Source: Salipiger thiooxidans (GTDB lineage Bacteria; Pseudomonadota; Alphaproteobacteria; Rhodobacterales; Rhodobacteraceae). Taken from it: a stretch of 64,000 bases of DNA. Under the pieces are notes generated by a model, which was given only the letters and a program-made list of their open reading frames with translations, made no database searches and had not been told where the DNA came from. Shown here piece by piece: positions 1-64,000 of the stretch (position 1 is its first letter; each line of letters begins with the position of its first letter). The position numbers and the translations under genes were made by a program. The stretch covers positions 1 to 64,000 of the forward strand of contig NZ_FNAV01000005.1 in assembly GCF_900102075.1 (NCBI RefSeq). The letters are read 5' to 3'.

Positions 1-382
1 AAGTCGGGCACCGTCCAGTCAAGGCCGACCAGTCGCAGCAGACTTTCGACGAACCCGGTTGTCTGCCGGAGCGCCATGCCGAACAAAACCTTCATCGAAA
101 GGCACGTCTGGATAGCGGCATCGCTGTAGGTCTGCTGTCGGCCACGCCGGCCTGTCGCCGCGCCATCCCAGCTCATCTCAGGGTCGAACCAACCTCTCGT
201 GACATTGCTGCGCAATGCACTGCCGGTCAGTGGATCGTCAGCGAACCCCGGCGCTTGAGCGCTTCGTTATAGGCTGGCCAGTTCCTGGTCCTGTAGGTCG
301 CGGGTATGGGTCTGCTCATGCATCCCGGCTACCACGCTGGATTCACGAGATGAATCACTCACGCGATTTGTGCAACAGAGCC
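1..382 (-). mobile_element. IS5-family insertion sequence remnant (copy A), cut by window edge
   Basis: The terminal repeat (GATTTGTGCAACAGAGCC reading on +, at 365-382) marks one end of the element; the same end occurs at 42,083 and 43,186-43,203. Translating the minus strand gives the N-terminal part of an IS5-family DDE transposase: AYNEALKRRGSLTI, then, after an insertion, WFDPEMSWDGAATGRRGRQQ, and LVGLDWTVPDF at the left edge. The gene is interrupted between LTI and WFDP by a 41-nt hairpin insert (192-232) that breaks the frame. The rest of the element lies outside the window, so whether the copy is otherwise whole cannot be judged. Confidence 0.85.
192..232 (+). repeat. 41-nt hairpin mini-element, copy A (inside IS5 transposase)
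   Basis: Begins ACCTCTCG, then a hairpin with arms GTG-A-CATTGC and GCAATG-CAC around loop TGC, then TGCCGGTCAGTG, followed directly by GATC of the target. Removing 192-232 rejoins the transposase codons for LTI and WFDP in frame. Six further copies of the same design lie at 13,171, 40,710, 42,233, 42,391, 42,886 and 42,967. Confidence 0.85.
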
Positions 383-598
383 GGTGGGCGTGCCGAAGTT
401 GCCCGGCCTCCGGCACGCCCCGACGAAACGCAGCCACGAGCGCGGCTGCGCGGCCGGCGAAAACTCGAGCCGGCCTGGTGGGCTCCGAACGGGTTCGCCG
501 CCATCCCCACCGCCGCGCTCGATCCGGCCCACAGTCAGACGTCTCCCGCGGTCCCCGCGCTTGTCGGGTCCGGGTCCCCATCAAGTCTGCCGCGCCGG
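383..598. other. Intergenic with long inverted repeat
   Basis: No gene is evident between the IS end and the ParB-like operon. It holds a perfect 10-bp inverted repeat, GGGCGTGCCG at 386-395 and CGGCACGCCC at 411-420, beginning 4 bases from the IS end. It could be a transcription stop for the minus-strand operon or a recombination site of the island; the sequence does not decide. Confidence 0.4.
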
Positions 599-1495
599 CT
601 ATTCCACCTCGGCCGGTACGACCGACTCCAACTCGGCAATGGTCTGAAACTCGGATAGGAATTCAGGGCACGTCTGCATCAGATACCGCACCACGCGCGC
701 GTTCCCGAGGAGCTTGCCGACGTAGCCACGAAGAACGGTCAGTTTGAGGTGGTCCTGGCCGTAGGTGTCCTGGATCTGTGTGATCCCTTCCTGAAGTCGG
801 GCAAGCTCCTTTTCCATCCGAGCGACCGCCTGCGGTGTTACGCCGTTGATGCGTTTGGGCTTGTTCGCCTCGAGCAGCTGTGCCTGCGGTGTTCCGGCGA
901 GGATCGCCGAGATGTAGGCGACTGAGTAGTTGTTGGCGTTCACCATGAGCTCGGCGGCTTCGATCTGCCGCAAGGGGATCATCTTGCGCAGCGTGGTGAA
1001 CACGGCCGTGGTGCAGGCCTTGTCCTTCATGATCGCCACGGCTTCCGGGCAAATGCCGTCGAGCAGCTTGACCTTGCGCTGGATGCTGCGCGGGTTGAGG
1101 TCCAGCGCGGCCGCGATCTTTTCCTCGGAGACACCGCGCTCGATCGCTTTCAGGATCATCCGGTGCTCCTGAATGGGCGCGATGCGGCTGATGCGCTTGT
1201 TGTAGGTGAAGGCCTCGTCGTCGGTCGACACGAGGCATTCGACCTGTTCCTGACCCAGATCCTTCAGGACTTCGATCCGGACATGTCCGTCGAGCAGCAG
1301 CCAGCTGCCGCTGGAATCCCCGTTTCGCGCAACCACCGGCGGCTCGACCAAACCGATCTCGCGGATCGACGCTGTGATCTGGGTGTACTTCCGGCTGGAC
1401 TGGATGGACTTTCTCAGCACCCTGACCGGCAGAATGTCCGCGACCGGGATCGTGACGCAATCGCTCTCGAAGCCGAGCTGAACCTTCTTGGTCAT
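599..1495 (-). CDS. ParB/RepB-like partition protein (plasmid RepB C-terminal type)
   Basis: A 298-residue protein with a ParB N-terminal-like domain at about residues 12-100 and a helix-turn-helix at about 115-150 (IAAALDLNPRSIQRKVKLL). The C-terminal part resembles the domain annotated as plasmid partitioning RepB C-terminal. The GERRxxA nucleotide-binding box of true ParB is replaced by LLLDGHVRIEVL, so it may lack canonical CTPase clamp activity. It is the last gene of a three-gene operon; its start overlaps the stop of the preceding ParB-like gene by four bases (ATGA), which implies translational coupling. Together with the recombinase it forms a recurrent alphaproteobacterial trio of unknown function. 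No plasmid replication gene is nearby, so a role in partition is doubtful and a role in regulating or guiding recombination is only an inference. Confidence 0.85.
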   Translation of the reverse strand: MTKKVQLGFESDCVTIPVADILPVRVLRKSIQSSRKYTQITASIREIGLVEPPVVARNGDSSGSWLLLDGHVRIEVLKDLGQEQVECLVSTDDEAFTYNKRISRIAPIQEHRMILKAIERGVSEEKIAAALDLNPRSIQRKVKLLDGICPEAVAIMKDKACTTAVFTTLRKMIPLRQIEAAELMVNANNYSVAYISAILAGTPQAQLLEANKPKRINGVTPQAVARMEKELARLQEGITQIQDTYGQDHLKLTVLRGYVGKLLGNARVVRYLMQTCPEFLSEFQTIAELESVVPAEVE

Positions 1496-2406
1496 GGCGC
1501 TGTCCCCTCGGCGAGGGCGTCCTGCAGGTAGCTGGGCATGGTCTCCAGGCCTTCCGCACGCAGCAGCGTCACGAAATGATCGTCCTCGAGGAGGGTTCGG
1601 AATGCCTGGCAGATGAACAGGAGCCGCCCCTGCGTCAGTTCCGCTTTCTTGATCAGAAGCTTCTGGCGGTCCGCTTCCTTCTGGTAAGCGCGCACCAACG
1701 CCTCGCTCGTCAGCGGTCGCCGGTTTCGGCTGTCGCGCCCGTACGCTTTCGGGTGCATCTTTTTCCCGCGTGCCTCACGCTGTTCAATCAAGCGCCGGGC
1801 CGCCGCGAGCTTCTTCCCTCGCAACTTCTTCTGCGTGTAGGCGTCCATCAGCGCACGCTGCGCGCCCTCGGCATCGGTTTTCGATATGTCGATAGCGAGG
1901 TTGAGCGGCAGCAGACCGGTCTCGACAGCCGTCACCAGCCGCTCTTCGCCGCGCTCCAAGAGGCCAGCAATCATTCCGACATAATCCGGCGAGACGCCGA
2001 TCTTGTCGCCGATCTGTCGTTCAGAGTAGCCACGTTCGCGGAGCGTGCCGATTTCGCGCATCAGATCGATCGGGCGATGCTGACGGCGAGCGCAGTTCTC
2101 GACGAGGCTCATCACAAGGCAGTCGGACTCATCCGCGTCGATGACAATGGCCGGGATGGCTTTCTGCTTCAGCTGAATGAAGGCCTCTAGCCGCCCCTGG
2201 CCGCAGACGAGATCATACTCCTGCGGGTCGGTGTGGGTGCGTCGGGTGACGGTGATCGGGCGCTTCAAACCGATCTTGGCGATGTTTTCCACCATGTCCG
2301 CAAACGTCCTGGGGTTTCGGACCCGCGGATTAAGAACGCGAATGCGGTCGGTCGGGACCAAGCTGACTTCCGTGGCGTGATGCTCTTCCGGGCTCTTTGC
2401 CATCAT
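1492..2406 (-). CDS. ParB-like nuclease/partition domain protein
   Basis: 304 residues. The ParB N-terminal domain spans about residues 15-115: VLNPRVRNPRTFADMVENI, then the altered nucleotide box CGQGRLEAF in place of GERRxxA, then the ParB-type segment SLVENCARRQHRPID. A helix-turn-helix follows at about 118-145 (RQIGDKIGVSPDYVGM) and a basic coiled C-terminal half after that. It lies between the recombinase and the second ParB-like gene with four-base overlaps on both sides, so all three are almost certainly made together. The two ParB-like proteins are distant from each other and look like two subunits rather than a recent duplication. Specific function unknown. Confidence 0.85.
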   Translation of the reverse strand: MMAKSPEEHHATEVSLVPTDRIRVLNPRVRNPRTFADMVENIAKIGLKRPITVTRRTHTDPQEYDLVCGQGRLEAFIQLKQKAIPAIVIDADESDCLVMSLVENCARRQHRPIDLMREIGTLRERGYSERQIGDKIGVSPDYVGMIAGLLERGEERLVTAVETGLLPLNLAIDISKTDAEGAQRALMDAYTQKKLRGKKLAAARRLIEQREARGKKMHPKAYGRDSRNRRPLTSEALVRAYQKEADRQKLLIKKAELTQGRLLFICQAFRTLLEDDHFVTLLRAEGLETMPSYLQDALAEGTAP

Positions 2407-3974
2407 GCCGCCTCCGTCACCTTCGCCCGCCCGGCGAGGGTGTAGAAATCGTCAAGTGTTTCGGTTCGATAGGCGTCGAGCCAAAGGCCGTTCCGCTCGG
2501 CCATCTTCAGACGCGCGTCGGTCATGTCGGTGCTGGGCAGCAGGTAGAAGTCGCGCGGCGCGTCGTTGGTCTCGTTCATCCGCACAGCAATGGTGATGTC
2601 CGGAACGAGGCCGGTGTCGAGCCGAATATGCCAGCGCAAGGAGCCCGCTGCCGTCGCCTGGCAGCGGGCCAGAACGACCGACACCGTGAACTCGTCATTC
2701 ACGCGCAGCAGCTGCGTGTCGGCGGCCTGCACCACGTAACCACCTTGGGCGGTAACGCCCTCGATGATTTCCTCAACGACCTGAGGATGGGCCGCGCGCA
2801 GCGCCTTGTTGATCTCGATGTAGCGGTAGTCCCGCTCCGGCTCATAGCCGATGAGACGGTACGCGCGCAGCAGGCTGCCAAACCGGCACCGGTAAGCGCT
2901 GGACGAGGGCAGATCGTTCTCCTCGTCGATGATCAGCCCGGACAGCTGGCCCTGTCGTTTCAGGATCGCCCGCAGGGCATCCAGCAACTCCTCGTCCGAG
3001 AAATGGCGGCTGCGCGCATCCACGATCTCCCGGGCGCGCAGGAACAGCGCCTTGTCGACGACGGCCTGATAGGCGCCCTCGGCGCGGATCCACATATCCC
3101 GCGGGTTCACGACACGGCGCTGCTTCAGCTTGAAAGACACCTTGTTGAAGACGTTGTTCCCGATGTATTTTTCGTTGGTCAGCACCTGATGGACAGTCGC
3201 CCGGGCCCATGGCCGGTCGAGATCCGTGCGATGTCCTTCGGCGTTCAGGACCTCCGCGATCTCGCTCTCCGGGCGCCCTTCATTGACAAACATCTCGTAC
3301 ATGCGCCGGACAACCCGCTGTTCCTTTTCGGGACCGGGGACCAGGATCACGCGGTCGGTCTGCAGGCTCTTGTGCTCACCGCGCTTGAGTTCGGCCTTCA
3401 CCTCGCCACGCTCGTTCAGCAGCGCTCTGCGCAACCCGAAACCGGCCGGGCCGCCTTGTCGGTAGCCGAGTTCGATCAGACGGCATTGCCCCGCAAAAAC
3501 CTTGACCGAGAGCTCCCGACTGTACTCACCAGCCATGGCCCGCTTGACGCTTTTCACGATGGTGGAGGTCGGCGATCCGTCATTCTCGAACTGCTCGGCG
3601 CAATAGTCGACCTGCATCCCGGCCTTGCGACAGCGATACTCGTAGTAGGCCGACTCGTCGGCGTCCTGAAATCGCCCCCAGCGGGTGACGTCGTAAACCA
3701 GGATCACGCGGTACTCGGCCGCGCCCGACTCGACGTCGGAGATCATCTGCTGCAATGCCCTTCGGCCACCGATGATCAGACCGCTTTTCGCATCGTCCGA
3801 GTAAGTCTTGATGATCTCGATGCCGCGCCGTTCGGCGTATTCGCCGATGGTCTTTGACTGATTCTGTGTCGAGTACTGCTGATGCTCGGTGGACATCCTG
3901 ACGTATTGCGCCGCCAGGATGCGCTCAGGCGCTTCGGCCGGCTCTCCGGATATCGGTGTTCTTGTCCGAGCCAC
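2403..3974 (-). CDS. Large serine recombinase
   Basis: 523 residues. The N-terminal resolvase domain (about 20-170) holds the catalytic serine in QYVRMSTEHQQYST (Ser28) and the arginine motif VYDVTRWGRFQDADE. The Recombinase domain follows at about 185-290 (GPAGFGLRRALLNERG, then NEKYIGNNVFNKVSFKLKQR). The C-terminal 230 residues are unlike ordinary phage integrases and may carry DNA-binding functions. It is the first gene of an operon with two ParB-like genes. Expected reaction: cutting and rejoining DNA through a phosphoserine link at an attachment site, making it the likely driver of the 0.6-5 kb island. No attachment repeats were found by eye. Confidence 0.9.
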   Translation of the reverse strand: MARTRTPISGEPAEAPERILAAQYVRMSTEHQQYSTQNQSKTIGEYAERRGIEIIKTYSDDAKSGLIIGGRRALQQMISDVESGAAEYRVILVYDVTRWGRFQDADESAYYEYRCRKAGMQVDYCAEQFENDGSPTSTIVKSVKRAMAGEYSRELSVKVFAGQCRLIELGYRQGGPAGFGLRRALLNERGEVKAELKRGEHKSLQTDRVILVPGPEKEQRVVRRMYEMFVNEGRPESEIAEVLNAEGHRTDLDRPWARATVHQVLTNEKYIGNNVFNKVSFKLKQRRVVNPRDMWIRAEGAYQAVVDKALFLRAREIVDARSRHFSDEELLDALRAILKRQGQLSGLIIDEENDLPSSSAYRCRFGSLLRAYRLIGYEPERDYRYIEINKALRAAHPQVVEEIIEGVTAQGGYVVQAADTQLLRVNDEFTVSVVLARCQATAAGSLRWHIRLDTGLVPDITIAVRMNETNDAPRDFYLLPSTDMTDARLKMAERNGLWLDAYRTETLDDFYTLAGRAKVTEAA

Positions 3975-4093
3975 GTCCGCCTCCCGAAAACTCCACGCGC
4001 GCTGCCCAAGGCGGATGGCTTCCTAACGCTCGCCCATGCCCAAGCTCCGACTGCCGCTTTTCATGTCTCCCCAGACATTTAGCGGAGAAACAT

Positions 4094-4405
4094 ATGAAGT
4101 TGCGGGTGAAGATGGGCACAGTTGTGCCGAAGATGGGCACATTTGTGCACCCAGAGGACGTTCCGGCCGATTACCGCGCCGCCGTGGCGATGGCATTGCA
4201 TGCGGAGCTCGGATCGACCCACCGGGCGATCAAGTCCGCCATGAGGTGGACGGGGGCCAGCGAGCGGACGGTGAAATACTGGTTCGCGGGCGAGCGCGGG
4301 CCGAGAGGGGAGCACCTGGTGTCGCTCGCGCGACATTCGGATGCCGTGCTGGTCTTGCTGCTAACCATGGCGGATCGTCTGGTTCTGGAAGACGGCGACG
4401 GATAG
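4094..4405 (+). CDS. Conserved small helix-turn-helix-like protein of the recombinase island
   Basis: 103 residues from the ATG at 4,094, preceded by GGAGA at 4,084-4,088. Longer upstream starts lack a ribosome site. The middle (HRAIKSAMRWTGASERTVKYWFAGERGP) reads as a helix-turn-helix of the type found in small phage-like regulators. It is transcribed away from the recombinase operon from a shared 119-bp gap, which suggests it controls that operon, though this is inference. A short repeated KMGT(V/F)V stretch sits near the N-terminus. Function not established. Confidence 0.65.
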   Translation: MKLRVKMGTVVPKMGTFVHPEDVPADYRAAVAMALHAELGSTHRAIKSAMRWTGASERTVKYWFAGERGPRGEHLVSLARHSDAVLVLLLTMADRLVLEDGDG

Positions 4406-4431
4406 GCGGCGCGGCGGGCGGGCCCTTGTTT

Positions 4432-4460
4432 CGTGTTCGTTATTGGTTATCTTGAACACG
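4432..4460. promoter_or_regulatory. Inverted repeat upstream of parDE, candidate autoregulatory operator
   Basis: CGTGTTC at 4,432-4,438 and GAACACG at 4,454-4,460 form a perfect 7-bp inverted repeat with a 15-bp centre, ending 20 bp before the parD start. ParD-type ribbon-helix-helix antitoxins usually repress their own operon at such palindromes; binding here is inferred. Confidence 0.5.
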
Positions 4461-4480
4461 CACGATCTAGGGAGAGCGCC

Positions 4481-4735
4481 ATGTCTCGGACCACCACCAT
4501 GACCGTTCGCGTCAGCGGCGCGCTCAGCGAGTTCGTCGCGACCAATGTCGGCGAGCACGGCGCCTACGAGAACGTCAGCGAGTACATCCGAGATCTGATC
4601 CGTCGCGACAAGGAGCGCGTCGAGCGTGAGGCGTTCGATCGGCTGAAGGCTGAGCTTAACCGCGCCTTCGCCGCGCCAGAGGAGAGCTACAAGCCGCTGA
4701 CCGCCGCCGAGGTGATCGCCCGGAACCGGACCTGA
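4481..4735 (+). CDS. parD: ParD-family antitoxin
   Basis: 84 residues from the ATG at 4,481 with GGAGAG just upstream. The N-terminus (TTTMTVRVSGALSEFVATNV, then YENVSEYIRDLIRRD) is a typical ribbon-helix-helix fold of the CopG/ParD type. The C-terminal tail (about 45-84) should bind and neutralise the toxin. The toxin gene starts four bases after the stop, the usual antitoxin-first order. It presumably stabilises the adjacent recombinase island. Confidence 0.88.
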   Translation: MSRTTTMTVRVSGALSEFVATNVGEHGAYENVSEYIRDLIRRDKERVEREAFDRLKAELNRAFAAPEESYKPLTAAEVIARNRT

Positions 4736-4739
4736 TCGC

Positions 4740-5051
4740 ATGGCGATCCGAGTCCAGGAAGCGGCGTCCGTGGGTCTAGACGGGATCTACCGATACACGC
4801 GCGACACCTGGGGCGAAGCGCAGGCCGAGACCTACATCACCGGTTTGTTTGCCGCGTTCGAGCAGATCGAAACGCGCGGTGTCCATTCGCGGGCTGTGCC
4901 GGCCGAATTCGGAGTGGAGGGGTATTTCTTCCGGTACGAGCGACATTTCGTGTATTGGAGGCACCTATCGAACGGCGATATCGGTCTTGTCACGATCCTC
5001 CACGAGCGGATGCATCAGATTGATCGTTTCAAGGAGGACTTCGTCGGATAA
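4740..5051 (+). CDS. parE: ParE-family toxin (RelE/ParE superfamily)
   Basis: 103 residues, typical ParE length. Visible family features are the N-terminal helix pair (GLDGIYRYTRDTWGEAQAETYI), the middle FRYERHFVYWR strand and the C-terminal ILHERMHQIDRFKEDF segment. ParE toxins block DNA gyrase; some relatives cut mRNA, so the target is known only for the family. Co-transcribed with parD and complete, so the module is likely active. Confidence 0.88.
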   Translation: MAIRVQEAASVGLDGIYRYTRDTWGEAQAETYITGLFAAFEQIETRGVHSRAVPAEFGVEGYFFRYERHFVYWRHLSNGDIGLVTILHERMHQIDRFKEDFVG

Positions 5052-5379
5052 AGTTCGGCGGACAGTGTCGTGCAGACCATTCTCCAAGGCCTTGAGCCGG
5101 CAACGGCAGACAGAATGCTCTTAGTTTGTATCCGTTTTGATCGTGCTTTGTTTTTCAAGCAACGTAAGCAAGCGTCGGCACGGGTACTGAGCGGGTTTGG
5201 TGAATTCCTTTTAAGATTCTGTTCTTGAAGAATAATCTTCCGAGAGCAACGTTGCTTTCGATGTCAGGCCCAACCGTCGAACACCTCCCGCGTCATACCG
5301 CGACCGCCGCATTGCAGCGATTTTTAGAGGCGGCCTTTGGTTTGGGTCGGCCCGGATTGCCTCCGGGCCGTGGATGGCT
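5052..5379. other. Intergenic, 328 bp, nothing recognised
   Basis: Lies between the converging parE and channel-protein genes. It is more AT-rich in the middle (5,140-5,240) than its surroundings. No gene, repeat or clear terminator hairpin was found. Confidence 0.4.
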
Positions 5380-6246
5380 TCAGAACACCTTCACAAGGCG
5401 CAGCTGGAAGAGGTTATCGTATTCAAAGCCGCCTTCGACGTTGATGTCCTTGGCGTACAGGCCCTGAATCTGGGTGGTCTGGTCGATCCAGTGGCTGCCA
5501 TAAAGGCGCAGCTGATCGCGGTGGGTCTTGAGGCCGGTTTCGACGCCGTTCACCTTCTGCTCGCCGCCGCGCTGGCCATTGTATCCAAACGTCACCGAGG
5601 TGGGGCCCCATTGCTTGCGCAGCATGGTCTGAAGCTGCCACGACGGGGCGCGTTCGTAATCAACGCCGTCCTCGGTGTGGTCCATGCTGAACGCCACGTC
5701 GAGCGCGGCGTCCAGGTAAAACCCGTGGCCCAGCCCCTGGATCAGGCCGACCTGCGGCGTGATCGACCAAGTGCCTTCGCCGATGCCGATAGTGCTCGGA
5801 TCGTAGTTTCCCGTGGGCGCGGTGGCAAACAGCGACAGGCCCAGCGTGGTGCCGGTCTCGGGGTTATCCGGTTGCACCGGCCAGAGCGTGAGCCCAACGG
5901 TGGTGTCGCCGATGCCGCTGGTGGTGTCCTGCGGCAGGGTGCCGATGTCGACGTCCCCGATGTTGGAGAACGGCATCACAAGGTGCCAGACCGCCGGAAG
6001 GCCACCGTATTCGGTGTAATACAGCCCGCGCAGGATCGCGACATCGGCCTCGAATGTCGATCCGGGCACGTCGTCGCCATCGATATCGAGCCGGTCCGAG
6101 CTCAGATGCTGATAATAGATCATGCCCACGGCCGTGCCGCTGGGTACGATGGTGTAATCCGCCGGTCCCACGTCGATGGCTTGCGCCGGCGCGGCGGCCA
6201 TGGTCAGCGCGACCGCGGTGGCGCCAAGGGTGTAGGTCATCTTCAT
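5380..6246 (-). CDS. MetA-pathway-of-phenol-degradation type outer-membrane channel
   Basis: 288 residues from the ATG at 6,246, preceded by the strong ribosome site GGGAGGAGA; the longer open frame upstream has no such site. The first 23 residues are a signal peptide (MKMTYTLGATAVALTMAAAP, cleavage near AQA). The rest is beta-strand-rich with alternating hydrophobic residues and ends in FQLRLVKVF with a terminal Phe, typical of outer-membrane barrels. The family (phenol MetA-like/SphA) commonly accompanies aromatic degradation genes and is thought to admit hydrophobic substrates. It is the last gene of the ring-cleavage operon, 43 bp after the flavin reductase. Confidence 0.78.
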   Translation of the reverse strand: MKMTYTLGATAVALTMAAAPAQAIDVGPADYTIVPSGTAVGMIYYQHLSSDRLDIDGDDVPGSTFEADVAILRGLYYTEYGGLPAVWHLVMPFSNIGDVDIGTLPQDTTSGIGDTTVGLTLWPVQPDNPETGTTLGLSLFATAPTGNYDPSTIGIGEGTWSITPQVGLIQGLGHGFYLDAALDVAFSMDHTEDGVDYERAPSWQLQTMLRKQWGPTSVTFGYNGQRGGEQKVNGVETGLKTHRDQLRLYGSHWIDQTTQIQGLYAKDINVEGGFEYDNLFQLRLVKVF

Positions 6247-6289
6247 AGGGTCTCCTCCCTGAGTTTTCGAAGACGGTGAAAGCGGGGGC

Positions 6290-8063
<1,774 letters not shown>

Positions 8064-8086
8064 GGGTGTTCTCCTCCCTATGTGGT

Positions 8087-8761
8087 TCAGTCAGTCAGGA
8101 ATGCGATGGCCGCGTCACGAAAACCGGCGTCAGCGGTCAGGCCGACGTGGCCGGGGCCATCGATCAGCTGGTGCGTGGCGCCCGGCAGAGCCGAGACGAG
8201 CCGCGCGTCAGGCTGGGCCACGGCATCTGCGCGGCTGTTGAAGATCAGGATCGGCGCCGTTGCGGCGGCGAGCCGTGACTCGGTCAGGACCGGATTGCCG
8301 GGTCGTTCCAGCACGGCGGCCAGACAGGCCGGGTCCGATCCGCTTTTGGCCGCGTAGGCCAGCAGCGCAGCCACCTGCGGCGGGTGATCTCCGCCCGCGC
8401 CTCGCAGCGCGGCAACGATGGCGGGGCCGGCGACCTCTGGTGCAAAGAGGTTGTCGCCGATCCCGCCCAGCACCAGCCGCCCGTTGCCGCCGGGGGCGCG
8501 CGCCTCAAGCTCCAGCAGCAGCTTGGTGCCCAGCGAAAAGCCGATGGCCCCGTGCAGCCCCTGGGGCAGTTTTGCGGCCAGATCGCTGGCAAGGTCGGCG
8601 TAATCGGCGGGATCATGCGATCCGCCCGTTGGTCCGTGGCCCGCGATATCGACGCCGACCGGCTCGAATCCGGCGTCCCGCAGCGCAGCGTCCCAGCCGT
8701 CGGCCTGCCATGTGGCGGTGTAGGAGCCGCCCCAGCCGTGGACAAGTGCGACCCGCCTCAT
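8087..8761 (-). CDS. Alpha/beta-fold hydrolase, probable meta-cleavage product hydrolase
   Basis: 224 residues. The oxyanion-hole segment is VALVHGWGGSY, the nucleophile elbow G-F-S-L-G at about residue 96, an acidic residue lies in LIFNSRADAVAQ and the catalytic histidine in LIDGPGHVGL. Meta-cleavage hydrolases are usually near 280 residues, so this one is short, apparently through a reduced lid. Context (extradiol dioxygenase two genes upstream) makes cleavage of a C-C bond in the ring-opened product the likely role; esterase activity remains possible. Its start overlaps the preceding gene's stop by four bases. Confidence 0.75.
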   Translation of the reverse strand: MRRVALVHGWGGSYTATWQADGWDAALRDAGFEPVGVDIAGHGPTGGSHDPADYADLASDLAAKLPQGLHGAIGFSLGTKLLLELEARAPGGNGRLVLGGIGDNLFAPEVAGPAIVAALRGAGGDHPPQVAALLAYAAKSGSDPACLAAVLERPGNPVLTESRLAAATAPILIFNSRADAVAQPDARLVSALPGATHQLIDGPGHVGLTADAGFRDAAIAFLTD

Positions 8762-9228
8762 GCCCGGACTCCCTTGGCAGCCTGCGCGGCTTCCTTCAGG
8801 TCCGGCGTGTCGGCCCCGGCAAAGACCAGCGCCCCCCGCACTTCGCGAAACCGCCAGCCGTCCGGCGTCTTGACGCAGTCAAAGGTGAAGTCCGCCAGCG
8901 AGGACGGCGCCTCCAAAGACAAGGGGCGCGCTCCCGTGCCGGAAAACACCGTGACCGTTGCCGCGAGCCGTATGCCCTCGGCGGGCAGTACCCGAAGGTT
9001 GGAGCAGAGGTGCCGGGTGCCGCGCTGCCGCTCGGTCGACAGGGCGCGACGGGCAGCGAAGTAGCGGGACAGCTCTGCCGTTCCCTCGGCGCGAAAGCTC
9101 TCGATCTCCAGCGCGCCGTCGGGGGTGAACAGTTCCGCGCCGGGCATGTCGTCCGCCTCGTCCACCACCGCCCAGAAGCGCAGGACAAGATCCTGCGCCG
9201 CCAGGAAGCTTTCAGCCGACAGGCTCAC
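8758..9228 (-). CDS. SnoaL/NTF2-like protein
   Basis: 156 residues with an NTF2-like cone fold: the N-terminal helix AAQDLVLRFWAVVDEADD, the strand ELFTPDGALEIES and the C-terminal strands ADFTFDCVKTPDGWRFREV. This fold includes small isomerases, dehydratases and the beta subunits of ring-hydroxylating oxygenases, so the reaction is uncertain. It overlaps both neighbours by four bases, between the dioxygenase and the hydrolase, which argues for a direct step in, or a partner to, the ring-cleavage pathway. Confidence 0.75.
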   Translation of the reverse strand: MSLSAESFLAAQDLVLRFWAVVDEADDMPGAELFTPDGALEIESFRAEGTAELSRYFAARRALSTERQRGTRHLCSNLRVLPAEGIRLAATVTVFSGTGARPLSLEAPSSLADFTFDCVKTPDGWRFREVRGALVFAGADTPDLKEAAQAAKGVRA

Positions 9229-10139
9229 GATCCCACCGTCATGAAGGTCTCGGCCATCTCGTAGCCCCAGCCGTTCATGACGTCCGTCATCTGCTCCGGT
9301 GCGATGTCCACGTCGAGCGGCGGCGTGTCATCGGCGAATTGCTCCATGCCCGACGAGAACTCGTTGCGGTTGCCGAAGGGATCGAAGACGTAGGCGTAGT
9401 TGTTGGTGCCAAAGCCGGTGGATTTGCCCAGACCCGCATTGTGCCGCCCCGGCCCGAATTCCCAGCGATGACCGGTGTCCATCAGCCGGTCCGACAGGCG
9501 GAAGTAGTGGTTGCCGTCCTCCACCGCAAAAGCCACGTGATGAAGCCGGTCCGAAGGCCGCACTGCCCGCATGTAGGCGATGTCATGGTCGTAGGCCGAG
9601 CCGCGCAGCCAGATGCCGGCCAGTTTCCCGCCAACGGAAATGTTCAGGGACGACTTGAAGCCGATCATCATCAGGAAGTCGCGCATCACCGTCGGATCGA
9701 CTTCGCCCAGCAGGTTGATGTGGTCCATGTCGGTCGGGACATGCGACCCCTTGGAGTCGAAGTCCGAGATGCCTGCGCGGCGCTCGGCCCCGCCAGTGCA
9801 GAGCCGCAGCTCGTGGCCCGAGGGGAGGTGGAATTTCAGTGTCGCGCCCTCGCCCGGCCGGCTGTCGCCGTTCAGACGCTCGGCGGCCACGCCTTCCTTC
9901 TTCAGAATGCTCTCGACCCGGTCGAGATCCTCCTGGTCGTCGACGCCAAAGGTAAAATTCTCCAGCGATTGCGTACCCTTGACCAGCGTGATGTCGGCGG
10001 CCTTGCCACGGCAGGCAAGGTGGACGGTGTCGGCGTCGCGCGACAGCACGGTCAGGCCCAGCACGTCCTCGTACCAGGCAAGCGCCTTTCCGAGATCGCC
10101 GACCCTGACGGCGGCGTGGTCGATACGGTTGATCCCCAT
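9225..10139 (-). CDS. Extradiol (catechol 2,3-) dioxygenase, two-domain VOC type
   Basis: 304 residues made of two glyoxalase-fold modules (about 1-125 and 135-290). Candidate Fe(II) ligands are His140 (MDHINL), His200/201 (LHHVAF) and Glu260; the last sits in Y-V-F-D-P-F-G-N-R-N-E, matching the tail of the extradiol dioxygenase signature. It should open catechol-type rings next to the hydroxyls (meta cleavage). It is the first gene of the six-gene minus-strand operon and faces a TetR regulator across a 449-bp gap. Confidence 0.88.
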   Translation of the reverse strand: MGINRIDHAAVRVGDLGKALAWYEDVLGLTVLSRDADTVHLACRGKAADITLVKGTQSLENFTFGVDDQEDLDRVESILKKEGVAAERLNGDSRPGEGATLKFHLPSGHELRLCTGGAERRAGISDFDSKGSHVPTDMDHINLLGEVDPTVMRDFLMMIGFKSSLNISVGGKLAGIWLRGSAYDHDIAYMRAVRPSDRLHHVAFAVEDGNHYFRLSDRLMDTGHRWEFGPGRHNAGLGKSTGFGTNNYAYVFDPFGNRNEFSSGMEQFADDTPPLDVDIAPEQMTDVMNGWGYEMAETFMTVGS

Positions 10140-10588
10140 GATGTGATCCTTCTCTCTCAGTCAAAAAGTGTTCGGGACGGCCGCCGTTTCGGGGCCGCAT
10201 GACGGCAGGCGCAGAGCGCGTGCCGGAGACCATGCAGACAGGAGCGACCGTGTCCGGATGGACCCGTCTCGCGCGCTGTGGTGTTGGTCATGGAAATGTC
10301 GGGTGATGGCGCATCATCGCGCCTCCGGATGGCTTCAGCCCGGTCGTTGTCGTCTGAACATGTCGTCGTCCTCCCTGCGGGCTCTCCCGGGCCCTCGTAT
10401 CCCGCAGCCCTCCAGCTGCGATGTCCAAAGCCTACGACAGATCGTAATTTAGACAAATAGTCATTTTACAAATTCCGCAGAGTGGAATTGGTGCGAAGGT
10501 GCGGCTTCGGGGTGGCCCCGGCGCTGTGGCTGCGGCATACCTCGGACGTTGCCAGTCGCAGTTCATTGTCAGAGGCACTGTTTCGCTC
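10140..10588. promoter_or_regulatory. Divergent control region between dioxygenase operon and tetR
   Basis: No gene is evident. The stretch 10,440-10,480 is AT-rich in a GC-rich context and includes a short inverted repeat, GAC at 10,452-10,454 and GTC at 10,460-10,462 inside TTTAGACAAATAGTCATTTT. This is a plausible TetR operator and promoter area; the assignment rests on position and base composition only. Confidence 0.4.
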
Positions 10589-11332
10589 ATGTCAAACAAC
10601 ACCGAGAACGCCGACGAAGCCATTGTCCGCATGGGCTACCGCACCGCGCGGAACGGTCGCCGTGCAGAGATCGGTGCCGCGCGTCGGGCCAAGTCGCGCA
10701 ACACGATCCTCACTGCAGCCTTCGACTGCTATGGGCGCGCGGACGGCCGGATTGTTCGTATCGAAGATATCTGCAAGGCGGCAGGTGTGGCGCGGGGCAC
10801 TTTCTACAACCACTTCGACGATCTCGAAGCGCTCCGCTATCAGCTGCTTGAAGAAATGACCGGGGAGTTCGACCGCGCCGTGCATCACATGTTCGGCGCA
10901 CTGGAGAACGCCGCCGAACAGTGCGCCGTCGCCATCCGCTACTATCTGCACGCGGCGGAAAAGAACCCCGCCTGGGGCTGGGCGATGATCCACTCCAGCG
11001 CGCCGGGGCACACCTTCGGCGAGATGGTCTGGCACAATTCTCTGGTCACGATCCGTCGCGGTGTGGAGGAAGGACTGTTCCACATTGCCACGGCAGAAAT
11101 CGGGCGCGACATCCTCATGGGCTCGGTTGCGGCGGCCATGGTGTCGATCACCAGCGGCACGACCCCCGGTGACTACCCCGAGCAGATTTCCGAACACGTT
11201 CTGATGGCCTTCGGCATGTCCAGGGCCGCGGCGCGCGAGCTGTCACGCCGCCCCCTGCCCACCCTGCCGCCGATCGCGCATGACACCATCGTCATCGCTT
11301 CGATGCCCGCGCTGGGGGACATCGCGGATTAG
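10589..11332 (+). CDS. TetR/AcrR-family regulator
   Basis: 247 residues from the ATG at 10,589. The TetR helix-turn-helix lies at about residues 35-80 (ILTAAFDCYGRADG, then IEDICKAAGVARGTFYNHFD), with the hallmark GTFYNHF. The ligand-binding domain follows. It is divergent from the aromatic operon, so it most likely controls that operon with a pathway compound as effector. Upstream in-frame starts exist but would extend the N-terminus beyond the usual short lead. Confidence 0.85.
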   Translation: MSNNTENADEAIVRMGYRTARNGRRAEIGAARRAKSRNTILTAAFDCYGRADGRIVRIEDICKAAGVARGTFYNHFDDLEALRYQLLEEMTGEFDRAVHHMFGALENAAEQCAVAIRYYLHAAEKNPAWGWAMIHSSAPGHTFGEMVWHNSLVTIRRGVEEGLFHIATAEIGRDILMGSVAAAMVSITSGTTPGDYPEQISEHVLMAFGMSRAAARELSRRPLPTLPPIAHDTIVIASMPALGDIAD

Positions 11333-11334
11333 GG

Positions 11335-11761
11335 TCACTCGATCTCGGTCTGAGCCAACGGGAAATCGGCGGCGTTCAGCACCCATCCGTCCGGTGTCGA
11401 GAAATCCATGCGCGGCGGCGAGAAGATGTCGCCGGGTGGGACGACGAACAGGTGATTTCCCGGATGGTCGGTGACCTCGCCCTCTGCTGTCTCGATGTCG
11501 AAACGGACATCGGCGTCGGTCGAGAACGCCATGTACTCGTCCATCTGCCCTCTGCGGGCAAAGGTGGCGGTGCCCTTCAGGCGGACGAGCCGCACCACGA
11601 GATTGGTGCAGCGCATCATCCACGCCTGCCAGCCGTCCCCCGGTCTGCTGCGGCGGCTCCTGGCTGAAGTTGCCCACCTCCGGGCCGCAGAACGGGCCGG
11701 AAAAGCGGCGCTCCTTCGACATGGAGGTCAGTGCCTTGCGCGGATCGCTGTCATCGAACAT
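11335..11761 (-). pseudogene. Frameshifted remnant of unidentified gene
   Basis: Two minus-strand frames join into one sensible protein of about 140 residues. It runs MFDDSDPRKALTSMSKERRF from 11,761, then after a shift near 11,640 continues PGDGWQAWMMRCTNLVVRL to DGWVLNAADFPLAQTEIE. I do not recognise the family. The intact-looking C-terminal half (strands VRFDIETAEGEV, HLFVVPPGDIF) could be made alone from an internal ATG at 11,619. It abuts a truncated gene on the other strand, so the pair marks a rearrangement. Confidence 0.5.
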
Positions 11762-11763
11762 GG

Positions 11764-12158
11764 GGCCCTGCCCGCCGCTGCTGTCGGTCTGGCAGACCGA
11801 GATCATGAAGCGCGGCTGGGCCTACGGTCCCGGCGGGCGGGCGCTGCGGCTCAAAACGTTGGGAATCGCGTTCTCGACAGGATCAAACGGCGGCGACTAC
11901 CAGCCAGACGGCCGATATGGGCGGACGCTCGACGAGGTCACCGTGCCTTTCGAACTGATGGCAGTCCACACCGGCATGCACTATCTGCCGCCCTTCACCC
12001 TGACCGGCGCGCGCGAATGCGATGACGCGGCGATTGCGGTCTCCGGGCAGGCTTATCTCCACCATCTCCGCCACGTCGAGCCGCGCCTCATCGCGTCTGG
12101 CAAGGATGACGACCGTGCGCGCACCATTTACCCCGAGGACGAGGCCGCTCACACGTAG
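11764..12158 (+). pseudogene. KefF-like NAD(P)H-dependent oxidoreductase, N-terminus missing
   Basis: The translated part (WQTEIMKRGWAYGPGGRAL, LGIAFSTGSNGGDYQPDG, MHYLPPFTLTGA) matches the C-terminal two thirds of flavodoxin-fold quinone reductases of the KefF/MdaB type. The family's N-terminal FMN-binding strand and loop are absent; sequence before about 11,764 belongs to another gene read on the opposite strand. Its stop codon overlaps the end of the convergent iclR gene by ten bases. Probably inactive. Confidence 0.6.
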
Positions 12159-12913
12159 GGCTCGCCCTTATCGCAGGCCTCCGCGGCAGCGCGCAATTCG
12201 GTCTTCAGCGCAGCCACATCGACATTGGCATGCGCAAAATAGGTGATCCCCAGCGTGCCGACCAGCTTGGCCCCCAGCCGAAGCGGTACGGCGATGGAAT
12301 GTGTCTCGGGCTGAATGTTGCCGGTGCGCTCGCCAAAGCCGCTGGCCCGGGTGAGCGCCACGACCGCCTCCGCGCGCTGCGCGATGGCCTCCGCCTCCGC
12401 CGGGCTTGCCGCCGATTGCTGGAGCAGCGCCACGAGATGCGTCCGTTCCTCCGGTGGGCAGAACCCCAGATAGGCGCGTCCATGGGCATAATCCAGCAAC
12501 GTCATCCGGCGGTTGATCGTCGACTGGTAGTGCGACAGCGGGCTCATGGGGATGGTGCTGAAGCGGATCACCTGCGCATCCACGTCCAGCGTCGCCAGCG
12601 CCGCCGGCCAGAGCGTGCGGCGGGTCAGCGCTTCCGCCGCCTCACGCGCCACATCGAAGATCTGGGGCAATCCGTGATGCCCCGCCCCGAGCGCCGCGAC
12701 CTTCTCGGTCACGCAATAGCCGGCCTGTCGCCCGATCTTGCGCACGTAGCCCGCGCTCATGAGCGTCTCCAACAGGCGTACGACCGTCGGCGCAGGCAGA
12801 CCCGTCTCCTGCGCGAGGTGCTGCACGCGCACCACCGGGACACGGTTCATCAGTTCGAGTATCTGCAAGGTGCGCTCGACCGAGCGGACCGTCTTTTGCT
12901 GCGCAAAATCCAT
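12149..12913 (-). CDS. IclR-family regulator
   Basis: 254 residues. The winged helix-turn-helix is at about 8-70 (RSVERTLQILELMNRV, LAQETGLPAPTVVRLLETL). The effector-binding domain follows, with family landmarks RRTLWPAALATLD, LLDYAHGRAYLGFCPPEER and SIAVPLRLGAKLVGTLGITY. IclR proteins often control aromatic catabolism, so it may act with the TetR protein on the operon at 5.4-10.1 kb, but a pseudogene region separates them. Confidence 0.85.
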   Translation of the reverse strand: MDFAQQKTVRSVERTLQILELMNRVPVVRVQHLAQETGLPAPTVVRLLETLMSAGYVRKIGRQAGYCVTEKVAALGAGHHGLPQIFDVAREAAEALTRRTLWPAALATLDVDAQVIRFSTIPMSPLSHYQSTINRRMTLLDYAHGRAYLGFCPPEERTHLVALLQQSAASPAEAEAIAQRAEAVVALTRASGFGERTGNIQPETHSIAVPLRLGAKLVGTLGITYFAHANVDVAALKTELRAAAEACDKGEPYV

Positions 12914-13048
12914 GACGGTAGCCGTACAGGAACGTCACCGGGGCAGGAAGCGTCTTGCCAGGAAATAGACTGCGAAGCGCGACGCGGCCCGCAAATCAGG
13001 CGCATGGTCATGACGGTCGAAGAAGGGGCTCTGCCGTAGAAATCCTGC

Positions 13049-13468
13049 AAGGGATTCATCTCTTGAATTCAGCATGTTAGCTGGGCTGCATGAGCAGCCC
13101 CCCGGGCTACAAGACCGGGAACCGGCCGGCCTGTAATGCAGCGCTGAAGCGCCGGGGCTCGCTGACGATCCGTTGACCGACAGGGCATTCCAAAGGAATC
13201 TCCCGAGAGGTTGGTTCGACCCCGAGATGAGCTGGGATGCCGTGCCGACAGGCGGGCGTGGCCGTCAGCGGACCTACAGCGACTCCGCCAATCAGACTGC
13301 CTTTCGATGAAAGCGCTGTTCAGCATGGTGCTCCGCCAGACGACCGGCCTAGTCGAGAGCCTGTTGCGGCTGGTCGGCCTCGCCTGGGCGGTGCCCGACT
13401 TCAGCACGCTGAGCCGACGCCAGAAGGCGCTGGCAGTAAACATCCCGTATCGAGGGTCGAAAGGCCCG
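13049..13468 (+). mobile_element. IS5-family remnant (copy B), both ends lost
   Basis: The region aligns with the element at 42,083: the leader GATTCATCTCTTGAATTCAG, then transposase KTGNRPACNAALKRRGSLTI, a 41-nt hairpin insert (13,171-13,211), WFDPEMSWD, and further on SMKALFSMVLRQTTGLVES and LAVNIPYRGSKGPL. There is a one-base frameshift near 13,300. The left terminal repeat is missing and the right part is cut at about 13,468, where it joins directly to a broken PP2C gene, so the element or a deletion it caused removed the phosphatase's C-terminal end. Confidence 0.8.
13171..13211 (-). repeat. 41-nt hairpin mini-element, copy B
   Basis: Read on minus: ACCTCTCG, hairpin arms GGG-A-GATTCC and GGAATG-CCC with loop TTT, then TGTCGGTCAACG, followed by GATC. 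It sits at the same transposase codon as copies A and C1 (between LTI and WFDP), but its hairpin arms differ from theirs at paired positions, so pairing is kept. Confidence 0.85.
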
Positions 13469-14087
13469 CTGGTCCGCACCACCACGGGCGAGAGGTGATC
13501 GTGCACGCCGTCGGTCGAGCGCAGGAAGACGTCGCCCACGACCACCGGCAGGCGGCGGTAGTCGATCTCGACCGAGGCCCCGGTGCCGAGCGCGCGGGCG
13601 AGGTAGCTGCGGTCGCCGGGCAGGGGTGACGCGGTGATCCTCGGTGAGGGGCTCTGGGCCGGCGGCGCTCAGGCGGCTGACGCGGCTGTCGCCCACGTGC
13701 AGCACATGCGCCTCGCCGCCCTTCAGAATCAGCGTCGAAGGGTGCAGACATGGCCCGCGTCCATGTCCTCGAGCGCGCGGTTGCGCCCGCTGAGCCAGGC
13801 GTTGGTTGCTGCGATCACCCGGGTGGCGGCGGTGCGCACGGTCCAGCTGTCGGGGGGGCGTAGTCGTCGGTCAGGAGCGACTTCACCGCGAGCTCGGCGG
13901 CCTCGGCGCTCACCGGTGACGACGAGATGCCGTCGGCCACCGCCAGCGTGTCTCCCTTGAGCGCCAGACCCTGGCCCCGGGGGACCGGCGCGCCGTGGAA
14001 ATCCTGGTTCTCCGGCTTGCGCCCGGCCAAGGAATGCTGGTCGATCGACACGCGCAGCGTGGCGGGGGCAAAGGTGTCCTTCGGCAT
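13469..14087 (-). pseudogene. PP2C-type protein phosphatase, frameshifted and truncated
   Basis: The start at 14,087 gives FAPATLRVSIDQHSLAGRK, PENQDF and GDTLAVADGISSSPVSAEAA: the PP2C metal-binding NQDxF and DGxGG-like motifs. The reading then jumps frame near 13,855 (PDSWTVRTAATRVIAATN), again near 13,740 (LHVGDSRVSRLSAAGPEPLT) and again near 13,590 (VVGDVFLRSTDGVHDHL), before running into IS5 sequence. Relatives beside nitrate/nitrite genes are bifunctional kinase/phosphatases; the kinase part is absent here. Clearly inactive. Confidence 0.8.
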
Positions 14088-14101
14088 GGCGCGGCTCCGG
14101 A

Positions 14102-14135
14102 AATGGCAAGGGCCCCGCCTCGGAAAGCGGGGCCC
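14102..14135 (-). terminator. Rho-independent terminator of nirC
   Basis: GGGCCCCGC at 14,110-14,118 pairs perfectly with GCGGGGCCC at 14,127-14,135 (loop of eight). On the minus strand it is followed by TTGCCATTT, 14 bp after the nirC stop codon. Confidence 0.75.
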
Positions 14136-14148
14136 TGCGTTTGTGGGG

Positions 14149-14994
14149 TTACTCGGCCGGGACGCCTGCGATGTCGTCGTTGCGGTTCGCGTTGCGCTTC
14201 GGGCTCTCACGGAAGTGCGTGGCGTAAATCATCGCCCCCACGAAGGTCAGGCCGCCGACGAGGTTGCCCAGAACGACCGGGATCTCGTTGTAGATGAAGT
14301 AGTCGGCCCAGGTGAACTGGCCGCCCAGCATGATGCCTGAGGGGAACAGGAACATGTTCACGATGGAGTGCTCGAAGCCGAGGTAGAAGAACACGAGGAT
14401 CGGCATCCACATCGCCATGATCTTGCCGCTGGTCGAGGTCGACATCATCGCCGCGACGACACCGGTCGAAACCATCCAGTTGCAGAGGATCGCGCGGACG
14501 AAGACGGTCAGCAGGCCCGCGCCACCGGCGGCGGCATAGCCCAGCGTCCGGGCCTCGCCGATGTGCCCGATCTTCTCGCCCACGGCGTTCGGCTCGGTCG
14601 AGAAGCCGGTGGTGAAGACGACGGCCATCAGGACGGCGGTGGTCATGGCGCCGGCGAAGTTGCCGGTGAACACTAGGCCCCAGTTGCGGAGCACGCCGCC
14701 CCAGGTGCAGCCCGGGCGCTTGGCGATCACCGCCAGCGGGGCGAGGGTGAAGACGCCGGTCAGCAGGTCGAAGCCCATGAGGTAGAGCAGGCAGAAGCCG
14801 ACCGGGAACAGCAGCGAGGCCACGAGGAAGTTGCCGGTGTTGACCGCGATGGTCACGGCAAAGGCAGCGGCAAGCGCAAGGATGGCGCCGGCCATGTAGG
14901 CGCGGATCAGGGTGTCCTTGGTGGACATGAAGATCTTGGATTCGCCGGCGTCAACCATTTTGACCGCGAATTCCTTGGGAGTGACATACGACAT
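14149..14994 (-). CDS. nirC: Formate/nitrite transporter (FNT) family channel
   Basis: 281 residues, with six predicted membrane segments (for example AYMAGAILALAAAFAVTIAV, GFCLLYLMGFDLLTGVFTLA). FNT signatures are present: the LMGFDLLTGVF loop, NWGLVFTGNFAG, ILCNWMV and the GFEHSIVNMF segment with the central pore histidine. It carries nitrite or a related small anion across the inner membrane. It lies directly downstream of a broken nirBD and upstream of a broken PP2C, so it is the surviving transport gene of a nitrite assimilation operon. It may now serve nitrite efflux or formate. Confidence 0.88.
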   Translation of the reverse strand: MSYVTPKEFAVKMVDAGESKIFMSTKDTLIRAYMAGAILALAAAFAVTIAVNTGNFLVASLLFPVGFCLLYLMGFDLLTGVFTLAPLAVIAKRPGCTWGGVLRNWGLVFTGNFAGAMTTAVLMAVVFTTGFSTEPNAVGEKIGHIGEARTLGYAAAGGAGLLTVFVRAILCNWMVSTGVVAAMMSTSTSGKIMAMWMPILVFFYLGFEHSIVNMFLFPSGIMLGGQFTWADYFIYNEIPVVLGNLVGGLTFVGAMIYATHFRESPKRNANRNDDIAGVPAE

Positions 14995-15030
14995 TCTCGT
15001 ATCCTTCTCAGAGGTTTAAGGGCCTGGTGG

Positions 15031-15492
15031 TCAGGCGCCGGGGTGCAGTTGGAGATAGATGTCCCGACCGTCGAGACGGACGGGGAAAGCGGCAGTCCGG
15101 CCTTTGTCGGCACCTTGTGCGGTGCCGGTTTCCAGCGAGATCACCCAGTTGTGCAGGGGGCAGGTGACTCAGCCGCCGTGCACGATGCCTTGGCTCAGGG
15201 GCCCGTTCTTGTGCGGGCACTTGTCCTCGAGAGCGAAGATCCGGTCATCGGCGGTGCGGAAGACGGCGATCTTGGTCTCGTCGTTCTCGACGCAGCGGGC
15301 GGCTTGCCGAGGGATGTCGTCGATGGTGCCGATGAAGCGCCAGTCGAGCTCGGTCCGGGAAAGGGAGACGTTCACCCGCGGCTCGGCGTTGAAGATCGTG
15401 ACGTCGAAGTCGCCCTGTGCCTCGAAGAGATGTTCGAGCATCCGGCCGGGAGCCATGCCGTTGCCGATGATGACGAGCTGTTGCCTGGACAT
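15031..15492 (-). pseudogene. nirB-nirD remnant: NirB N-terminus fused to NirD, with internal stop
   Basis: From 15,492 the protein opens QQLVIIGNGMAPGRMLEHLF, then FNAEPRVNVSLS: the first 45-50 residues of the large assimilatory nitrite reductase subunit NirB (FAD-binding GNGMAP). It then switches in frame to TELDWRFIGTIDDIP, the Rieske-like small subunit NirD. About 750 codons of NirB are missing. NirD has CPHKNGPLSQGIVHGG, then a TGA stop at about 15,169, then VTCPLHNWVISLETG, so the second iron-sulphur ligand pair (C-x2-H) lies beyond the stop. The gene end would be at 15,031. Inactive by deletion and nonsense mutation. Confidence 0.85.
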
Positions 15493-15945
15493 GGTGTCCT
15501 CCGGTCGATCTGGCGGAACCGGATCTGTCCGGGCCGCGGCGGTTTCGGTCGGAGAGCGCGGATGCCATCGGGCAGCCAGCGCTCCTTCGGTCTGAGTGAT
15601 CAGAACGTCGAGCAGCGCCGTTGCTGCGGGGCCCGTTTGGGCCGATGTGACTGAAATCGCCGCGCCGTTGCGGCAAAGGTGAGACGTCGCCGCCTCGTTA
15701 AACATTCGGATAATGAGAATGTATTTTTCGGGCAAGCCTTTTTTCACGGGGCGGTGAAAACGCGGTTTTCACGTTCGTAAATTGCGCAGGGATTTGGCAG
15801 GAAGTCCTCCGGACCCGTATTCCTGGCGCCTCATTGTGCAGGTTGTGATCGGGCGCTCCGTGGGTCCGAGGGCGAGACTCTGGCGACCACATGCAGCACC
15901 CTTCGCAGGCCTCCTCCGCAGCGGAGATTCGGCGAATCGATTCGG
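15493..15945. promoter_or_regulatory. Control region between nsrR and the nirBD remnant
   Basis: 453 bp without a gene. It holds ACATTC at 15,700-15,705 and GAATGT at 15,715-15,720 (perfect 6-bp inverted repeat, nine-base centre), resembling the palindrome before nsrR. It also holds TTTTCAC-N6-GTGAAAA near 15,743-15,762. The first is a candidate NsrR operator for the nir operon promoter; the second has no assigned factor. Inference from symmetry and position only. Confidence 0.45.
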
Positions 15946-16398
15946 TTACTTGACCGGGGCGACGTCGGCATCGGCCTTCGCCGAGCCCTGCAGAACCGAC
16001 AGGGTGCGCGGGTGCGCGAGCACCGCATCGGCGAGGCTGCTTCGATCAAGGGATTGATAAAAAGCGTTTTTCGCCTCATTCAACCCGCGTACGAGCCCGC
16101 AGGTACCGATCAGGATGCAGGTGGAGCAATCGACCAGACCGCTGTCGCCTTCCATGAAGCGGGCCACTTCGCCCACGCGGATCTCGGCCGCAGGGCGTGC
16201 GAGCGTGACGCCGCCCGACCGTCCGCGGGTGCTCTTCAGGAAGCCGCCCTCGACGAGCTGCTGCACGACCTTCATCAGGTTGCTCTGCGACAGGCCATGG
16301 GCCCGCGTGATCTCGGAGATGGGAACGACGCGGTCTTGGTGGGCGCCCAGATAGAGGCAGACCCGCAGCGCATAGTCGGTGAATTTCGACAGATGCAT
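15946..16398 (-). CDS. nsrR: Rrf2-family regulator, NsrR type
   Basis: 150 residues. The winged helix starts at the N-terminus (HLSKFTDYALRVCLYLGAHQ) with recognition helix SQSNLMKVVQQLV. The three cluster-binding cysteines Cys91, Cys94 and Cys100 lie in DCSTCILIGTCGL, matching NsrR rather than IscR spacing. NsrR binds an iron-sulphur cluster that senses nitric oxide and represses nitrosative-stress and nitrite-metabolism genes. It is adjacent to nirBD/nirC and reads the same way, with its own palindromic upstream site. Confidence 0.85.
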   Translation of the reverse strand: MHLSKFTDYALRVCLYLGAHQDRVVPISEITRAHGLSQSNLMKVVQQLVEGGFLKSTRGRSGGVTLARPAAEIRVGEVARFMEGDSGLVDCSTCILIGTCGLVRGLNEAKNAFYQSLDRSSLADAVLAHPRTLSVLQGSAKADADVAPVK

Positions 16399-16415
16399 CG
16401 AGAAACCCGGTCCGT

Positions 16416-16443
16416 AATTACTTCATTCTGGGCGAATGTAATG
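16416..16443. promoter_or_regulatory. Palindrome upstream of nsrR, candidate autoregulatory site
   Basis: CATTC (16,424-16,428) and GAATG (16,434-16,438) flank TGGGC inside the longer near-palindrome TTACTT-CATTC ... GAATG-TAAT. It sits about 20-45 bp before the nsrR start and resembles the site at 15,700-15,720. Confidence 0.5.
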
Positions 16444-16523
16444 CGGGCGCCGGGGAGAGTCACCGGGTGGCGGCACGATTTGTGTCGCGCCCCAAACGTC
16501 TCGCGCCGGGCAGGGACGCAGGC

Positions 16524-17430
16524 TCAGGCACGGGCGACCGTTGCGGGCGCGGTCTCGGTATGGGCCAGCTCGGCCCGCAGGAACCGTTCGAGCAGGCGGG
16601 CCTTCTGGGCGGCGGCGCCGGGATCGTCCCAGAGGTTGCAGAGCTCGGCGGGGTCGGTCTCGAGCTCGTAGAGCTCGCCCCGCGGCAACCCCTCGAACAC
16701 CGAGATGCGATAGCGGGCGTCGCGCAGGGAATGCACGTTCGGGCGTACTCCGATCCCATCCATGGGCGCCTGATGCGCGTACTGGATCAGCACGCTGTCC
16801 GGAGGGCTCCCCTCTGCCATCAGATCGCGCCCCTGCAGCCCCCACGCCTGCTCGATGCGGGCGCGCTCGTGGAACGTCGCGCCGATGTCGAGCGTCTGGC
16901 CAAGCCGGTCGCAGCGCCCGCGCCGGTCACTGGCCGGGTCGGCCCAGATGAACGGCACGCGGGTGATCTGCTCGTATTGCTCCGAGCCTTTGAACAGCAG
17001 CTGGTGGTCGCCGAGGTGGTCGCCGTGGCCGGTGACCAGCTCGACATGATGGACGCCGTAGAAGGGCGTGGGGGCGGCGGGGCTTTCGCCCGCCCAGAAC
17101 GAGGGCTCCTCGAGGCGGTAGTCTGGCGAGGTAAGGTCGTTGCGGACCGCCTCGCTCAGCTCGCCGTTGGCGCAGTGGAGGCCGGGGCGCGTCTCGGGCC
17201 GGGGCAGCACCGGCGGGATGCCGGTGAAGGTTTACAGGTGGCTCTTGCCGATCAGCGCGGTGGCGTAGCCCGCGTCGCGCAGCAGCTCGACGAAGGTCAC
17301 GTTGCGCTTCGACAGCGGGATGCCGTTGAAGCGCACGCCGTGGCCAGAGGGCATCCGGCAGGTCATCCGGCTCGCCCGGTTCGGCATGCAGACCGGGCTG
17401 GTCACGCAGAAGCGGTCGAAGGCGAGGCCG
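16524..17430 (-). pseudogene. Sulfatase (formylglycine type), N-terminus lost and internal stop
   Basis: It contains the sulfatase maturation motif C-M-P-N-R (Cys codon at 17,388-17,390) within CVTSPVCMPNRASRM, then GHGVRFNGIPLSKRNVTFVE and ATALIGKSHL. A TAA at 17,232 interrupts it; homologous sequence continues in the same frame (LPRPETRPGLHCANGELSEA, HVELVTGHGDHLGDHQLLFK with the metal-binding GDHLGDH) to a stop at 16,524. The residues before LAFDRF, including the first metal-binding aspartates, are missing, because a deletion has joined this gene in frame to a TRAP permease. Inactive as it stands. Confidence 0.82.
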
Positions 17431-18685
17431 CGCTCCGCCAGCGCCTCGATCAGCTTCCATGGATGGCGGCGGATGGCCGGGTTGATCAGGCTCATCGGGA
17501 ACAGCATCAGGATCGCGGCGATCGAGGCCACCGCGGGCGACAGGCCCGAGACCAGCAGCCAGACGATCAGCGCGATGGGGCCGAAGACCAGCAACAGTTT
17601 GAGACAGTCCTGCGCGTCGGGGGCCTCGATCGGCTCGTCGTCCTCGGCGGCGGAGATGCCCGGCTTTTCGGCCTCGAAGAACACCGCGAGGAAGAGGCTC
17701 GCGTAGCAGGCGATGGCGGGCACCAGCACCGCCGAGATCACCGCGAGGTAGCTCACCCCTATGACGTCGGCCATGACCAGCGCGGCGGCGCCCATGATCG
17801 GCGGCAGGATCTGCCCGCCGGTCGAGGCCGCGGCCTCGACCGGCGCCTGCGAAATTGCCGGAAAAGCCTCGGCGGCGGATCATCGGGATGGTGCTGACAC
17901 CGGTGCCGACCACGTTGGCCACGGCGCTGCCCGAGACGGTGCCGAAGAGCGCCGAGGCCGAGATCTTCGCATAGACCGGACCGCCCCGAAAGCGGCGCAT
18001 CCAGGTGGAACGAGATGCGGAACATCGAGCTGCCCGCGCCACACCCCTCGAGCACGGCGCCGAGGATGATGAACGGCGGCACCGTCGACAGCACGATGCC
18101 CATGATGTTGCCGAGAATGCCCTGGCTCGCGTCGTACCGGACGTTCTGGGCGATGAATTCGTTCATGTCGCCGACGAGGGTCTGGAACACGCCCGGCCAG
18201 TCGGGCCCGGTAGTGAGGTAGAGGTCGGGCCCGGTGGCGAGGTATAGAAAGATCACGGCACCGAGGATCGCGATGGGGGTGCCCCAGAGCCGCCAGCAGG
18301 CGATGATCGAGAGCATTGCGGCGATGCCCGCCAGCCATGCCTCGCGGGCGCTGGAGAACATGAAGCTGTCCGTCAGGACCTTGGCGATCACGTAGTGGTT
18401 GTAGCAGATCCAGCTCATCAGCCCCAGCGCCACGGCAAAGGCCGCCACGTGGAAGACGGTGAGCCTGCCCTCGCGGGCCTGCCGCAGCGCGTCCCAGATC
18501 AGGAAACTGAGGAAACAGAGCCAGTAGAACAGCAGCCGGAACCGGTCGAGCCCGAAGGGCCCGATGCGCGGCAGGACGCCATACGGGGGCAGGACGTTGG
18601 CGAGGCCGGCCAGCGCGATGACCAGTCCCACCGCAAGGCCTGTCCATTGCAGGGCCTTCACCCCGCCGGAAACTGAACGTGTCAC
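17431..18685 (-). pseudogene. TAXI-type TRAP transporter fused permease, frameshifted and 3'-truncated
   Basis: The GTG at 18,685 follows a strong GGAGGAG site and gives TRSVSGGVKALQWTGLAVGL with many membrane helices. It continues to FIILGAVLEGCGAG and MFRISFHL near 18,005, where the frame shifts. The next piece is RRFRGGPVYAKISASALFG, GTVSGSAVANVVGTGVSTIP, then a second shift near 17,865 to VEAAASTGGQILPPIMGAAA. The protein reaches LINPAIRRHPWKLIEALAER and is then joined to sulfatase sequence. About the last third of the large membrane subunit is gone. The motif set identifies the 4TM/12TM fused permease of TAXI systems. Confidence 0.8.
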
Positions 18686-18769
18686 GAATTCTCCTCCGGG
18701 CTCGTTGAGGGCCGAGCGCAAAAGCTGCGGATGGGTCCCGGCCCGCCCGAGGGGGCCGGGACGACGGGA

Positions 18770-19339
18770 TCAATCGGCCTTCAGCCGGTCCGGGATGGCG
18801 ATGCCCTGCTCTTCGTAGTTGCGCGCGACGACCTCGTCCGGCACGCCCGGCACCCGGATCTCGCGCTGGAGGCTCAGCTCCTGCACCGATTGCTGCTCGA
18901 CCGCGGCGGACATGATGAACATGTCGAACTGGCCGTCCTGGAGGGCCTGACTGGAGGCCTCCCACGGCAAGCGGATGCCTTCGTAATCGGTGCCGGCGTC
19001 GAAACCGCCCGAGGCCTCGCGGCCCTGCGCGGCGGCACCGGCTGGCGGGCCCACGTCGATGCGCTTGCTCTTCAGATCCTCCCAGCTCTCGATGCCGATG
19101 TCGGCCCAGACGATGGGATGAAACGAGCCGCCGGGAAAGGTGAAGAGCGTGCCCAGGTTGCCCGAGAGCGCCTTGGCCTGGTCGGCGGCCTGTTCGAAGG
19201 GGCCCACGCCGCGCTTCATCGCGCTATAGGCGGGCGGCGGCACCACCGCGAGGTCGAGCTGCCCGGCGCCGACCTTCATGGCCGAGCGGGTCAGCGCCTG
19301 CCCAGGCGACACCTGCAGGTCATAGCCCGCGGCGCCGGT
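18770..19339 (-). pseudogene. TAXI-family TRAP solute-binding protein, N-terminus missing
   Basis: About 190 residues, from GAAGYDLQVSPGQALTR through VGAGQLDLAVVPPPAYSAMK, IVWADIGIESWEDLKSKRID and LPWEASSQALQDGQFDMF to the stop. Family members have about 320 residues and a signal peptide; the first 50 or so residues are replaced by LysR-derived sequence. It once fed the adjacent permease. Secreted function is lost with the signal peptide. Confidence 0.75.
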
Positions 19340-19690
19340 CGCGGCGGGTGGTCTCGGCCGACCGCGAAGACGATAGGGATTCGTCAGAGAGGTGCTGGAA
19401 GCTCAGCCGGTGCATGGTGGCGGAATCCGCCAGCCGCCCGATGACGAGGTCAAGCGCGCCCTGCCGCAGCCGGGCGAGCAGGTCGGCGTTGATCGCCGCC
19501 ACCACGCGCACGGTGGTCTGCGGACAGACCGGCCGGAAATCCTCGACGATGGCGGGCAGGGTCAGGCCGCAGACGTTGGGCAGTGCGCCGATGCGCAGCA
19601 GCTCGAGCGAGGCGTCCGAGCCGAGCGTGGCATGCACGCCCTTGGTCAGCAGCAGCAGTGCGGCCTCGCCGTCGTCCGCAATTCAAGCGC
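19340..19690 (-). pseudogene. LysR-type regulator, effector-domain fragment
   Basis: The minus strand encodes VHATLGSDASLELLRIGALP, LTLPAIVEDFRPVCPQ, LLARLRQGALDLVIGRLAD and, after a shift, SLSIVFAVGRDHP: the core of a LysR substrate-binding domain. There is no DNA-binding domain and the 3' end runs into the TAXI gene. A relic of the sulfatase/TRAP locus regulator or of another locus brought in by deletion. Confidence 0.75.
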
Positions 19691-19788
19691 TTGCCGCGGG
19701 CCTTGGGTCCGGCGGCCGATTTGTCTATTCATATTCCTGCGGCCTGTCGGGACAACCGGCGCCGCGACGAGGCGGGGAACGGGAAGGC

Positions 19789-20526
19789 ATGACATCGGCA
19801 CGGCCGCAGGCAACGCATCACGCGCGGATCCTCGAGGATCTCCGGAGGCGCATCCTTGACGGGCGCTGGGCGCCGGGGCACCAGCTCGACAAGGAGATCG
19901 ACCTTGCCGAGGCGCACGGCGTCTCGCGCATGACCATGAACAAGGTGCTGACCCAGCTCGCGCAGGAGGGCTATCTCGTGCGGCGGCGGCGCGGCGGCAC
20001 CTTCGTGGCGCAGCCGCGTGCGCAGTCGGCGGTGATGGAGATCAACGACATCGGCGCCGAGGTCGCGGCGCTCGGACTGACCCACGACTGGACCCTGCTG
20101 CGGCGCGAGATCACGCGGCTGGGCGCGGCGGAGCGCGCCTTGCTCGACATGCCGGCGGACGCGGGCACCGGCGATGTGCTGTTCCTGCAGGGGCTGCACA
20201 GCGCGCAGGGGGCACCGTTCTGCCTCGAGACCCGCGCGATCAACCTCGCGGCGGTGCCTGCTGCCCGCGACATGGCCTTCGACGCGACGCCGCCCGGGAC
20301 GTGGCTGACCCAGACCAAGCCCTGGACCGCCGCGCGCAACACGCTGCGCGCCATCGGTGTCGAAGGGGCGGAGGCGCGGCATCTCGGTCTGCCCGTCGGC
20401 GCGGCCTGCCTGCTGATCCTGCGCAAGACCCGGTCCGAGCCCGACTGGGTGACCTGCGTGCGGCTCGTCTACCCGGGCGAGGCGCATCAGCTCGTGGCGG
20501 AATTCGAGCCCGGACGGGCGTCCTGA
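19789..20526 (+). CDS. GntR/HutC-family regulator with UTRA domain
   Basis: 245 residues from the ATG at 19,789 (site GGGAAGG just upstream). The GntR winged helix lies at about 8-75 (HARILEDLRRRILDGRWAPG, HGVSRMTMNKVLTQLAQEGY, RRRGGTFVA). The UTRA effector domain follows (about 85-240, including FLQGLHSAQGAPFCLETRAI). Members of the HutC branch often control histidine or amino-sugar use. No target operon is in sight: downstream is the EPS locus and upstream are pseudogenes, so its regulon may have been lost. Confidence 0.82.
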   Translation: MTSARPQATHHARILEDLRRRILDGRWAPGHQLDKEIDLAEAHGVSRMTMNKVLTQLAQEGYLVRRRRGGTFVAQPRAQSAVMEINDIGAEVAALGLTHDWTLLRREITRLGAAERALLDMPADAGTGDVLFLQGLHSAQGAPFCLETRAINLAAVPAARDMAFDATPPGTWLTQTKPWTAARNTLRAIGVEGAEARHLGLPVGAACLLILRKTRSEPDWVTCVRLVYPGEAHQLVAEFEPGRAS

Positions 20527-20840
20527 CGCCCAATCCTTCCGCACATGGCGCGGGTTCCGGCAGGGCCCTCTCAGGGACCCCGGACACCCGTCGCGCGGGG
20601 ACAAGACCATTGACTCGGCTGGCGCGGGAACGCAATCATTGGCTTGGCGACCTCTGCCGTGCCGGGCAGCCGTTATTCATGTCCGGCGTGTTTTTTCCCG
20701 GAGGGCGCTTGGTCAATGACCGATTTTATGTTCTCGGCCGTGCCCTGACCGGAGCGGCCAACCCTTTGATTTAGGGTCGCATCTCCGAGTGCGGCTCGCA
20801 TGCGTGATGTTTCAGATACGCCCCTCCGGAAGGGATTTTG
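20527..20840. other. Intergenic before the EPS/exosortase locus
   Basis: 314 bp without a gene. A segment around 20,680-20,730 is AT-rich relative to its surroundings and probably holds the prsT promoter. A sigma-54 site was looked for, as in some PEP-CTERM loci, and none matched well. Confidence 0.35.
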
Positions 20841-23333
20841 ATGTTTAGTGGTTTTGCCCCTCGTCGATTCTCGATTCGCGCTGTTGCGCCCTCCCTTCCC
20901 GTTTCGCTCAAGACTGCCTGCCTCGTTCTCGCCGTGACCGCCGTCTCCGCCTGCAAGGATGACGCGACCACCGCCGCCCGCCACCTGGAGCGTGCCGGCA
21001 CCTATCTCGCCGAGGGCGATCCCGCCCGGGCGCGGCTCGAATATCTCAACGCACTGAAGCTTCAGCCCAACAACCTGCCCGCCCGCCTGGGCCTCGCCGA
21101 GCTGCTCAGTTCCTCGGGCGAGCGCGACGCGGCCTATGCCCAGTTCCGGCGCGTGGTGGAGCAGGAGCCGAACCACCTCGCGGCCCTTCTGGAGCTCTCG
21201 GAGCTGGCAATGGAGCGGCTCGAATGGGCGGATGCGCGCGGCTATACCGACCGCGCCGCGGCGCTGGCGCCCGATGATGCGGGTGTGGCGGTGCGGCTGG
21301 CGGTGCTGGCCTATGCCGATGCCTCCGAGACCGGCGACGCCGAGCGGATTGCCGCGGCCCACGCGGACCTGCTTGCGCTGCGCAGCCCCGAGGCCGTCGC
21401 GCTGCTGCCGATGCACTACGCGCTGATCGACGGTTTCGTCCGGCAGGGCGTGCCCGAGAAGGCGATGCAGGAAATGAACGTGGCCCTCGCGCAGGCGCCC
21501 GGCGACCTGCGGCTGCTCTCGGTGAAGACGCAGCTTCTGCACCGGCTCGGGCGGCAGGACGAGATCGCCGGCCACATCCGCCAGATGATCGCGCTCTATC
21601 CCGCCAACGCCGGGCTGCGGACCATGCTCGCCGACTGGTATCTCGAGACCGGCGACATCGACGCCGCCGAAGCCGTCACCCGCGACCGCCCCGATGCGGA
21701 GACGGTCGAGGCGAGGCTCGCGGTGGTCCGCTTCCTTGCCCAGCATCGCGGTACCGAGGCGGCGCTGGCCGAGCTCGAGCAACTGATCGCCGAAGAGGGC
21801 GCGCCGGACGACTACCGTCTTCTGCGCGCCGCCATCCACTTCGACGCCGGCCAGCAGGACGCGGCGCTGGCCGAGGCGCAAGAGGTCGCGCAGGCGGCCC
21901 GCGACCGTGGCGAGGCGCCCGCCGGCGCGCTGCTGCTGATCGCCCAGATGCGCGACAAGGCCGGCGACCGCGCCGGTGCGGAAGAGACCCTGCGCGCACT
22001 GCTCGCGGATACGCCTCTGCATCTCGAGGCCAACCAGCTGCTGGCGATCTATCTGCTCGACCGCGGCCAGCCGGAGCCCGCGCTGCGGCACCTCGTGGCG
22101 GCGCAGTCGGTGAACTCGCAGCAGCCGCAGACGCTGTCGCTTCTGTCCCGGGCCTATGCCGCCTCGGGCGACGCGGTGATGGCGCGGCAGCTCCAGTCCG
22201 AGGCCTTCGACGCCTCGGGCCGCGCGCCCGACGCCGCGCTGCGCTACGCGCTGCTGCTGGCAGACGCGGGCAGCGAGAGCGCGGCCATCGACGTGCTCAA
22301 CGCCTCGCTGGAACGCTTCCCCGAGGATCTCGGGCTGCTGACGACGCTGGGCGAGCAGTACCGCCTCACCGCGCAATGGGAGCGCGCCGCCTCGATCGAG
22401 GACCGGCTGCGCCAGATCGGCAGCGGGGAGGCGCTGCTGGTGGCCGAGCGCATCCGCTTCGACCGGCAGGTCGCGCAGGAAGACATCGAGGTTGCCATCG
22501 GCTACCTCGACCAGCGCTGGTCCGAGGGGCGCGACAGCGCCGCCAGCTATGCCGCGATCACCCGCGCGAACCTGTCCTCCGGTCATCCGGACCGTGCCCG
22601 CCGGGTGCTGGAGCTTGGTCTTTCGCGCTTTCCCGAAGACCGGAACCTTCGCGCCGCCGGCGCCACGCTGGCGATGACCGAGCAGAAGTTCGACGAGGCC
22701 GCGGCGATCCTTCAGGACCTGTTGCAGGACACGCCGAACAACGAACCCCTCTGGATCGACCTGCTCCGCGTGCGACAGCGGCAGGACGATCTGGTTGCCG
22801 CCGCCGACGTGATCGACGCCGGGCTCGCCGCCAATCCCGGCGCCGCCCTGCTGCGCTGGGAGCTGGCGCTGAACCGCGAGGCTCGCGGCGACCACGATGG
22901 TGCCATCGAGGTCTACGAGGCGCTGCTGGCCGATCATCCGAGCAGCGCACCGGTTCGCAACAACCTCGCCACGCTGCTGTCGACGGCGCGCGAGGACAGC
23001 GGGAGCCTCGCGCGGGCGGCCGAGATCGCCGCGCCGCTGGCCGGCAGCCCGGTGCCGCATTTTCTTGACACCTATGGCTGGATCGAGTTCCGCCGCAACG
23101 CCTTCGCCCCCGCCGCCGAGGCGCTGACCGCGGCCGCGCTGCAGCTTCGGGACAACCCGAAGGTCCAGTTCCACGCCGCCGAGGCGCTTGCCGCCACCGA
23201 CCGCGGTGACGAGGCACGCCAGCACTACGAGGCGGTGATCCGGCTTGCAGTCAACGACAACGATCCGCTTGCGGCGCGCGCCCGCGCGGCGCTCGACGCG
23301 ATGCCTGCCGACGGCACGAAGGCGGCGAATTGA
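20841..23333 (+). CDS. prsT: PrsT-like TPR-repeat lipoprotein of the exosortase EPS locus
   Basis: 830 residues from the ATG at 20,841 (site GGAAGGGA at 20,828-20,835). The signal peptide ends in a lipobox V-S-A-C with the modified Cys38, so the protein is a lipoprotein. The rest is a long array of tetratricopeptide repeats (for example PARARLEYLNALKLQPNNLP, RDAAYAQFRRVVEQEPNHLA, ARRVLELGLSRFPEDRNLRA). This matches the PEP-CTERM-system TPR lipoprotein PrsT in length and layout. It likely scaffolds EPS export proteins in the envelope. Its stop overlaps the exosortase start by four bases, giving coupled translation. Confidence 0.85.
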   Translation: MFSGFAPRRFSIRAVAPSLPVSLKTACLVLAVTAVSACKDDATTAARHLERAGTYLAEGDPARARLEYLNALKLQPNNLPARLGLAELLSSSGERDAAYAQFRRVVEQEPNHLAALLELSELAMERLEWADARGYTDRAAALAPDDAGVAVRLAVLAYADASETGDAERIAAAHADLLALRSPEAVALLPMHYALIDGFVRQGVPEKAMQEMNVALAQAPGDLRLLSVKTQLLHRLGRQDEIAGHIRQMIALYPANAGLRTMLADWYLETGDIDAAEAVTRDRPDAETVEARLAVVRFLAQHRGTEAALAELEQLIAEEGAPDDYRLLRAAIHFDAGQQDAALAEAQEVAQAARDRGEAPAGALLLIAQMRDKAGDRAGAEETLRALLADTPLHLEANQLLAIYLLDRGQPEPALRHLVAAQSVNSQQPQTLSLLSRAYAASGDAVMARQLQSEAFDASGRAPDAALRYALLLADAGSESAAIDVLNASLERFPEDLGLLTTLGEQYRLTAQWERAASIEDRLRQIGSGEALLVAERIRFDRQVAQEDIEVAIGYLDQRWSEGRDSAASYAAITRANLSSGHPDRARRVLELGLSRFPEDRNLRAAGATLAMTEQKFDEAAAILQDLLQDTPNNEPLWIDLLRVRQRQDDLVAAADVIDAGLAANPGAALLRWELALNREARGDHDGAIEVYEALLADHPSSAPVRNNLATLLSTAREDSGSLARAAEIAAPLAGSPVPHFLDTYGWIEFRRNAFAPAAEALTAAALQLRDNPKVQFHAAEALAATDRGDEARQHYEAVIRLAVNDNDPLAARARAALDAMPADGTKAAN

Positions 23334-24934
23334 GCGTCGGGGACACATACCCGGCGCTCGCCGCTGATCGCGGGGCCGAGCTGCGCGTGGCCGGGCTCTG
23401 GCTGCTGGTGCTGGCCTGCGCCGCGCCGGTGTTCGCGCTGGGGCTGGGCGAGCTGGTCGCGAACTGGATGACGCCGGTCTATTCGCACGGGCCCATCGTG
23501 GTCGCGATGGCGCTCTGGATCGGGCTGCGCACCCTGCGCGACGAGCCCCGCGCGCTGCGTCGCCATCCTGCCTTGGTGATCTGGCCGGGGGTGCTGCTGG
23601 CGCTGCTCGGCATCGCCGGGGGGCTGGTCGGCACGCTCGGGCGGATCGGCGATGTCTCGGCCTATGGGCTGATCCCGTGGATGGCGGGGGTTCTGGTCGT
23701 GAGCCTGGGCTGGGCCCGGGCCCGGCGGCTGTGGCTCTCGGTGGCGCTGCTGCTGCTGGCCCTGCCGCTGCCGCAGGTGCTGTACTGGAAGGTGACGACG
23801 CAGCTGCAGGCGCTGGCCTCGGAGCTCGCGGCATGGATGATCTCTGCGATGGGCATGTCGGTCTATCTCGACGGCAACATCATCGACCTCGGCGTCTACC
23901 GGCTGCAGGTGGCCGAGGCATGCTCGGGGCTGCAATACCTGTTCCCCATCGTGGCCTTCGCCGTGCTCTTCGCCACCATCAGCCGAGAGCCGGCCTGGCG
24001 CCGCGTGGCGCTGGTGCTGCTGGCCGCGCCGCTCGCCGTGGCGATGAACGCGCTTCGCATCGCGATCACTGCGCTGGTCGTCGAGCACTACGGGGTGAGC
24101 GCGGCCGAGGGCTTCCTGCACGCCTTCGAGGGCTGGGCGATCCTGCTCGCCGCCATCGCCGTGCTGGTGGGGGTGATGCTGCTGTTGCGGGCCTTTTTTG
24201 GCCGGGGTACGCAGCGCGGCCCGATGCTGGATCTCGACATTTCGGGCACCGGCGAGGTGCTGGGCCGCGTGCTGCACGTGCCACCCGCCCGGGCGATTGG
24301 CGTGCTCTCGGTTGTCGCGCTGGCGGCCGGGGTTCTGATCCTGGTACTGGGCAGCAGCCAGCCCGAGGCTTCGGGGAGGATGACGTTCGACCGCTTCCCG
24401 CAGCGCGTCGGTGCCTGGCCGGGCGTGCGGGGCGCGCTCGATCCGGCGGTCGCGCAGGTCGTGGCGGCGGATGACTACCTCAACACCACTTATTTCGAAC
24501 CGGGGAGCATGGCCCCGGTGCAGATCTTCTCGGCCTTCTATCACAACCAGACGCGGGGGGCCGCGATTCACTCGCCCGAGATCTGCCTGCCTGCCAACGG
24601 CTGGGAAGTGTCCGAGATCGGCATTCGCGAGCTCGACATGAGCGCCGCGGGCTATGGCCATTTCGAGGCCAACCGCGCGGTGGTGACCAAGGGCACCGAC
24701 CGCCAGCTCGTCTACTACTGGTTCGAGCAGCGCGGTCGCCGCGTTGCCAACGACCTTGCCGTCAAGCTGGGTGTGCTTGCGGACGAGGTGCTGCACGGGC
24801 GCAGCGACGGGGCGCTTCTGCGCTTCACCACGCCCATCGATGATAGCGCCGGCGGCCTCCTGGCGGCCGAGGCGCGGGTTCGGGACCTGATGCGGCAGGC
24901 ACTGCCGCAGATGCCGGGGTTCATTCCGTTTTGA
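23330..24934 (+). CDS. xrtD: Exosortase D fused to EpsI domain
   Basis: 534 residues. Residues 1-300 form a multi-pass exosortase with the full catalytic triad: Cys198 in AEACSGLQYLFP, Arg243 in MNALRIAI and His264 in GFLHAFEGWA. Residues about 320-530 are an EpsI domain (FDRFPQRVGAWPGVRG, SPEICLPANGWEV) normally found fused or adjacent to exosortases. The layout fits the VPLPA-CTERM-specific exosortase D of roseobacters. It should cut a C-terminal sorting signal at the inner membrane and pass the protein on for surface display or release. A candidate substrate lies at 30,814. Confidence 0.85.
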   Translation: MSVGDTYPALAADRGAELRVAGLWLLVLACAAPVFALGLGELVANWMTPVYSHGPIVVAMALWIGLRTLRDEPRALRRHPALVIWPGVLLALLGIAGGLVGTLGRIGDVSAYGLIPWMAGVLVVSLGWARARRLWLSVALLLLALPLPQVLYWKVTTQLQALASELAAWMISAMGMSVYLDGNIIDLGVYRLQVAEACSGLQYLFPIVAFAVLFATISREPAWRRVALVLLAAPLAVAMNALRIAITALVVEHYGVSAAEGFLHAFEGWAILLAAIAVLVGVMLLLRAFFGRGTQRGPMLDLDISGTGEVLGRVLHVPPARAIGVLSVVALAAGVLILVLGSSQPEASGRMTFDRFPQRVGAWPGVRGALDPAVAQVVAADDYLNTTYFEPGSMAPVQIFSAFYHNQTRGAAIHSPEICLPANGWEVSEIGIRELDMSAAGYGHFEANRAVVTKGTDRQLVYYWFEQRGRRVANDLAVKLGVLADEVLHGRSDGALLRFTTPIDDSAGGLLAAEARVRDLMRQALPQMPGFIPF

Positions 24935-25060
24935 GACCAGAAACAGTTTTTTTGACGAATTTTGAGAGGGGCACAGGACATTGATGGCACGGATTTTCAC
25001 AGCTCGCGGCACTGCATGCCGCCTTGTCATTCGGACCACCGCAGCGATGGGGCAGGGGCA

Positions 25061-25591
25061 ATGCTGAGCCTCGCCTTCTCCTCGCGCGGAAAGCACGCCG
25101 AGCCGCGTCCGGAGCGCCCGGCGAAACCCGCGGCGCGGACCCGTCCCACCCGGGTGCTCGCCATCGCCTCGGCTGGCGGGCACTGGCAACAGCTGATGGA
25201 GCTGCGCCCTGCCTTCGAGGGCTGTGACGTGCTCTTCGCGACGACGCTCAAGGGCCTGCCGCAGGAATTCGACGCGGCACCGTCCATCATCGTGCCCGAC
25301 TGCAACCGCAACGATGTGCTGCGGATGCCGTGGATGGTGCTGACCATCGGCGCGCGGCTGCTGACCTACCGTCCCGATGTCGTGATTTCGACCGGGGCGC
25401 TTCCGGGGCTCGTCGCCCTCACGCTGGCGAAGGTGATGCGGGCCCAGACCATCTGGGTAGATTCGATCGCCAACGCCGAGGAGATGTCCATGTCCGGCAA
25501 ACACGCGCGCCGGGTCGCCGATCTCTGGCTCAGCCAGTGGCCGCATGTCGCGGAGGCGGAGGGCGCGGACTATTTCGGAGCGATACTATGA
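25061..25591 (+). CDS. Alg14/PssD-like glycosyltransferase subunit
   Basis: 176 residues from the ATG at 25,061. The protein has RVLAIASAGGHWQQLMELRP (the GGH motif of the family), CDVLFATTLKGLPQEF and RPDVVISTGALPGLVALTLA, as in PssD/CpsF/Alg14 proteins. These act as membrane anchor and partner for an Alg13-like catalytic subunit, encoded by the next gene with an overlapping ATGA. Together they transfer a sugar to the growing lipid-linked EPS repeat unit at the inner membrane. Longer in-frame starts upstream lack a ribosome site. Confidence 0.85.
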   Translation: MLSLAFSSRGKHAEPRPERPAKPAARTRPTRVLAIASAGGHWQQLMELRPAFEGCDVLFATTLKGLPQEFDAAPSIIVPDCNRNDVLRMPWMVLTIGARLLTYRPDVVISTGALPGLVALTLAKVMRAQTIWVDSIANAEEMSMSGKHARRVADLWLSQWPHVAEAEGADYFGAIL

Positions 25592-26127
25592 TCTTCCTGA
25601 CCGTCGGTACCCAGCTCGCCTTCCCGCGCCTTGCCCGCGCCATGAACGACTACGCGGCCAAACATGACGAGCAGGTCATCGCGCAGGTGGGCGGCGACGA
25701 TGCAGACCTGCCGAACCTCGACGTCCGCCATATGCTGCCGCCGGACGAGTTTGTCGATATCTTCCGCCGCGCCCGTGTCGTGGTCGCTCATGCCGGGGTC
25801 GGGACGATCCTGTCCGCCCGCCGCTACAAGCGGCCGCTGGTGATCGTGCCGCGTCGCCATGCGCTGGGTGAGCATCGCAACGATCACCAGCTTGCGACTG
25901 CACAGGCACTGGTCGGCCTGTCCGGCCTGCATGTGGCGTGGGAAATCGAGGACCTGCCGAAGCTGCTCGACGGAGGGGCGCTGAAGTCGGCCGACGGCAG
26001 CACGGGCAGCCGTCATGCCGCGCTGGTGGATGGGATCGGCCAGTTCATCGCGTCTGGCGGCAAGGGCATGGCGCCCGCCCGCACCCCTGGGATTGTCAGT
26101 CAGAAAGTGGTGTCACGGGCGCCATGA
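25588..26127 (+). CDS. Alg13/PssE-like glycosyltransferase subunit
   Basis: 179 residues. The opening IFLTVGTQLAFPRLARAM and the sugar-nucleotide site ARVVVAHAGVGTILSARRYK, with RPLVIVPRRHALGEHRNDHQ, match the C-terminal domain of family 28 glycosyltransferases in the two-subunit PssD/PssE form. It starts inside the stop of the partner gene. The 3' end overlaps the convergent barrel gene by 15 bases. Confidence 0.86.
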   Translation: MIFLTVGTQLAFPRLARAMNDYAAKHDEQVIAQVGGDDADLPNLDVRHMLPPDEFVDIFRRARVVVAHAGVGTILSARRYKRPLVIVPRRHALGEHRNDHQLATAQALVGLSGLHVAWEIEDLPKLLDGGALKSADGSTGSRHAALVDGIGQFIASGGKGMAPARTPGIVSQKVVSRAP

Positions 26128-27441
26128 CAGCGCCCGCTGCACGCCCAGATAGATGGTGTTCTCGCTCTCTGCGTCTTCGTCGCCGGTGCGGCTCCGCTCG
26201 TGCGAGAAGCTCGCGACCATGTCGATGTCGCTGGTGAGCTGCCGGGTCAGGGACATGTCGAGTTCGAGCTTGCGCACGCTCTCTGAGCCTTCGGTGAAGT
26301 AGTCGTAGTTGCGGTAGGCCAGCCCGGTCTGGAAGTTGGTGACGTCCGACAGGGCGTAGCTGTAGCCAACGCTGACCTGATCGACGAGCGTCTCCTCACC
26401 AAAGATGCTGGTGTTCACGCTCCGCTGGTAGCCCGCTTCGAGGCTGCCATTGCGCGACTCGCGCCCGTAGCCGACCTGCAGAAGCCCGTCGACGTCTCCG
26501 TCGCCGCCGCGCGACAGGCCAGCCGACCAGTCGAATTCACCGAGCCGGAGCTCATGACTGCGCCCGGCGCGGACCTCGACCCGGGTGCCATCATCCGTCA
26601 AGATACTGCTGAGATCGAAGCGCGCCTCGCCATTCGGCAGGTCGCGCAGGATTGCCAGAGCGAACGTCGGGCCGCGGTCAGTGCTTGTGGGGCCGCCGTC
26701 GGCGCTTTCCTCGATCTCCACGTAGTTGAGGTCGAGCGACGCCCGCAGGCTTTCTGAAATCCGCAGGTCGGCGCCGGTGCCGAAGGTGGTGGTGGTGCGG
26801 TCGGTACCGGTTCCCTCGGATTCGGTGTCCTCGACACGGGCGGTGAGGCGCAGGTCCAGTCGGGGATCGACGGTGAAACGCAGCGTCAGGTCTGAATCGC
26901 GGCTGACGTAGTCGTTGAGCGAGTCATCGGTAAGGTCGGTGTAGTTCACACGCCGGACCCCGAGACCGAAGTCCCCTCCGAACGGGGCTTCCTTCCCGAA
27001 TGTGAGCCGCGCGCCGAGGCGGGTGTCGTTGCGGTAGCCGGTGTCGTTGCGAAGTTCGATCGAGTCCGGCGTTTCGTCGAGTACCAGCGTGCCGATCTCC
27101 TGCCGCAGGAAGCTGGCGAAGGCCTCGAACTCGGCGTTCTTGCCGGTGCGGCGATAGGAGAAGCGCAGTTCGGGATCGGCCAGCTCGAACTCGTCGTCGG
27201 CGTCCGGGTACTCGAGCCCCGTACTGATACCAAGCTCGAACCCCTGCGTGCGGGTTACAGAGCCGAGGGAGAACGCCAGATCGCCGCGCGCGCGCGTTCC
27301 GTCGTCGTCCGAGATGATGCCGATGCCCGTTGTGGCGGAAGCGGTGATGCCGCCTGCTTCCTGTGCCATGGCGCTGTATGTGGTCAGACCGGCTGCAGCG
27401 GCGAGGATCGCTGCGGCCGGTATCTTGAAACCGTTGTGCAT
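26113..27441 (-). CDS. Outer-membrane beta-barrel protein of EPS locus
   Basis: 442 residues. The signal peptide is about 1-26 (FKIPAAAILAAAAGLTTYSA, then MAQ). The remainder is regular alternating beta strands with acidic turns (FELGISTGLEYPDADDEFEL, DLTLRFTVDPRLDLRLTARV) ending in LGVQRALSWRP. The pattern fits the barrels found in exosortase/EPS loci, probably a surface conduit or a structural partner of the Wza-like protein. No specific family signature was recognised. It lies 10 bp after the Wza-like gene on the same strand. Confidence 0.7.
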   Translation of the reverse strand: MHNGFKIPAAAILAAAAGLTTYSAMAQEAGGITASATTGIGIISDDDGTRARGDLAFSLGSVTRTQGFELGISTGLEYPDADDEFELADPELRFSYRRTGKNAEFEAFASFLRQEIGTLVLDETPDSIELRNDTGYRNDTRLGARLTFGKEAPFGGDFGLGVRRVNYTDLTDDSLNDYVSRDSDLTLRFTVDPRLDLRLTARVEDTESEGTGTDRTTTTFGTGADLRISESLRASLDLNYVEIEESADGGPTSTDRGPTFALAILRDLPNGEARFDLSSILTDDGTRVEVRAGRSHELRLGEFDWSAGLSRGGDGDVDGLLQVGYGRESRNGSLEAGYQRSVNTSIFGEETLVDQVSVGYSYALSDVTNFQTGLAYRNYDYFTEGSESVRKLELDMSLTRQLTSDIDMVASFSHERSRTGDEDAESENTIYLGVQRALSWRP

Positions 27442-27451
27442 GGGCGTGCCC

Positions 27452-28069
27452 TTACTCGAACAGGCGGCGCTCCGGCACCACGATCACGTCCCCCTCGATC
27501 AGCGAGATGTCACGGTTGAGAGCAGCCCCGTCCATGATCGCGCGGTAGTTGACGCGGTAGACTTTCTGCGCACGGGTCACAGGATCGGTCCGGCGCAGCT
27601 GGAGCCGCTTGGTCGCGGCGAAGGGCGTCAGCCCGCCGGCCTGCGACAGCGCCTGCAGGAAGGTTGTGCCCGGCTTGACCTCGATCATGCCGCTGCTGCC
27701 CACCTCACCCATGATGTAGACCGAGATGACCGGCTTGGGGGCGGGCTCCCTCGGCGCTGCGGGCTCGCGCGGGGCGGGCTGGACACCGATGAAGACGTTG
27801 GGCGTGGCCGCGAAGTTGCCGGCGATGGCCTGGGTCACCGAGGTGCGGATCTGATCCGCCGTGCGCCCGGCCGCGGGCAGCGATCCGGCGAAGGGGAACG
27901 AGAAGCGCCCGTCGGGAAGCACCACGACGCTGCGGTTGAGCGAGGGATCTTCGAGAACCTCGACCTGCAGCGTATCGCCGGCGCGCACCCGGTATTCCGA
28001 TTGCGCCATCGCGGTGCCGGAAACCAGGCAGAGCATCAGCGCGAAAAAGTATTTGAACAGAACCTGCAT
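27452..28069 (-). CDS. Wza-like polysaccharide export protein
   Basis: 205 residues from the ATG at 28,069. Signal peptide about 1-22 (YFFALMLCLVSGTAMA). Then the poly-export domain (YRVRAGDTLQVEVLEDPSLN, VVVLPDGRFSFPFAGSLPAA) and one SLBB-like domain (ISVYIMGEVGSSGMIEVKPG, LQALSQAGGLTPFA). Short relatives with one SLBB domain form the periplasmic/outer-membrane gate for polysaccharide. There is no lipobox cysteine at the signal cleavage site, so it is probably not a lipoprotein, unlike Wza itself. Confidence 0.87.
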   Translation of the reverse strand: MQVLFKYFFALMLCLVSGTAMAQSEYRVRAGDTLQVEVLEDPSLNRSVVVLPDGRFSFPFAGSLPAAGRTADQIRTSVTQAIAGNFAATPNVFIGVQPAPREPAAPREPAPKPVISVYIMGEVGSSGMIEVKPGTTFLQALSQAGGLTPFAATKRLQLRRTDPVTRAQKVYRVNYRAIMDGAALNRDISLIEGDVIVVPERRLFE

Positions 28070-28218
28070 CGAACCGACCTTCCTCGTGTCGCGTACGGAA
28101 AATTGATTCCATGATTGCAGCGTATATGCACGGAAAATACTGGAGAAAATGCAGAAGCGTGCCGTTACGCCGGATCCTGTCACCGGGACGACACGCTCTC
28201 TGACGTCAATTCCGGCGT

Positions 28219-28911
28219 TCAGACGCCGGTTGCGCGGAAAACCACGGTGATGGTCCGGCGCAGGATGTGGACGTCCGTCCCGAGGGACAGTTCCCGGTCG
28301 TAGGCACTGTCGAAGCGCGCGCGCTCGACGAAGTCGCTGAGGTGGCGTTCGGAAATCTGCCACGGGCCGGTGATGCCGGGGCGCAGCCGGTAATAGGCGC
28401 GGCCCGGGTAGAGCTCTTCCTGCGAGGGCATCATCGGGCGCGGCCCGACCAGCGACATGTCCCCGCGAAGCACGTTCCAGAGCTGCGGCAGTTCGTCGAC
28501 CGAGGTCTTGCGGATGATCTTGCCGATGGCGGTGACGCGCGGGTCGTTCTTCAGCTTCTGCGTCGCGTCCCATTCCTTGCGGGCGTCGGGATTGGCAGCA
28601 AGATGGTCCTCGAGCATCGCGTCGGCGCCATGCACCATGCTGCGCAGCTTCCACATCCGGAACAGGCGGCCACCCTGGCCGACGCGGATCTGGCTGTAGA
28701 ACGGGTTGCCGCCGTCGATCGCAACCAGCGCCGCGAAGAGCGCTATCACGGAAAGGGCAGTGGGCAGCATGAAGATGACGCACATCACGTCGAGCGCGCG
28801 CTTGAACAGGCCGCGGTACCAGTTGATGTCACCGGCGAAGACATAGGAATGTTCGAAATCAAGTGCTTGGGAGGTTCTCCCGTGGTCATCCTCTTCGACA
28901 TAGCTTTTCAT
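28219..28911 (-). CDS. Undecaprenyl-phosphate sugar phosphotransferase (priming enzyme, ExoY-like)
   Basis: 230 residues. One N-terminal membrane helix (ALDVMCVIFMLPTALSVIAL) precedes the bacterial sugar transferase domain: KLRSMVHGADAML, TSVDELPQLWNVLRGDMSLV followed by GPRP, and RLRPGITGPWQIS. The short form lacks the extra N-terminal helices of WbaP. It loads the first sugar phosphate onto undecaprenyl phosphate to start each repeat unit. The last residues (LRRTITVVFRATGV) are typical. Confidence 0.9.
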   Translation of the reverse strand: MKSYVEEDDHGRTSQALDFEHSYVFAGDINWYRGLFKRALDVMCVIFMLPTALSVIALFAALVAIDGGNPFYSQIRVGQGGRLFRMWKLRSMVHGADAMLEDHLAANPDARKEWDATQKLKNDPRVTAIGKIIRKTSVDELPQLWNVLRGDMSLVGPRPMMPSQEELYPGRAYYRLRPGITGPWQISERHLSDFVERARFDSAYDRELSLGTDVHILRRTITVVFRATGV

Positions 28912-29330
28912 AGGATGATACCTGCAATCTTAAAAATCATTTCAAATCCCCCAAAAATGGCGGCTTAGGTAAAAGTAACTGCGCGGAGTCCAACCCGGGT
29001 CATCCGACCCTTGCCTGTCCGCAACCATGAAATCTGACGAACCGCTGAGACAAAAACGTGCGGCCCGCGTGTAACCAATAACCCTCACCACGGCAGCAGC
29101 AAGGGATCCTCGAAAAAATACCAGCGACCGAAGCGCTCAACCTGTAATTAATTGATCACATGCGGTCTGGGCAACATCATTTCACGCCATGGGATAGACA
29201 TTTTCAATGATTCGTTGCCCGATCCATGCTCCGGCCCTAGACAGGCCGCACCGGACGCCTCATCCTTTGTCATGAGCGGCGCCTTGCGTCTGATTCCGAT
29301 TTTCATTTTACACAATTTCATGGGCGACAC
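28912..29330. promoter_or_regulatory. Divergent region between sugar transferase and AAA ATPase genes
   Basis: 419 bp, noticeably AT-richer than the genes (for example around 28,915-28,960 and 29,140-29,200). It must hold promoters for both directions. No repeat or recognised binding site was found. Confidence 0.4.
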
Positions 29331-30200
29331 GTGGCAAGCGAGCTTTTCAACTCACACTTCGGCTTTCGGGAGACGCCATTCGCGCTGACGCCGGACCCTG
29401 AGTTCCTGTACTGGTCTGCGCTGCACCGCAAGGCCTACACCGTTCTCGAATATGGCGTCGTGACCGGCGCGCCGATCACCGTCCTGACGGGCGAGGTCGG
29501 CGCCGGCAAGACCACGCTCCTGAGGCGTCTGCTCGGGTCGATCACCGCGGACCTCACCGTCGGGCTGATGTCGAATGCGCAGGCCGATCGCGGGGACCTG
29601 CTGCGCTGGGTGCTCGCAGCCTTCGGGCTGGACGCTCCCGACCGCGCGGATCCGGTCGCAATGTTCCACGCCTTCCAGGACTTCGTGGTCCGCGAATATT
29701 CGGAGGGGCGCCGGGTTCTGCTGATCATCGACGAGGCCCAGAACCTCGGGGCGCGGCGGCTCGAAGAGCTGCGGATGCTCACCAACGTGAACTCGGGCAA
29801 GGACGAGCTTCTGCAGCTGGTGCTGGTGGGGCAGCCCGAGCTCAAGGGCCTGCTGCGCTCGCCAAACCTGCGCCAGTTCGCGCAGCGGGTGTCGATCTTC
29901 TACCATCTCAAGCCGCTCGATCACGAGGGCACGACACAGTATATACAGCACCGCCTGCGCCACGTCGGCGGCAAGGGCGACGAGTTCAGCGCTGCGGCGG
30001 TGGCACGCATCTACAGCGAGTCGCACGGCGTCCCGCGCGTCACCAACAAGCTCTGCGAACTGTCGCTGGTCTATGCTGCCATGTCGGACAGCCCGACGGT
30101 CGAGCTCGAGCATGTCGTCGAAGTGCTCGACGACGGGCTCTTCATCGATACCGAGCCATTCGTCCTCGGTCCCGATGCGCTGAGCAAGGCGGCGGAATAG
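29331..30200 (+). CDS. AAA ATPase of exosortase/EPS locus (ExeA/GspA-like)
   Basis: 289 residues from a GTG start at 29,331; no ATG is available before the conserved FNSHFGFRETPFALTPDPEF. Walker A GEVGAGKTT at 54-62 and Walker B VLLIIDEAQNLG, with LRMLTNVNSGKDELLQLVLV, mark the AAA_22/ExeA family. Such ATPases accompany exosortase loci and are thought to help envelope assembly. A C-terminal domain for peptidoglycan or a tail anchor is not evident. Confidence 0.83.
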   Translation: MASELFNSHFGFRETPFALTPDPEFLYWSALHRKAYTVLEYGVVTGAPITVLTGEVGAGKTTLLRRLLGSITADLTVGLMSNAQADRGDLLRWVLAAFGLDAPDRADPVAMFHAFQDFVVREYSEGRRVLLIIDEAQNLGARRLEELRMLTNVNSGKDELLQLVLVGQPELKGLLRSPNLRQFAQRVSIFYHLKPLDHEGTTQYIQHRLRHVGGKGDEFSAAAVARIYSESHGVPRVTNKLCELSLVYAAMSDSPTVELEHVVEVLDDGLFIDTEPFVLGPDALSKAAE

Positions 30201-30357
30201 GGCTGTCGATACGTTCGGGCTGTGCCCGACAATTCGCCGGGACTCCGTGTAAGAAATCCGCACATCTCATTCCGTATGGGAGTTGCGGCAGCGAATGCTT
30301 GAAATGAACATTTCGATGCTACATTGATACCTCGTATATGTATCTGACGAGGTATCA

Positions 30358-30627
30358 GTGTCGCAGGACGGGCAGACTGATTTCCAAACGCAAACTCCGG
30401 TGTTGCTTCTGGCACTCGCCGTGTCGAGCCCAGTGTTCTGGATCGTCCTGGCGATTGCGCTGCATTCGGGATCCGGACTGGCGACATCGCTGCTCTGGGC
30501 GGTGGCCTCTACCCTTGCGTCCTTCGGGTCTGCCTACGTGTTGCTCTACCTTCGCAAGCGGCTGACCGAGGCGAATCTTCGTGCCGAAGCTGCAGCGAAA
30601 CCCGGCGCGCCGGAACCGCATAGGTAG
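30358..30627 (+). CDS. Small two-helix membrane protein, unknown
   Basis: 89 residues from a GTG at 30,358 with GACGAGG a few bases upstream. Two membrane segments (LLLALAVSSPVFWIVLAIAL and LLWAVASTLASFGSAYVLLY) are followed by a charged cytoplasmic tail. It lies between the AAA ATPase and the putative sorted protein. No family recognised; the start is the weakest part of the call. Confidence 0.5.
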   Translation: MSQDGQTDFQTQTPVLLLALAVSSPVFWIVLAIALHSGSGLATSLLWAVASTLASFGSAYVLLYLRKRLTEANLRAEAAAKPGAPEPHR

Positions 30628-30696
30628 AGTAAATTCTGCCATCACATCCTACTGTTGACATTTGCCGGCCGGGTAGTCAGTCGTTGTACGGTCTCC

Positions 30697-30720
30697 GGAA
30701 ATATACTTAATATATTTCGG
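30697..30720. promoter_or_regulatory. AT-rich inverted repeat upstream of the sorted-protein gene
   Basis: GAAATATA at 30,698-30,705 and TATATTTC at 30,711-30,718 pair perfectly around CTTAA, extended by one more G/C pair. It lies about 95 bp before the start at 30,814 in an otherwise GC-rich region, suggesting an operator. Confidence 0.5.
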
Positions 30721-30813
30721 GAGCTTGATCCGTAGACACGTTTGCGACCTTGAGATTTCCCTCAGATCGGGCAAACTATTGGAACAAATTTTTATATTGG
30801 GTGAAGCATAGAC

Positions 30814-31464
30814 ATGGTCATACCGCGATATATTCCCAGCCTAATGGCGGCCTTGGTTCTTGCCGTTTTCACCAGTGTCCCGCAGCACGTCGCTGCAGAA
30901 ACCTATCCCACCTTCACCATCGACCTTGATCAGTCGGAGATCTCCGTCACCACGGCGAGCTGTGCCTCGAACTGCGGTGTCGCGGGCAGCTTCTCGCAGT
31001 CCGGCGAGGTCGACGTGAACTTCTCGGGCAATGGCGATGTGGTCGCCCTGTCCAACCTCATCCAATGGACGATGGCGGCGCCGGCCGCGGTCTTCGGGGG
31101 TATCTACAACGTCACGCTCGACCTGTTCTTCTCGGCGCCCGATGAGCAGGCGTCCTCCACGAAGGGGGGCGGTCTTTTCTGGTCCTTCCTCGGTATCGTT
31201 TCCGGCGGCACCGTGGCCTGGATCGATGCCTACCAGACGGTGAGCTTCGATCAGGGGTCCGACATCGGCGTATGGCTCGAGAAAGGATCGGCCTTCTCGT
31301 TCGGCAAGACGGTCACGAGCGACGTTTACCTGGTCGCCGAGAACCTCGTTCCGCTTGATGCTCCCGCGCCGACCCCGGTCCCGCCGCTGCTTCCGGTCTT
31401 GGCGCTGGCTCTCGGTGGACTGTTCTACTGGGGCAAACGTCAGAAGCCGGCTCTGTCAGTCTGA
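30814..31464 (+). CDS. Candidate exosortase-sorted secreted protein (VPLPA-CTERM-like tail)
   Basis: 216 residues. Signal peptide about 1-28 (SLMAALVLAVFTSVPQHVAA). The mature beta-rich domain has a close cysteine pair in SCASNCG. The C-terminus has the tripartite form of an exosortase signal: a Pro-rich motif PTPVPPLLP, a hydrophobic helix VLALALGGLFYWG and the basic tail KRQKP. The motif departs from canonical VPLPA (here VPPLLP), so recognition by the XrtD at 23,330 is a prediction from architecture and linkage. A strong terminator follows. Function of the mature domain unknown. Confidence 0.7.
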   Translation: MVIPRYIPSLMAALVLAVFTSVPQHVAAETYPTFTIDLDQSEISVTTASCASNCGVAGSFSQSGEVDVNFSGNGDVVALSNLIQWTMAAPAAVFGGIYNVTLDLFFSAPDEQASSTKGGGLFWSFLGIVSGGTVAWIDAYQTVSFDQGSDIGVWLEKGSAFSFGKTVTSDVYLVAENLVPLDAPAPTPVPPLLPVLALALGGLFYWGKRQKPALSV

Positions 31465-31490
31465 CATCTTCCATGTTCTGAATTCCGCTG

Positions 31491-31525
31491 CCCGATCTGG
31501 CCCAGGCCAGGTCGGGTTTGCTTTT
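31491..31525 (+). terminator. Rho-independent terminator
   Basis: CCCGATCTGGCC (31,491-31,502) pairs with GGCCAGGTCGGG (31,505-31,516), with one G-U pair and a two-base loop, followed by TTTGCTTTT. It ends the transcript of the sorted-protein gene. Confidence 0.85.
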
Positions 31526-31538
31526 CGCTGACGCGGAA

Positions 31539-32657
31539 TCAGGAGGCGTATTCGCCCAATTCCAGGCCAAGCCGTTCAGCCAGCATGTGGGCGCGCCGCA
31601 GGCCGACGTCCGACCAGTCGAAGGCGCGCACGCCCTTGGTCGAGCGAGCCGCCCATTGCGCGCGCGTCTCGGGATCGAGGGCGAAGTCGCGCAGCGCCGT
31701 GGCGATGCTTCCGGGATCCAAGGGATCGACGATGCGCACGTGGCCGGCATCCCCAAGCCGTCCGCCGCCCATCGTCGTCGCGATGATCGGCAGCCCGCGC
31801 GCCGCGGCCTCGTAGGTCACCAGCGGATCGCCTTCCTCAAGCGAAGGCAGAACGAAGGCGTCTGCCTGAGAATAGAGCGCATCGACGTCCCGGACGAAAC
31901 CGAGCGTGCGCACGTCGTCGCGTTCGAGGTGGGGCGCGAAGCGTTCCTGCAGCGCGGGCTCGAGCTGGCCCGCGATCCAGAGCTCCGCGTCGATCCCGGC
32001 TTCGACCCAACCGCGAAGCAGCAGGTGCAGGCCCTTGCGAACGCTGCCCCAGCCGACGAAGAGGAACACGGGGCGGTTCCGTCGCACAGGAGACAGGCTG
32101 GGCGCGGGCGCCCGGTCGAGATCGACGCCGTAGCTGGTCGACAACAGCGCCGATTCGGGTAGCTGCGAACCGACAAGTGCGCTCTCCACGCCGGGGCTGG
32201 GCGCAAAGAAGATGTCCGTCATCGCCAGCTTCTCTTCTTCCTCGGCGATTCTTGCGTCAGTAATGCCATGCCCCGGGGAGAGCCCCTCGGCGTCATAGGC
32301 CTCGTCGAGAATCGTCCGGGCCGAGGCCATGCGGGAGTTGATTCCCTCTCCTACGATCGGCACCCCGAGGCTCTTGGCCCAGTGGTAGGCCTGCAGGCTC
32401 GCGTGGGGCCAGAGATAGGCGATGTCGCCTTCGCGAAGCGTCCTGCGGAAGCAGAGTTCGGACCGTCGAGTCGCGGTTGCCTCGACGTATTTGTAGGGGA
32501 GGGATGCCAGAAATCCCGGCAAGGCGGTCTGGTAGCTCACGCCCGGGCGTTTCGCGCGGGCACGGTTCACGAAAAGCGGTCCGGACAGACCGCCGCGCGC
32601 CATCGCCGAAAGCAGGGAGGCGCAGGTCTGGCTGGGGCCAACGCCATCGGCGGCCAT
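31539..32657 (-). CDS. GT4-family glycosyltransferase
   Basis: 372 residues with two Rossmann halves. The C-terminal half has RPVFLFVGWGSVRKGLHLLL, DAFVLPSLEEGDPLVTYEAA with the conserved E-x7-E type motif, and GLPIIATTMGGG. The N-terminal half has IAYLWPHASLQAYHWAKSLG. It is a retaining glycosyltransferase that would add one sugar to the EPS unit using a nucleotide sugar; donor and linkage unknown. It is transcribed alone, facing the downstream glycosyltransferase operon. Confidence 0.85.
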   Translation of the reverse strand: MAADGVGPSQTCASLLSAMARGGLSGPLFVNRARAKRPGVSYQTALPGFLASLPYKYVEATATRRSELCFRRTLREGDIAYLWPHASLQAYHWAKSLGVPIVGEGINSRMASARTILDEAYDAEGLSPGHGITDARIAEEEEKLAMTDIFFAPSPGVESALVGSQLPESALLSTSYGVDLDRAPAPSLSPVRRNRPVFLFVGWGSVRKGLHLLLRGWVEAGIDAELWIAGQLEPALQERFAPHLERDDVRTLGFVRDVDALYSQADAFVLPSLEEGDPLVTYEAAARGLPIIATTMGGGRLGDAGHVRIVDPLDPGSIATALRDFALDPETRAQWAARSTKGVRAFDWSDVGLRRAHMLAERLGLELGEYAS

Positions 32658-32843
32658 CGGCAGAAGTGTAAGAAGACGTGTCAGCGTGCCGCTCGCTTCT
32701 CGAAATCAAAAGCTAAAAATATCTTGTATTCCAACCTTGCCTGACGGCGCATGCAGGTCAATGCTTGCAATGTTCCGGCAACCCGGGCATGGTTCAGCTA
32801 TTGATATTATCAACGCCAACTCCTTTTTGGGAAGCGTTTTCTG

Positions 32844-33818
32844 ATGCTGAATATTACCAGTTCCGATCCGGTGCTTTCAATTGTCGTGGTCAGCTACAAT
32901 ACACGTGAGATGACACTGGAGTGTCTTCGCTCGATAGTTGCAGAGACACGGATTCCTTATGAAGTGATCGTCGTCGACAACGATTCGAATGACGGATCCG
33001 CCGAAGCCATCGCCGCAGAATTCCCGACCTTCGTGCTCATGGCCGAGACCGAGAATCACGGCTTTGCAAAGGCCAACAACATCGCCGCGCAGCGCGCCCG
33101 AGGCGAATACCTCCTTCTTCTCAATCCCGACACGGTGGTCCTCGACGGGGCGCTCGACAAGCTCGTGAGCTTTGCCGAACGCCGCCCCTCCGCGCGGATC
33201 TGGGGTGGGCGGACGCTCTACGGCGACCGATCGCTCAACGTGACCAACTGCTGGCGGCGGATGACGCTCTGGGGGCTCACTTCGCAGGTGTTGGGGCTCA
33301 ACTCGATCTTCCGTGACAGCGCGATCTTCAACCCCGAGGGCTACGGCGGCTGGCCGCGCGACACCGAGCGCGAGGTCGATATCGTCACCGGTTGCCTGCT
33401 GCTCATCCGGCGCAGCTTCTGGGAAGAGCTCGGTGGCTTCGATCTCTGTTTCCGCATGTACGGCGAAGAGGCGGACCTCTGCCTGCGCGCACGGGCGTAC
33501 GGCGCACGGCCGCTGATGACGCCCGGGGTCGAGATCGTTCACTACAAGGGCGCCTCTGAGAAGGTGCGCGCCGACAAGCTCGTACGGCTGATGCGCGGCA
33601 AGATCTCGCTGCTCGACGTCCACATGACCGGGCTTGCGCATCCGGTCGGCCGCCTTCTGCTGTCGCTCTGGCCGCTGAGCCGTGCCGTCTATTCCACCCT
33701 ACTCGGGCGTCGCGAATCCGCTCGCACTTGGCGCGAGGTCTGGTCACGGCGCGGCGAGTGGCGCGATGGCTGGCCAAGAGAGATCGCCACGTCACCAGTG
33801 ACGGCCAAAGCGGTCTGA
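32844..33818 (+). CDS. GT2-family glycosyltransferase (rhamnosyltransferase-like)
   Basis: 324 residues. GT-A fold: LSIVVVSYNTREMTLECLRS, VIVVDNDSNDGSAEAI, GFAKANNIAAQRARGEYLLL, then the metal-binding LNPDTVV, and FDLCFRMYGEEADLCLRARA. The WbbL/rhamnosyltransferase subgroup is the nearest by motif pattern. It is first in a run of five EPS genes with tight spacing (next gene 4 bp away). Confidence 0.87.
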   Translation: MLNITSSDPVLSIVVVSYNTREMTLECLRSIVAETRIPYEVIVVDNDSNDGSAEAIAAEFPTFVLMAETENHGFAKANNIAAQRARGEYLLLLNPDTVVLDGALDKLVSFAERRPSARIWGGRTLYGDRSLNVTNCWRRMTLWGLTSQVLGLNSIFRDSAIFNPEGYGGWPRDTEREVDIVTGCLLLIRRSFWEELGGFDLCFRMYGEEADLCLRARAYGARPLMTPGVEIVHYKGASEKVRADKLVRLMRGKISLLDVHMTGLAHPVGRLLLSLWPLSRAVYSTLLGRRESARTWREVWSRRGEWRDGWPREIATSPVTAKAV

Positions 33819-33822
33819 GCCC

Positions 33823-35301
33823 ATGGCCAAGGCTGCCGCACTGCCAGGCACCGCAAGCGCCAACACGATCCGGGTGATTCCGGAGAGCACGAGCACCCTC
33901 GGCGTGGGGATGGTCGCGCTCTTTATCGTGGCGCTTCTGGTTCCGCTGGTTATCCAGGTCGGCCCGCTGCGGCTGTCCTTTTATCGTGTCGTTCTGCTGG
34001 CGACTTTCTTCCCGACCGTCGTCCAGATCTTCCGCAACCCGTCCATACGGATCTGCAGCGTCGACATTCTCGTCACGGCATTCACCTTCTACGTGGCCTT
34101 GTCCTTCGCCGTGACCGGGGCATCGGTCGCCACCATCGGCATCCACATCGTCGAGACGCTGGGGCCCTACTGCCTCGCGCGGGCCTTCATCCGCACCTCC
34201 GAGGATTTCATCCGCTGCGCCCGGGTGTTCGTGCTCTGCATCATCCTGACCATCCCATTTGCGCTTTACGAGAACGTCACGCGGGACCCCATCATCCTGA
34301 CCGTGCTCGGCAAGTTCCTGAAGGTGCTCCCGAACGTCCCGCACGAGCAACGCTTCGGGCTCGACCGCGCGCAGGTGGTCTTCGATCATCCGATCCTTTA
34401 CGGCCTCTTCTCTGCGGGCGGATTCTCGTTCGCGCTCTACACGTGGCGCCTGCGCTCGGGCACCCGGCCGGCGTTCGTCGCCGGGGCGCTGGTCGGCCTC
34501 GCGGCTTTCCAGTCGCTGTCCTCCGCTGCGCTGGTCTGCGTCGCGCTTCAGGCGGGGCTCTTCGCCTACGACCGCATTATGCGAGCGTGGCGGGGGCGGT
34601 GGGCCGCGCTGCTCTGGAGCGGGGGCATCCTCTACACGGTGCTTGAACTGGCATCGAACCGTTCGATGGCGCAGATTTCGATCTCGTTCCTCGCGATGAA
34701 TCCGGGCACCGCCTGGACCCGCCTCCTGGTGAACGAAGCCGCGGTCGAGGAAATCAAGAAGTTCCCCTTCTTCGGAGCCGGACTCGGATACGAATGGCAC
34801 CCGCCGTCACACGTGGTCACCACCAGCATCGACAACTTCTGGCTCGCGGTGGCCTTTCGCAACGGCTACCCCTCCGCTGCCCTCATCCTCGCTGCGGCGC
34901 TTGCAGCGCTGATCGTGGTCGGGCGCGTCCGCCAAGAGGACGAGCGCGTGCGGGCCTGCCAGACGGCGTTCTGTATTACATTGGCCTCACTCTCGGTGTC
35001 GACCTTCACGGTTCACATGTGGAATGCCAGCTATGTCCTGTTGTTCTATCTGCTGGGCTGCGCGCTTTGGGTGCGGGACGCGCCCGCTGCGGTGGAAACG
35101 ACAGTGCCGGAGACGGAGGAGGCCGATACGGGCTCGCGTGTCCAATATACCCGCTTCGCGTCGCGCGGAAATTCGAGGGTGCTCGCAGGAGCACCTCCCG
35201 TGAACCGGACCCAGTCCTCCGCCGCATCGCAGCCGGCGAGTCCCACCAACCATGCAGCACCGCTCCGGTCGACCGGACGGGTGCCCCCCATTGGAGACTA
35301 G
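33823..35301 (+). CDS. O-antigen ligase/EPS polymerase-like membrane protein (Wzy-type)
   Basis: 492 residues with about ten to eleven membrane helices (LGVGMVALFIVALLVPLVIQ, FVAGALVGLAAFQSLSSAAL, ALILAAALAALIVVGRV). A large outside loop (residues about 275-335) carries conserved polar sequence and the WHPPSHVVTTSIDNFWL segment typical of Wzy/WaaL-type proteins. The C-terminal 60 residues are hydrophilic and low in complexity. It likely links repeat units outside the inner membrane. Sequence conservation in this class is low, so the call rests on topology and context. Confidence 0.78.
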   Translation: MAKAAALPGTASANTIRVIPESTSTLGVGMVALFIVALLVPLVIQVGPLRLSFYRVVLLATFFPTVVQIFRNPSIRICSVDILVTAFTFYVALSFAVTGASVATIGIHIVETLGPYCLARAFIRTSEDFIRCARVFVLCIILTIPFALYENVTRDPIILTVLGKFLKVLPNVPHEQRFGLDRAQVVFDHPILYGLFSAGGFSFALYTWRLRSGTRPAFVAGALVGLAAFQSLSSAALVCVALQAGLFAYDRIMRAWRGRWAALLWSGGILYTVLELASNRSMAQISISFLAMNPGTAWTRLLVNEAAVEEIKKFPFFGAGLGYEWHPPSHVVTTSIDNFWLAVAFRNGYPSAALILAAALAALIVVGRVRQEDERVRACQTAFCITLASLSVSTFTVHMWNASYVLLFYLLGCALWVRDAPAAVETTVPETEEADTGSRVQYTRFASRGNSRVLAGAPPVNRTQSSAASQPASPTNHAAPLRSTGRVPPIGD

Positions 35302-35306
35302 AGACA

Positions 35307-36071
35307 ATGGCACTTCGCGATCAGCTTGCACGAAGCCTTCCCGTTCCCCTGCGGCGTACGATCTACAACCAATACCGGGCCTTCAGCCTCCTCAGAAACC
35401 GCATTACCGCCCGCGATGGCGTGGTGACCCTCAACGGTGTCCGGCTGCACGCCGATGCCGCCAAGCTGGGACAGGAAGTCGTCGACCTGATCCTGCGCGG
35501 TGACTATGAGGGGCGCGAGGCGCGCATGGTGCGCATGTTCCTCGAGCCCGAGGATGTGGTCATCGAGCTTGGCGCCGGCATCGGCTACATCGGTATGCTC
35601 TGCGCGCAGACGGTCGGCGTTGAGAGCGTTCACAGCTTCGAGGCCAACCCGCTGATGGAGCCGGTGATCCGGGCCAACTACGCGCTCAATGCCGGGGCCC
35701 CGCACCTCTCCATCGGGTTCCTGACCGACCATGATGGCGAGGCGACGCTGCACGTCCCCGAACTGTTTTGGGCCGCCTCGACGACCCCGATGGCCGGTGC
35801 GCGCGAAGTTCGCACGCCCTGCATCGAGCTCAACCGGACGGTAGCCGAGATCCGGCCGAGCTTCCTCATCATGGATATCGAGGGCGGCGAGATCGACGTC
35901 ATCCAGCACCTCGCGCCGTCCACGATCCGCAAGGTTGCGATGGAGCTGCACCCTGGTGTGGTCGGCGAGGAGGCCATCGCCGGCATGGAGGCCAAGCTGC
36001 GCGACATGGGGTTCGAGCGGCGCTGGATCTCGAATGCGGGAGAACACGCGTATTATGAGCGCGCCGACTGA
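35307..36071 (+). CDS. FkbM-family methyltransferase
   Basis: 254 residues from the ATG at 35,307 with GGAGAC upstream. S-adenosylmethionine site VVIELGAGIGYIGMLCAQ, then HSFEANPLMEPVIRANYALN, and the FkbM hallmark FLIMDIEGGEIDVIQHL. It would O-methylate a sugar hydroxyl on the EPS. It overlaps the next glycosyltransferase by 17 bases. Confidence 0.87.
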   Translation: MALRDQLARSLPVPLRRTIYNQYRAFSLLRNRITARDGVVTLNGVRLHADAAKLGQEVVDLILRGDYEGREARMVRMFLEPEDVVIELGAGIGYIGMLCAQTVGVESVHSFEANPLMEPVIRANYALNAGAPHLSIGFLTDHDGEATLHVPELFWAASTTPMAGAREVRTPCIELNRTVAEIRPSFLIMDIEGGEIDVIQHLAPSTIRKVAMELHPGVVGEEAIAGMEAKLRDMGFERRWISNAGEHAYYERAD

Positions 36072-36993
36072 GAATCGCGGATCCGGAGACCCTACGTTGA
36101 GTGAAGTACCGACAGTTTCTGTCGTTTTGCCAGTGCACAACCGCAGCAGCCTCGTGACGCGCGCCATCGACAGCGTGCTCGGGCAGACGTACCGCGATAT
36201 CGAGTTGATCGCCGTCGACGATGCGTCCACGGACGACACGCCCGACACGCTCGCGCGATACTCCCACGATCCCCGTTTCCGGACGGTGCGCAACGCGCAG
36301 AACCTTGGCGCGGCGGGCACCCGGAACGTCGGCATCGGGCTCGCCCGTGGGCGCTACCTGGCGTTCCAGGACAGCGACGACCGCTGGTTCCCCGAGAAGT
36401 TGGAGACCCAGCTCAAGGTGCTGCAGGCAAGCGCGGATTGCCGCGCCTGTTACAGCGGCGCGGTCTATTATTCGAAGGAGCATAGCTACTACATTCCGCG
36501 CGAAGGGGCGCGCGGAGCGCCGAAGGGCGACATCTTCGCCGACACGCTGATGATCAATCCGACGACGCCGCAGACGCTGCTGATCGAGCGCAGCCTGCTG
36601 ACCGAGACCGGGGTGTTCGACGATACCCTGCGGATCAACGAGGATTGGGATCTCGCGCTGCGACTGGCCCGTGCGACGCCGTTCGCCTTCGTGCCCGAGC
36701 CCTTGGTGATGATCTACCGAACTCCGGACAGCGTCTCGTCGCACATGGCGCGGGACACCGCTTTCCGGGTCCGCATGCTTGATCAATATGCCGAAGATTT
36801 CGCGCACAACACCGCGGCGCGGAGCCGTCAGAACTACGTCCTCGGAAGCCAATACCTCGCGCTCGGCGATCATCGGAACGCTATGCGCTACTTCGCCGAA
36901 GCGATGCGCGACGTCCCGTCGTCGCGCGGGGCGGCACAGATGCTGCGGGTGGCGCTGAGCTGGTCGACCCGATGGGCGAGGAAAGGGCGATGA
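36055..36993 (+). CDS. GT2-family glycosyltransferase
   Basis: 312 residues from the ATG at 36,055 with GGGAGAA about ten bases upstream, inside the end of the FkbM gene. GT-A landmarks: VSVVLPVHNRSSLVTRAIDS, LIAVDDASTDDTPDTLA, GAAGTRNVGIGLARGRYLAF followed by the nucleotide-metal motif QDSDDRW, then INEDWDLALRLA. An inverting transferase of the EPS operon. The stop overlaps the next start (ATGA). Confidence 0.87.
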   Translation: MSAPTENRGSGDPTLSEVPTVSVVLPVHNRSSLVTRAIDSVLGQTYRDIELIAVDDASTDDTPDTLARYSHDPRFRTVRNAQNLGAAGTRNVGIGLARGRYLAFQDSDDRWFPEKLETQLKVLQASADCRACYSGAVYYSKEHSYYIPREGARGAPKGDIFADTLMINPTTPQTLLIERSLLTETGVFDDTLRINEDWDLALRLARATPFAFVPEPLVMIYRTPDSVSSHMARDTAFRVRMLDQYAEDFAHNTAARSRQNYVLGSQYLALGDHRNAMRYFAEAMRDVPSSRGAAQMLRVALSWSTRWARKGR

Positions 36994-37853
36994 CCTACAC
37001 CGCCGCAATCATCATTCCCCATTTCAACGACGGGGCGCGGCTGGCCCGCTGCCTCGAGGCGCTGGCCCCGCAGATGCGGCCCGAGGTCGAGGGGATCGTC
37101 ATCGACAACGGTTCGCGCCAGCCGCCCGCAGTGCCGGCGCCGTTCCGGCTGGCGCACGAGCCGCTGCCCGGTGCCGCCAACGCGCGCAACCGCGGGGTGG
37201 CGCTTTCCGCGGCGCCGCGGCTGTTCTTCATCGACGCCGACTGCCTGCCGGCCCCCGACTGGCTCGACACGGCGCTGGCCGTGGCCGACCGTGGCGATCT
37301 CGTCGGCGGGGCGGTCAGCGTCTTCGACGAGACGCCGCCGCCGCGCACCGGGCCGCAGCTCTTCGAGGCGATCTTCGCCTTTGATAACCGCACCTACGTG
37401 GAGCAGAAGGGCTTTTCGGTCACTGCGAACCTGCTGACCACCCGCGCTGTCTTCGACGCGGTGGGACCGTTCGAGCACGGGCTCTCCGAGGACTTTGACT
37501 GGTGTCACCGTGCACGCGACAAGGGGTTCTCGATCGTCTACGCCGAGAGCCTCCGCGTCGGTCACCCGTCGCGCGGCGACTGGGCCGCGCTTCGCAAAAA
37601 GTGGAAGCGTCTGACGGAAGAGAGCTTCGCGCTGAACGGCACCGGGCCGCGGGCCAAGCTGGCCTGGGCGGTGCGCGGCTTGATCATGCCGCTCAGCATA
37701 TTGGCCCATGCGCCGCGTGTTCTGTCGGCGCCCGGTGCCAATTCTGAGGAAAAGCTGCGCGCAGTGGGGACGCTCGCGCGGATCCGTCTGGTGCGGATGG
37801 GCTGGATGTTCGCACAGCTCCTGCGCACCGACCGGGCCGGCACGCGGGGCTGA
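36990..37853 (+). CDS. GT2-family glycosyltransferase
   Basis: 287 residues. It opens TAAIIIPHFNDGARLARCLE and has GIVIDNGSRQPP, GAANARNRGVALSAAPRLFF, the metal motif IDADCLP and the late acidic motif GLSEDFDWCHRARDKGF. Start at 36,990 overlaps the previous stop by four bases; the alternative upstream start would read MGEERAM and has no better ribosome site. It ends 10 bp from the convergent lyase gene. Confidence 0.86.
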   Translation: MTYTAAIIIPHFNDGARLARCLEALAPQMRPEVEGIVIDNGSRQPPAVPAPFRLAHEPLPGAANARNRGVALSAAPRLFFIDADCLPAPDWLDTALAVADRGDLVGGAVSVFDETPPPRTGPQLFEAIFAFDNRTYVEQKGFSVTANLLTTRAVFDAVGPFEHGLSEDFDWCHRARDKGFSIVYAESLRVGHPSRGDWAALRKKWKRLTEESFALNGTGPRAKLAWAVRGLIMPLSILAHAPRVLSAPGANSEEKLRAVGTLARIRLVRMGWMFAQLLRTDRAGTRG

Positions 37854-37862
37854 TCCGCTCCG

Positions 37863-39014
37863 CTACCGGTCCAGCAGCTCGCGCAAGCGCTTCTGCGCCC
37901 CGTAGCGGGTGCCGAGCGCCACCGGCGAGCCGGCCGTCGGAACGTAATCCTGCCAGGCCCTGCCGTTGCCCGCGAAGAGCTTGGCGAAATGGTTCGGAGC
38001 GCTTGCCCGGGTCGAATAGACGTAATTGTCGCCGACCGTGGCGTTGCCCTGGTTAATGATCCCGGCAGTTACGTTTCCGTCGACAACAACGCCGCTCGTG
38101 GTCGAGTTGATGCGAATGGTCCCGCCGTCACCTTTCGGCCAGGGCAGCACGGTGTTGTTCAGGACCTTCACGCCGCCCGAGGTGTTGGCGACAATGATCG
38201 TGTTGGGCGTGCCGCCCATCACCAAGTTTTCCTCGATAAGGATGTTGTTTCCGCCAATGGCGAGCGGTTGCATCCAGAGCTCACGGTCGCCGGTCGACGG
38301 ATCGTCGTAGATCAGGTTGCCCCGGATCACGATGTCATGCGGCCAGTCGGCGCCACGGTTGATGAACTGGATGCCGTCAGCGTGGGTATAGGTGCCATCC
38401 GGGTATCTTTGCGGAGCCGCATCCTCGAGCGAGTTGTTCTGGATCGTGCCTTGCGAGGACGCGCCGATGATCCGGATGAGGTCGTCGTTGATGCCACCCG
38501 GCACGCGTCCAATGACGTTGCCGGAAATGTCGAACGTATCCACGGTATCGAAGTTCAGGGTCGCGGGAATGTCGTTCCCCTGCAGCTCTATGTTGCTGCT
38601 GAATAGAGCCTCGGACCAGGCTTTGAGCCTCGAGTTGACTATCCGGACCTTGTCGGCGTCCTTGATCACGAGCCTTTCGGTCACCGTAACGCCGTCGATG
38701 ATCAGGTTCCCGCCGGAGACCGTGAAAGTTCCGAAGACAGCACCGCCCGGGCTCGACGCTCGTAGCGAGACGGTCGCGGGGAACGCACGATCAATGGTCA
38801 GATCGCCGTAGTCGCCGTCGGGAAGCGAGATGACCTCGCCGCCCTTTGCGCCCTTCAGCGCAGCGATGAGGTCCTGCCGGTCGTTTGCGTGAGCGGTATC
38901 GGCAACCATCAACGTGGCGAAGAGAGCGATCATGGCGCTGCGCAGGCCCGGTTTCGGTCGCCAGCCTGCTGTACGGCGCACGCGTTCTGCCGCGCTTGTC
39001 TGGCTTGAGGTCAT
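37863..39014 (-). CDS. Secreted right-handed beta-helix protein, polysaccharide-lyase-like
   Basis: 383 residues from the ATG at 39,014; a TTG 30 bases earlier has no ribosome site. A signal peptide with a long basic lead ends near VADTAHA (residue about 43). The rest is a parallel beta-helix: DLIAALKGAKGGEVISLPDG, GNLIIDGVTVTERLVIKDAD, ADGIQFINRGADWPHDIVIR, MQPLAIGGNNILIEENLVMG, PNTIIVANTSGG. The shape resembles PL6-type lyases of alginate-like uronic acid polymers, though catalytic residues were not assigned. It is a close paralog of residues 1-350 of the protein at 45,264. Likely trims or frees the EPS in the periplasm or outside. Confidence 0.75.
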   Translation of the reverse strand: MTSSQTSAAERVRRTAGWRPKPGLRSAMIALFATLMVADTAHANDRQDLIAALKGAKGGEVISLPDGDYGDLTIDRAFPATVSLRASSPGGAVFGTFTVSGGNLIIDGVTVTERLVIKDADKVRIVNSRLKAWSEALFSSNIELQGNDIPATLNFDTVDTFDISGNVIGRVPGGINDDLIRIIGASSQGTIQNNSLEDAAPQRYPDGTYTHADGIQFINRGADWPHDIVIRGNLIYDDPSTGDRELWMQPLAIGGNNILIEENLVMGGTPNTIIVANTSGGVKVLNNTVLPWPKGDGGTIRINSTTSGVVVDGNVTAGIINQGNATVGDNYVYSTRASAPNHFAKLFAGNGRAWQDYVPTAGSPVALGTRYGAQKRLRELLDR

Positions 39015-39169
39015 GTCAGGGCCTGTTGGATAGGTATGACGCAAGCGATTGCCGTTCCGGCTCCTTGAGGCGCGTGCGCTTGTTCAGGCGCCCATGCGTT
39101 TTTGCCGAAAGGGCCGAGCGATATGTCATCAGGGCAGTGGATGTGCCGCGAGAGGCGCGCATGCTGGCG

Positions 39170-40153
39170 TCATACATGTTGGGAAACGAAGCGGCGAAAG
39201 CGCTTGGCCAACACGCGCTGAATGCGTGGGATGCGATCGATTGCACGATTCAGGCGACTCGGTTTCCAGCTATTCCAGGCCGAGTTTTTGAGCGCCTCGA
39301 CCCAGCGGTCCAGATATGGGTGGGTGCAGCCATCCTCCCACGGTTTGGGGCGGCCCGAATAGTGTATGATATAAGGGTCCTGCAAAAGCGCCTGAAAGAC
39401 CTCGGCCGAGTAGGGGGTGTCCCGCGCTGCATCCAGCTTGAACACCGATGCCATCTGGTTCCATCTCGGATCGACGAGTTTGAAGCTATCGTGAAAGACG
39501 ATGTTGAGCGCGTCATTGTCGGGAAAGGTCAGATCTGGATAGTTTCTGAGGCATTCAATCAGCTCGGATGCACGGGTCTTGGTGAATTCTTTCATGTCGA
39601 ACACCAGCACGCCCGACTGGAAATAACTGTCGCCATCTTCGATGCCGTAACGGGAGATGTCCTCCGGTGACAGCAACGCTCTCAGTCTCTTGATGTGGTC
39701 GTTCGAGGTGGGAAGGTCCTGGATCGCAAGCAGTCCCGCTCCGTCGAACGGCGTGTTCCAGAGAGGGGACAGGTCGGTCGCTACGATGATGTCCGTGTCC
39801 AGATAGATCGCTCTGTCGATATTCGGGATAACTTCAGAAATCAGGAGCCTGGCATAGGCCGCGGGAGGATAGGGTCGATTGGAGGATGTAAAGAGGTCTT
39901 CCAGAAGCTTCCGGTTTTCTCCGGTGATTTCGTGCCAACAGAGCGTGTCGTCCCTTCCATCAAATTGTGACGCGATGCTCTTTCTGTTGGATCGGCTGAT
40001 ACGATATGAGAGGACGTGGATATTTATCGGAGTCCCTTCGGCTCTGTTTTCAAGGGCGGATGCAATTGAAACGCCGAGCGGAAGGGCTTGTATGTTGTCA
40101 CATGCGTAAACGACATTTATTCTTTTGTCTGGCTGGTGGGTGGAAATAGACAT
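39170..40153 (-). CDS. GT8-family glycosyltransferase
   Basis: 327 residues. GT8 features: INVVYACDNIQALPLGVSIA, AAYARLLISEVIPNIDRAIY followed by the metal-binding LDTDIIV, DSYFQSGVLVFDMKEF, FPDNDALNIVF and IIHYSGRPKPWEDG. The family transfers galactose or glucose with retention. It has a lower GC content than its neighbours and stands alone beside an IS remnant, so it may have been acquired separately. Confidence 0.87.
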   Translation of the reverse strand: MSISTHQPDKRINVVYACDNIQALPLGVSIASALENRAEGTPINIHVLSYRISRSNRKSIASQFDGRDDTLCWHEITGENRKLLEDLFTSSNRPYPPAAYARLLISEVIPNIDRAIYLDTDIIVATDLSPLWNTPFDGAGLLAIQDLPTSNDHIKRLRALLSPEDISRYGIEDGDSYFQSGVLVFDMKEFTKTRASELIECLRNYPDLTFPDNDALNIVFHDSFKLVDPRWNQMASVFKLDAARDTPYSAEVFQALLQDPYIIHYSGRPKPWEDGCTHPYLDRWVEALKNSAWNSWKPSRLNRAIDRIPRIQRVLAKRFRRFVSQHV

Positions 40154-40309
40154 CCGTGATCCTGATGAGCTGAGCGTTCAAATGCAGTGTGTAAGAAAAA
40201 TCGGACTTGTCTGAATTCTTAGCATTACCGGGTCTTCGTCGCAACGTTTGATGGGTGCACGCGGCATTGGGGCAGAAGTCGGCATCGGGACATGATGGCC
40301 CTTTCCCAG

Positions 40310-40840
40310 CTGAGGTCAGGCCACGCGTTCGATCTCGGCTGCCGGAGGCCCTCGAGGTGATCCGCTGGCCGAAGGATTTCGGGGTCCTCATCCGGGCCTC
40401 GACCCGGCTGCGGACATGACAGCGGGACCACCTTTTCCAGATCGCCCGGACGAGGCGCCGGGTTGCCCTCAGGATATCGTGGCGGACCAAGGCGGCGGGG
40501 CAATATTCTTTCCAGAGGCGGCGATTTCTGCGGATCAGAGCGGCGGCATGACTGCCCCCCGGTCCGAAGGAATGCTGAGCCCCTGTGCCACCGCGCGCGA
40601 GGATCGCCGCATGGCAACGGCGGGTGTTGAAGGCGCCATCACCGGCAACGGTGCCGATGTCCTCGCCTTCCGGGATCTGGTCCAGAAGATCAGGGTGCAA
40701 GGGCCTGTCCACTGCCCGACAGTGGTTTGCGCAGCACAACCACGAGAGGGGCCCTCGCGGCTAGATGTGAATTCCAACGCCCGGATTTCGCCGGTCGCCG
40801 TGTCTTCTGGGCGAACGCTGCCGATTCGCGGCGTGATACG
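40310..40840 (-). pseudogene. IS5-family transposase remnant (different subgroup), with hairpin insert
   Basis: The minus strand encodes TGEIRALEFTSSREG, a 41-nt insert (40,710-40,750), then PLHPDLLDQIPEGEDIGTVA and GDGAFNTRRCHAAILARGG, a damaged stretch, then LWKEYCPAALVRHDILRATR, RLVRAIWKRWSRCHVRSRVE and ARMRTPKSFGQRI. This is the catalytic part of an IS5-family transposase, but its WKEYCPAA and CHVRSRVEARMR segments differ from copies A to C, so it is another subgroup. Both ends and the N-terminal half are missing. Confidence 0.8.
40710..40750 (-). repeat. 41-nt hairpin mini-element, copy G (in a second IS5 subgroup)
   Basis: Read on minus: CCCTCTCG, hairpin arms GTGGTT and AACCAC with a one-base bulge higher up and loop TGC, then TGTCGGGCAGTG, followed by GAC. 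Removing it rejoins the transposase codons EG and DRPLHP in frame, as in intact relatives. Confidence 0.85.
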
Positions 40841-41035
40841 CCAACTTCCAGCTTTTGGCTCGACCGCAGACGGAACTCGTTGCAAAGACGCTTGTCCGGA
40901 GGACAAGATCGGCCAATTTTGGTGACAGACTGCAGACCACCTTAGGAAAGTCGGTTGATGTCGGCTATACCCTTACCATTAGATTTAGCAAGGTTTGCAA
41001 AATGTACATTGAGCATCGCAATGGAGGCATCGGCG

Positions 41036-42079
41036 ATGGTTCTGGGTGATCTGGCGCAAGGGCGCGACAACAACCTGAACCTGATCCGTGCAATCGCCGC
41101 AACCGCTGTCCTTGTCTCACATGCATGGCCGATTGCGCTGGGAGGGGAAACCCCCGAGCCTCTCTCAGGTCTCACGGGCCGATCTCTCGGAACATGGGCA
41201 GTCGACGTGTTCTTCGTGATCTCGGGTTTCTTGATCGCGGCAAGCTTTTCTCGTCGACCAGATGCAGGCGCCTTTCTGTCCGCGCGCAGCCTTCGCCTCT
41301 TTCCCGGCCTGTTTGTGTCGCTTCTGCTTGTCGCTTTCGTCATGGGGCCACTCGTCACGACGCTGCCGCTGGCAACCTATCTGAATGATCCGGACCTGAG
41401 TTGGTTCATGATCAGAAACATGGCCTTGGTTTCGCCCCTTTACACTCTGCCCGGAGTGTTCGAGACCAATCCCTATCCAACCGTCGAAGGGTCAATCTGG
41501 ACACTCGTTCATGAAGTTGTCTGCTACATGGGGGTTCTGGCGATCGGTCTTCTGGGCGCCTTTCGGAATCAACGTAAGATGGCGGCAGCACTCGGTCTCT
41601 ATGCCGTAGCGTGGACAGCATATGCGGTTTTCGGACAGGGATTGCATGCAAAGATTGACGCCTTGCACAGGTTGTCGCAGCCATTTGCGATTGGGGTTCT
41701 GTTCTTCTTTCTTCGCGACCGGCTTCGAATGACGGTTTGGGCAGCCTCCGGGCTATGGGGGGGGGCCTATGTATTCGCCGGTTCCGCCATAGCTTCACTT
41801 TTGCAGACCGCAGCCTTGGCCTACACGGTTTTCTTGTTGGCCTATGTGCCGCGGGGGCCTCTTCTCGCATACAACCGGATCGGGGACTATTCATACGGCA
41901 TATATATCTATGCTTTCCCATTGCAGGGTCTGATGATTTGGCTGTTCGGTCCCATGACACCCGGGATGAACATCCTATTGTCTCTGCCGATCACTCTCAT
42001 GTTCGCCATCCTGTCGTGGCACCTTGTCGAAGCTCCGTCACTGGCGCTGCTTCGGCGGCGCTCGGTGCTTACCGTTTAA
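41036..42079 (+). CDS. Acyltransferase-3 (OafA-like) membrane O-acyltransferase
   Basis: 347 residues from the ATG at 41,036, chosen because GGAGG lies eight bases before it; other in-frame starts exist at 40,958 and 41,021. Acyltransferase_3 features are NNLNLIRAIAATAVLVSHAW with the catalytic histidine, the R-x10-H-type spacing, VDVFFVISGFLIAASFSRRP and ARSLRLFPGLFVSLLLVAFV, with about ten membrane helices. It would acetylate or otherwise acylate sugars of the EPS. GC content is lower than neighbouring EPS genes and it lies between two IS remnants. Confidence 0.86.
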   Translation: MVLGDLAQGRDNNLNLIRAIAATAVLVSHAWPIALGGETPEPLSGLTGRSLGTWAVDVFFVISGFLIAASFSRRPDAGAFLSARSLRLFPGLFVSLLLVAFVMGPLVTTLPLATYLNDPDLSWFMIRNMALVSPLYTLPGVFETNPYPTVEGSIWTLVHEVVCYMGVLAIGLLGAFRNQRKMAAALGLYAVAWTAYAVFGQGLHAKIDALHRLSQPFAIGVLFFFLRDRLRMTVWAASGLWGGAYVFAGSAIASLLQTAALAYTVFLLAYVPRGPLLAYNRIGDYSYGIYIYAFPLQGLMIWLFGPMTPGMNILLSLPITLMFAILSWHLVEAPSLALLRRRSVLTV

Positions 42080-42232
42080 GAGGGCTCTTTTGCACGAATC
42101 GCGTGAGCGATTCATCTTGTGAATCGAGTATGCTAGCTGGGTTCCATGAGCCAACCTACACCCCCAGCCTACAAGACCAGGAACTGCCCAGCTTACAATG
42201 ATGCGCTCAAGCGCCGTGGCTCTCTGACGATC

Positions 42233-42273
42233 CGTTGACCGGCAGTGCATTGCGCAGCAATGTCACGAGAGGT
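42233..42273 (-). repeat. 41-nt hairpin mini-element, copy C1
   Basis: Read on minus: ACCTCTCG, arms GTG-A-CATTGC and GCAATG-CAC, loop TGC, then TGCCGGTCAACG before GATC. Same site as copies A and B, between LTI and WFDP codons; removal restores LTIWFDP. Confidence 0.85.
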
Positions 42274-42390
42274 TGGTTTGACCCCGAGATGACTTGGGAT
42301 GCCACGCCGACTGGCAGGCGTGGCCGGCAACAGACCCTTGCCGTGAACATCCCCCATCGCGGCTCCAGGGGGCCGCTGCACCTGTTGATC

Positions 42391-42430
42391 CCTCTCGGGA
42401 CAGTGCTGCGCAATGCCCTGCGAGGCAGCG
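42391..42430 (+). repeat. 40-nt hairpin mini-element, copy D
   Basis: CCTCTCG, arms GGG-A-CAGTGC and GCAATG-CCC (one mismatch), loop TGC, tail TGCGAGGCAGCG before GATGG. It lies after the codons HLLI; intact relatives continue DSTGI. Here removal leaves the frame one base off, so a further small change has occurred. Confidence 0.78.
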
Positions 42431-42716
42431 GATGGACCGGAATCAGGATTGATGGCGAAGGCGAGTGGAACGCCCGCAAGCATGGCGGTCCCAAGCGGCG
42501 GGTCTGGCGCAAGATCCATCTCGGGATTGACGAGCAAACACTGGACGTCCGAGCCGTTGAAATCACAGGAAACCATATCGGCGACGCACCTGTTCTGCCC
42601 GATCTGCTCGGCCAGATCCCGGCGGATGAGCAGATCGGCAGCGTCGCCGCCGACGGTGCCTATGACACGCGCAAGTGCCACGACGCTCTCGCCGACCGTG
42701 GTGAGCATGCCGTGAA

Positions 42717-42782
42717 CCTCCCAGGGCTCCGCCCGTTCAGGGCTGAATTGATCCACCGGATCAATTCCAGGCCGCCCTTCAC
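42717..42782 (+). repeat. Second type of hairpin insert in IS copy C
   Basis: About 65 bp placed between the codons for HAV and PRRNARPW, which are adjacent in relatives. Its core is a perfect 10-bp hairpin, GAATTGATCC (42,745-42,754) and GGATCAATTC (42,758-42,767), around ACC. It is flanked by GGGCTCCGCCC on the left. It shares no ends with the 41-nt family. Confidence 0.7.
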
Positions 42783-42885
42783 CCCCGCAGGAACGCCAGG
42801 CCATGGAAGACTGTAACCGCTGGCGCGGTCGCACGAAACGAGGCACTGCGCGCATCGAAATACCTCGGTCGCGCCATCTGGCGAC

Positions 42886-42926
42886 CCCTCTCGGCAGCAT
42901 CCTGCGGATGCGCCTGCCGGGCAGTG
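42886..42926 (+). repeat. 41-nt hairpin mini-element, copy E
   Basis: CCCTCTCG, arms GGC-A-GCATCC and GGATGC-GCC (all pairs kept though most bases differ from the other copies), loop TGC, tail TGCCGGGCAGTG before GATGG. Removal rejoins GRAIWR and RWTGYHRRSRVE in frame. Confidence 0.86.
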
Positions 42927-42966
42927 GATGGACCGGATACCACCGCCGAAGCCGCGTCGAGACGAA

Positions 42967-43009
42967 ACCTCTCGGGACATTTCCTTCGGAAATACCCTGC
43001 CGGTCAGTG
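42967..43009 (+). repeat. 43-nt hairpin mini-element, copy F
   Basis: ACCTCTCG, arms GGG-A-CATTTCC and GGAAATA-CCC around TTC (could also fold as a UUCG tetraloop), tail TGCCGGTCAGTG before GATGC. Removal rejoins SRVETK and MHCMKLLG in frame. Confidence 0.86.
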
Positions 43010-43194
43010 GATGCACTGTATGAAACTGCTGGGCCAACGCCTCATGGCCCGGGATTGCGACCGTCAGGTTGCGGAAGTCCAAGTAAGAATCGCCGTCATG
43101 AACGGTTACACCGCGTTCGGCATACCCGTTCCTGTGGCCGTGGGATAATTCCGTCCGGGGAAAGGGGGGAGCCTGATCATCAGCCGATTTGTGC

Positions 43195-43510
43195 AACAGG
43201 GGCTGGTCTACATGTCAACTCCTCGCCAGCACCGGACGAAGCTGCACTCGACCAACACATTGGAAAGGTTTACTAAAGAGGTGAAGCGTCGCGCCGATGT
43301 CGTGGGCGTTCCGGCTTTCCTTCGGATCGGTTGCAGTCACGCCCTCACTCCCCAACGAGGCCTCAATCATGCGCCTGATCGGCGCGGTGCTCTTCGAACA
43401 GAATGACGAGTGGCAGACGGCAAGCCGCTACAGGATGGTCGGGGCCTTCGCCCGGATCGACAAGGAGGAACTCGACCCCATTCTCAGCATCACAACGAAA
43501 GTCGCCTGAT
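43195..43510 (+). pseudogene. IS256-family (mutator-type) transposase, C-terminal fragment
   Basis: The + strand reads LVYMSTPRQHRTKLHSTNTL, ERFTKEVKRRADVVG, then after a frameshift LIGAVLFEQNDEWQTASRYR and MVGAFARIDKEELDPILSIT. This is the C-terminal third of an IS256-family transposase, with the conserved HRTKLHSTN segment. The remainder and both IS ends are missing. It begins within the right end of IS copy C. Confidence 0.8.
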
Positions 43511-43544
43511 AATGCCCTCAGGCGATCCGGGACATTACACCGGC

Positions 43545-43893
43545 TTGACGGATGTGACCCGAGCCGGGTCATCTCGATCAGCTGCTGCCAGTCGCGGCTG
43601 TTGCGCGCAAAGCGCGACACGTCCCGCGCCGCGACCGCACCGACCTTGCCCAGGCTGACCTCGGCGACCATCCGGTCGAAGCCCGCCCGCGCAACGCCGT
43701 CCGCTGCGGACCGGCCAAGGTCGTCGTCGATCGTCTCGATGCAGGACCAGCCGAGCGTCGCCAGCCGGTCGCGCATCGCATATTGCAGAGCGCCGCTCTC
43801 GCGGTTGTGCAGCACCTGGTGGGCGGTGGACTGTCGCATGTAGAGGATCGCCTTGCGCTCCAGGTGGTGCGAACTGATCATTTCATGCTTCAT
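43545..43893 (-). pseudogene. Serine recombinase, N-terminal fragment
   Basis: MISSHHLERKAILYMRQSTA with the catalytic serine, VLHNRESGALQYAMRDRL, CIETIDDDLGRSAADG and VGAVAARDVSRFARNSRDWQ form a complete resolvase-type catalytic start; the sequence ends at QQLIEM where the next homologous residues should begin. The recombinase and DNA-binding domains are lost. The helper gene upstream remains. Confidence 0.8.
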
Positions 43894-44080
43894 GTCGTGC
43901 TTCCGTCCGGCGAGGTGCCTGAGCGCCGGCGGCGTGGTCGAGGATCAGGCGGGTCATCAGTTCGGTCAGCGTCACCCGCGCCTCCTCCGGCAACGTCTGC
44001 CAGTGCGGCGCCGGGACCGGATCGGCGTCGCTGGGCCGAGTGAATACCTCGAGCTGTTGTGGTGCTGGCCGGCGTGGCAT
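43883..44080 (-). CDS. Small conserved protein upstream of serine recombinase
   Basis: 65 residues from the ATG at 44,080 (GGAG six bases before). The sequence opens MPRRPAPQQLEVFTRPS and holds HWQTLPEEARVTLTELMTRL. Proteins of this kind are regularly encoded just before recombinases of this type in alphaproteobacterial mobile elements. It overlaps the recombinase start by 11 bases. Function unknown; without its recombinase it is probably idle. Confidence 0.6.
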   Translation of the reverse strand: MPRRPAPQQLEVFTRPSDADPVPAPHWQTLPEEARVTLTELMTRLILDHAAGAQAPRRTEARHEA

Positions 44081-44086
44081 CGGCAT

Positions 44087-44396
44087 CTCCCGGAATCGCC
44101 TGTTGGGAGCTCGATGCTGCGCTCGAATCTGGCATTTGCGATGCGCCATCACGAACGCCAGCCGCATCGTGCAGCAATGCCGCCAGAACTCGCAAAGCCG
44201 CCACTGAGGCAACCGGCGTCGCCCCGACGTGCCAGCACTGACAGGCCGCCCGATCGAACATCCAGACGGGAACCTCCAGCCGTCGGTCCGACGACATACC
44301 GCTCAGGCTACAGCGAAACGCAGCCCAGCCTGCCTTCGAGATCACGTCGTGTTCGTGAACAGCTCGCCCAGTCCAGGGGGGCCAAGGGCAGAGCAC
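44087..44396 (-). pseudogene. Remnant of accessory gene of the recombinase element
   Basis: The minus-strand reading SSDRRLEVPVWMFDRAACQC and ATPVASVAALRVLAALLHDA resembles the small accessory protein that precedes such recombinase operons. The N-terminal part is unlike relatives and probably replaced. Low certainty. Confidence 0.35.
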
Positions 44397-44424
44397 CTCG
44401 CGCTCCTACGTCCCGTGGGTGGTC

Positions 44425-44500
44425 TGTGATTGAGGTGTACAACATGGTCAGACCGCATTCAGCTCTCGGGGGCTGGACACCGGTCGAGGCCCATCAGGGC
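44425..44500 (+). pseudogene. IS3-type transposase tail fragment
   Basis: VIEVYNMVRPHSALGGWTPV is the end of an integrase-core transposase of the IS3 group (the YN-x-x-RPHSALG motif). Nothing else of the element remains. Confidence 0.6.
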
Positions 44501-44639
44501 CCTGACCTTCAGGCGGCAGCAGGGTCACCAGGCAAGCTTAGCAGCGCAGCAAACCTGTCCGGGCAATCGCGACCACCTCATTGCCAGAGGAATCTGTCGT
44601 AACGTCAGCTTTTTGCCCGACGTCTCATCTACTTAGGCG

Positions 44640-45263
44640 TGGTCCAGTGTTGCGCCTCAAAGTATAGCTGCGCTGCGGCGAAAACTTGCCGAGTGTTGTG
44701 ATTTGTGCGTTGCTGATCAGTTTTCGACCTTGACCAGAACGTGCCGCGCTGCGGTGGTCGGGCATGCCCGCAGCATCGGGTCCTAGTATGCATACAAATG
44801 GATGTGTTTCCAATCGCTTCCAAGATTGACCGAGGACGGCGCAGTTCGGACATGATGGGCATCGTACCTAGCCCGTATCTATGCGCAGGGGCCGGGGGCC
44901 GCAATTTCGGCGGAAAAACGGTGTGCTGCGCATACCGATCTCGGCGTGAATATGCCGCCGACTTTAGGCCAAATTGCGAGGTTCGTGAGCCGGTGCTAGG
45001 AGTGGTCACCAAGTCTTAAGTCTTTCGTGAGACATTGAGAAGGTGGCCACTGTGTGGCCCTCAGTGAGTGACCAATACCTTTGGTATCCGTAGGCGCGTA
45101 GCTCGATCGTTATTGGGCTCGTGCCGGTACGATTTTCAGCCCCGTTTTTTTAGTCCTGACAAAAGGACCGGTTCTCACCGGGCGCTGGTCTTTTGCGGGC
45201 GTGGGGCAGTGACACTCTGAATCCGTAGGGACGGATTCGGCCATTACGAATGGAGCAAGAAGT
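44640..45263. promoter_or_regulatory. Non-coding region upstream of the large lyase-like gene
   Basis: 624 bp with no convincing gene. Just before the coding start lies a hairpin: GAATCCGT (45,219-45,226), loop AGGG, ACGGATTC (45,231-45,238), 25 bp before the ATG at 45,264. It would sit in the mRNA leader or act as an operator. A ribosome site (GGAG) follows at 45,251-45,254. Confidence 0.5.
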
Positions 45264-48200
45264 ATGGCAACCATAACCGTGGGCACCAGTGCCCAGCTCG
45301 CCCAAGCCCTGAGCGAGGTCTCATCTGGTGACACCATCGTCCTGGCAGACGGCAACTACGGGAACATGACGATCGCGACGGACTTCCCGTCGAACGTGAC
45401 GATTACCGCGGCAAACCCGCTTGGTGCCGCGTTCGGAAGCCTCTCGGTCACGGGAAGCAATCTGACCTTCGACGGTGTTTCGTTGACCGGTCGCCTGGTC
45501 GTATCCGATGCGCAGCACGTTGCGATCGTGAACTCGAAACTCGGATCCTGGTCTGATGTGCGCTACAGTCAGGATATCACGCTGAAAGGCAATGACGTTC
45601 CGGGCAGCATTCAAATCGATACGGTTGATACGTTCGATCTTTCCGACAACATTATCGGTCGTGTGCCGGGGGGCATCAACGATGACCTCGTCCGGATCGT
45701 GGGGAAAACGTTCAACGGAACCATCGAGAACAACACGCTCGAGGACGCGGCGCCCCAAAAATACCCTGACGGCACCTACACTCATGCCGACGGGATCCAG
45801 TTCCTCGCCCGCGGCGCGGACTGGCCGCATGACATCGCGATCCGGGGCAACCTGATCTACGACGATCCGTCGACCGGCGACAGTTCTCTCTGGATGCAGC
45901 CGCTCGCCATCGGCGGCTACAACATCCTGATCGAGGAAAACCTGATCATGGGCGGGACACCGAACACGATCATCGTTGCCAACTCCTCGGGCGGCATCGA
46001 AGTGCTCAACAACACCGTCCTGCCTTGGCCCGGCGGCGGCGGCGGCATCATTCGTGTCAACTCGACCACGAGCGGCGTTGTCGTCGACGGAAACGTGGCC
46101 GCGGGAATCCTTAACCAGGGCAACGCGATTGTCGGCGACAACTACGTCTATTCGATCAGTTCCGGTGCGGCGGACTATTTCGGCAAGATCCTCTCGGGTG
46201 ACGGTCTCGACTGGCAGGACTACGTTCCCGTCTCCGGTTCCGCCATCGATTTCGGCTCCGGCTACGGTGCTCAGGAGCGTCTCCTCTACCTGCTCGAGAA
46301 CGGCTGGACGCCCTTTGAAGGCGGAACCGAAGAGCCCGTCGTCGAGGAGCCGACTGTCGAGGAGCCGACTGTCGAAGAGCCCACCGTCGAAGAGCCGACT
46401 GTCGAGGAGCCGACTGTCGAAGAGCCCACCGTCGAAGAGCCCGGTGCGGAAAAACCCGCAGAAACGCCGAACGTCGAAGAACCCGGTGTGCAAGAGCCCG
46501 CCACCCCGACCGATGCGAGTGTCGTTCTTGCCTCGGCCGGGATGCACCAGATCAACGGCGCTGGCGACGTGATTGAGATGGCGCCCGACGCAGGCTGGGA
46601 CGTCGCCGAGGGGACGATCCGCTTCAGCTTCAACGCGGATACGGTTTCGGGGCGCAGCGGTCTGGTGTCGCGTGACGCCTATGGCGATGGCGCGCATTTC
46701 ACCTCCTACATCCAGAACGGAACACTATGCGTCCGCTTCCAGGACGCCGGTGTTGACACGACGCTGACGTTCAGCGGCATCGAGGCCGGGACCGACTACG
46801 AGGTCACAACCTGCTTCGGGCCGGACGGCATCATCCTGTTCCTGAACGGCGAGCAAGTTGCTTCGAGCGGAAACGCCGCAAGCCTCGAGGGCAATGGCCA
46901 GTACCTCCAGATCGGTGCGAACGGCTGGGCCAGCGAATCCGGCTCGGCGGGCTTCACCGACATCCTCGATGGCAGCATCGGCGAGGTCACCATCACGGAC
47001 ACCGCGATGACCGCGGCAGAACTTGATGCGATGCTCGAAGGTTCGGAAGAACCGGCGGTCGAGACCCCGACGGAAGAGCCGACGGAGACCCCTACCGAAG
47101 AGCCGACAAAAGAGCCGGTCGAGACCCCGACCGAAGAGCCGGTTGAGACCCCAACCGAAGAACCTGTCGACGCTACGGAGGTCACGCTGGTCCCTGGCAT
47201 GGTCGACATGTCCAGTGCGGGGGACGTCATCGAATGGGCGCCGGACCACGGCTTCAACGCGGCGGAAGGCACGATCAGCTTCAGCTTCGAGGCCGACACC
47301 GTCTCGGGCCGCTACGGCCTGCTTTCGCAGGACGCTTACGGCAACGGTGATCACTTCAGCGCCTATATCGAGAACGGCGACCTGAACATCCGCTTCCAGA
47401 CCGACGATGGCGAATCCGTCCTGAAAGCCGACGTCGCAGCGGGCACGCTCTACGACGTGTCGATCGATTACGGCAGCGACGGCATCGACCTCTTCGTGGA
47501 CGGCGCTCTCGTGGCGGAAAGCGACTTCGTCGCGGACCTGACGGCGAGCGGCCAGTACACCCAGGTCGGCGCGCTCGGCTGGGCGAGTGCGGACGGTGCG
47601 TCGGGCTTCACGAACGTCTTTGACGGGCGGATCGGCGAGGTCACGTTCGGAACCGCTACGGACGGAGTGGACGACTCGCTGGAAGGTGGGGCGACGCCGC
47701 CGCTGCTCGACGACATGCTGTACTACCTGGAGGGTGGAGACATCTCGAAGCCGGCAGATGTGACCGAGTTCGATCCGGGCGACGTCCTTGACCTGACCGA
47801 GGCCACCATCGCCTTCACCTTCGAGGCGGACCAGGTGTGGAACCCGGGCGGGTTGGTGAGCCGTGACGCCTCCGGAAACGGCGATCACTTCACGAGCTAC
47901 ATTGAGAACGGCAATCTCTACGCACGTTTCCAGAACGACGAAGGCAGCAAGACGCTGTCCACGTCGGTCACGGAGGGTGTCGAACATTCGGTGCAGATGA
48001 CGTTCAATGGCAGCGTCGTCACTCTCGCCATGGATGGCGAAATCGTCGATCAGGCCGACTTCGACGCGAGCTGGGAAAACAATGGCAACTTCATTCAGGT
48101 TGGCGCCAATGGCTGGGCCAGCCGGCAGGGGACTGCCGGGTTCGCCGACGTCTTCGACGGGTCGATCACCGACGTAATGATCTTCAATTCGGCGATGACC

Positions 48201-48323
48201 CCGGACGAACTCAGCGTGCTCGACACGGTCGACGTGGCTGCAGAGGCCGACATGCTGGTGCTCAACGCCGAGCTTGCGGACTCGTCGCAGAGCCTGCTGT
48301 TCTGGGACGACATCCTGGGCTGA
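45264..48323 (+). CDS. Large beta-helix lyase-like protein with three LamG-like domains
   Basis: 1019 residues. Residues 1-350 are a right-handed beta-helix closely similar to the protein at 37,863 (shared FDTVDTFDIS-type, IIGRVPGGINDDL, PDGTYTHADGIQF, NLIYDDPSTGD and WMQPLAIGG segments). An acidic linker of VEEPT repeats spans about 352-420. Three concanavalin/LamG-like modules follow at about 421-591, 637-805 and 820-1000 (each with a variant of VSGRSGLVSRDAYGDG, HFTSYIENG and QVGANGWAS), the first two separated by an ETPTEEP linker. There is no N-terminal signal peptide, and the C-terminus (NAELADSSQSLLFWDDILG) looks like a type I secretion tail. It probably binds and cleaves the EPS outside the cell. 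Confidence 0.78.
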   Translation: MATITVGTSAQLAQALSEVSSGDTIVLADGNYGNMTIATDFPSNVTITAANPLGAAFGSLSVTGSNLTFDGVSLTGRLVVSDAQHVAIVNSKLGSWSDVRYSQDITLKGNDVPGSIQIDTVDTFDLSDNIIGRVPGGINDDLVRIVGKTFNGTIENNTLEDAAPQKYPDGTYTHADGIQFLARGADWPHDIAIRGNLIYDDPSTGDSSLWMQPLAIGGYNILIEENLIMGGTPNTIIVANSSGGIEVLNNTVLPWPGGGGGIIRVNSTTSGVVVDGNVAAGILNQGNAIVGDNYVYSISSGAADYFGKILSGDGLDWQDYVPVSGSAIDFGSGYGAQERLLYLLENGWTPFEGGTEEPVVEEPTVEEPTVEEPTVEEPTVEEPTVEEPTVEEPGAEKPAETPNVEEPGVQEPATPTDASVVLASAGMHQINGAGDVIEMAPDAGWDVAEGTIRFSFNADTVSGRSGLVSRDAYGDGAHFTSYIQNGTLCVRFQDAGVDTTLTFSGIEAGTDYEVTTCFGPDGIILFLNGEQVASSGNAASLEGNGQYLQIGANGWASESGSAGFTDILDGSIGEVTITDTAMTAAELDAMLEGSEEPAVETPTEEPTETPTEEPTKEPVETPTEEPVETPTEEPVDATEVTLVPGMVDMSSAGDVIEWAPDHGFNAAEGTISFSFEADTVSGRYGLLSQDAYGNGDHFSAYIENGDLNIRFQTDDGESVLKADVAAGTLYDVSIDYGSDGIDLFVDGALVAESDFVADLTASGQYTQVGALGWASADGASGFTNVFDGRIGEVTFGTATDGVDDSLEGGATPPLLDDMLYYLEGGDISKPADVTEFDPGDVLDLTEATIAFTFEADQVWNPGGLVSRDASGNGDHFTSYIENGNLYARFQNDEGSKTLSTSVTEGVEHSVQMTFNGSVVTLAMDGEIVDQADFDASWENNGNFIQVGANGWASRQGTAGFADVFDGSITDVMIFNSAMTPDELSVLDTVDVAAEADMLVLNAELADSSQSLLFWDDILG
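46338..46443 (+). repeat. 15-bp coding repeats (VEEPT linker)
   Basis: Units of GTCGAGGAGCCGACT and close variants (GTCGAAGAGCCCACC) follow one another about seven times, encoding VEEPT. The alternating variants suggest expansion by slippage or unequal recombination. A second Glu/Pro/Thr repeat (TEEPTETP and variants) lies at about 47,065-47,165. Confidence 0.85.
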
Positions 48324-48335
48324 GCTTGCCAACAG

Positions 48336-48372
48336 GATCCCCTGCTCTATCGAAGGATCGACGGAGCAGGGG
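48336..48372 (+). other. Hairpin after the large lyase-like gene
   Basis: CCCCTGCTC (48,336-48,344) pairs with GAGCAGGGG (48,364-48,372) around a 19-base loop. No T-run follows, so it is likely an mRNA 3' structure rather than a terminator by itself. Confidence 0.5.
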
Positions 48373-48392
48373 CACAACAGAGTTTTCAGCGG

Positions 48393-48430
48393 GGGCGGTT
48401 CGCGTTAGCGAGCCGCCCTCGTTTCGTCTC
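48393..48430 (+). terminator. Rho-independent terminator
   Basis: GGGCGGTTCGC (48,393-48,403) pairs with GCGAGCCGCCC (48,408-48,418) with one G-U pair and loop GTTA, followed by TCGTTTCGTCT. Located 70 bp after the large lyase-like gene. Confidence 0.7.
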
Positions 48431-48795
48431 TGTCGGAATACACCTCCAAATGCTGGACCTGGGCCGCCTCGCAAAGCGCGGCATCTTCATTGTCCAGACG
48501 CCCTGCGAAGGCCGGAAAGACCATAAAACATTGACGGGTCCGGGCTCCTCGCGTAGCGTTTCGGAGCGATCCCGCACATCGGAGTCGTTGCTTTGTTTTG
48601 CCTGATATCGCTTCGGCGAAAGTTCATTTTGTAGATCCCGAGTGTCCGGATGGCCCGCAAGGTCCGCTTCGGCGTTGCCGGCACGGGACATGTGTTACCG
48701 GAATTGCCAACCATGCTTTTCACCTCCGAAATTCATGAAATGGGTCTCCCCGACGGGCGGCTCGGAGCATTGGTGCGCTGCCGCGAGTGCCCGCT
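48431..48795. other. Intergenic, 365 bp
   Basis: No gene or repeat recognised between the terminator and the next glycosyltransferase. It should contain the promoter for the 48.8-51.3 kb pair. Confidence 0.35.
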
Positions 48796-49761
48796 ATGAG
48801 CGGAGCCGACCTGTGCATCATCATCCCCGTCTATAACCGTGCCGCGACCGTCGGACGTGCCATCGCCAGTCTGAAGTGCGCCGGTCCCAATCCGATCGAG
48901 GTCGTCGTGGTCGATGATGGCTCGAGCGATGACAGTGCCCAGGCTGCCCGCGCGGCGCTGGCGCTCAACCCCGATCTGCGGGGGCGGGTGATCACACAGA
49001 CCAACGCCGGACCGGGAGCCGCGCGAAACACCGGGGCCGCGGCCACGGATGCTCGCTACCTCGCGTTTCTCGACAGCGACGACTACTGGCTGCCCGGGGC
49101 GCTGGACGCGCTCGTCGAGGCGATCCGCACGGCGGAAGCTCCGGCGCTGATCTTCCTCAAGACCGTGGATGCCGCGGATGGCGACACCCTCGCGACCGGT
49201 TCCGAGCCGATGACCGCTCGCAGCCATTCGGGCTTTCTCGAAGCGGTCGAAAGGGATCCGGGCACGCGCTACGGCTCGTGCAATGTCGCGGTCCGCGCCG
49301 ATGTCTTTGCCGGCCTTGGCGGTTACGCCACGGACATCCGCTGTTCCGAGGACACCGACCTCTTCCTCCGCGCCGCCGCCGCCGGGCCGTGCATGGTTCT
49401 CGGGGGGCGCCCGCTTGTGGTGCATCACGTTGGCCGCGGCGACAGCCTCACCTCGAATTTCCCCTCCGTCCTCGAAGGGTTCGAACGCATGCTGCGCGCG
49501 GAGGGGGAGGGGCGCTATCCCTGTCTCCCGGGGGACGCCGACGCCAAGGCCCGGTTCCTCGGCAAATGCACTGCGCATACCATCCGCGAAGCCTTTGTCG
49601 CCGGCCGCCCAGCGAAAGGCTACCGGCTGCTCTTGCGGCACACCGGGCTTCTGGTCCGGGCGCAGAGCTGGCACTGGCTGATGCGACTGCCGATTTTCCC
49701 CCTGCTTTCGCTGATCCGGCCACAGTCCTACCCGATGCGGTGGGCGGCGGGCCGGGACTGA
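48796..49761 (+). CDS. GT2-family glycosyltransferase
   Basis: 321 residues from the ATG at 48,796 (a GTG nine bases earlier is also possible). GT-A landmarks: LCIIIPVYNRAATVGRAIAS, VVVVDDGSSDDSAQAA, GPGAARNTGAAATDARYLAF followed by the metal motif LDSDDYW, and IRCSEDTDLFLRAAA. Adds a sugar to the EPS unit. The flippase gene follows after 21 bp. Confidence 0.87.
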   Translation: MSGADLCIIIPVYNRAATVGRAIASLKCAGPNPIEVVVVDDGSSDDSAQAARAALALNPDLRGRVITQTNAGPGAARNTGAAATDARYLAFLDSDDYWLPGALDALVEAIRTAEAPALIFLKTVDAADGDTLATGSEPMTARSHSGFLEAVERDPGTRYGSCNVAVRADVFAGLGGYATDIRCSEDTDLFLRAAAAGPCMVLGGRPLVVHHVGRGDSLTSNFPSVLEGFERMLRAEGEGRYPCLPGDADAKARFLGKCTAHTIREAFVAGRPAKGYRLLLRHTGLLVRAQSWHWLMRLPIFPLLSLIRPQSYPMRWAAGRD

Positions 49762-49782
49762 GAAAGCGTACAGGACAAGTTC

Positions 49783-51318
49783 ATGACACTGGTTCCCCCC
49801 CGCAAACTGCGTGTGCTGGTCAATTCCGCGAGTGGCATTGGCACGGTGTTGGTCAACGTCATCTTCGTCTTCTGGCTCTACCAGTATCTGCTCGCGCGCG
49901 TGCCGGCCGAAGAGTTCGCGATCTACCCGCTGATTTCGATGCTCCTGCTGCTGGTGCCCTTCATCATCTCGTCCTACGCCAGCGCCCTCAGCCGGTCGGT
50001 GATCACCGCCTATTCCGAGGGCCGACCGGACGAGGTGATGCGGTTGCACTCCTCTCTGGTCTTCGCCCTCATGGGGTTCATCGCGGTGCTGCTGCTGGTC
50101 GGTAGCATCGGGGCCATGCACATCGACTGGTTCCTGAGCATCGACCCCGAGATGCTTGGCAAGGCGAAGATCATGGCGCTACTCGTGCTGATCGAGCTGT
50201 CGCTCACGGTTTTCGTGGTGCCCTTCACCATCGCCTACGAGGTCCGGCAGATCTTTTTCCTGCGCGACGCGATCAACGTTGGGCTCAATCTGCTGAAGAT
50301 CTGCCTGACCTTCGCCTTCCTCTTCGGCGTGAGCACCAGCGTCGTTTGGGTGCCGCTCGCCTCCTGCCTGACGGCCGGGGCTGCCGCAGTCATCAACATC
50401 ATCGTGGCGCAGCGGATTCTGCCGGAGTTTCGCCCCGCGCTGCATCGCTTCAGCCTTGCAGCAGTGCGGGACATGCTGTCCTTCGGATTCTGGACCACGC
50501 TGGGCGGCGTCGCACTATTCATCCATCAGGGCGCGGCGATCTTCCTGTTGAATCTCTTCGGCACCCCGCAACAGGTCAACGGCTTCTTCATCGGCACGAT
50601 CTTCGAACGCCGCATGACGAGCGTCATGGGCATGGCGCTGGCGCCGATCCAGCCGGTCATGGTGGCGATGGCGGCGCAGGGCAACCTGCCGCAGCTGGGC
50701 AAGACTTACGCGCGGGGCGGGCGCTATGCGCTGTGGTTGAGCATGGCCATCGGTACCCCCGGTATCGTCTACGCGCAGGAGTTTATCACACTCTACCTCG
50801 GGCCGGATCACGCGGCGACCGGTCAGGTGATGCAGATCATGTTCCTGACCTTCCCCTTCGCCTACGCCTCGGGCCTGCTGTCGCGCGTGGTCATCGCGCT
50901 GGGCGAGTTGCGGAGCTTCTTCCTGCACGCGGTGTTGTCCGGGCTCGCGATCGCCGCCGGGGTGTTCCTCGTGCTGACCCTGACCGACTACGGGCTCCTC
51001 GGAGTCGCGCTTGCGGTTCTGGCGGTGCACATCATCTGGCAGCTCGGGGTGTTCTGGCCGATGGGGCTGAAGCTCACCGGGTTGCGCTGGTCGGAGTTCC
51101 TGCGCGACACGGTCGTGAAAGGCCTGCTTCCATCACTTGGTGGGCTCTGCATCTGGTTGCCGCTGAAATACGCTGGCCTCGCCGACGGCTGGGCCGGGTT
51201 CCTGTCCTGCGGATTCTTGGGAGGGCTCGCCTATTGCGCCACGGTGGCGCTGTTCTGCCTGACGCGCGAGGAGCGCTCGCAACTGTCGGCACGGGTCAGG
51301 GCGCGGCGCGCGACCTGA
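49783..51318 (+). CDS. Wzx-like polysaccharide flippase
   Basis: 511 residues with about twelve to fourteen membrane helices (IGTVLVNVIFVFWLYQYLLA, YPLISMLLLLVPFIISSYAS, FGFWTTLGGVALFIHQGAAI, VFLVLTLTDYGLLGVALAVL). The layout matches the MATE/MviN/Wzx exporters and a polysaccharide biosynthesis C-terminal domain. It moves lipid-linked repeat units across the inner membrane. Converges on a glycosyltransferase 16 bp away. Confidence 0.85.
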   Translation: MTLVPPRKLRVLVNSASGIGTVLVNVIFVFWLYQYLLARVPAEEFAIYPLISMLLLLVPFIISSYASALSRSVITAYSEGRPDEVMRLHSSLVFALMGFIAVLLLVGSIGAMHIDWFLSIDPEMLGKAKIMALLVLIELSLTVFVVPFTIAYEVRQIFFLRDAINVGLNLLKICLTFAFLFGVSTSVVWVPLASCLTAGAAAVINIIVAQRILPEFRPALHRFSLAAVRDMLSFGFWTTLGGVALFIHQGAAIFLLNLFGTPQQVNGFFIGTIFERRMTSVMGMALAPIQPVMVAMAAQGNLPQLGKTYARGGRYALWLSMAIGTPGIVYAQEFITLYLGPDHAATGQVMQIMFLTFPFAYASGLLSRVVIALGELRSFFLHAVLSGLAIAAGVFLVLTLTDYGLLGVALAVLAVHIIWQLGVFWPMGLKLTGLRWSEFLRDTVVKGLLPSLGGLCIWLPLKYAGLADGWAGFLSCGFLGGLAYCATVALFCLTREERSQLSARVRARRAT

Positions 51319-51334
51319 CCCGGACCTTCGAAAT

Positions 51335-52273
51335 TCAGCTCGGGCGGATCCGGTCGGCGAGCACGAGTTTCAGCTCGCCGCCGAGGATCCGCCAGTGCCG
51401 TCGCATCCAGCCGAGCGCAACCGCCGTTGCACGGGCCCGCTGCGGTACAGGCATCGGGGTAACGAGCGCTGCGCGCAGGTAGCCGAGCCCGAGCCGGATA
51501 TTGGTCGCCGGGAACCGTTTGCCGCGCTTGGGATCGAACCATGCGGCGAGCTTGCGCTCGACCTCGGTGCCGCTCGAGGCAGTCTTCTCGGCCGAGATGA
51601 CCGACCCCTCGTCGTGGCTGCGGCGCAGGAACAGCGGCCGCTCGATCTCGAGAAAGTCGCCCTTCAGCGCCAGCTCTACCAGAAGAAGGTGATCCGAACG
51701 CGGCCAGTTCGAGATCAGACTGCTGGTCTCGAGCGCGCTGCGGCGGATGAGGCCGAAGACCGGAAAGCACATATGGATGAGCGACGAGGTGTGGTCGCCG
51801 GGTCCGATCAGCTCGTCGAGCCGGGTGGCGGGCGCCTGGCCGCCGCGGCGCATGGCGGCATCATAGAGCCCCAGCGGCGCGCCTTCCTGGTCGATGAGGA
51901 GTGTCTGGGGATAGGCGAGCGCGGCCCGGCCCGCGCTATCATTCTCGAGCGCGGCGGTGGTTTCCGCCAGGAAATCCGGCGCGAGCATGTCGTCGTAGGC
52001 TGCCCATTTGAAGTAGCGCCCGGTGGTCTCGTGAAAGACGTAGTTGAAGTTCCCTGCGGCGCCGATGTTGCTGGCGTGGCGCACGTAGCGCACCCGGGGG
52101 TCCTTGGCGCAGAACTCTCTGGCGATCTCGGCGGTGCGGTCGGTCGAGGCGTTGTCGGCGATCAGCAACTCGAAATCCTCGAAACTCTGCTCAAGGATCG
52201 AGGTGATGGCGCAGGCGAGGTATTTTTCCCCGTTCCAGACGGGCAGGCCGATAGAGACCAATGGCTTCGTCAT
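51335..52273 (-). CDS. GT2-family glycosyltransferase
   Basis: 312 residues. It has LVSIGLPVWNGEKYLACAIT, FELLIADNASTDRTAEIARE, NIGAAGNFNYVFHETTGRYF and the metal motif WAAYDDMLAPDFL. The variant DD in place of DxD is common in this subfamily. Likely in the same transcription unit as the kinase and Wzz genes upstream. Confidence 0.86.
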   Translation of the reverse strand: MTKPLVSIGLPVWNGEKYLACAITSILEQSFEDFELLIADNASTDRTAEIAREFCAKDPRVRYVRHASNIGAAGNFNYVFHETTGRYFKWAAYDDMLAPDFLAETTAALENDSAGRAALAYPQTLLIDQEGAPLGLYDAAMRRGGQAPATRLDELIGPGDHTSSLIHMCFPVFGLIRRSALETSSLISNWPRSDHLLLVELALKGDFLEIERPLFLRRSHDEGSVISAEKTASSGTEVERKLAAWFDPKRGKRFPATNIRLGLGYLRAALVTPMPVPQRARATAVALGWMRRHWRILGGELKLVLADRIRPS

Positions 52274-52366
52274 GATGGCAACCTATGAATTCAAGTCAAA
52301 ATGCGTCTTTCATAACGATCCAAGGGGGACGCAACGGAATTGTCGCGACTCCGGTGCGCGGATCGC

Positions 52367-53161
52367 TCAGTGATAGTCGTAGTTCGAGTGCTCGATGCCA
52401 AAGCGGCACTTGTTGAGTACGACGCCCGCGATGTTGCAGTGCTGGGACAGCTCGCGCTCGGTGGCGTCGATCTCGGCGATGGTCGTCTGCTCGGCCGCGC
52501 CGACGATGATGACGCAGTCCATCAGGTGGGCTGCCGCCATGGCATCGTCGCTGACGAAGAAGGGCGGGGAGTCGAAGAGCATGATGTCCGGCGCGAACGT
52601 GCGCTCGATCTCGTCGATGCAATCGCGGGCGCGCGAGGACTTGAGCAGCTCAGAATCCCGGTTGTGCCCCTTTGCGCTGGCCGACACCGCAAGGTTTCCG
52701 CCGATCCGGTACATCTGTTCGGCGGCGGTGACCCCGCCTGACAGCAGTTCCGTCACGTCGTGTTCGGGGCGCAGCCCGAGGGCGCGACCCAACCCGGAAC
52801 GGGGCTGGTCGAGGTCCATGAGCACGCTGCGACGTTCCACCTGACGCTGGATCGCCAGCGCCAGCCCTGCGCTCACCGTGGTCTTGCCACAGCCCGGCGT
52901 CGGCGAGGTGATCATCACCCGCTTCCAGCTGTTCTTCTGCGCAAGCTCGAGCAGCCGGGTACGCAGCAGGTCAAGCGCGGCGCGGGCAGGGCCGCGCGTG
53001 TTCACCGCGATGCGGTTGCGCTCCAGATGCTTGGGGTCGGGGGTGAACGAGGCGAGCGCGTCCCAAGCCTGTGTCTTGTCGGTGGGAAGGCGGATGCCCG
53101 GGGCGATGCCCGCGGTGCGTTGCTGCCGTGCCTGTGCGATTGCCGCCTGTAGCTTGTCCAT
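52367..53161 (-). CDS. BY-type tyrosine kinase / CpsD-like EPS regulator
   Basis: 264 residues, a stand-alone cytoplasmic kinase. Walker A VMITSPTPGCGKTTVSAGLA, Walker A' SVLMDLDQPRSGLG and Walker B DIMLFDSPPFFVSDDA match BY-kinases. The C-terminal tyrosine cluster is minimal (SNYDYH, two tyrosines), so autophosphorylation control may be weak. It works with the Wzz protein encoded 54 bp upstream to set chain length and export. Confidence 0.87.
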   Translation of the reverse strand: MDKLQAAIAQARQQRTAGIAPGIRLPTDKTQAWDALASFTPDPKHLERNRIAVNTRGPARAALDLLRTRLLELAQKNSWKRVMITSPTPGCGKTTVSAGLALAIQRQVERRSVLMDLDQPRSGLGRALGLRPEHDVTELLSGGVTAAEQMYRIGGNLAVSASAKGHNRDSELLKSSRARDCIDEIERTFAPDIMLFDSPPFFVSDDAMAAAHLMDCVIIVGAAEQTTIAEIDATERELSQHCNIAGVVLNKCRFGIEHSNYDYH

Positions 53162-53215
53162 CTCGTGTCCTCTCTGTCTTTGTGCACCGTTGCGAAGCGA
53201 TGGGCGATTGGCCCC

Positions 53216-54754
53216 TCAGAGCTTCGCGTGGGCCATGATCTTTTCGGCGAGCTGTTCCAGCGGCAGAAGCTGCTGGTCGACCGCCAGCAGCCCTGTAACC
53301 AGCGCCAGGACGATCATCGCCAGTGCGGCGACACCATACCGTCGCCGTCCCCATCCCCAGGACTTGCGGGGAGGCTCCACGAAGGGCAGCGTGCCTAGCG
53401 GCGTGATGCCGAGCTTCTTGGTCAGTTCAGACGGCTGCCGGATCTTCGGATGCAGGAATTCGAGCAGCAGGACCATCGCCGCGCCAAGGAACAGGCCTGC
53501 GGCCACCGCGCCCGCGGCGATCATCAGGCGCCGCGGCTTGGCGGGTTTGGTCGGGATGTCCGCCCGCTCGATGACCGAGAGACGCTGGCCCTTCGACATC
53601 ACCTCGATGCGCTCGCCGGTGGCGGCCTGCGAGAGCCGCGATACCGCGGTGTCGTACTGAATCTGGACGTTGTCCCGGTCGCGCTCCATGGCATTGAGCG
53701 TGATCGCGTTCGAGGGCGTCTGTTCGATGTTCTCGCGAAGAGCCCCGATCTCGACTTCGAGCCCGTCCGCCAGCGTCTCGAGCGAGTTCAGCTGGCTGTC
53801 GATCTCGACCAGCTGCGCCCTGAAGACAGATTCGCGCGGGTTGGTGCCGTCTTCGGGCTCGGTGGCAGCCCCGGCGAGTTCCGCCTCGAGCCGGTTGACC
53901 CGGTTCTGCAGGGCGACAACCTTGGGATTGGTGGTGCTGAACACCGCCAGCGCCTCGCGCAGTTCGGACTGGAGGGCGCGCAGTTCCTGCTCCTCGGGGC
54001 TGAGCGGGCGCTGCTGGACGAGATCGGCGCGGCCCGTGGACTCGAAGAGATCCACCAGCCGCCGTCGCTGTTCGCCCAGCTGGCTGATCTCGCGCTGTGT
54101 CTGGGCGAGCCGTTCCTGAAGTTGTGACTGGCGGCTCAGGCGGTATTCCTGGGTCTCGGGCAGCGCGTCCACGTTCTCGTTCTTGAAGTCGAGGATGCGC
54201 TTGTCGGAAATGCTGAGCTCTTCGCCGAGACGGGCGACCTCGTTCTTGAAGAAGGTCAGCGTGTCCGCGGCAACCTCGGTCCGGAAGGCTGCGTCCTGAC
54301 CGAGGGCGCGGGTCACCAGCTCGTTGACAATGCCCGCCGCCGCGGCGCCGCTCGAGGCCTCGGCCGAGATCGTCGCCGTGGTCACACGGCCGCGGCCACC
54401 GGCGAGGTAGATGTCGATCCGGTCCCGCATCGACTCCACGATCTCGTCCGGCTGCATGTCGGGCTGATCGGCGTAGAGATCGAACTTGTGCGCAAGGTCG
54501 AGCAGGTTCTCCCGGGTCATCAGGCGCTGCTGGATGATCTGGATCTGTTCGGTCAGGTCGGTGCTGACGGTCGAGGTCGCAAGCGTGGTGGGAATCTGGG
54601 AGTTCTCCACCAACAGGATGGCTTGTGCCCTGTAGACCGTCGGCAGCGTCTTGATCAGGATAAAGCCTGCCAACATCGCGGCGAAGAGCATTGCCAGGAA
54701 GATCGGCAGCCGGGTCCAGAAAATGCGGAGATAGAACTTTGGGTCAAGAAACAT
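53216..54754 (-). CDS. Wzz/Gum-type chain-length determinant (polysaccharide co-polymerase)
   Basis: 512 residues from the ATG at 54,754. The N-terminal Wzz domain has a membrane helix (LPIFLAMLFAAMLAGFILIK) and YRAQAILLVENSQIPTTLAT. A long coiled-coil periplasmic region spans about 170-390 (RLGEELSISDKRILDFKNEN, ELRALQSELREALAVFST). A helix at about 420-445 is followed by a short cytoplasmic part and a third helix (GVAALAMIVLALVTGLLAVD), unlike the usual two-helix layout. The kinase domain is separate (next gene). A TTG-initiated extension upstream lacks support. Confidence 0.87.
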   Translation of the reverse strand: MFLDPKFYLRIFWTRLPIFLAMLFAAMLAGFILIKTLPTVYRAQAILLVENSQIPTTLATSTVSTDLTEQIQIIQQRLMTRENLLDLAHKFDLYADQPDMQPDEIVESMRDRIDIYLAGGRGRVTTATISAEASSGAAAAGIVNELVTRALGQDAAFRTEVAADTLTFFKNEVARLGEELSISDKRILDFKNENVDALPETQEYRLSRQSQLQERLAQTQREISQLGEQRRRLVDLFESTGRADLVQQRPLSPEEQELRALQSELREALAVFSTTNPKVVALQNRVNRLEAELAGAATEPEDGTNPRESVFRAQLVEIDSQLNSLETLADGLEVEIGALRENIEQTPSNAITLNAMERDRDNVQIQYDTAVSRLSQAATGERIEVMSKGQRLSVIERADIPTKPAKPRRLMIAAGAVAAGLFLGAAMVLLLEFLHPKIRQPSELTKKLGITPLGTLPFVEPPRKSWGWGRRRYGVAALAMIVLALVTGLLAVDQQLLPLEQLAEKIMAHAKL

Positions 54755-54877
54755 GGTGGGCTGTCCGGCAATAACTCGGATCGAATCCAAAAGTCACAAA
54801 TGTGATCCGGGCTGAAGCATAGCACAGATCGGAAGGACGCGGGTGTCCTTTGGGGGGACGGGATGGGCCAACTCTGC

Positions 54878-56047
54878 TCAACCCGTCACCACGGCGAATT
54901 CCGGTGCGAGGCCCATGTTGCGGACCTGTCCGGTGATCTCGGCCTCGTAAAGCGCGTTCGAGATCAGCACCAGGTCGGGGCCGATCTCGGCGAGCTCGCC
55001 GGGGGCGACGACCGGGAGGGCGACGCCGGGGGCCAGCAGCCCGTGCTTGCGGGTGTTGAGATCGACCATCGCCGCGAGCGGGGCGCCGGCGGCGCCAAGC
55101 GCGTTGGCGAAGGTGATGCCCTTCGAACCCGCGCCCCAGATCACCGCGCGCCCGTGTACGCCCGAGAGCTTCTCGCGCCAGCTGGCAAGCGCGCCGGTGG
55201 CCGCATCACCGAAGGCGCGTGCCGCGGCCAGGACCTCGGGGGCGCCGGGGTCGAGGTAGCCGGGTTCGGGATCCGTGGGACGGGCCTCGACCATCAGGAA
55301 CTGCCCGCCGTAGCCCACGCTGACCGAGGTCGGCGCAAAGCCCGCGCGGCGGAACAGCGCGATGATTGCCGGTGCCGTCCAGTAGCCCACGTGCTCGTAG
55401 ATCACGTCCCACATCGACACCGCGTCGAGCATCCAGCCCGCGTTCGGCACCTCGAAGTAGACCGGCACATCGCGCTCGCCGATGGCGCGGCGGATGTCCT
55501 GCAGAAGCGACATGGGCGCGTCGAGATGTTCGAGCACGTGCCGGCAGAGGATCGCGTCGAAGGGCCGGCCGAGCTGGTCCGAGCGGAAGTACTCGGGCAC
55601 GATCTCGACGCCGTCGCGGGCGGTGTAGGGCGTGTCCTTGCCTTCCATCGACGGGTCGAAGCCGGTGGCGGTCGCCACGCCGTTCGCGGCCATCAGGTCG
55701 AGCATGTGGCCGTCGCCGCAGCCGATCTCGAACACGTGCTTGCCGGCAAGGTCGAAGCGCTCCACCAGCCCCGCCGCGAGGTCCTCGGCAAAGGACTGGA
55801 AATGCGGCGAGAAGTGCAGGGCGTTCTCGTAGCCCGGCGCGTATTCCATGCAGTCCGGGTCGAAGGCCCGGTTCCAGATGAAGGCGCAGTCGGGGCAGAC
55901 CACCAACTCCACGTTGCCCGAGGGCGCGGTGCGGGCCGCGCCCGCGTCGGGCCAGAGCTGGTTGCAGATCACCGGCACGTCACCCAGCGTGTAGACCGCT
56001 TCGGGATGATCGGCGCCGCAGAGGGGGCAATGGGTCGAGAGGCTCAT
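54878..56047 (-). CDS. Sugar C-methyltransferase (class I, zinc-binding type)
   Basis: 389 residues. The N-terminal zinc-binding domain has C-P-L-C and C-P-D-C pairs. The SAM-binding core is HVFEIGCGDGHMLDLMAANG, with ILCRHVLEHLDAPMSLLQDI and MWDVIYEHVGYWT. The C-terminal domain has GRAVIWGAGSKGITFANALG. This is the layout of NDP-hexose 3-C-methyltransferases such as TylC3-type enzymes, which add a methyl branch to keto-deoxysugars. Starts one base after the stop of a second, similar gene. Confidence 0.85.
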   Translation of the reverse strand: MSLSTHCPLCGADHPEAVYTLGDVPVICNQLWPDAGAARTAPSGNVELVVCPDCAFIWNRAFDPDCMEYAPGYENALHFSPHFQSFAEDLAAGLVERFDLAGKHVFEIGCGDGHMLDLMAANGVATATGFDPSMEGKDTPYTARDGVEIVPEYFRSDQLGRPFDAILCRHVLEHLDAPMSLLQDIRRAIGERDVPVYFEVPNAGWMLDAVSMWDVIYEHVGYWTAPAIIALFRRAGFAPTSVSVGYGGQFLMVEARPTDPEPGYLDPGAPEVLAAARAFGDAATGALASWREKLSGVHGRAVIWGAGSKGITFANALGAAGAPLAAMVDLNTRKHGLLAPGVALPVVAPGELAEIGPDLVLISNALYEAEITGQVRNMGLAPEFAVVTG

Positions 56048-56048
56048 G

Positions 56049-57218
56049 TCACACCGCCGTCAGTTCAGGGTTGAGCCCCATCGACGCCAGCTGGGCGCCG
56101 ATCTCGGGCAGGTAGACCGGGTTCATCACGATCACGGTGTCGGGCGGCTCGGCGGCGAGGTCCTCGGGGGCAGATACCCGCAGCCCCGCACCGGGCAGGT
56201 ACTTGCCCTGCTTGTAGGGGTTGATGTCCACCACGTGGCTCAGCATCGGGCCGAGCCCGTCGGTGGTGCAGAACGACACACCCTTCGAGCCGCCGCCCCA
56301 GATCGCAACCCGCTTTCCGGCGGCGTGGCGGGTCTCGACGAACTCCTTCCACTTCTTGCGGACAGTGTCGACGCGGACCGGGAAGTCGGCGGCGAGCTTG
56401 CGGAGACGTTCGAGATCGTCTTCCTCGGGCAGGGACGGGGCCTCGCCGGGACGGGCGTACTGGATGATGTACTGGTCGTCGTAGGCGAGATAGGTCCGCG
56501 TCACGCCGAGCCCGTTGCGGCGGAACAGCCGCGCGTGGCTGCCGAGCGTGAAATAGGAGCAATGCTCGTAGTAGATGTCCCAGAACGCGCCCTCGTCGAG
56601 CACGCGGGCGACGTCGGGGGTCTCGAAGAAGATGCCCACGTCGTCGCGCCCGTCGATCACCTTTGAGATGTCGCCGATGAAGGGGCCGACGTCGGGGATG
56701 TGCTCGAGCGTGTGGCGGCAGACCACGTAATCCGGGGTGTCGGCGATGGTCTGCGGGTCGAAATACTCGCGCTGGAAGCGGATCTCGGTGCCGTTGGCGC
56801 CGGGCAGGCGCTCGGGGATGAAGCCGGGATCCACCCCGAGCCCCAGCGCCCCGGTGCGCTGCACCAGTTCCTGCAGGAAATCGCCCTTGCCGCAGCCGAT
56901 CTCGAGGACCTTGCGGCCCCCGAGCTCGTCGGTCTCGGCGATCTCTTCCACCAGCTCCTTGGCGAAGCGGTTGAAGGTCCCCGAGAAGTGCTGACTCTCC
57001 TCCGTGGTGGAGGCGTAGTCGACCATGGCGAGGTCGAAGAGCGCGTTGAACACCAGGCCGCAATCGTCGCAGAAATGCAGCTCGATGGGGCGTCGCGGAA
57101 AATCACGCGCCTCGGACGGGTCGTCGAGCAGGATGCAGGACTGCACCGGGATCGACTCGAGGCGGTAGATTTCCCCCGTCGCGTGAGACCCGCAGGCCGG
57201 ACAGGAATATGCGGTCAT
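56049..57218 (-). CDS. Sugar C-methyltransferase (class I, zinc-binding type)
   Basis: 389 residues from the ATG at 57,218. It has the same three-part layout as its neighbours: C-P-A-C and C-D-D-C at the N-terminus, KVLEIGCGKGDFLQELVQRT with VVCRHTLEHIPDVGPFIG in the core, and KRVAIWGGGSKGVSFCTTDG at the C-terminus. The sequences differ too much for a recent duplication, so the three methyltransferases of this operon likely act on different positions or sugars. Confidence 0.85.
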   Translation of the reverse strand: MTAYSCPACGSHATGEIYRLESIPVQSCILLDDPSEARDFPRRPIELHFCDDCGLVFNALFDLAMVDYASTTEESQHFSGTFNRFAKELVEEIAETDELGGRKVLEIGCGKGDFLQELVQRTGALGLGVDPGFIPERLPGANGTEIRFQREYFDPQTIADTPDYVVCRHTLEHIPDVGPFIGDISKVIDGRDDVGIFFETPDVARVLDEGAFWDIYYEHCSYFTLGSHARLFRRNGLGVTRTYLAYDDQYIIQYARPGEAPSLPEEDDLERLRKLAADFPVRVDTVRKKWKEFVETRHAAGKRVAIWGGGSKGVSFCTTDGLGPMLSHVVDINPYKQGKYLPGAGLRVSAPEDLAAEPPDTVIVMNPVYLPEIGAQLASMGLNPELTAV

Positions 57219-57219
57219 G

Positions 57220-59517
57220 TCAGTTCTCGACGATCTCGAGGCTGGGGATCGGCACGACGAACTTGCCGCCACCGGCGAGGAAGTCCTTCTGCTGCCGGAC
57301 GATCTCGTCGCGGAAGTTCCACGGCAGGATCATCACGTATTCCGGCTTGTCGGTCTTGAGCTTCTCGGGATCGTAGATCCTCACCCGCACGCCGGGCATG
57401 TACTTGCCCTGCTTGTGGACGTTCTTGTCGACCGCGTACTCGATGCTCTGGCTGTCGAGCGACAGGTAGTTGAGCATGATCGTGCCCTTGGCGGCGGCAC
57501 CGTAGGCCACGATGCGCTTGCCGTCGGCACGGATCTCGGAGACCAGCTTGCGGGCTTCCTCGCGGAAGGCGCGGACGCGGGCACCGAAGTCGGCGTAGTA
57601 GTCGTAACGGTCGAGCCCGAGCGCTTCCTCTTCCGCCAGCAGGGCGGTCACCGCCTCGGACGGGTTCGGGGTTTTCTCGAAGTAGAGCCGCAGCGAGCCG
57701 CCGTGGATCGCCACGCGGCGGGCATCGTTGAGGTAGAGCCCGTGGCGTTCGAACAGCGTCTTGGCCGAGCCCACCGAGAAGTAGCAGAGGTGCTCGTGGT
57801 AGATCGTGTCGAACTCGATGAAGTCGATGAGATCGCGGACGTAGGGGAATTCCACCACCACGACACCGTTATCGGCCAGCAGATGCGACATGCCCGCGAC
57901 GAGGTCGTTCTGGTCGGCCACGTGGGCCACCACGTTGTTGGCGATGATCACGTCGGCCTCGCCCCGGATCTCGCGCACCTGCTCGGCGACGCGGGTGCCG
58001 AAGAAGTCGATGATCGTGTTGATGCCTTTCTCGCGCGCCGCCGAGGCGGGCTGGCTTGCCGGATCGACACCGAGGACGCCGACGCCCTGCTCCTTGAAGT
58101 TCTTGAGCATGTAGCCGTCGTTCGAGGCGATCTCGACCACGAGGCTGCCCTTGTCGAGCCCGCGCATGTCGATCAGCTCGAGCGCGTTCTTGCGCGAGTG
58201 CGCCAGCAGGTCCTCGGAGAAGGACGAGAAGTAGACGTAGTCGTCGCCGAACATCTCTTCCGGCGGACGGGTCTCGAGCAGCTGCACCAGCGAGCAGCCG
58301 GGGCAGTAGCCGAGCCGCAGCGGCACAAGGCTTTCCTGGTTCTTGAGCGAGCCCTCTTCGAGCAGACCGTCCGAACGCGGCATCGGCCCGAGGTCGAGGA
58401 TCGGCTCCAGCCCAACGCAGCCGCAGGAGATGCACGAGACCTTGGCGGCGTCCTTGCGGAAGGTGGGGTCGATGCCGTTGTCGCGGCTCTCGAGATGGTG
58501 CAGCGAGGTGTCGATGACACCGTCGGCGATGAGCTTCTTGATGTGGCCGATGCGCTGGTAGCGCGGGCCTTCGAACTCTTCGAGCGTCAGGTCCACGGCC
58601 TTGTAGGCCTCGTAGAGCGACTGGGCGCCCTTGCGCGCGTCCCACTGCGGCTTGAAGTGCGGCATCACGCGCCGGATCTTGTCGCAGTTGACCCGGTACG
58701 AGCGCTTGTCGGGCCCGGCGTCGTCGGCGAAGGTCACCTCGCAGCCCGGCACGATCTCGGCGACGATCTCGGCCAGTTCCCTGATCTGGTAGTTGTGCTC
58801 GGTGACGCCCACGTTGAACGCCTCGTTGCGGATCTTCTCGACCGGCGTCTCGAGCGTGGCGACGAAGGCGCGGCTGATGTCCTCGATATGGGTGATCGGG
58901 CGCCACGGCGTGCCGTCGGACTTCATGTGGATGTTGCCGGTGGTGACCGCCCAGGCGACGAGGTTGTTGAGCACCAGGTCGAAGCGGATGCGCGGGCTCA
59001 CGCCATAGGCGGTGGCCGAGCGCAGGAAGGTCGGGCAGAAATTGTCGTCGGCCAGCTCGGCCAGCGCCAGTTCCGACTTCACCTTGCTGACGCCATAGGG
59101 CGTGACCGGGTTGAAGGCGCCGGTCTCGTCGATGAAGTCCGCGCCGCCCGCGCCGTAGTTCGAGCACGACGACGAGAACACGAAGCGCGACACGCCCGCG
59201 GCCTTGGCCGCGCGGGCCACCCGCATGGTGCCTTGAAAGTTGATGTCCTCGGTGACCTCGGGGCGGAAATCGCCCAGCGGGTCGTTCGAGAGTGCGGCGA
59301 GATGCAGGACGGCGTCGACGCCTTCGAAGTCCGAGGGCTCGACGTCGCGGATGTCCTTCAGCAGGGTCGGCACCTCGGGCATCTCGCCACCCGGTGCAAA
59401 GGTGCACCGGCTGTAGAGGTCGCTGTCGATGCCTGTCACCTCATGTCCGGCTGCCTGAAGCATCGGAGTGAGGATGACGCCAATATATCCGCGGTTTCCG
59501 GTTACAAGAACTTTCAT
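57220..59517 (-). CDS. Bifunctional protein: NAD-dependent sugar epimerase/dehydratase fused to C-methyltransferase
   Basis: 765 residues from the ATG at 59,517. Residues 1-330 form a short-chain epimerase/dehydratase: [34 protein letters not shown] and the catalytic Y-x3-K in [11 protein letters not shown]. Residues about 355-765 form a zinc-binding C-methyltransferase: [41 protein letters not shown] and [20 protein letters not shown]. The reading is continuous across the junction with no frame change. The fusion would couple sugar isomerisation or oxidation to methyl branching. Flanked by rfbF (2 bp) and another methyltransferase (1 bp). Confidence 0.85.
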
Positions 59518-59519
59518 CT

Positions 59520-60296
59520 TCACTTTTCCCAAAGAGCCCAGGGGCGATTGCCCGTTTCCCAAGTTTTCTGCAGATTGTGCTTGTCGCGCAGCGTATCCAT
59601 CGCCGACCAGAAGCCTTCGTGGCGGTAGGCCATGAGCTGCCCGTCTTTCGCGAGGTTCTCGAGCGGTGCGTGTTCGAACATGACCATGTCGCCCTCGATG
59701 TAGTCGAAGACCTCGGGCTCGAGCACGAAGAAGGCGCCGTTGATCCAGCCCTCTGCAGTCTGCGGTTTCTCCTCGAATGCGGTGACCTGGTCGCCGTCGA
59801 ACCGCATGTGGCCGTAGCGCGCAGGCGGGCGCACCGCGGTGATCGTCGCGAGCTTGCCGTGCGAGCGGTGGAAGGCGATCAGATCGTTGATGTTCACGTC
59901 GGCGACGCCATCCCCCCAGGTGAGCATGAAGGTCTCGTTGCCGATGTAAGGTTTGAGGCGCTTGACCCGACCGCCGGTCAGGGTCTCCTCGCCGGTTTCG
60001 ATCAGGTCGACGCACCACGGTGCGTGTTCGATGTCATGGCGCTGAACCGGGGTGTCCTGGCCGATGCGGACGGTAAGATTGCCCGAGAGCGAGCCGTATT
60101 CAGCAAAGTAGCGTTTGATGTAGTCGCCCTTGTAACCCAGAGCGACAGCGAAATCGTTGAACCCAAAATGCGAGTAGATCATCATGATGTGCCAGAGGAT
60201 CGGTTTGCCGCCGATCTCAACCATCGGCTTGGGTCTGACGCTTGTCTCTTCGGCAAGGCGCGTGCCTTTGCCCCCTGCGAGAATCGCGGTCTTCAT
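59520..60296 (-). CDS. rfbF: Glucose-1-phosphate cytidylyltransferase
   Basis: 258 residues, full family length. The nucleotidyltransferase start is [40 protein letters not shown]. RfbF-specific parts are [40 protein letters not shown] and [16 protein letters not shown]. It makes CDP-glucose, the entry to CDP-linked deoxy and branched sugars. CDP-glucose 4,6-dehydratase (RfbG) is not in the window. First gene of the operon 59,520-54,878. Confidence 0.92.
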
Positions 60297-60871
60297 AGAT
60301 AAAACTCCGAAAAAACAACTTGGTATTACGACTGGTATGAACGTGAGGGGGGAGAAAAATGCCCCCGAAATAAGGCAATTCGTGAATCAGCTGAGACACG
60401 TATGCCAGAATTCTTGGCGCCGCGCATGCAAAAATCAACCCCAATTCGCTCCATTTCGGGCCTCTCCGGCAAGGGTGATTGAAATCTCTGCACGAGGTTG
60501 TGTCGTCAGAGTCACGCCCCGATGCATCTGGCAGCGCTTCTTACAGGTGGTTTCGGCCGGGCCGTCATGACTCCGGCGCTTGCCGCGACCTCTTGGATAC
60601 AGAACAGCTTTCACGTACGGCGAATCGCCTTAAGCGCGAGTCTGGCCGTCAGGCGCCGACGAGAGGGGTCGCCAAAGCGCTTGCAGGGCGCGGGTGCTGC
60701 CCATGAATGCGGCGCCGCAGCGTGAAAGCTCTTGACCCGCCTTGCAAAACTTCTGCCGACACAAACTTTCAAGGCAGCGGTCGCAAACTGCTTGGCGATA
60801 TGCGCCGCGCCGCGTAACATATGCCGTATCTTATAGACTGCATTTTTTGCATTTTCTTTCGGAGTTATTTT
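60297..60871. promoter_or_regulatory. Divergent intergenic region, 575 bp
   Basis: Lies between rfbF and the giant repeat-protein gene. AT-rich stretches near 60,300-60,350 and 60,820-60,870 are the likely promoter ends for the two directions. An open frame on the minus strand (60,611-60,820) has no homology signs and is not called. Confidence 0.4.
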
Positions 60872-63800
60872 ATGAGCTCTTCCGACGATTTTTCTTCGTC
60901 TGTCCTCGATTCCGTGTGGGTGATCGAGGGACCATCGGGGATCGATTACGCGCTCGACGGCGACGGCACCGAGGCGTGGTTGGAACTGGTCACGCCTGAC
61001 GGCAACTACGATGTCTGGGGATCCAACAACGGTGCGCGCGCGATGCAGGCGGTCGCCGATGACGACATGGTCATCGAGACCCGCTTCCTGTCGACGCCCA
61101 CCGGCCAGTACCAGCTTCAGGGCCTGCTGTTCGAGGAGGACGCGGACAACTGGATCCGCTTCGACACCTATTCCGACGGCAGCAAACTGTACGCCTTTGC
61201 CGCAGTCACCATCGACGGGGTTTCTGCCGCCCGCTTCCAGGTCAGGATCAACGGCGGCAGCGCGCCTTATCTGCGCGTCGCGCGGGATGGCGACGTCTGG
61301 ACGATGGAGTACTCCACCAACGGCACCGCCTGGGTGACCGCTGGCAGCTTCACGCAGTCACTCGACGTGAGCTCCGCAGGCGTCGTCGCCGGCAACACCG
61401 GCAATGCCACGGGCTTCACCGCGCAGGTGGACTATTTCGAGATCGACAGCGATCCGCTCGTTGTCGAGGACCCGGTGGCGATCGAGGGGAACACCGCCCC
61501 CGCTCCGCAGGACGATGCGCTGTCGACGCTCCCCGACACGCAGCTGGTGATCAGCACCGAGGACCTGCTGGGCAACGACGGGGACGCCAACGGCGACACG
61601 CTGAGCATCGTCAGCGTCGGTCCCGCCACCAATGGCACGCTCACCGACAACGGTGACGGCACGTGGACCTACCAGCCCAACACAGGCTACACCGGTGCGG
61701 ACAGCTTCAGCTACACGGTGTCGGACGGCACCGACACCTCGGACGCCACGGTGACGGTCACCGTCGCCGTCGAAGCCGAGGCCATTTCGGACGATTTCTC
61801 TGCCGCCACGCTCGACTCCGTCTGGCGCATCGAAGGGCCCGCGGGCATCAGCCACGCGCTCAGCGCCGACGGCACCGATGCCTGGCTCGAGCTGATCACG
61901 CCCGACGGAAACTACGACGTCTGGGGGACCAACAACGGCGCCCGGGCGATGCAGGACGTCGCCGATGACGACATGGTCGTCGAGACCCGCTTCCTGACGA
62001 CCCCCACCGGCCAGTATCAGCTGCAGGGCCTGCTGTTCGAAGAAGACAGCGACACCTGGATCCGCTTCGATACCTATTCCGACGGCAGCAAGCTCTATGC
62101 GTTTGCAGCGGTCACCATCGACGGCACCACGAGCAGCCGCTTCCAGGTCCGGATCAATGGCGGCAGTGCGCCCTTTCTGCGGGTGTCCCGCGACGGCGAC
62201 GTCTGGGCCATGGAATATTCCACCAATGGCTCCACCTGGGTCACGGCGGGCAGCTTTACCCAGGCGATCGAGCTGACGGCGGCGGGCGTTGTGGCGGGCA
62301 ACACCGGCAATGCCACCGGCTTCACCGCGCAGGTGGACTATTTCGAGATCGACAGCGACCCGCTGCTGACCGAGGACGATGGCATCGTGCCGCTCGACCC
62401 GGGAGACGACGCCTTCGTCACGGCGGCGGATGCGGCGCTCGTGGTCAGCACCGACGACCTGCTCGCGAACGATGGCAGCGGCCAGACCCTGACCGTGACT
62501 TCGGTCGGCACGCCGGGGCACGGGACCCTGACCGACAACGGCGACGGCACCTGGACGTACCAGCCGACAACCGGCTACCAGGGCTATGACAGCTTCAGCT
62601 ACACGGTCTCGAACGGCCAGTCCGAAGCCTCCGCGACGGTGACCGTCACCGTCGGAACGCCGCCGACACCGGCCTTCGTATCGGACGATTTCAACACCGA
62701 GACGCTGGGCGACTCCTGGACCGTTATCGCGCCCTCGGGTTCGTCGCAGGGGCTAGAAACCGACGGGGCCGAGGCCTACCTGACGCTCACCACCGGCACC
62801 GGCAGCCACGACATCTGGAACACCAACAACGCCGTTCGCGCGATGCAGGAGGTGGCCGACGAGAATTTCATGCTCGAGGCGCGTTTCCTGTCGACGCCCA
62901 TGGCGCAGTACCAGATGCAGGGCTTCGTCATCGAGGAGAGCGAGAGCACCTGGCTGCGCTTCGATACCTACTCGGACGGCACCAAGCTCTGGGCCTTCGG
63001 GGCGGTGACCGTGAACGGCGTGTCGAGCCAGGCTTTCAAGGTGCAGGTCGTTTCCGGCAGCGCCCCCTACCTGCGGCTTGAGCGGGATGGAGACTCCTTC
63101 CGGCTCTACCACTCGCAGGACGGCAGCAACTGGATCGCGGCAGGCATGCTGACCCGTGCCATGACCGTCACCGAGGCGGGCGTCTTTGCCGGCAGCGCCG
63201 GCAGTGCCGGCAGCTTCACCGCCGAGGTCGACTACGTGAGCATCGACAGCGATCCCATTGTCTTCGAGGACGGGGTCAGCGCCGCGCCGGTGGCGGGGGA
63301 CGATGCGTTCTCGACCGACGCCGATACCGCGCTCATCGTCTCGGCCGACGACCTGCTGGCCAATGACAGCGACCCGGACGGCGATACGCTTGCCCTGGTC
63401 TCGGTCGGCTCCCCCGAGCACGGCAACCTGACCGACAACGGCGACGGGACCTGGACCTACCAGCCCGACATTGGCTACGAGGGCTACGACGGCTTCACCT
63501 ATGTCGTCACGGATGGCGGCACCGAAGTGACCGGGACTGTGACGCTGACCGTGGGCACGCCGCCGATCCCGCGTTTTGCTTCGGACGATTTCAACGTCGA
63601 AAGCCTGCCGCTCGGCTGGACGCTGGTCGAACCCGCGGGCACCGACGTGGAACTCACCGGCAACACCGAGCACGCTTTGCTCGAGCTCTCTACCTCGAAC
63701 GGCAACTATGACCTCTGGGGCACCACCCGCAACGCCGTGCGTGTCATGCAGGAGATCAGCGATGAGGACCTCGCGCTCGAGGTCGGATTCCTGGGAGCGC

Positions 63801-64000
63801 CGAGCGTGGGTCACCAGATGCAGGGCTTCCTGCTCGAGGAGGACTCGTCGAACTGGCTGCGCTACGATCTCTACAGCGACGGCCAGAGGGTCTATGCCTT
63901 CGCCGCAGTCACAGTGAATGGCGTCTCCTCTCAGGTGATGAAGGTCGCGGTCACTTCGGACGTGCGCTTCCTCCGCATTGAGCGGGTCGGCAACACCTTC
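60872..64000 (+). CDS. Giant extracellular repeat protein (LamG/DUF1349-like plus cadherin-like modules), 3' end outside window
   Basis: At least 1043 residues, open to the window edge, from the ATG at 60,872 with GGAG at 60,861-60,864. It has no N-terminal signal peptide (starts SSSDDFSSSVLDSVWVIEGP). About 300-residue units each contain a concanavalin-like module (ETRFLSTPTGQYQLQGLLFE, IRFDTYSDGSKLYAFAAVTI, GNTGNATGFTAQVDYFEIDS) and a cadherin/Ig-like module (EDLLGND, NGTLTDNGDGTWTYQPNTGY, DSFSYTVSDG). Acidic, cysteine-free composition and modular build suggest a type I secreted, calcium-stiffened matrix protein or adhesin. Functional end domains (for example RTX repeats) would lie beyond 64,000. 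Confidence 0.83.
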   Translation, partial: MSSSDDFSSSVLDSVWVIEGPSGIDYALDGDGTEAWLELVTPDGNYDVWGSNNGARAMQAVADDDMVIETRFLSTPTGQYQLQGLLFEEDADNWIRFDTYSDGSKLYAFAAVTIDGVSAARFQVRINGGSAPYLRVARDGDVWTMEYSTNGTAWVTAGSFTQSLDVSSAGVVAGNTGNATGFTAQVDYFEIDSDPLVVEDPVAIEGNTAPAPQDDALSTLPDTQLVISTEDLLGNDGDANGDTLSIVSVGPATNGTLTDNGDGTWTYQPNTGYTGADSFSYTVSDGTDTSDATVTVTVAVEAEAISDDFSAATLDSVWRIEGPAGISHALSADGTDAWLELITPDGNYDVWGTNNGARAMQDVADDDMVVETRFLTTPTGQYQLQGLLFEEDSDTWIRFDTYSDGSKLYAFAAVTIDGTTSSRFQVRINGGSAPFLRVSRDGDVWAMEYSTNGSTWVTAGSFTQAIELTAAGVVAGNTGNATGFTAQVDYFEIDSDPLLTEDDGIVPLDPGDDAFVTAADAALVVSTDDLLANDGSGQTLTVTSVGTPGHGTLTDNGDGTWTYQPTTGYQGYDSFSYTVSNGQSEASATVTVTVGTPPTPAFVSDDFNTETLGDSWTVIAPSGSSQGLETDGAEAYLTLTTGTGSHDIWNTNNAVRAMQEVADENFMLEARFLSTPMAQYQMQGFVIEESESTWLRFDTYSDGTKLWAFGAVTVNGVSSQAFKVQVVSGSAPYLRLERDGDSFRLYHSQDGSNWIAAGMLTRAMTVTEAGVFAGSAGSAGSFTAEVDYVSIDSDPIVFEDGVSAAPVAGDDAFSTDADTALIVSADDLLANDSDPDGDTLALVSVGSPEHGNLTDNGDGTWTYQPDIGYEGYDGFTYVVTDGGTEVTGTVTLTVGTPPIPRFASDDFNVESLPLGWTLVEPAGTDVELTGNTEHALLELSTSNGNYDLWGTTRNAVRVMQEISDEDLALEVGFLGAPSVGHQMQGFLLEEDSSNWLRYDLYSDGQRVYAFAAVTVNGVSSQVMKVAVTSDVRFLRIERVGNTF
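60884..64000 (+). repeat. Tandem coding repeats of about 900 bp, at least 3.5 units
   Basis: Unit starts (the GACGATTT codons of SDDF) fall at 60,884, 61,790, 62,684 and 63,584, that is 906, 894 and 900 bp apart. Units 1 and 2 are the most alike at the protein level; 3 and 4 share their own variants (for example SDDFN in place of SDDFS). Confidence 0.9.

Follow-up and report, generated by a model that had tools for sequence, protein, structure and literature searches.

Contig C32 of the Salipiger thiooxidans draft genome (5.87 Mb, 68 contigs) begins with the 64,000-nucleotide stretch analysed here (the window), in which hairpins of about 41 nt interrupt transposase genes of insertion sequences (ISs). 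The question raised by this locus is whether such small segments are ordinary sequence of decaying ISs or a mobile element in their own right and, if the latter, how they move. The family probably consists of mobile DNA hairpins, non-autonomous and for the most part 41 nt long, that live in ISs.

All seven copies that a first-pass annotation had read from the window are present, four on the plus strand and three on the minus strand, with the strands now added and one start moved from 42391 to 42390 (Table 1). Four of them do share one IS, as had been claimed, and in 236 codons this IS carries three other lesions (two frameshifts and one stop); the insertion at 42390 lies near what we take to be the first catalytic D of the transposase. 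The region around the decayed remnant that adjoins the 13171 copy has six frameshifts in 238 codons. By eye, the 13171 copy has a G-G mismatch within its stem and the 40710 copy a shifted bulge, the transposase match of the latter coming from the right flank alone.

Table 1. Hairpin elements and their host insertion sequences in the window, with the loci at which a further IS lies inside a hairpin
Feature	Position	Strand	Length	Context
IS5-family IS end	1..382	-		Remainder off contig; one of eight near-identical contig-end copies, all with the element
Hairpin element	192..232	+	41 nt	Antisense in IS5-family (ISPko1-like) transposase gene, codon 29/30; empty site L133
Hairpin element	13171..13211	-	41 nt	IS5 site as for 192-232, different stem (GATTCC type)
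Decayed IS5-family transposase remnant	13292..13648	+		Adjoins the 13171 element; three internal stops
Diverged IS5-family transposase remnant	40347..40712	-		Beside the 40710 element; 47% identity
Hairpin element	40710..40750	-	41 nt	Sense in diverged IS5-family transposase; codon 172 next
IS5-family IS with four elements	~42083..43204	+		Ends approximate, placed by eye
Hairpin element	42233..42273	-		Transposase codon 29/30; antisense
Hairpin element	42390..42430	+		Between codons 119 and 123; sense
Hairpin element	42886..42926	+		Between codons 251 and 253; sense
Hairpin element	42967..43009	+	43 nt	Between codons 264 and 266; sense
IS110-family IS inside hairpins				L317, L318, L323-L325, L328-L331, L055

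Fold, ends and copy number

The consensus of 60 copies is CCCTCTCGGGACATTGCTGCGCAATGCCCTGCCGGGCAGTG. A length of 41 nt is found in 200 of the 326 elements of the pooled set (range 31-45), and some of the shorter ones are interrupted by another IS. Counting 30-bp flanks, 306 of the pooled elements are distinct; six entries duplicate named loci, assembly G011 apparently being the source of L154 and L216. The ends are constant and the stems variable: of 227 copies, 212 yielded a stem string in a simple search and 15 did not, with 65 different strings in all, of which some are short or nested. A bulged A in the inner stem is nearly invariant. The ends given in the first-pass annotation are indeed conserved, but its start at CCTCTCG is one base late: the element begins N-CCTCTCG, and the additional base is paired. 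This base, N1, pairs with the variable x of CTGCCGGxCAG in 134 of 146 distinct 41-mers (102.7 expected). The next two pairs of the outer helix hardly vary and are hence uninformative on covariation, and the variable inner pairs lie far above shuffles on the same 146 sequences, positions 10-27, for example, pairing in 143 (85.3 expected). The predicted fold runs N-C-C, four bases, inner stem, four bases, G-G-N and then a CAGTG tail.

The paired changes on both arms, first noted in the window, hold in larger samples. Across 12 copies 94.4% of pair cells are paired versus 72.2% after shuffling, and across 60 diverse copies 96.9% versus 76.3%, none of 500 shuffles reaching the observed value in either set. 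RNA folding returns the covarying structure for the bottom strand in three of three copies and for the top strand in one of three, and folding with DNA parameters agrees with it in part (z-scores -1.1 to -1.8). Hairpins may self-correct to perfect palindromes through strand switching. Because this could give the same compensatory changes, the earlier statement that the fold is selected is reasonable and likely, but not proven.

A pattern of exact ends matches the genome 15 times, compared with zero matches for a reversed-pattern control. The covariance-model search that the first-pass annotation had proposed gives 80 matches in the genome at E ≤ 0.1 among the 150 best first-look candidates with a model of 12 copies, and 81 at the same threshold among the 150 best candidates with a model of 60, namely the former 80 and one copy ~100 bp from an IS3-type orfB. 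In G011 the 79 model matches listed do not cover five of the 19 exact tails, so that some copies or half-copies in that assembly escape the model. The set taken from three relatives holds 91 of the 117 matches listed (by genome 68 of 79, 15 of 15, 8 of 9 and 0 of 14). A scan of the window against Rfam at gathering scores gave no match, and another Rfam search gave rRNA and tRNA matches only.

Insertion sites, habitat and spread

ISPko1 of Paracoccus kondratievae encodes an intact 310-codon IS5-family transposase without the 41 nt, and its alignment with the carrier at C32:320914 is that of a clean 41-nt insertion with no target duplication. Comparison with empty sites, suggested in the first-pass annotation, succeeded for 207 of the 326 elements, for which an empty relative was found among the loci collected; no pair of copies differing solely by an insertion was found, and the nearest empty relative is 98% identical over 108 bp. 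Insertion takes place directly 5' of GA(T/C), without target duplication, in either orientation and in many IS families. Counted over 29 unique contexts in the genome, with a tail unconditioned by any search pattern, the next bases are GAT in 14, GAC in eight and others in seven, and C precedes the element in 17. Elements that start with C are preceded by C in 191 of 272 cases. Those that start with A are preceded by A in 36 of 36, with T at the pairing base x, and had led us to suspect a one-base target duplication, which we reject as the sole cause because the first base pairs inside the element and because C- and G-starting elements also occur at A sites. A MITE of a DDE transposon is likewise rejected, the ends of the consensus, compared by eye, not being mutual inverted repeats and the empty sites lacking a duplication. 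Insertion phases vary between sites, and most element lengths are not multiples of three. The common target comprises about five bases, insufficient alone to account for an IS-only habitat.

The element had been described as inserting into IS5 transposase genes. IS5 hosts are confirmed, an ISPko1-like transposase being found in a 400-bp flank of 62 of the 80 elements in the genome, but the description is too narrow: host families comprise IS3, IS5, IS21 (istA, istB), IS30, IS66, IS91, IS110, IS256, IS481, IS630 and IS1182, and the context of L148 is IS6-like by eye only. A count of copies inside and outside ISs, another proposed check, places 77 of the 80 within 50 bp of a transposase coding sequence, compared with 11 of 600 random C|GA(T/C) control sites in the window. 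Of the other three, one is in a Mutator-type (IS256) context by Pfam, one is by an IS481-like peptide recognized by eye and the flanks of the third recur around elements at the end of an IS110. This count and the wider ones drew on a panel of 25 transposase pieces, of which 20 came from element flanks. Eighteen or 19 of these pieces have Pfam support (one falls just below the cut-off) and five are assigned by annotation; NCBIfam names IS3, IS5, IS21, IS30, IS91, IS256 and IS481 in panel or similar pieces, some of these matches lying below whole-protein cut-offs, as expected for fragments. A panel transposase is found within 600 bp of 209 of 235 elements from the genome, 80 named loci and plasmids, and several of the 26 elements without one are IS3-like by eye. 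In the three relatives one is found near 77 of 91 elements, within 50 bp for 56. Two of the 26 stand apart: the element at L152 is probably outside any IS, and the low-scoring match in a flagellar-type gene of L144, an Ignavibacteria MAG, is probably due to chance.

Orientation relative to the transposase is balanced, with 110 sense and 99 antisense over copies in the wider set, 54 and 44 over 98 unique contexts, and 39 and 38 in the Salipiger genome, indicating a DNA-level process and arguing against ribosome bypass or splicing. In the IS110 case that was checked, the empty relative has the site beyond its coding sequence, suggesting that the habitat is the IS rather than a reading frame. At a single site within the end of an IS110-family IS, the hairpins found differ in their stems (L153, L168, L202, L209, L216 and C55:4519).

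Copies are common in related genomes, where their absence had been named in advance as evidence against the first-pass reading. Of 41 relatives screened at E ≤ 0.01, 22 carry matches; with the Salipiger genome itself counted, these comprise 19 of 20 members of the genus and 3 of 5 other family members, and none of the 16 genomes from beyond the family matches. An even sample of the order, again with this genome included, has matches at E ≤ 0.001 in 54 of its 121 genomes, representing 31 of 58 genera, with no more than 54 matches counted for any one genome. Scanning 84,980 species genomes with a pattern gave at least 112 stretches. Nearly all of the 80 loci among the matches listed bear names from genera that we take to belong to the Rhodobacterales, the exceptions among the matches listed being Cohaesibacter, Enemella, the Ignavibacteria MAG and two MAGs named only Alphaproteobacteria. 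At L185 (Enemella evansiae JAFKDC010000007.1) a consensus-like hairpin and two more matches lie beside an IS5-type transposase, on an actinobacterial contig, and perhaps reflect contamination or wide transfer. Matches were found in 107 of 72,556 plasmid records. Among 50,697 phage records there were two weak matches, extending over 64% and 55% of the query, and none that covered 80%. In IMG/VR, 46 stretches fit a loose pattern and 19 match the model at E ≤ 0.1; strong matches on contigs labelled viral include L278, L280 and L292. An element-like hairpin of 36.8 bits also lies in the 16S-23S spacer of G017 (L321:1499-1543), in four rrn copies, and may be either an old spacer hairpin or an inserted element.

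Carrier insertion sequences still multiply

Single ISs with four or five hairpins occur, and carrier ISs still multiply. Roseobacter litoralis (G113) has five copies of an IS3-family IS (~1.28 kb, 99.5-100% identical) with four hairpins each by the model and, by eye, a fifth in one copy. The end of orfB past the last hairpin is missing by eye, for which reason these copies probably moved in trans. In the Salipiger genome, eight contig-end copies of one IS5 subgroup occupy eight places and differ at no more than 4 of 251 bases, and the hairpin is present at codon 29/30 in all eight. One complete uninterrupted relative, the only one seen in the draft, is 75% identical.

The ratio dN/dS is 0.19-0.22 among three IS5 copies in which the same four sites are occupied, 0.07 for two element-free ISs and 0.55 for one close carrier pair. 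Among the 13 aligned copies that hold at least three hairpins, the median number of other lesions is three. The few lesions and the dN/dS values indicate either that sites were filled recently, in ISs that had worked until not long before, or that the hairpins are partly tolerated. Recent filling is the favoured reading for IS5 sites in the Salipiger genome, because elements at one site resemble one another far more closely than do their host ISs. Subtypes are linked to sites in this genome. Restricting the IS5 comparison to same-site pairs whose flanks are 60-90% alike leaves 280, of which 52 are of unequal length and 228 have a median of three mismatches. The 1386 different-site pairs comprise 466 of unequal length and 920 with a median of ten. 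The elements at window position 42886 and at C39:116078 are identical and their ISs stand at a dS of 1.34. The link between site and subtype is weaker outside this genome: at the named loci, the two elements of a same-site pair have unequal lengths in 42 of 74 cases, and the median number of mismatches in the remaining 32 is 4.5, versus eight between sites.

Some same-site pairs with flanks ~90% alike have entirely different stems, which points to repeated insertion or stem replacement. Flank identity peaks within 12 bases of the element, with a near-equal gradient in same-site pairs carrying different elements; gene conversion with long tracts is unsupported, the gradient being short and similar in such pairs. 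At C32:347240-347280 (L008) a single hairpin joins, by eye, flanks from two different IS5 sites, as would be left by recombination between two elements, indicating that elements can recombine.

Movement, rival readings and known systems

The family is probably a dedicated mobile hairpin confined to ISs. The core idea of the first-pass annotation, a minimal element parasitising ISs, is supported by the empty sites and by the copies in related genomes. We propose that a trans-acting enzyme would read the folded hairpin as single-strand DNA or RNA, recognizing the fixed ends, the bulged A and the outer N-C-C/G-G-N helix, and would join it to sites of the C|GA(T/C)G type. Recognition of the folded strand has an even chance in our estimation, and is favoured because ends, bulge and pairing are kept while the letters of the stem are free. 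HUH-like insertion chemistry is a tentative suggestion, and a first guess for the enzyme would be an HUH type other than Y1. The Y1 transposase family (PF01797) has no match in the Salipiger genome (G000, a draft 99.98% complete), on which ground a Y1/RAYT mobiliser is rejected; PF01797 is present in 5 of 25 genomes searched and in 2 of 16 of the genus. No mobilising gene was found. A longer element sharing these ends was not seen either; each of the 12 exact tail matches in the Salipiger genome falls in a hairpin already counted. The IS would serve as both habitat and vehicle: insertion there would be cheap for the cell, transposition of the IS would copy the hairpin, transfer of the IS would carry it between genera, and transposase provided in trans would mobilise carriers that are themselves defective, such as the five-hairpin IS3.

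The strongest rival is template switching or short-homology annealing between ISs, with no dedicated enzyme, which would use the shared C and GATG flanks and be helped by polymerase stalling at the hairpin. We consider it unlikely, although the youth of same-site copies relative to their hosts in the Salipiger genome, the peak of flank identity beside the element, the absence of target duplication and the failure to find a transposase are all consistent with it. The flank gradient is nearly equal for same-site pairs with different elements, the ends are fixed though the stems vary, and new sites in unrelated IS families and rarity elsewhere are left unexplained.

A second reading, that the hairpins are silent for the transposase, being excised from the mRNA or skipped during translation in the manner of byp elements or tiny introns, is very unlikely. 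The multiplication of carriers, the low number of other lesions in copies with three or more hairpins and a dN/dS well below 1 for the copies with the same four sites filled could all be explained in this way, yet that ratio exceeds the value for element-free ISs and is higher again in the close carrier pair. The differing phases and lengths mostly not multiples of three also speak against silent hairpins, as does the five-hairpin IS3, which multiplies though seemingly, by eye, without its orfB end. No matching take-off and landing codons were seen by eye at three sites, and bypass or splicing is rejected as the main reading on account of the balanced orientation.

Host-run tagging, in which the cell or a domesticated gene would insert hairpins and so silence transposable elements, deserves little credence: near-exclusive presence in ISs of many families and several hairpins per IS copy would suit it, but carriers go on multiplying and decayed ISs also hold several hairpins, the order of events being unclear.

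We regard as most improbable an unusual branch of the REP elements moved by a RAYT (Y1) transposase. Like REPs and REPINs, which are hairpins of 20-40 bp, the family is non-autonomous, high in copy number and variable in its stems, and it matches them in size and in having a single imperfect, bulged hairpin with compensatory changes. The two are also alike as IS targets, an IS110-family IS being found inside some of our hairpins and ISs being reported to target REPs (PMC1525189). REPs are described as carrying GTAG or CGTC tags and lying mainly between genes (PMC3733652), whereas the 60-copy consensus, inspected by eye, has neither tag, the Salipiger genome lacks PF01797 despite its 80 copies, and nearly all of these copies are at transposase coding sequences and not in intergenic DNA. 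A covarying outer pair around a conserved internal loop is a further difference.

That the hairpins are ordinary sequence of a degenerate IS family and not mobile, a reading the first-pass annotation had itself held out, agrees with the one IS5 subgroup in which eight of eight contig-end copies carry the element at one place, so that there it now counts as normal sequence and one part of that annotation's refuting condition applies, but has practically no probability given the empty relatives, which still show insertion, and the many unrelated host ISs.

In form and size the hairpin family resembles the tiny palindromic mobile repeats, from which it is set apart by its habitat, by its ends and by having no known transposase. 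Searches of the open-licence literature, which leaves out most subscription journals, turned up no account of such a family. The mitochondrial byp elements are short mobile hairpins in coding genes that are known only in the sense orientation and are skipped during translation, whereas our hairpins are found in either orientation. RmInt1 in ISRm2011-2 is a mobile intron that similarly uses ISs as its habitat; the hairpins are far smaller, with no space for such a ribozyme or reverse transcriptase, and occupy many IS families. The small dispersed repeats (SDRs) of cyanobacteria, reportedly described by Elhai et al. in 2008 (as cited in PMC3116915) and said to be 21-27 bp, are likewise very small mobile repeats with a conserved fold and empty sites; their sequence differs, and to our knowledge they are not IS-confined. 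The Rickettsia palindromic elements (RPEs) resemble the family in being palindromic, inside genes and in alphaproteobacteria, but are given as 105-146 bp and fused in frame within host genes (PMC2229807), whereas the hairpins are ~41 nt (31-45), mostly out of frame and in transposase genes.

The chances seem evenly balanced that the family is a new class of mobile DNA, a gene-less hyperparasite of ~41 nt that a site-selecting system would direct specifically to unrelated transposable elements and whose subtypes match individual sites in individual ISs. If so, it would be among the smallest known mobile elements, living inside other mobile elements, and would make it testable how a gene-less 41-nt hairpin moves, how ISs are told from the rest of the genome and whether hairpins restrain IS activity. 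It also accounts for many "broken" transposases in the Rhodobacterales, where annotators should be aware that IS copies contain foreign inserts.

The hairpins in turn contain a second layer. The IS110-family IS found within them is ~1.36 kb long and occurs in G017, G019 and one further relative. As these loci were fetched via matches to the hairpin model, so that hairpin-free copies may be missed and the count is biased, it is with this qualification that all ten of its right ends (seven distinct) are followed by the element remainder CGGGAC. Three of its four distinct left flanks end in CCCTCT and the fourth in CGCTCT, and this IS may use the hairpin family as its target.
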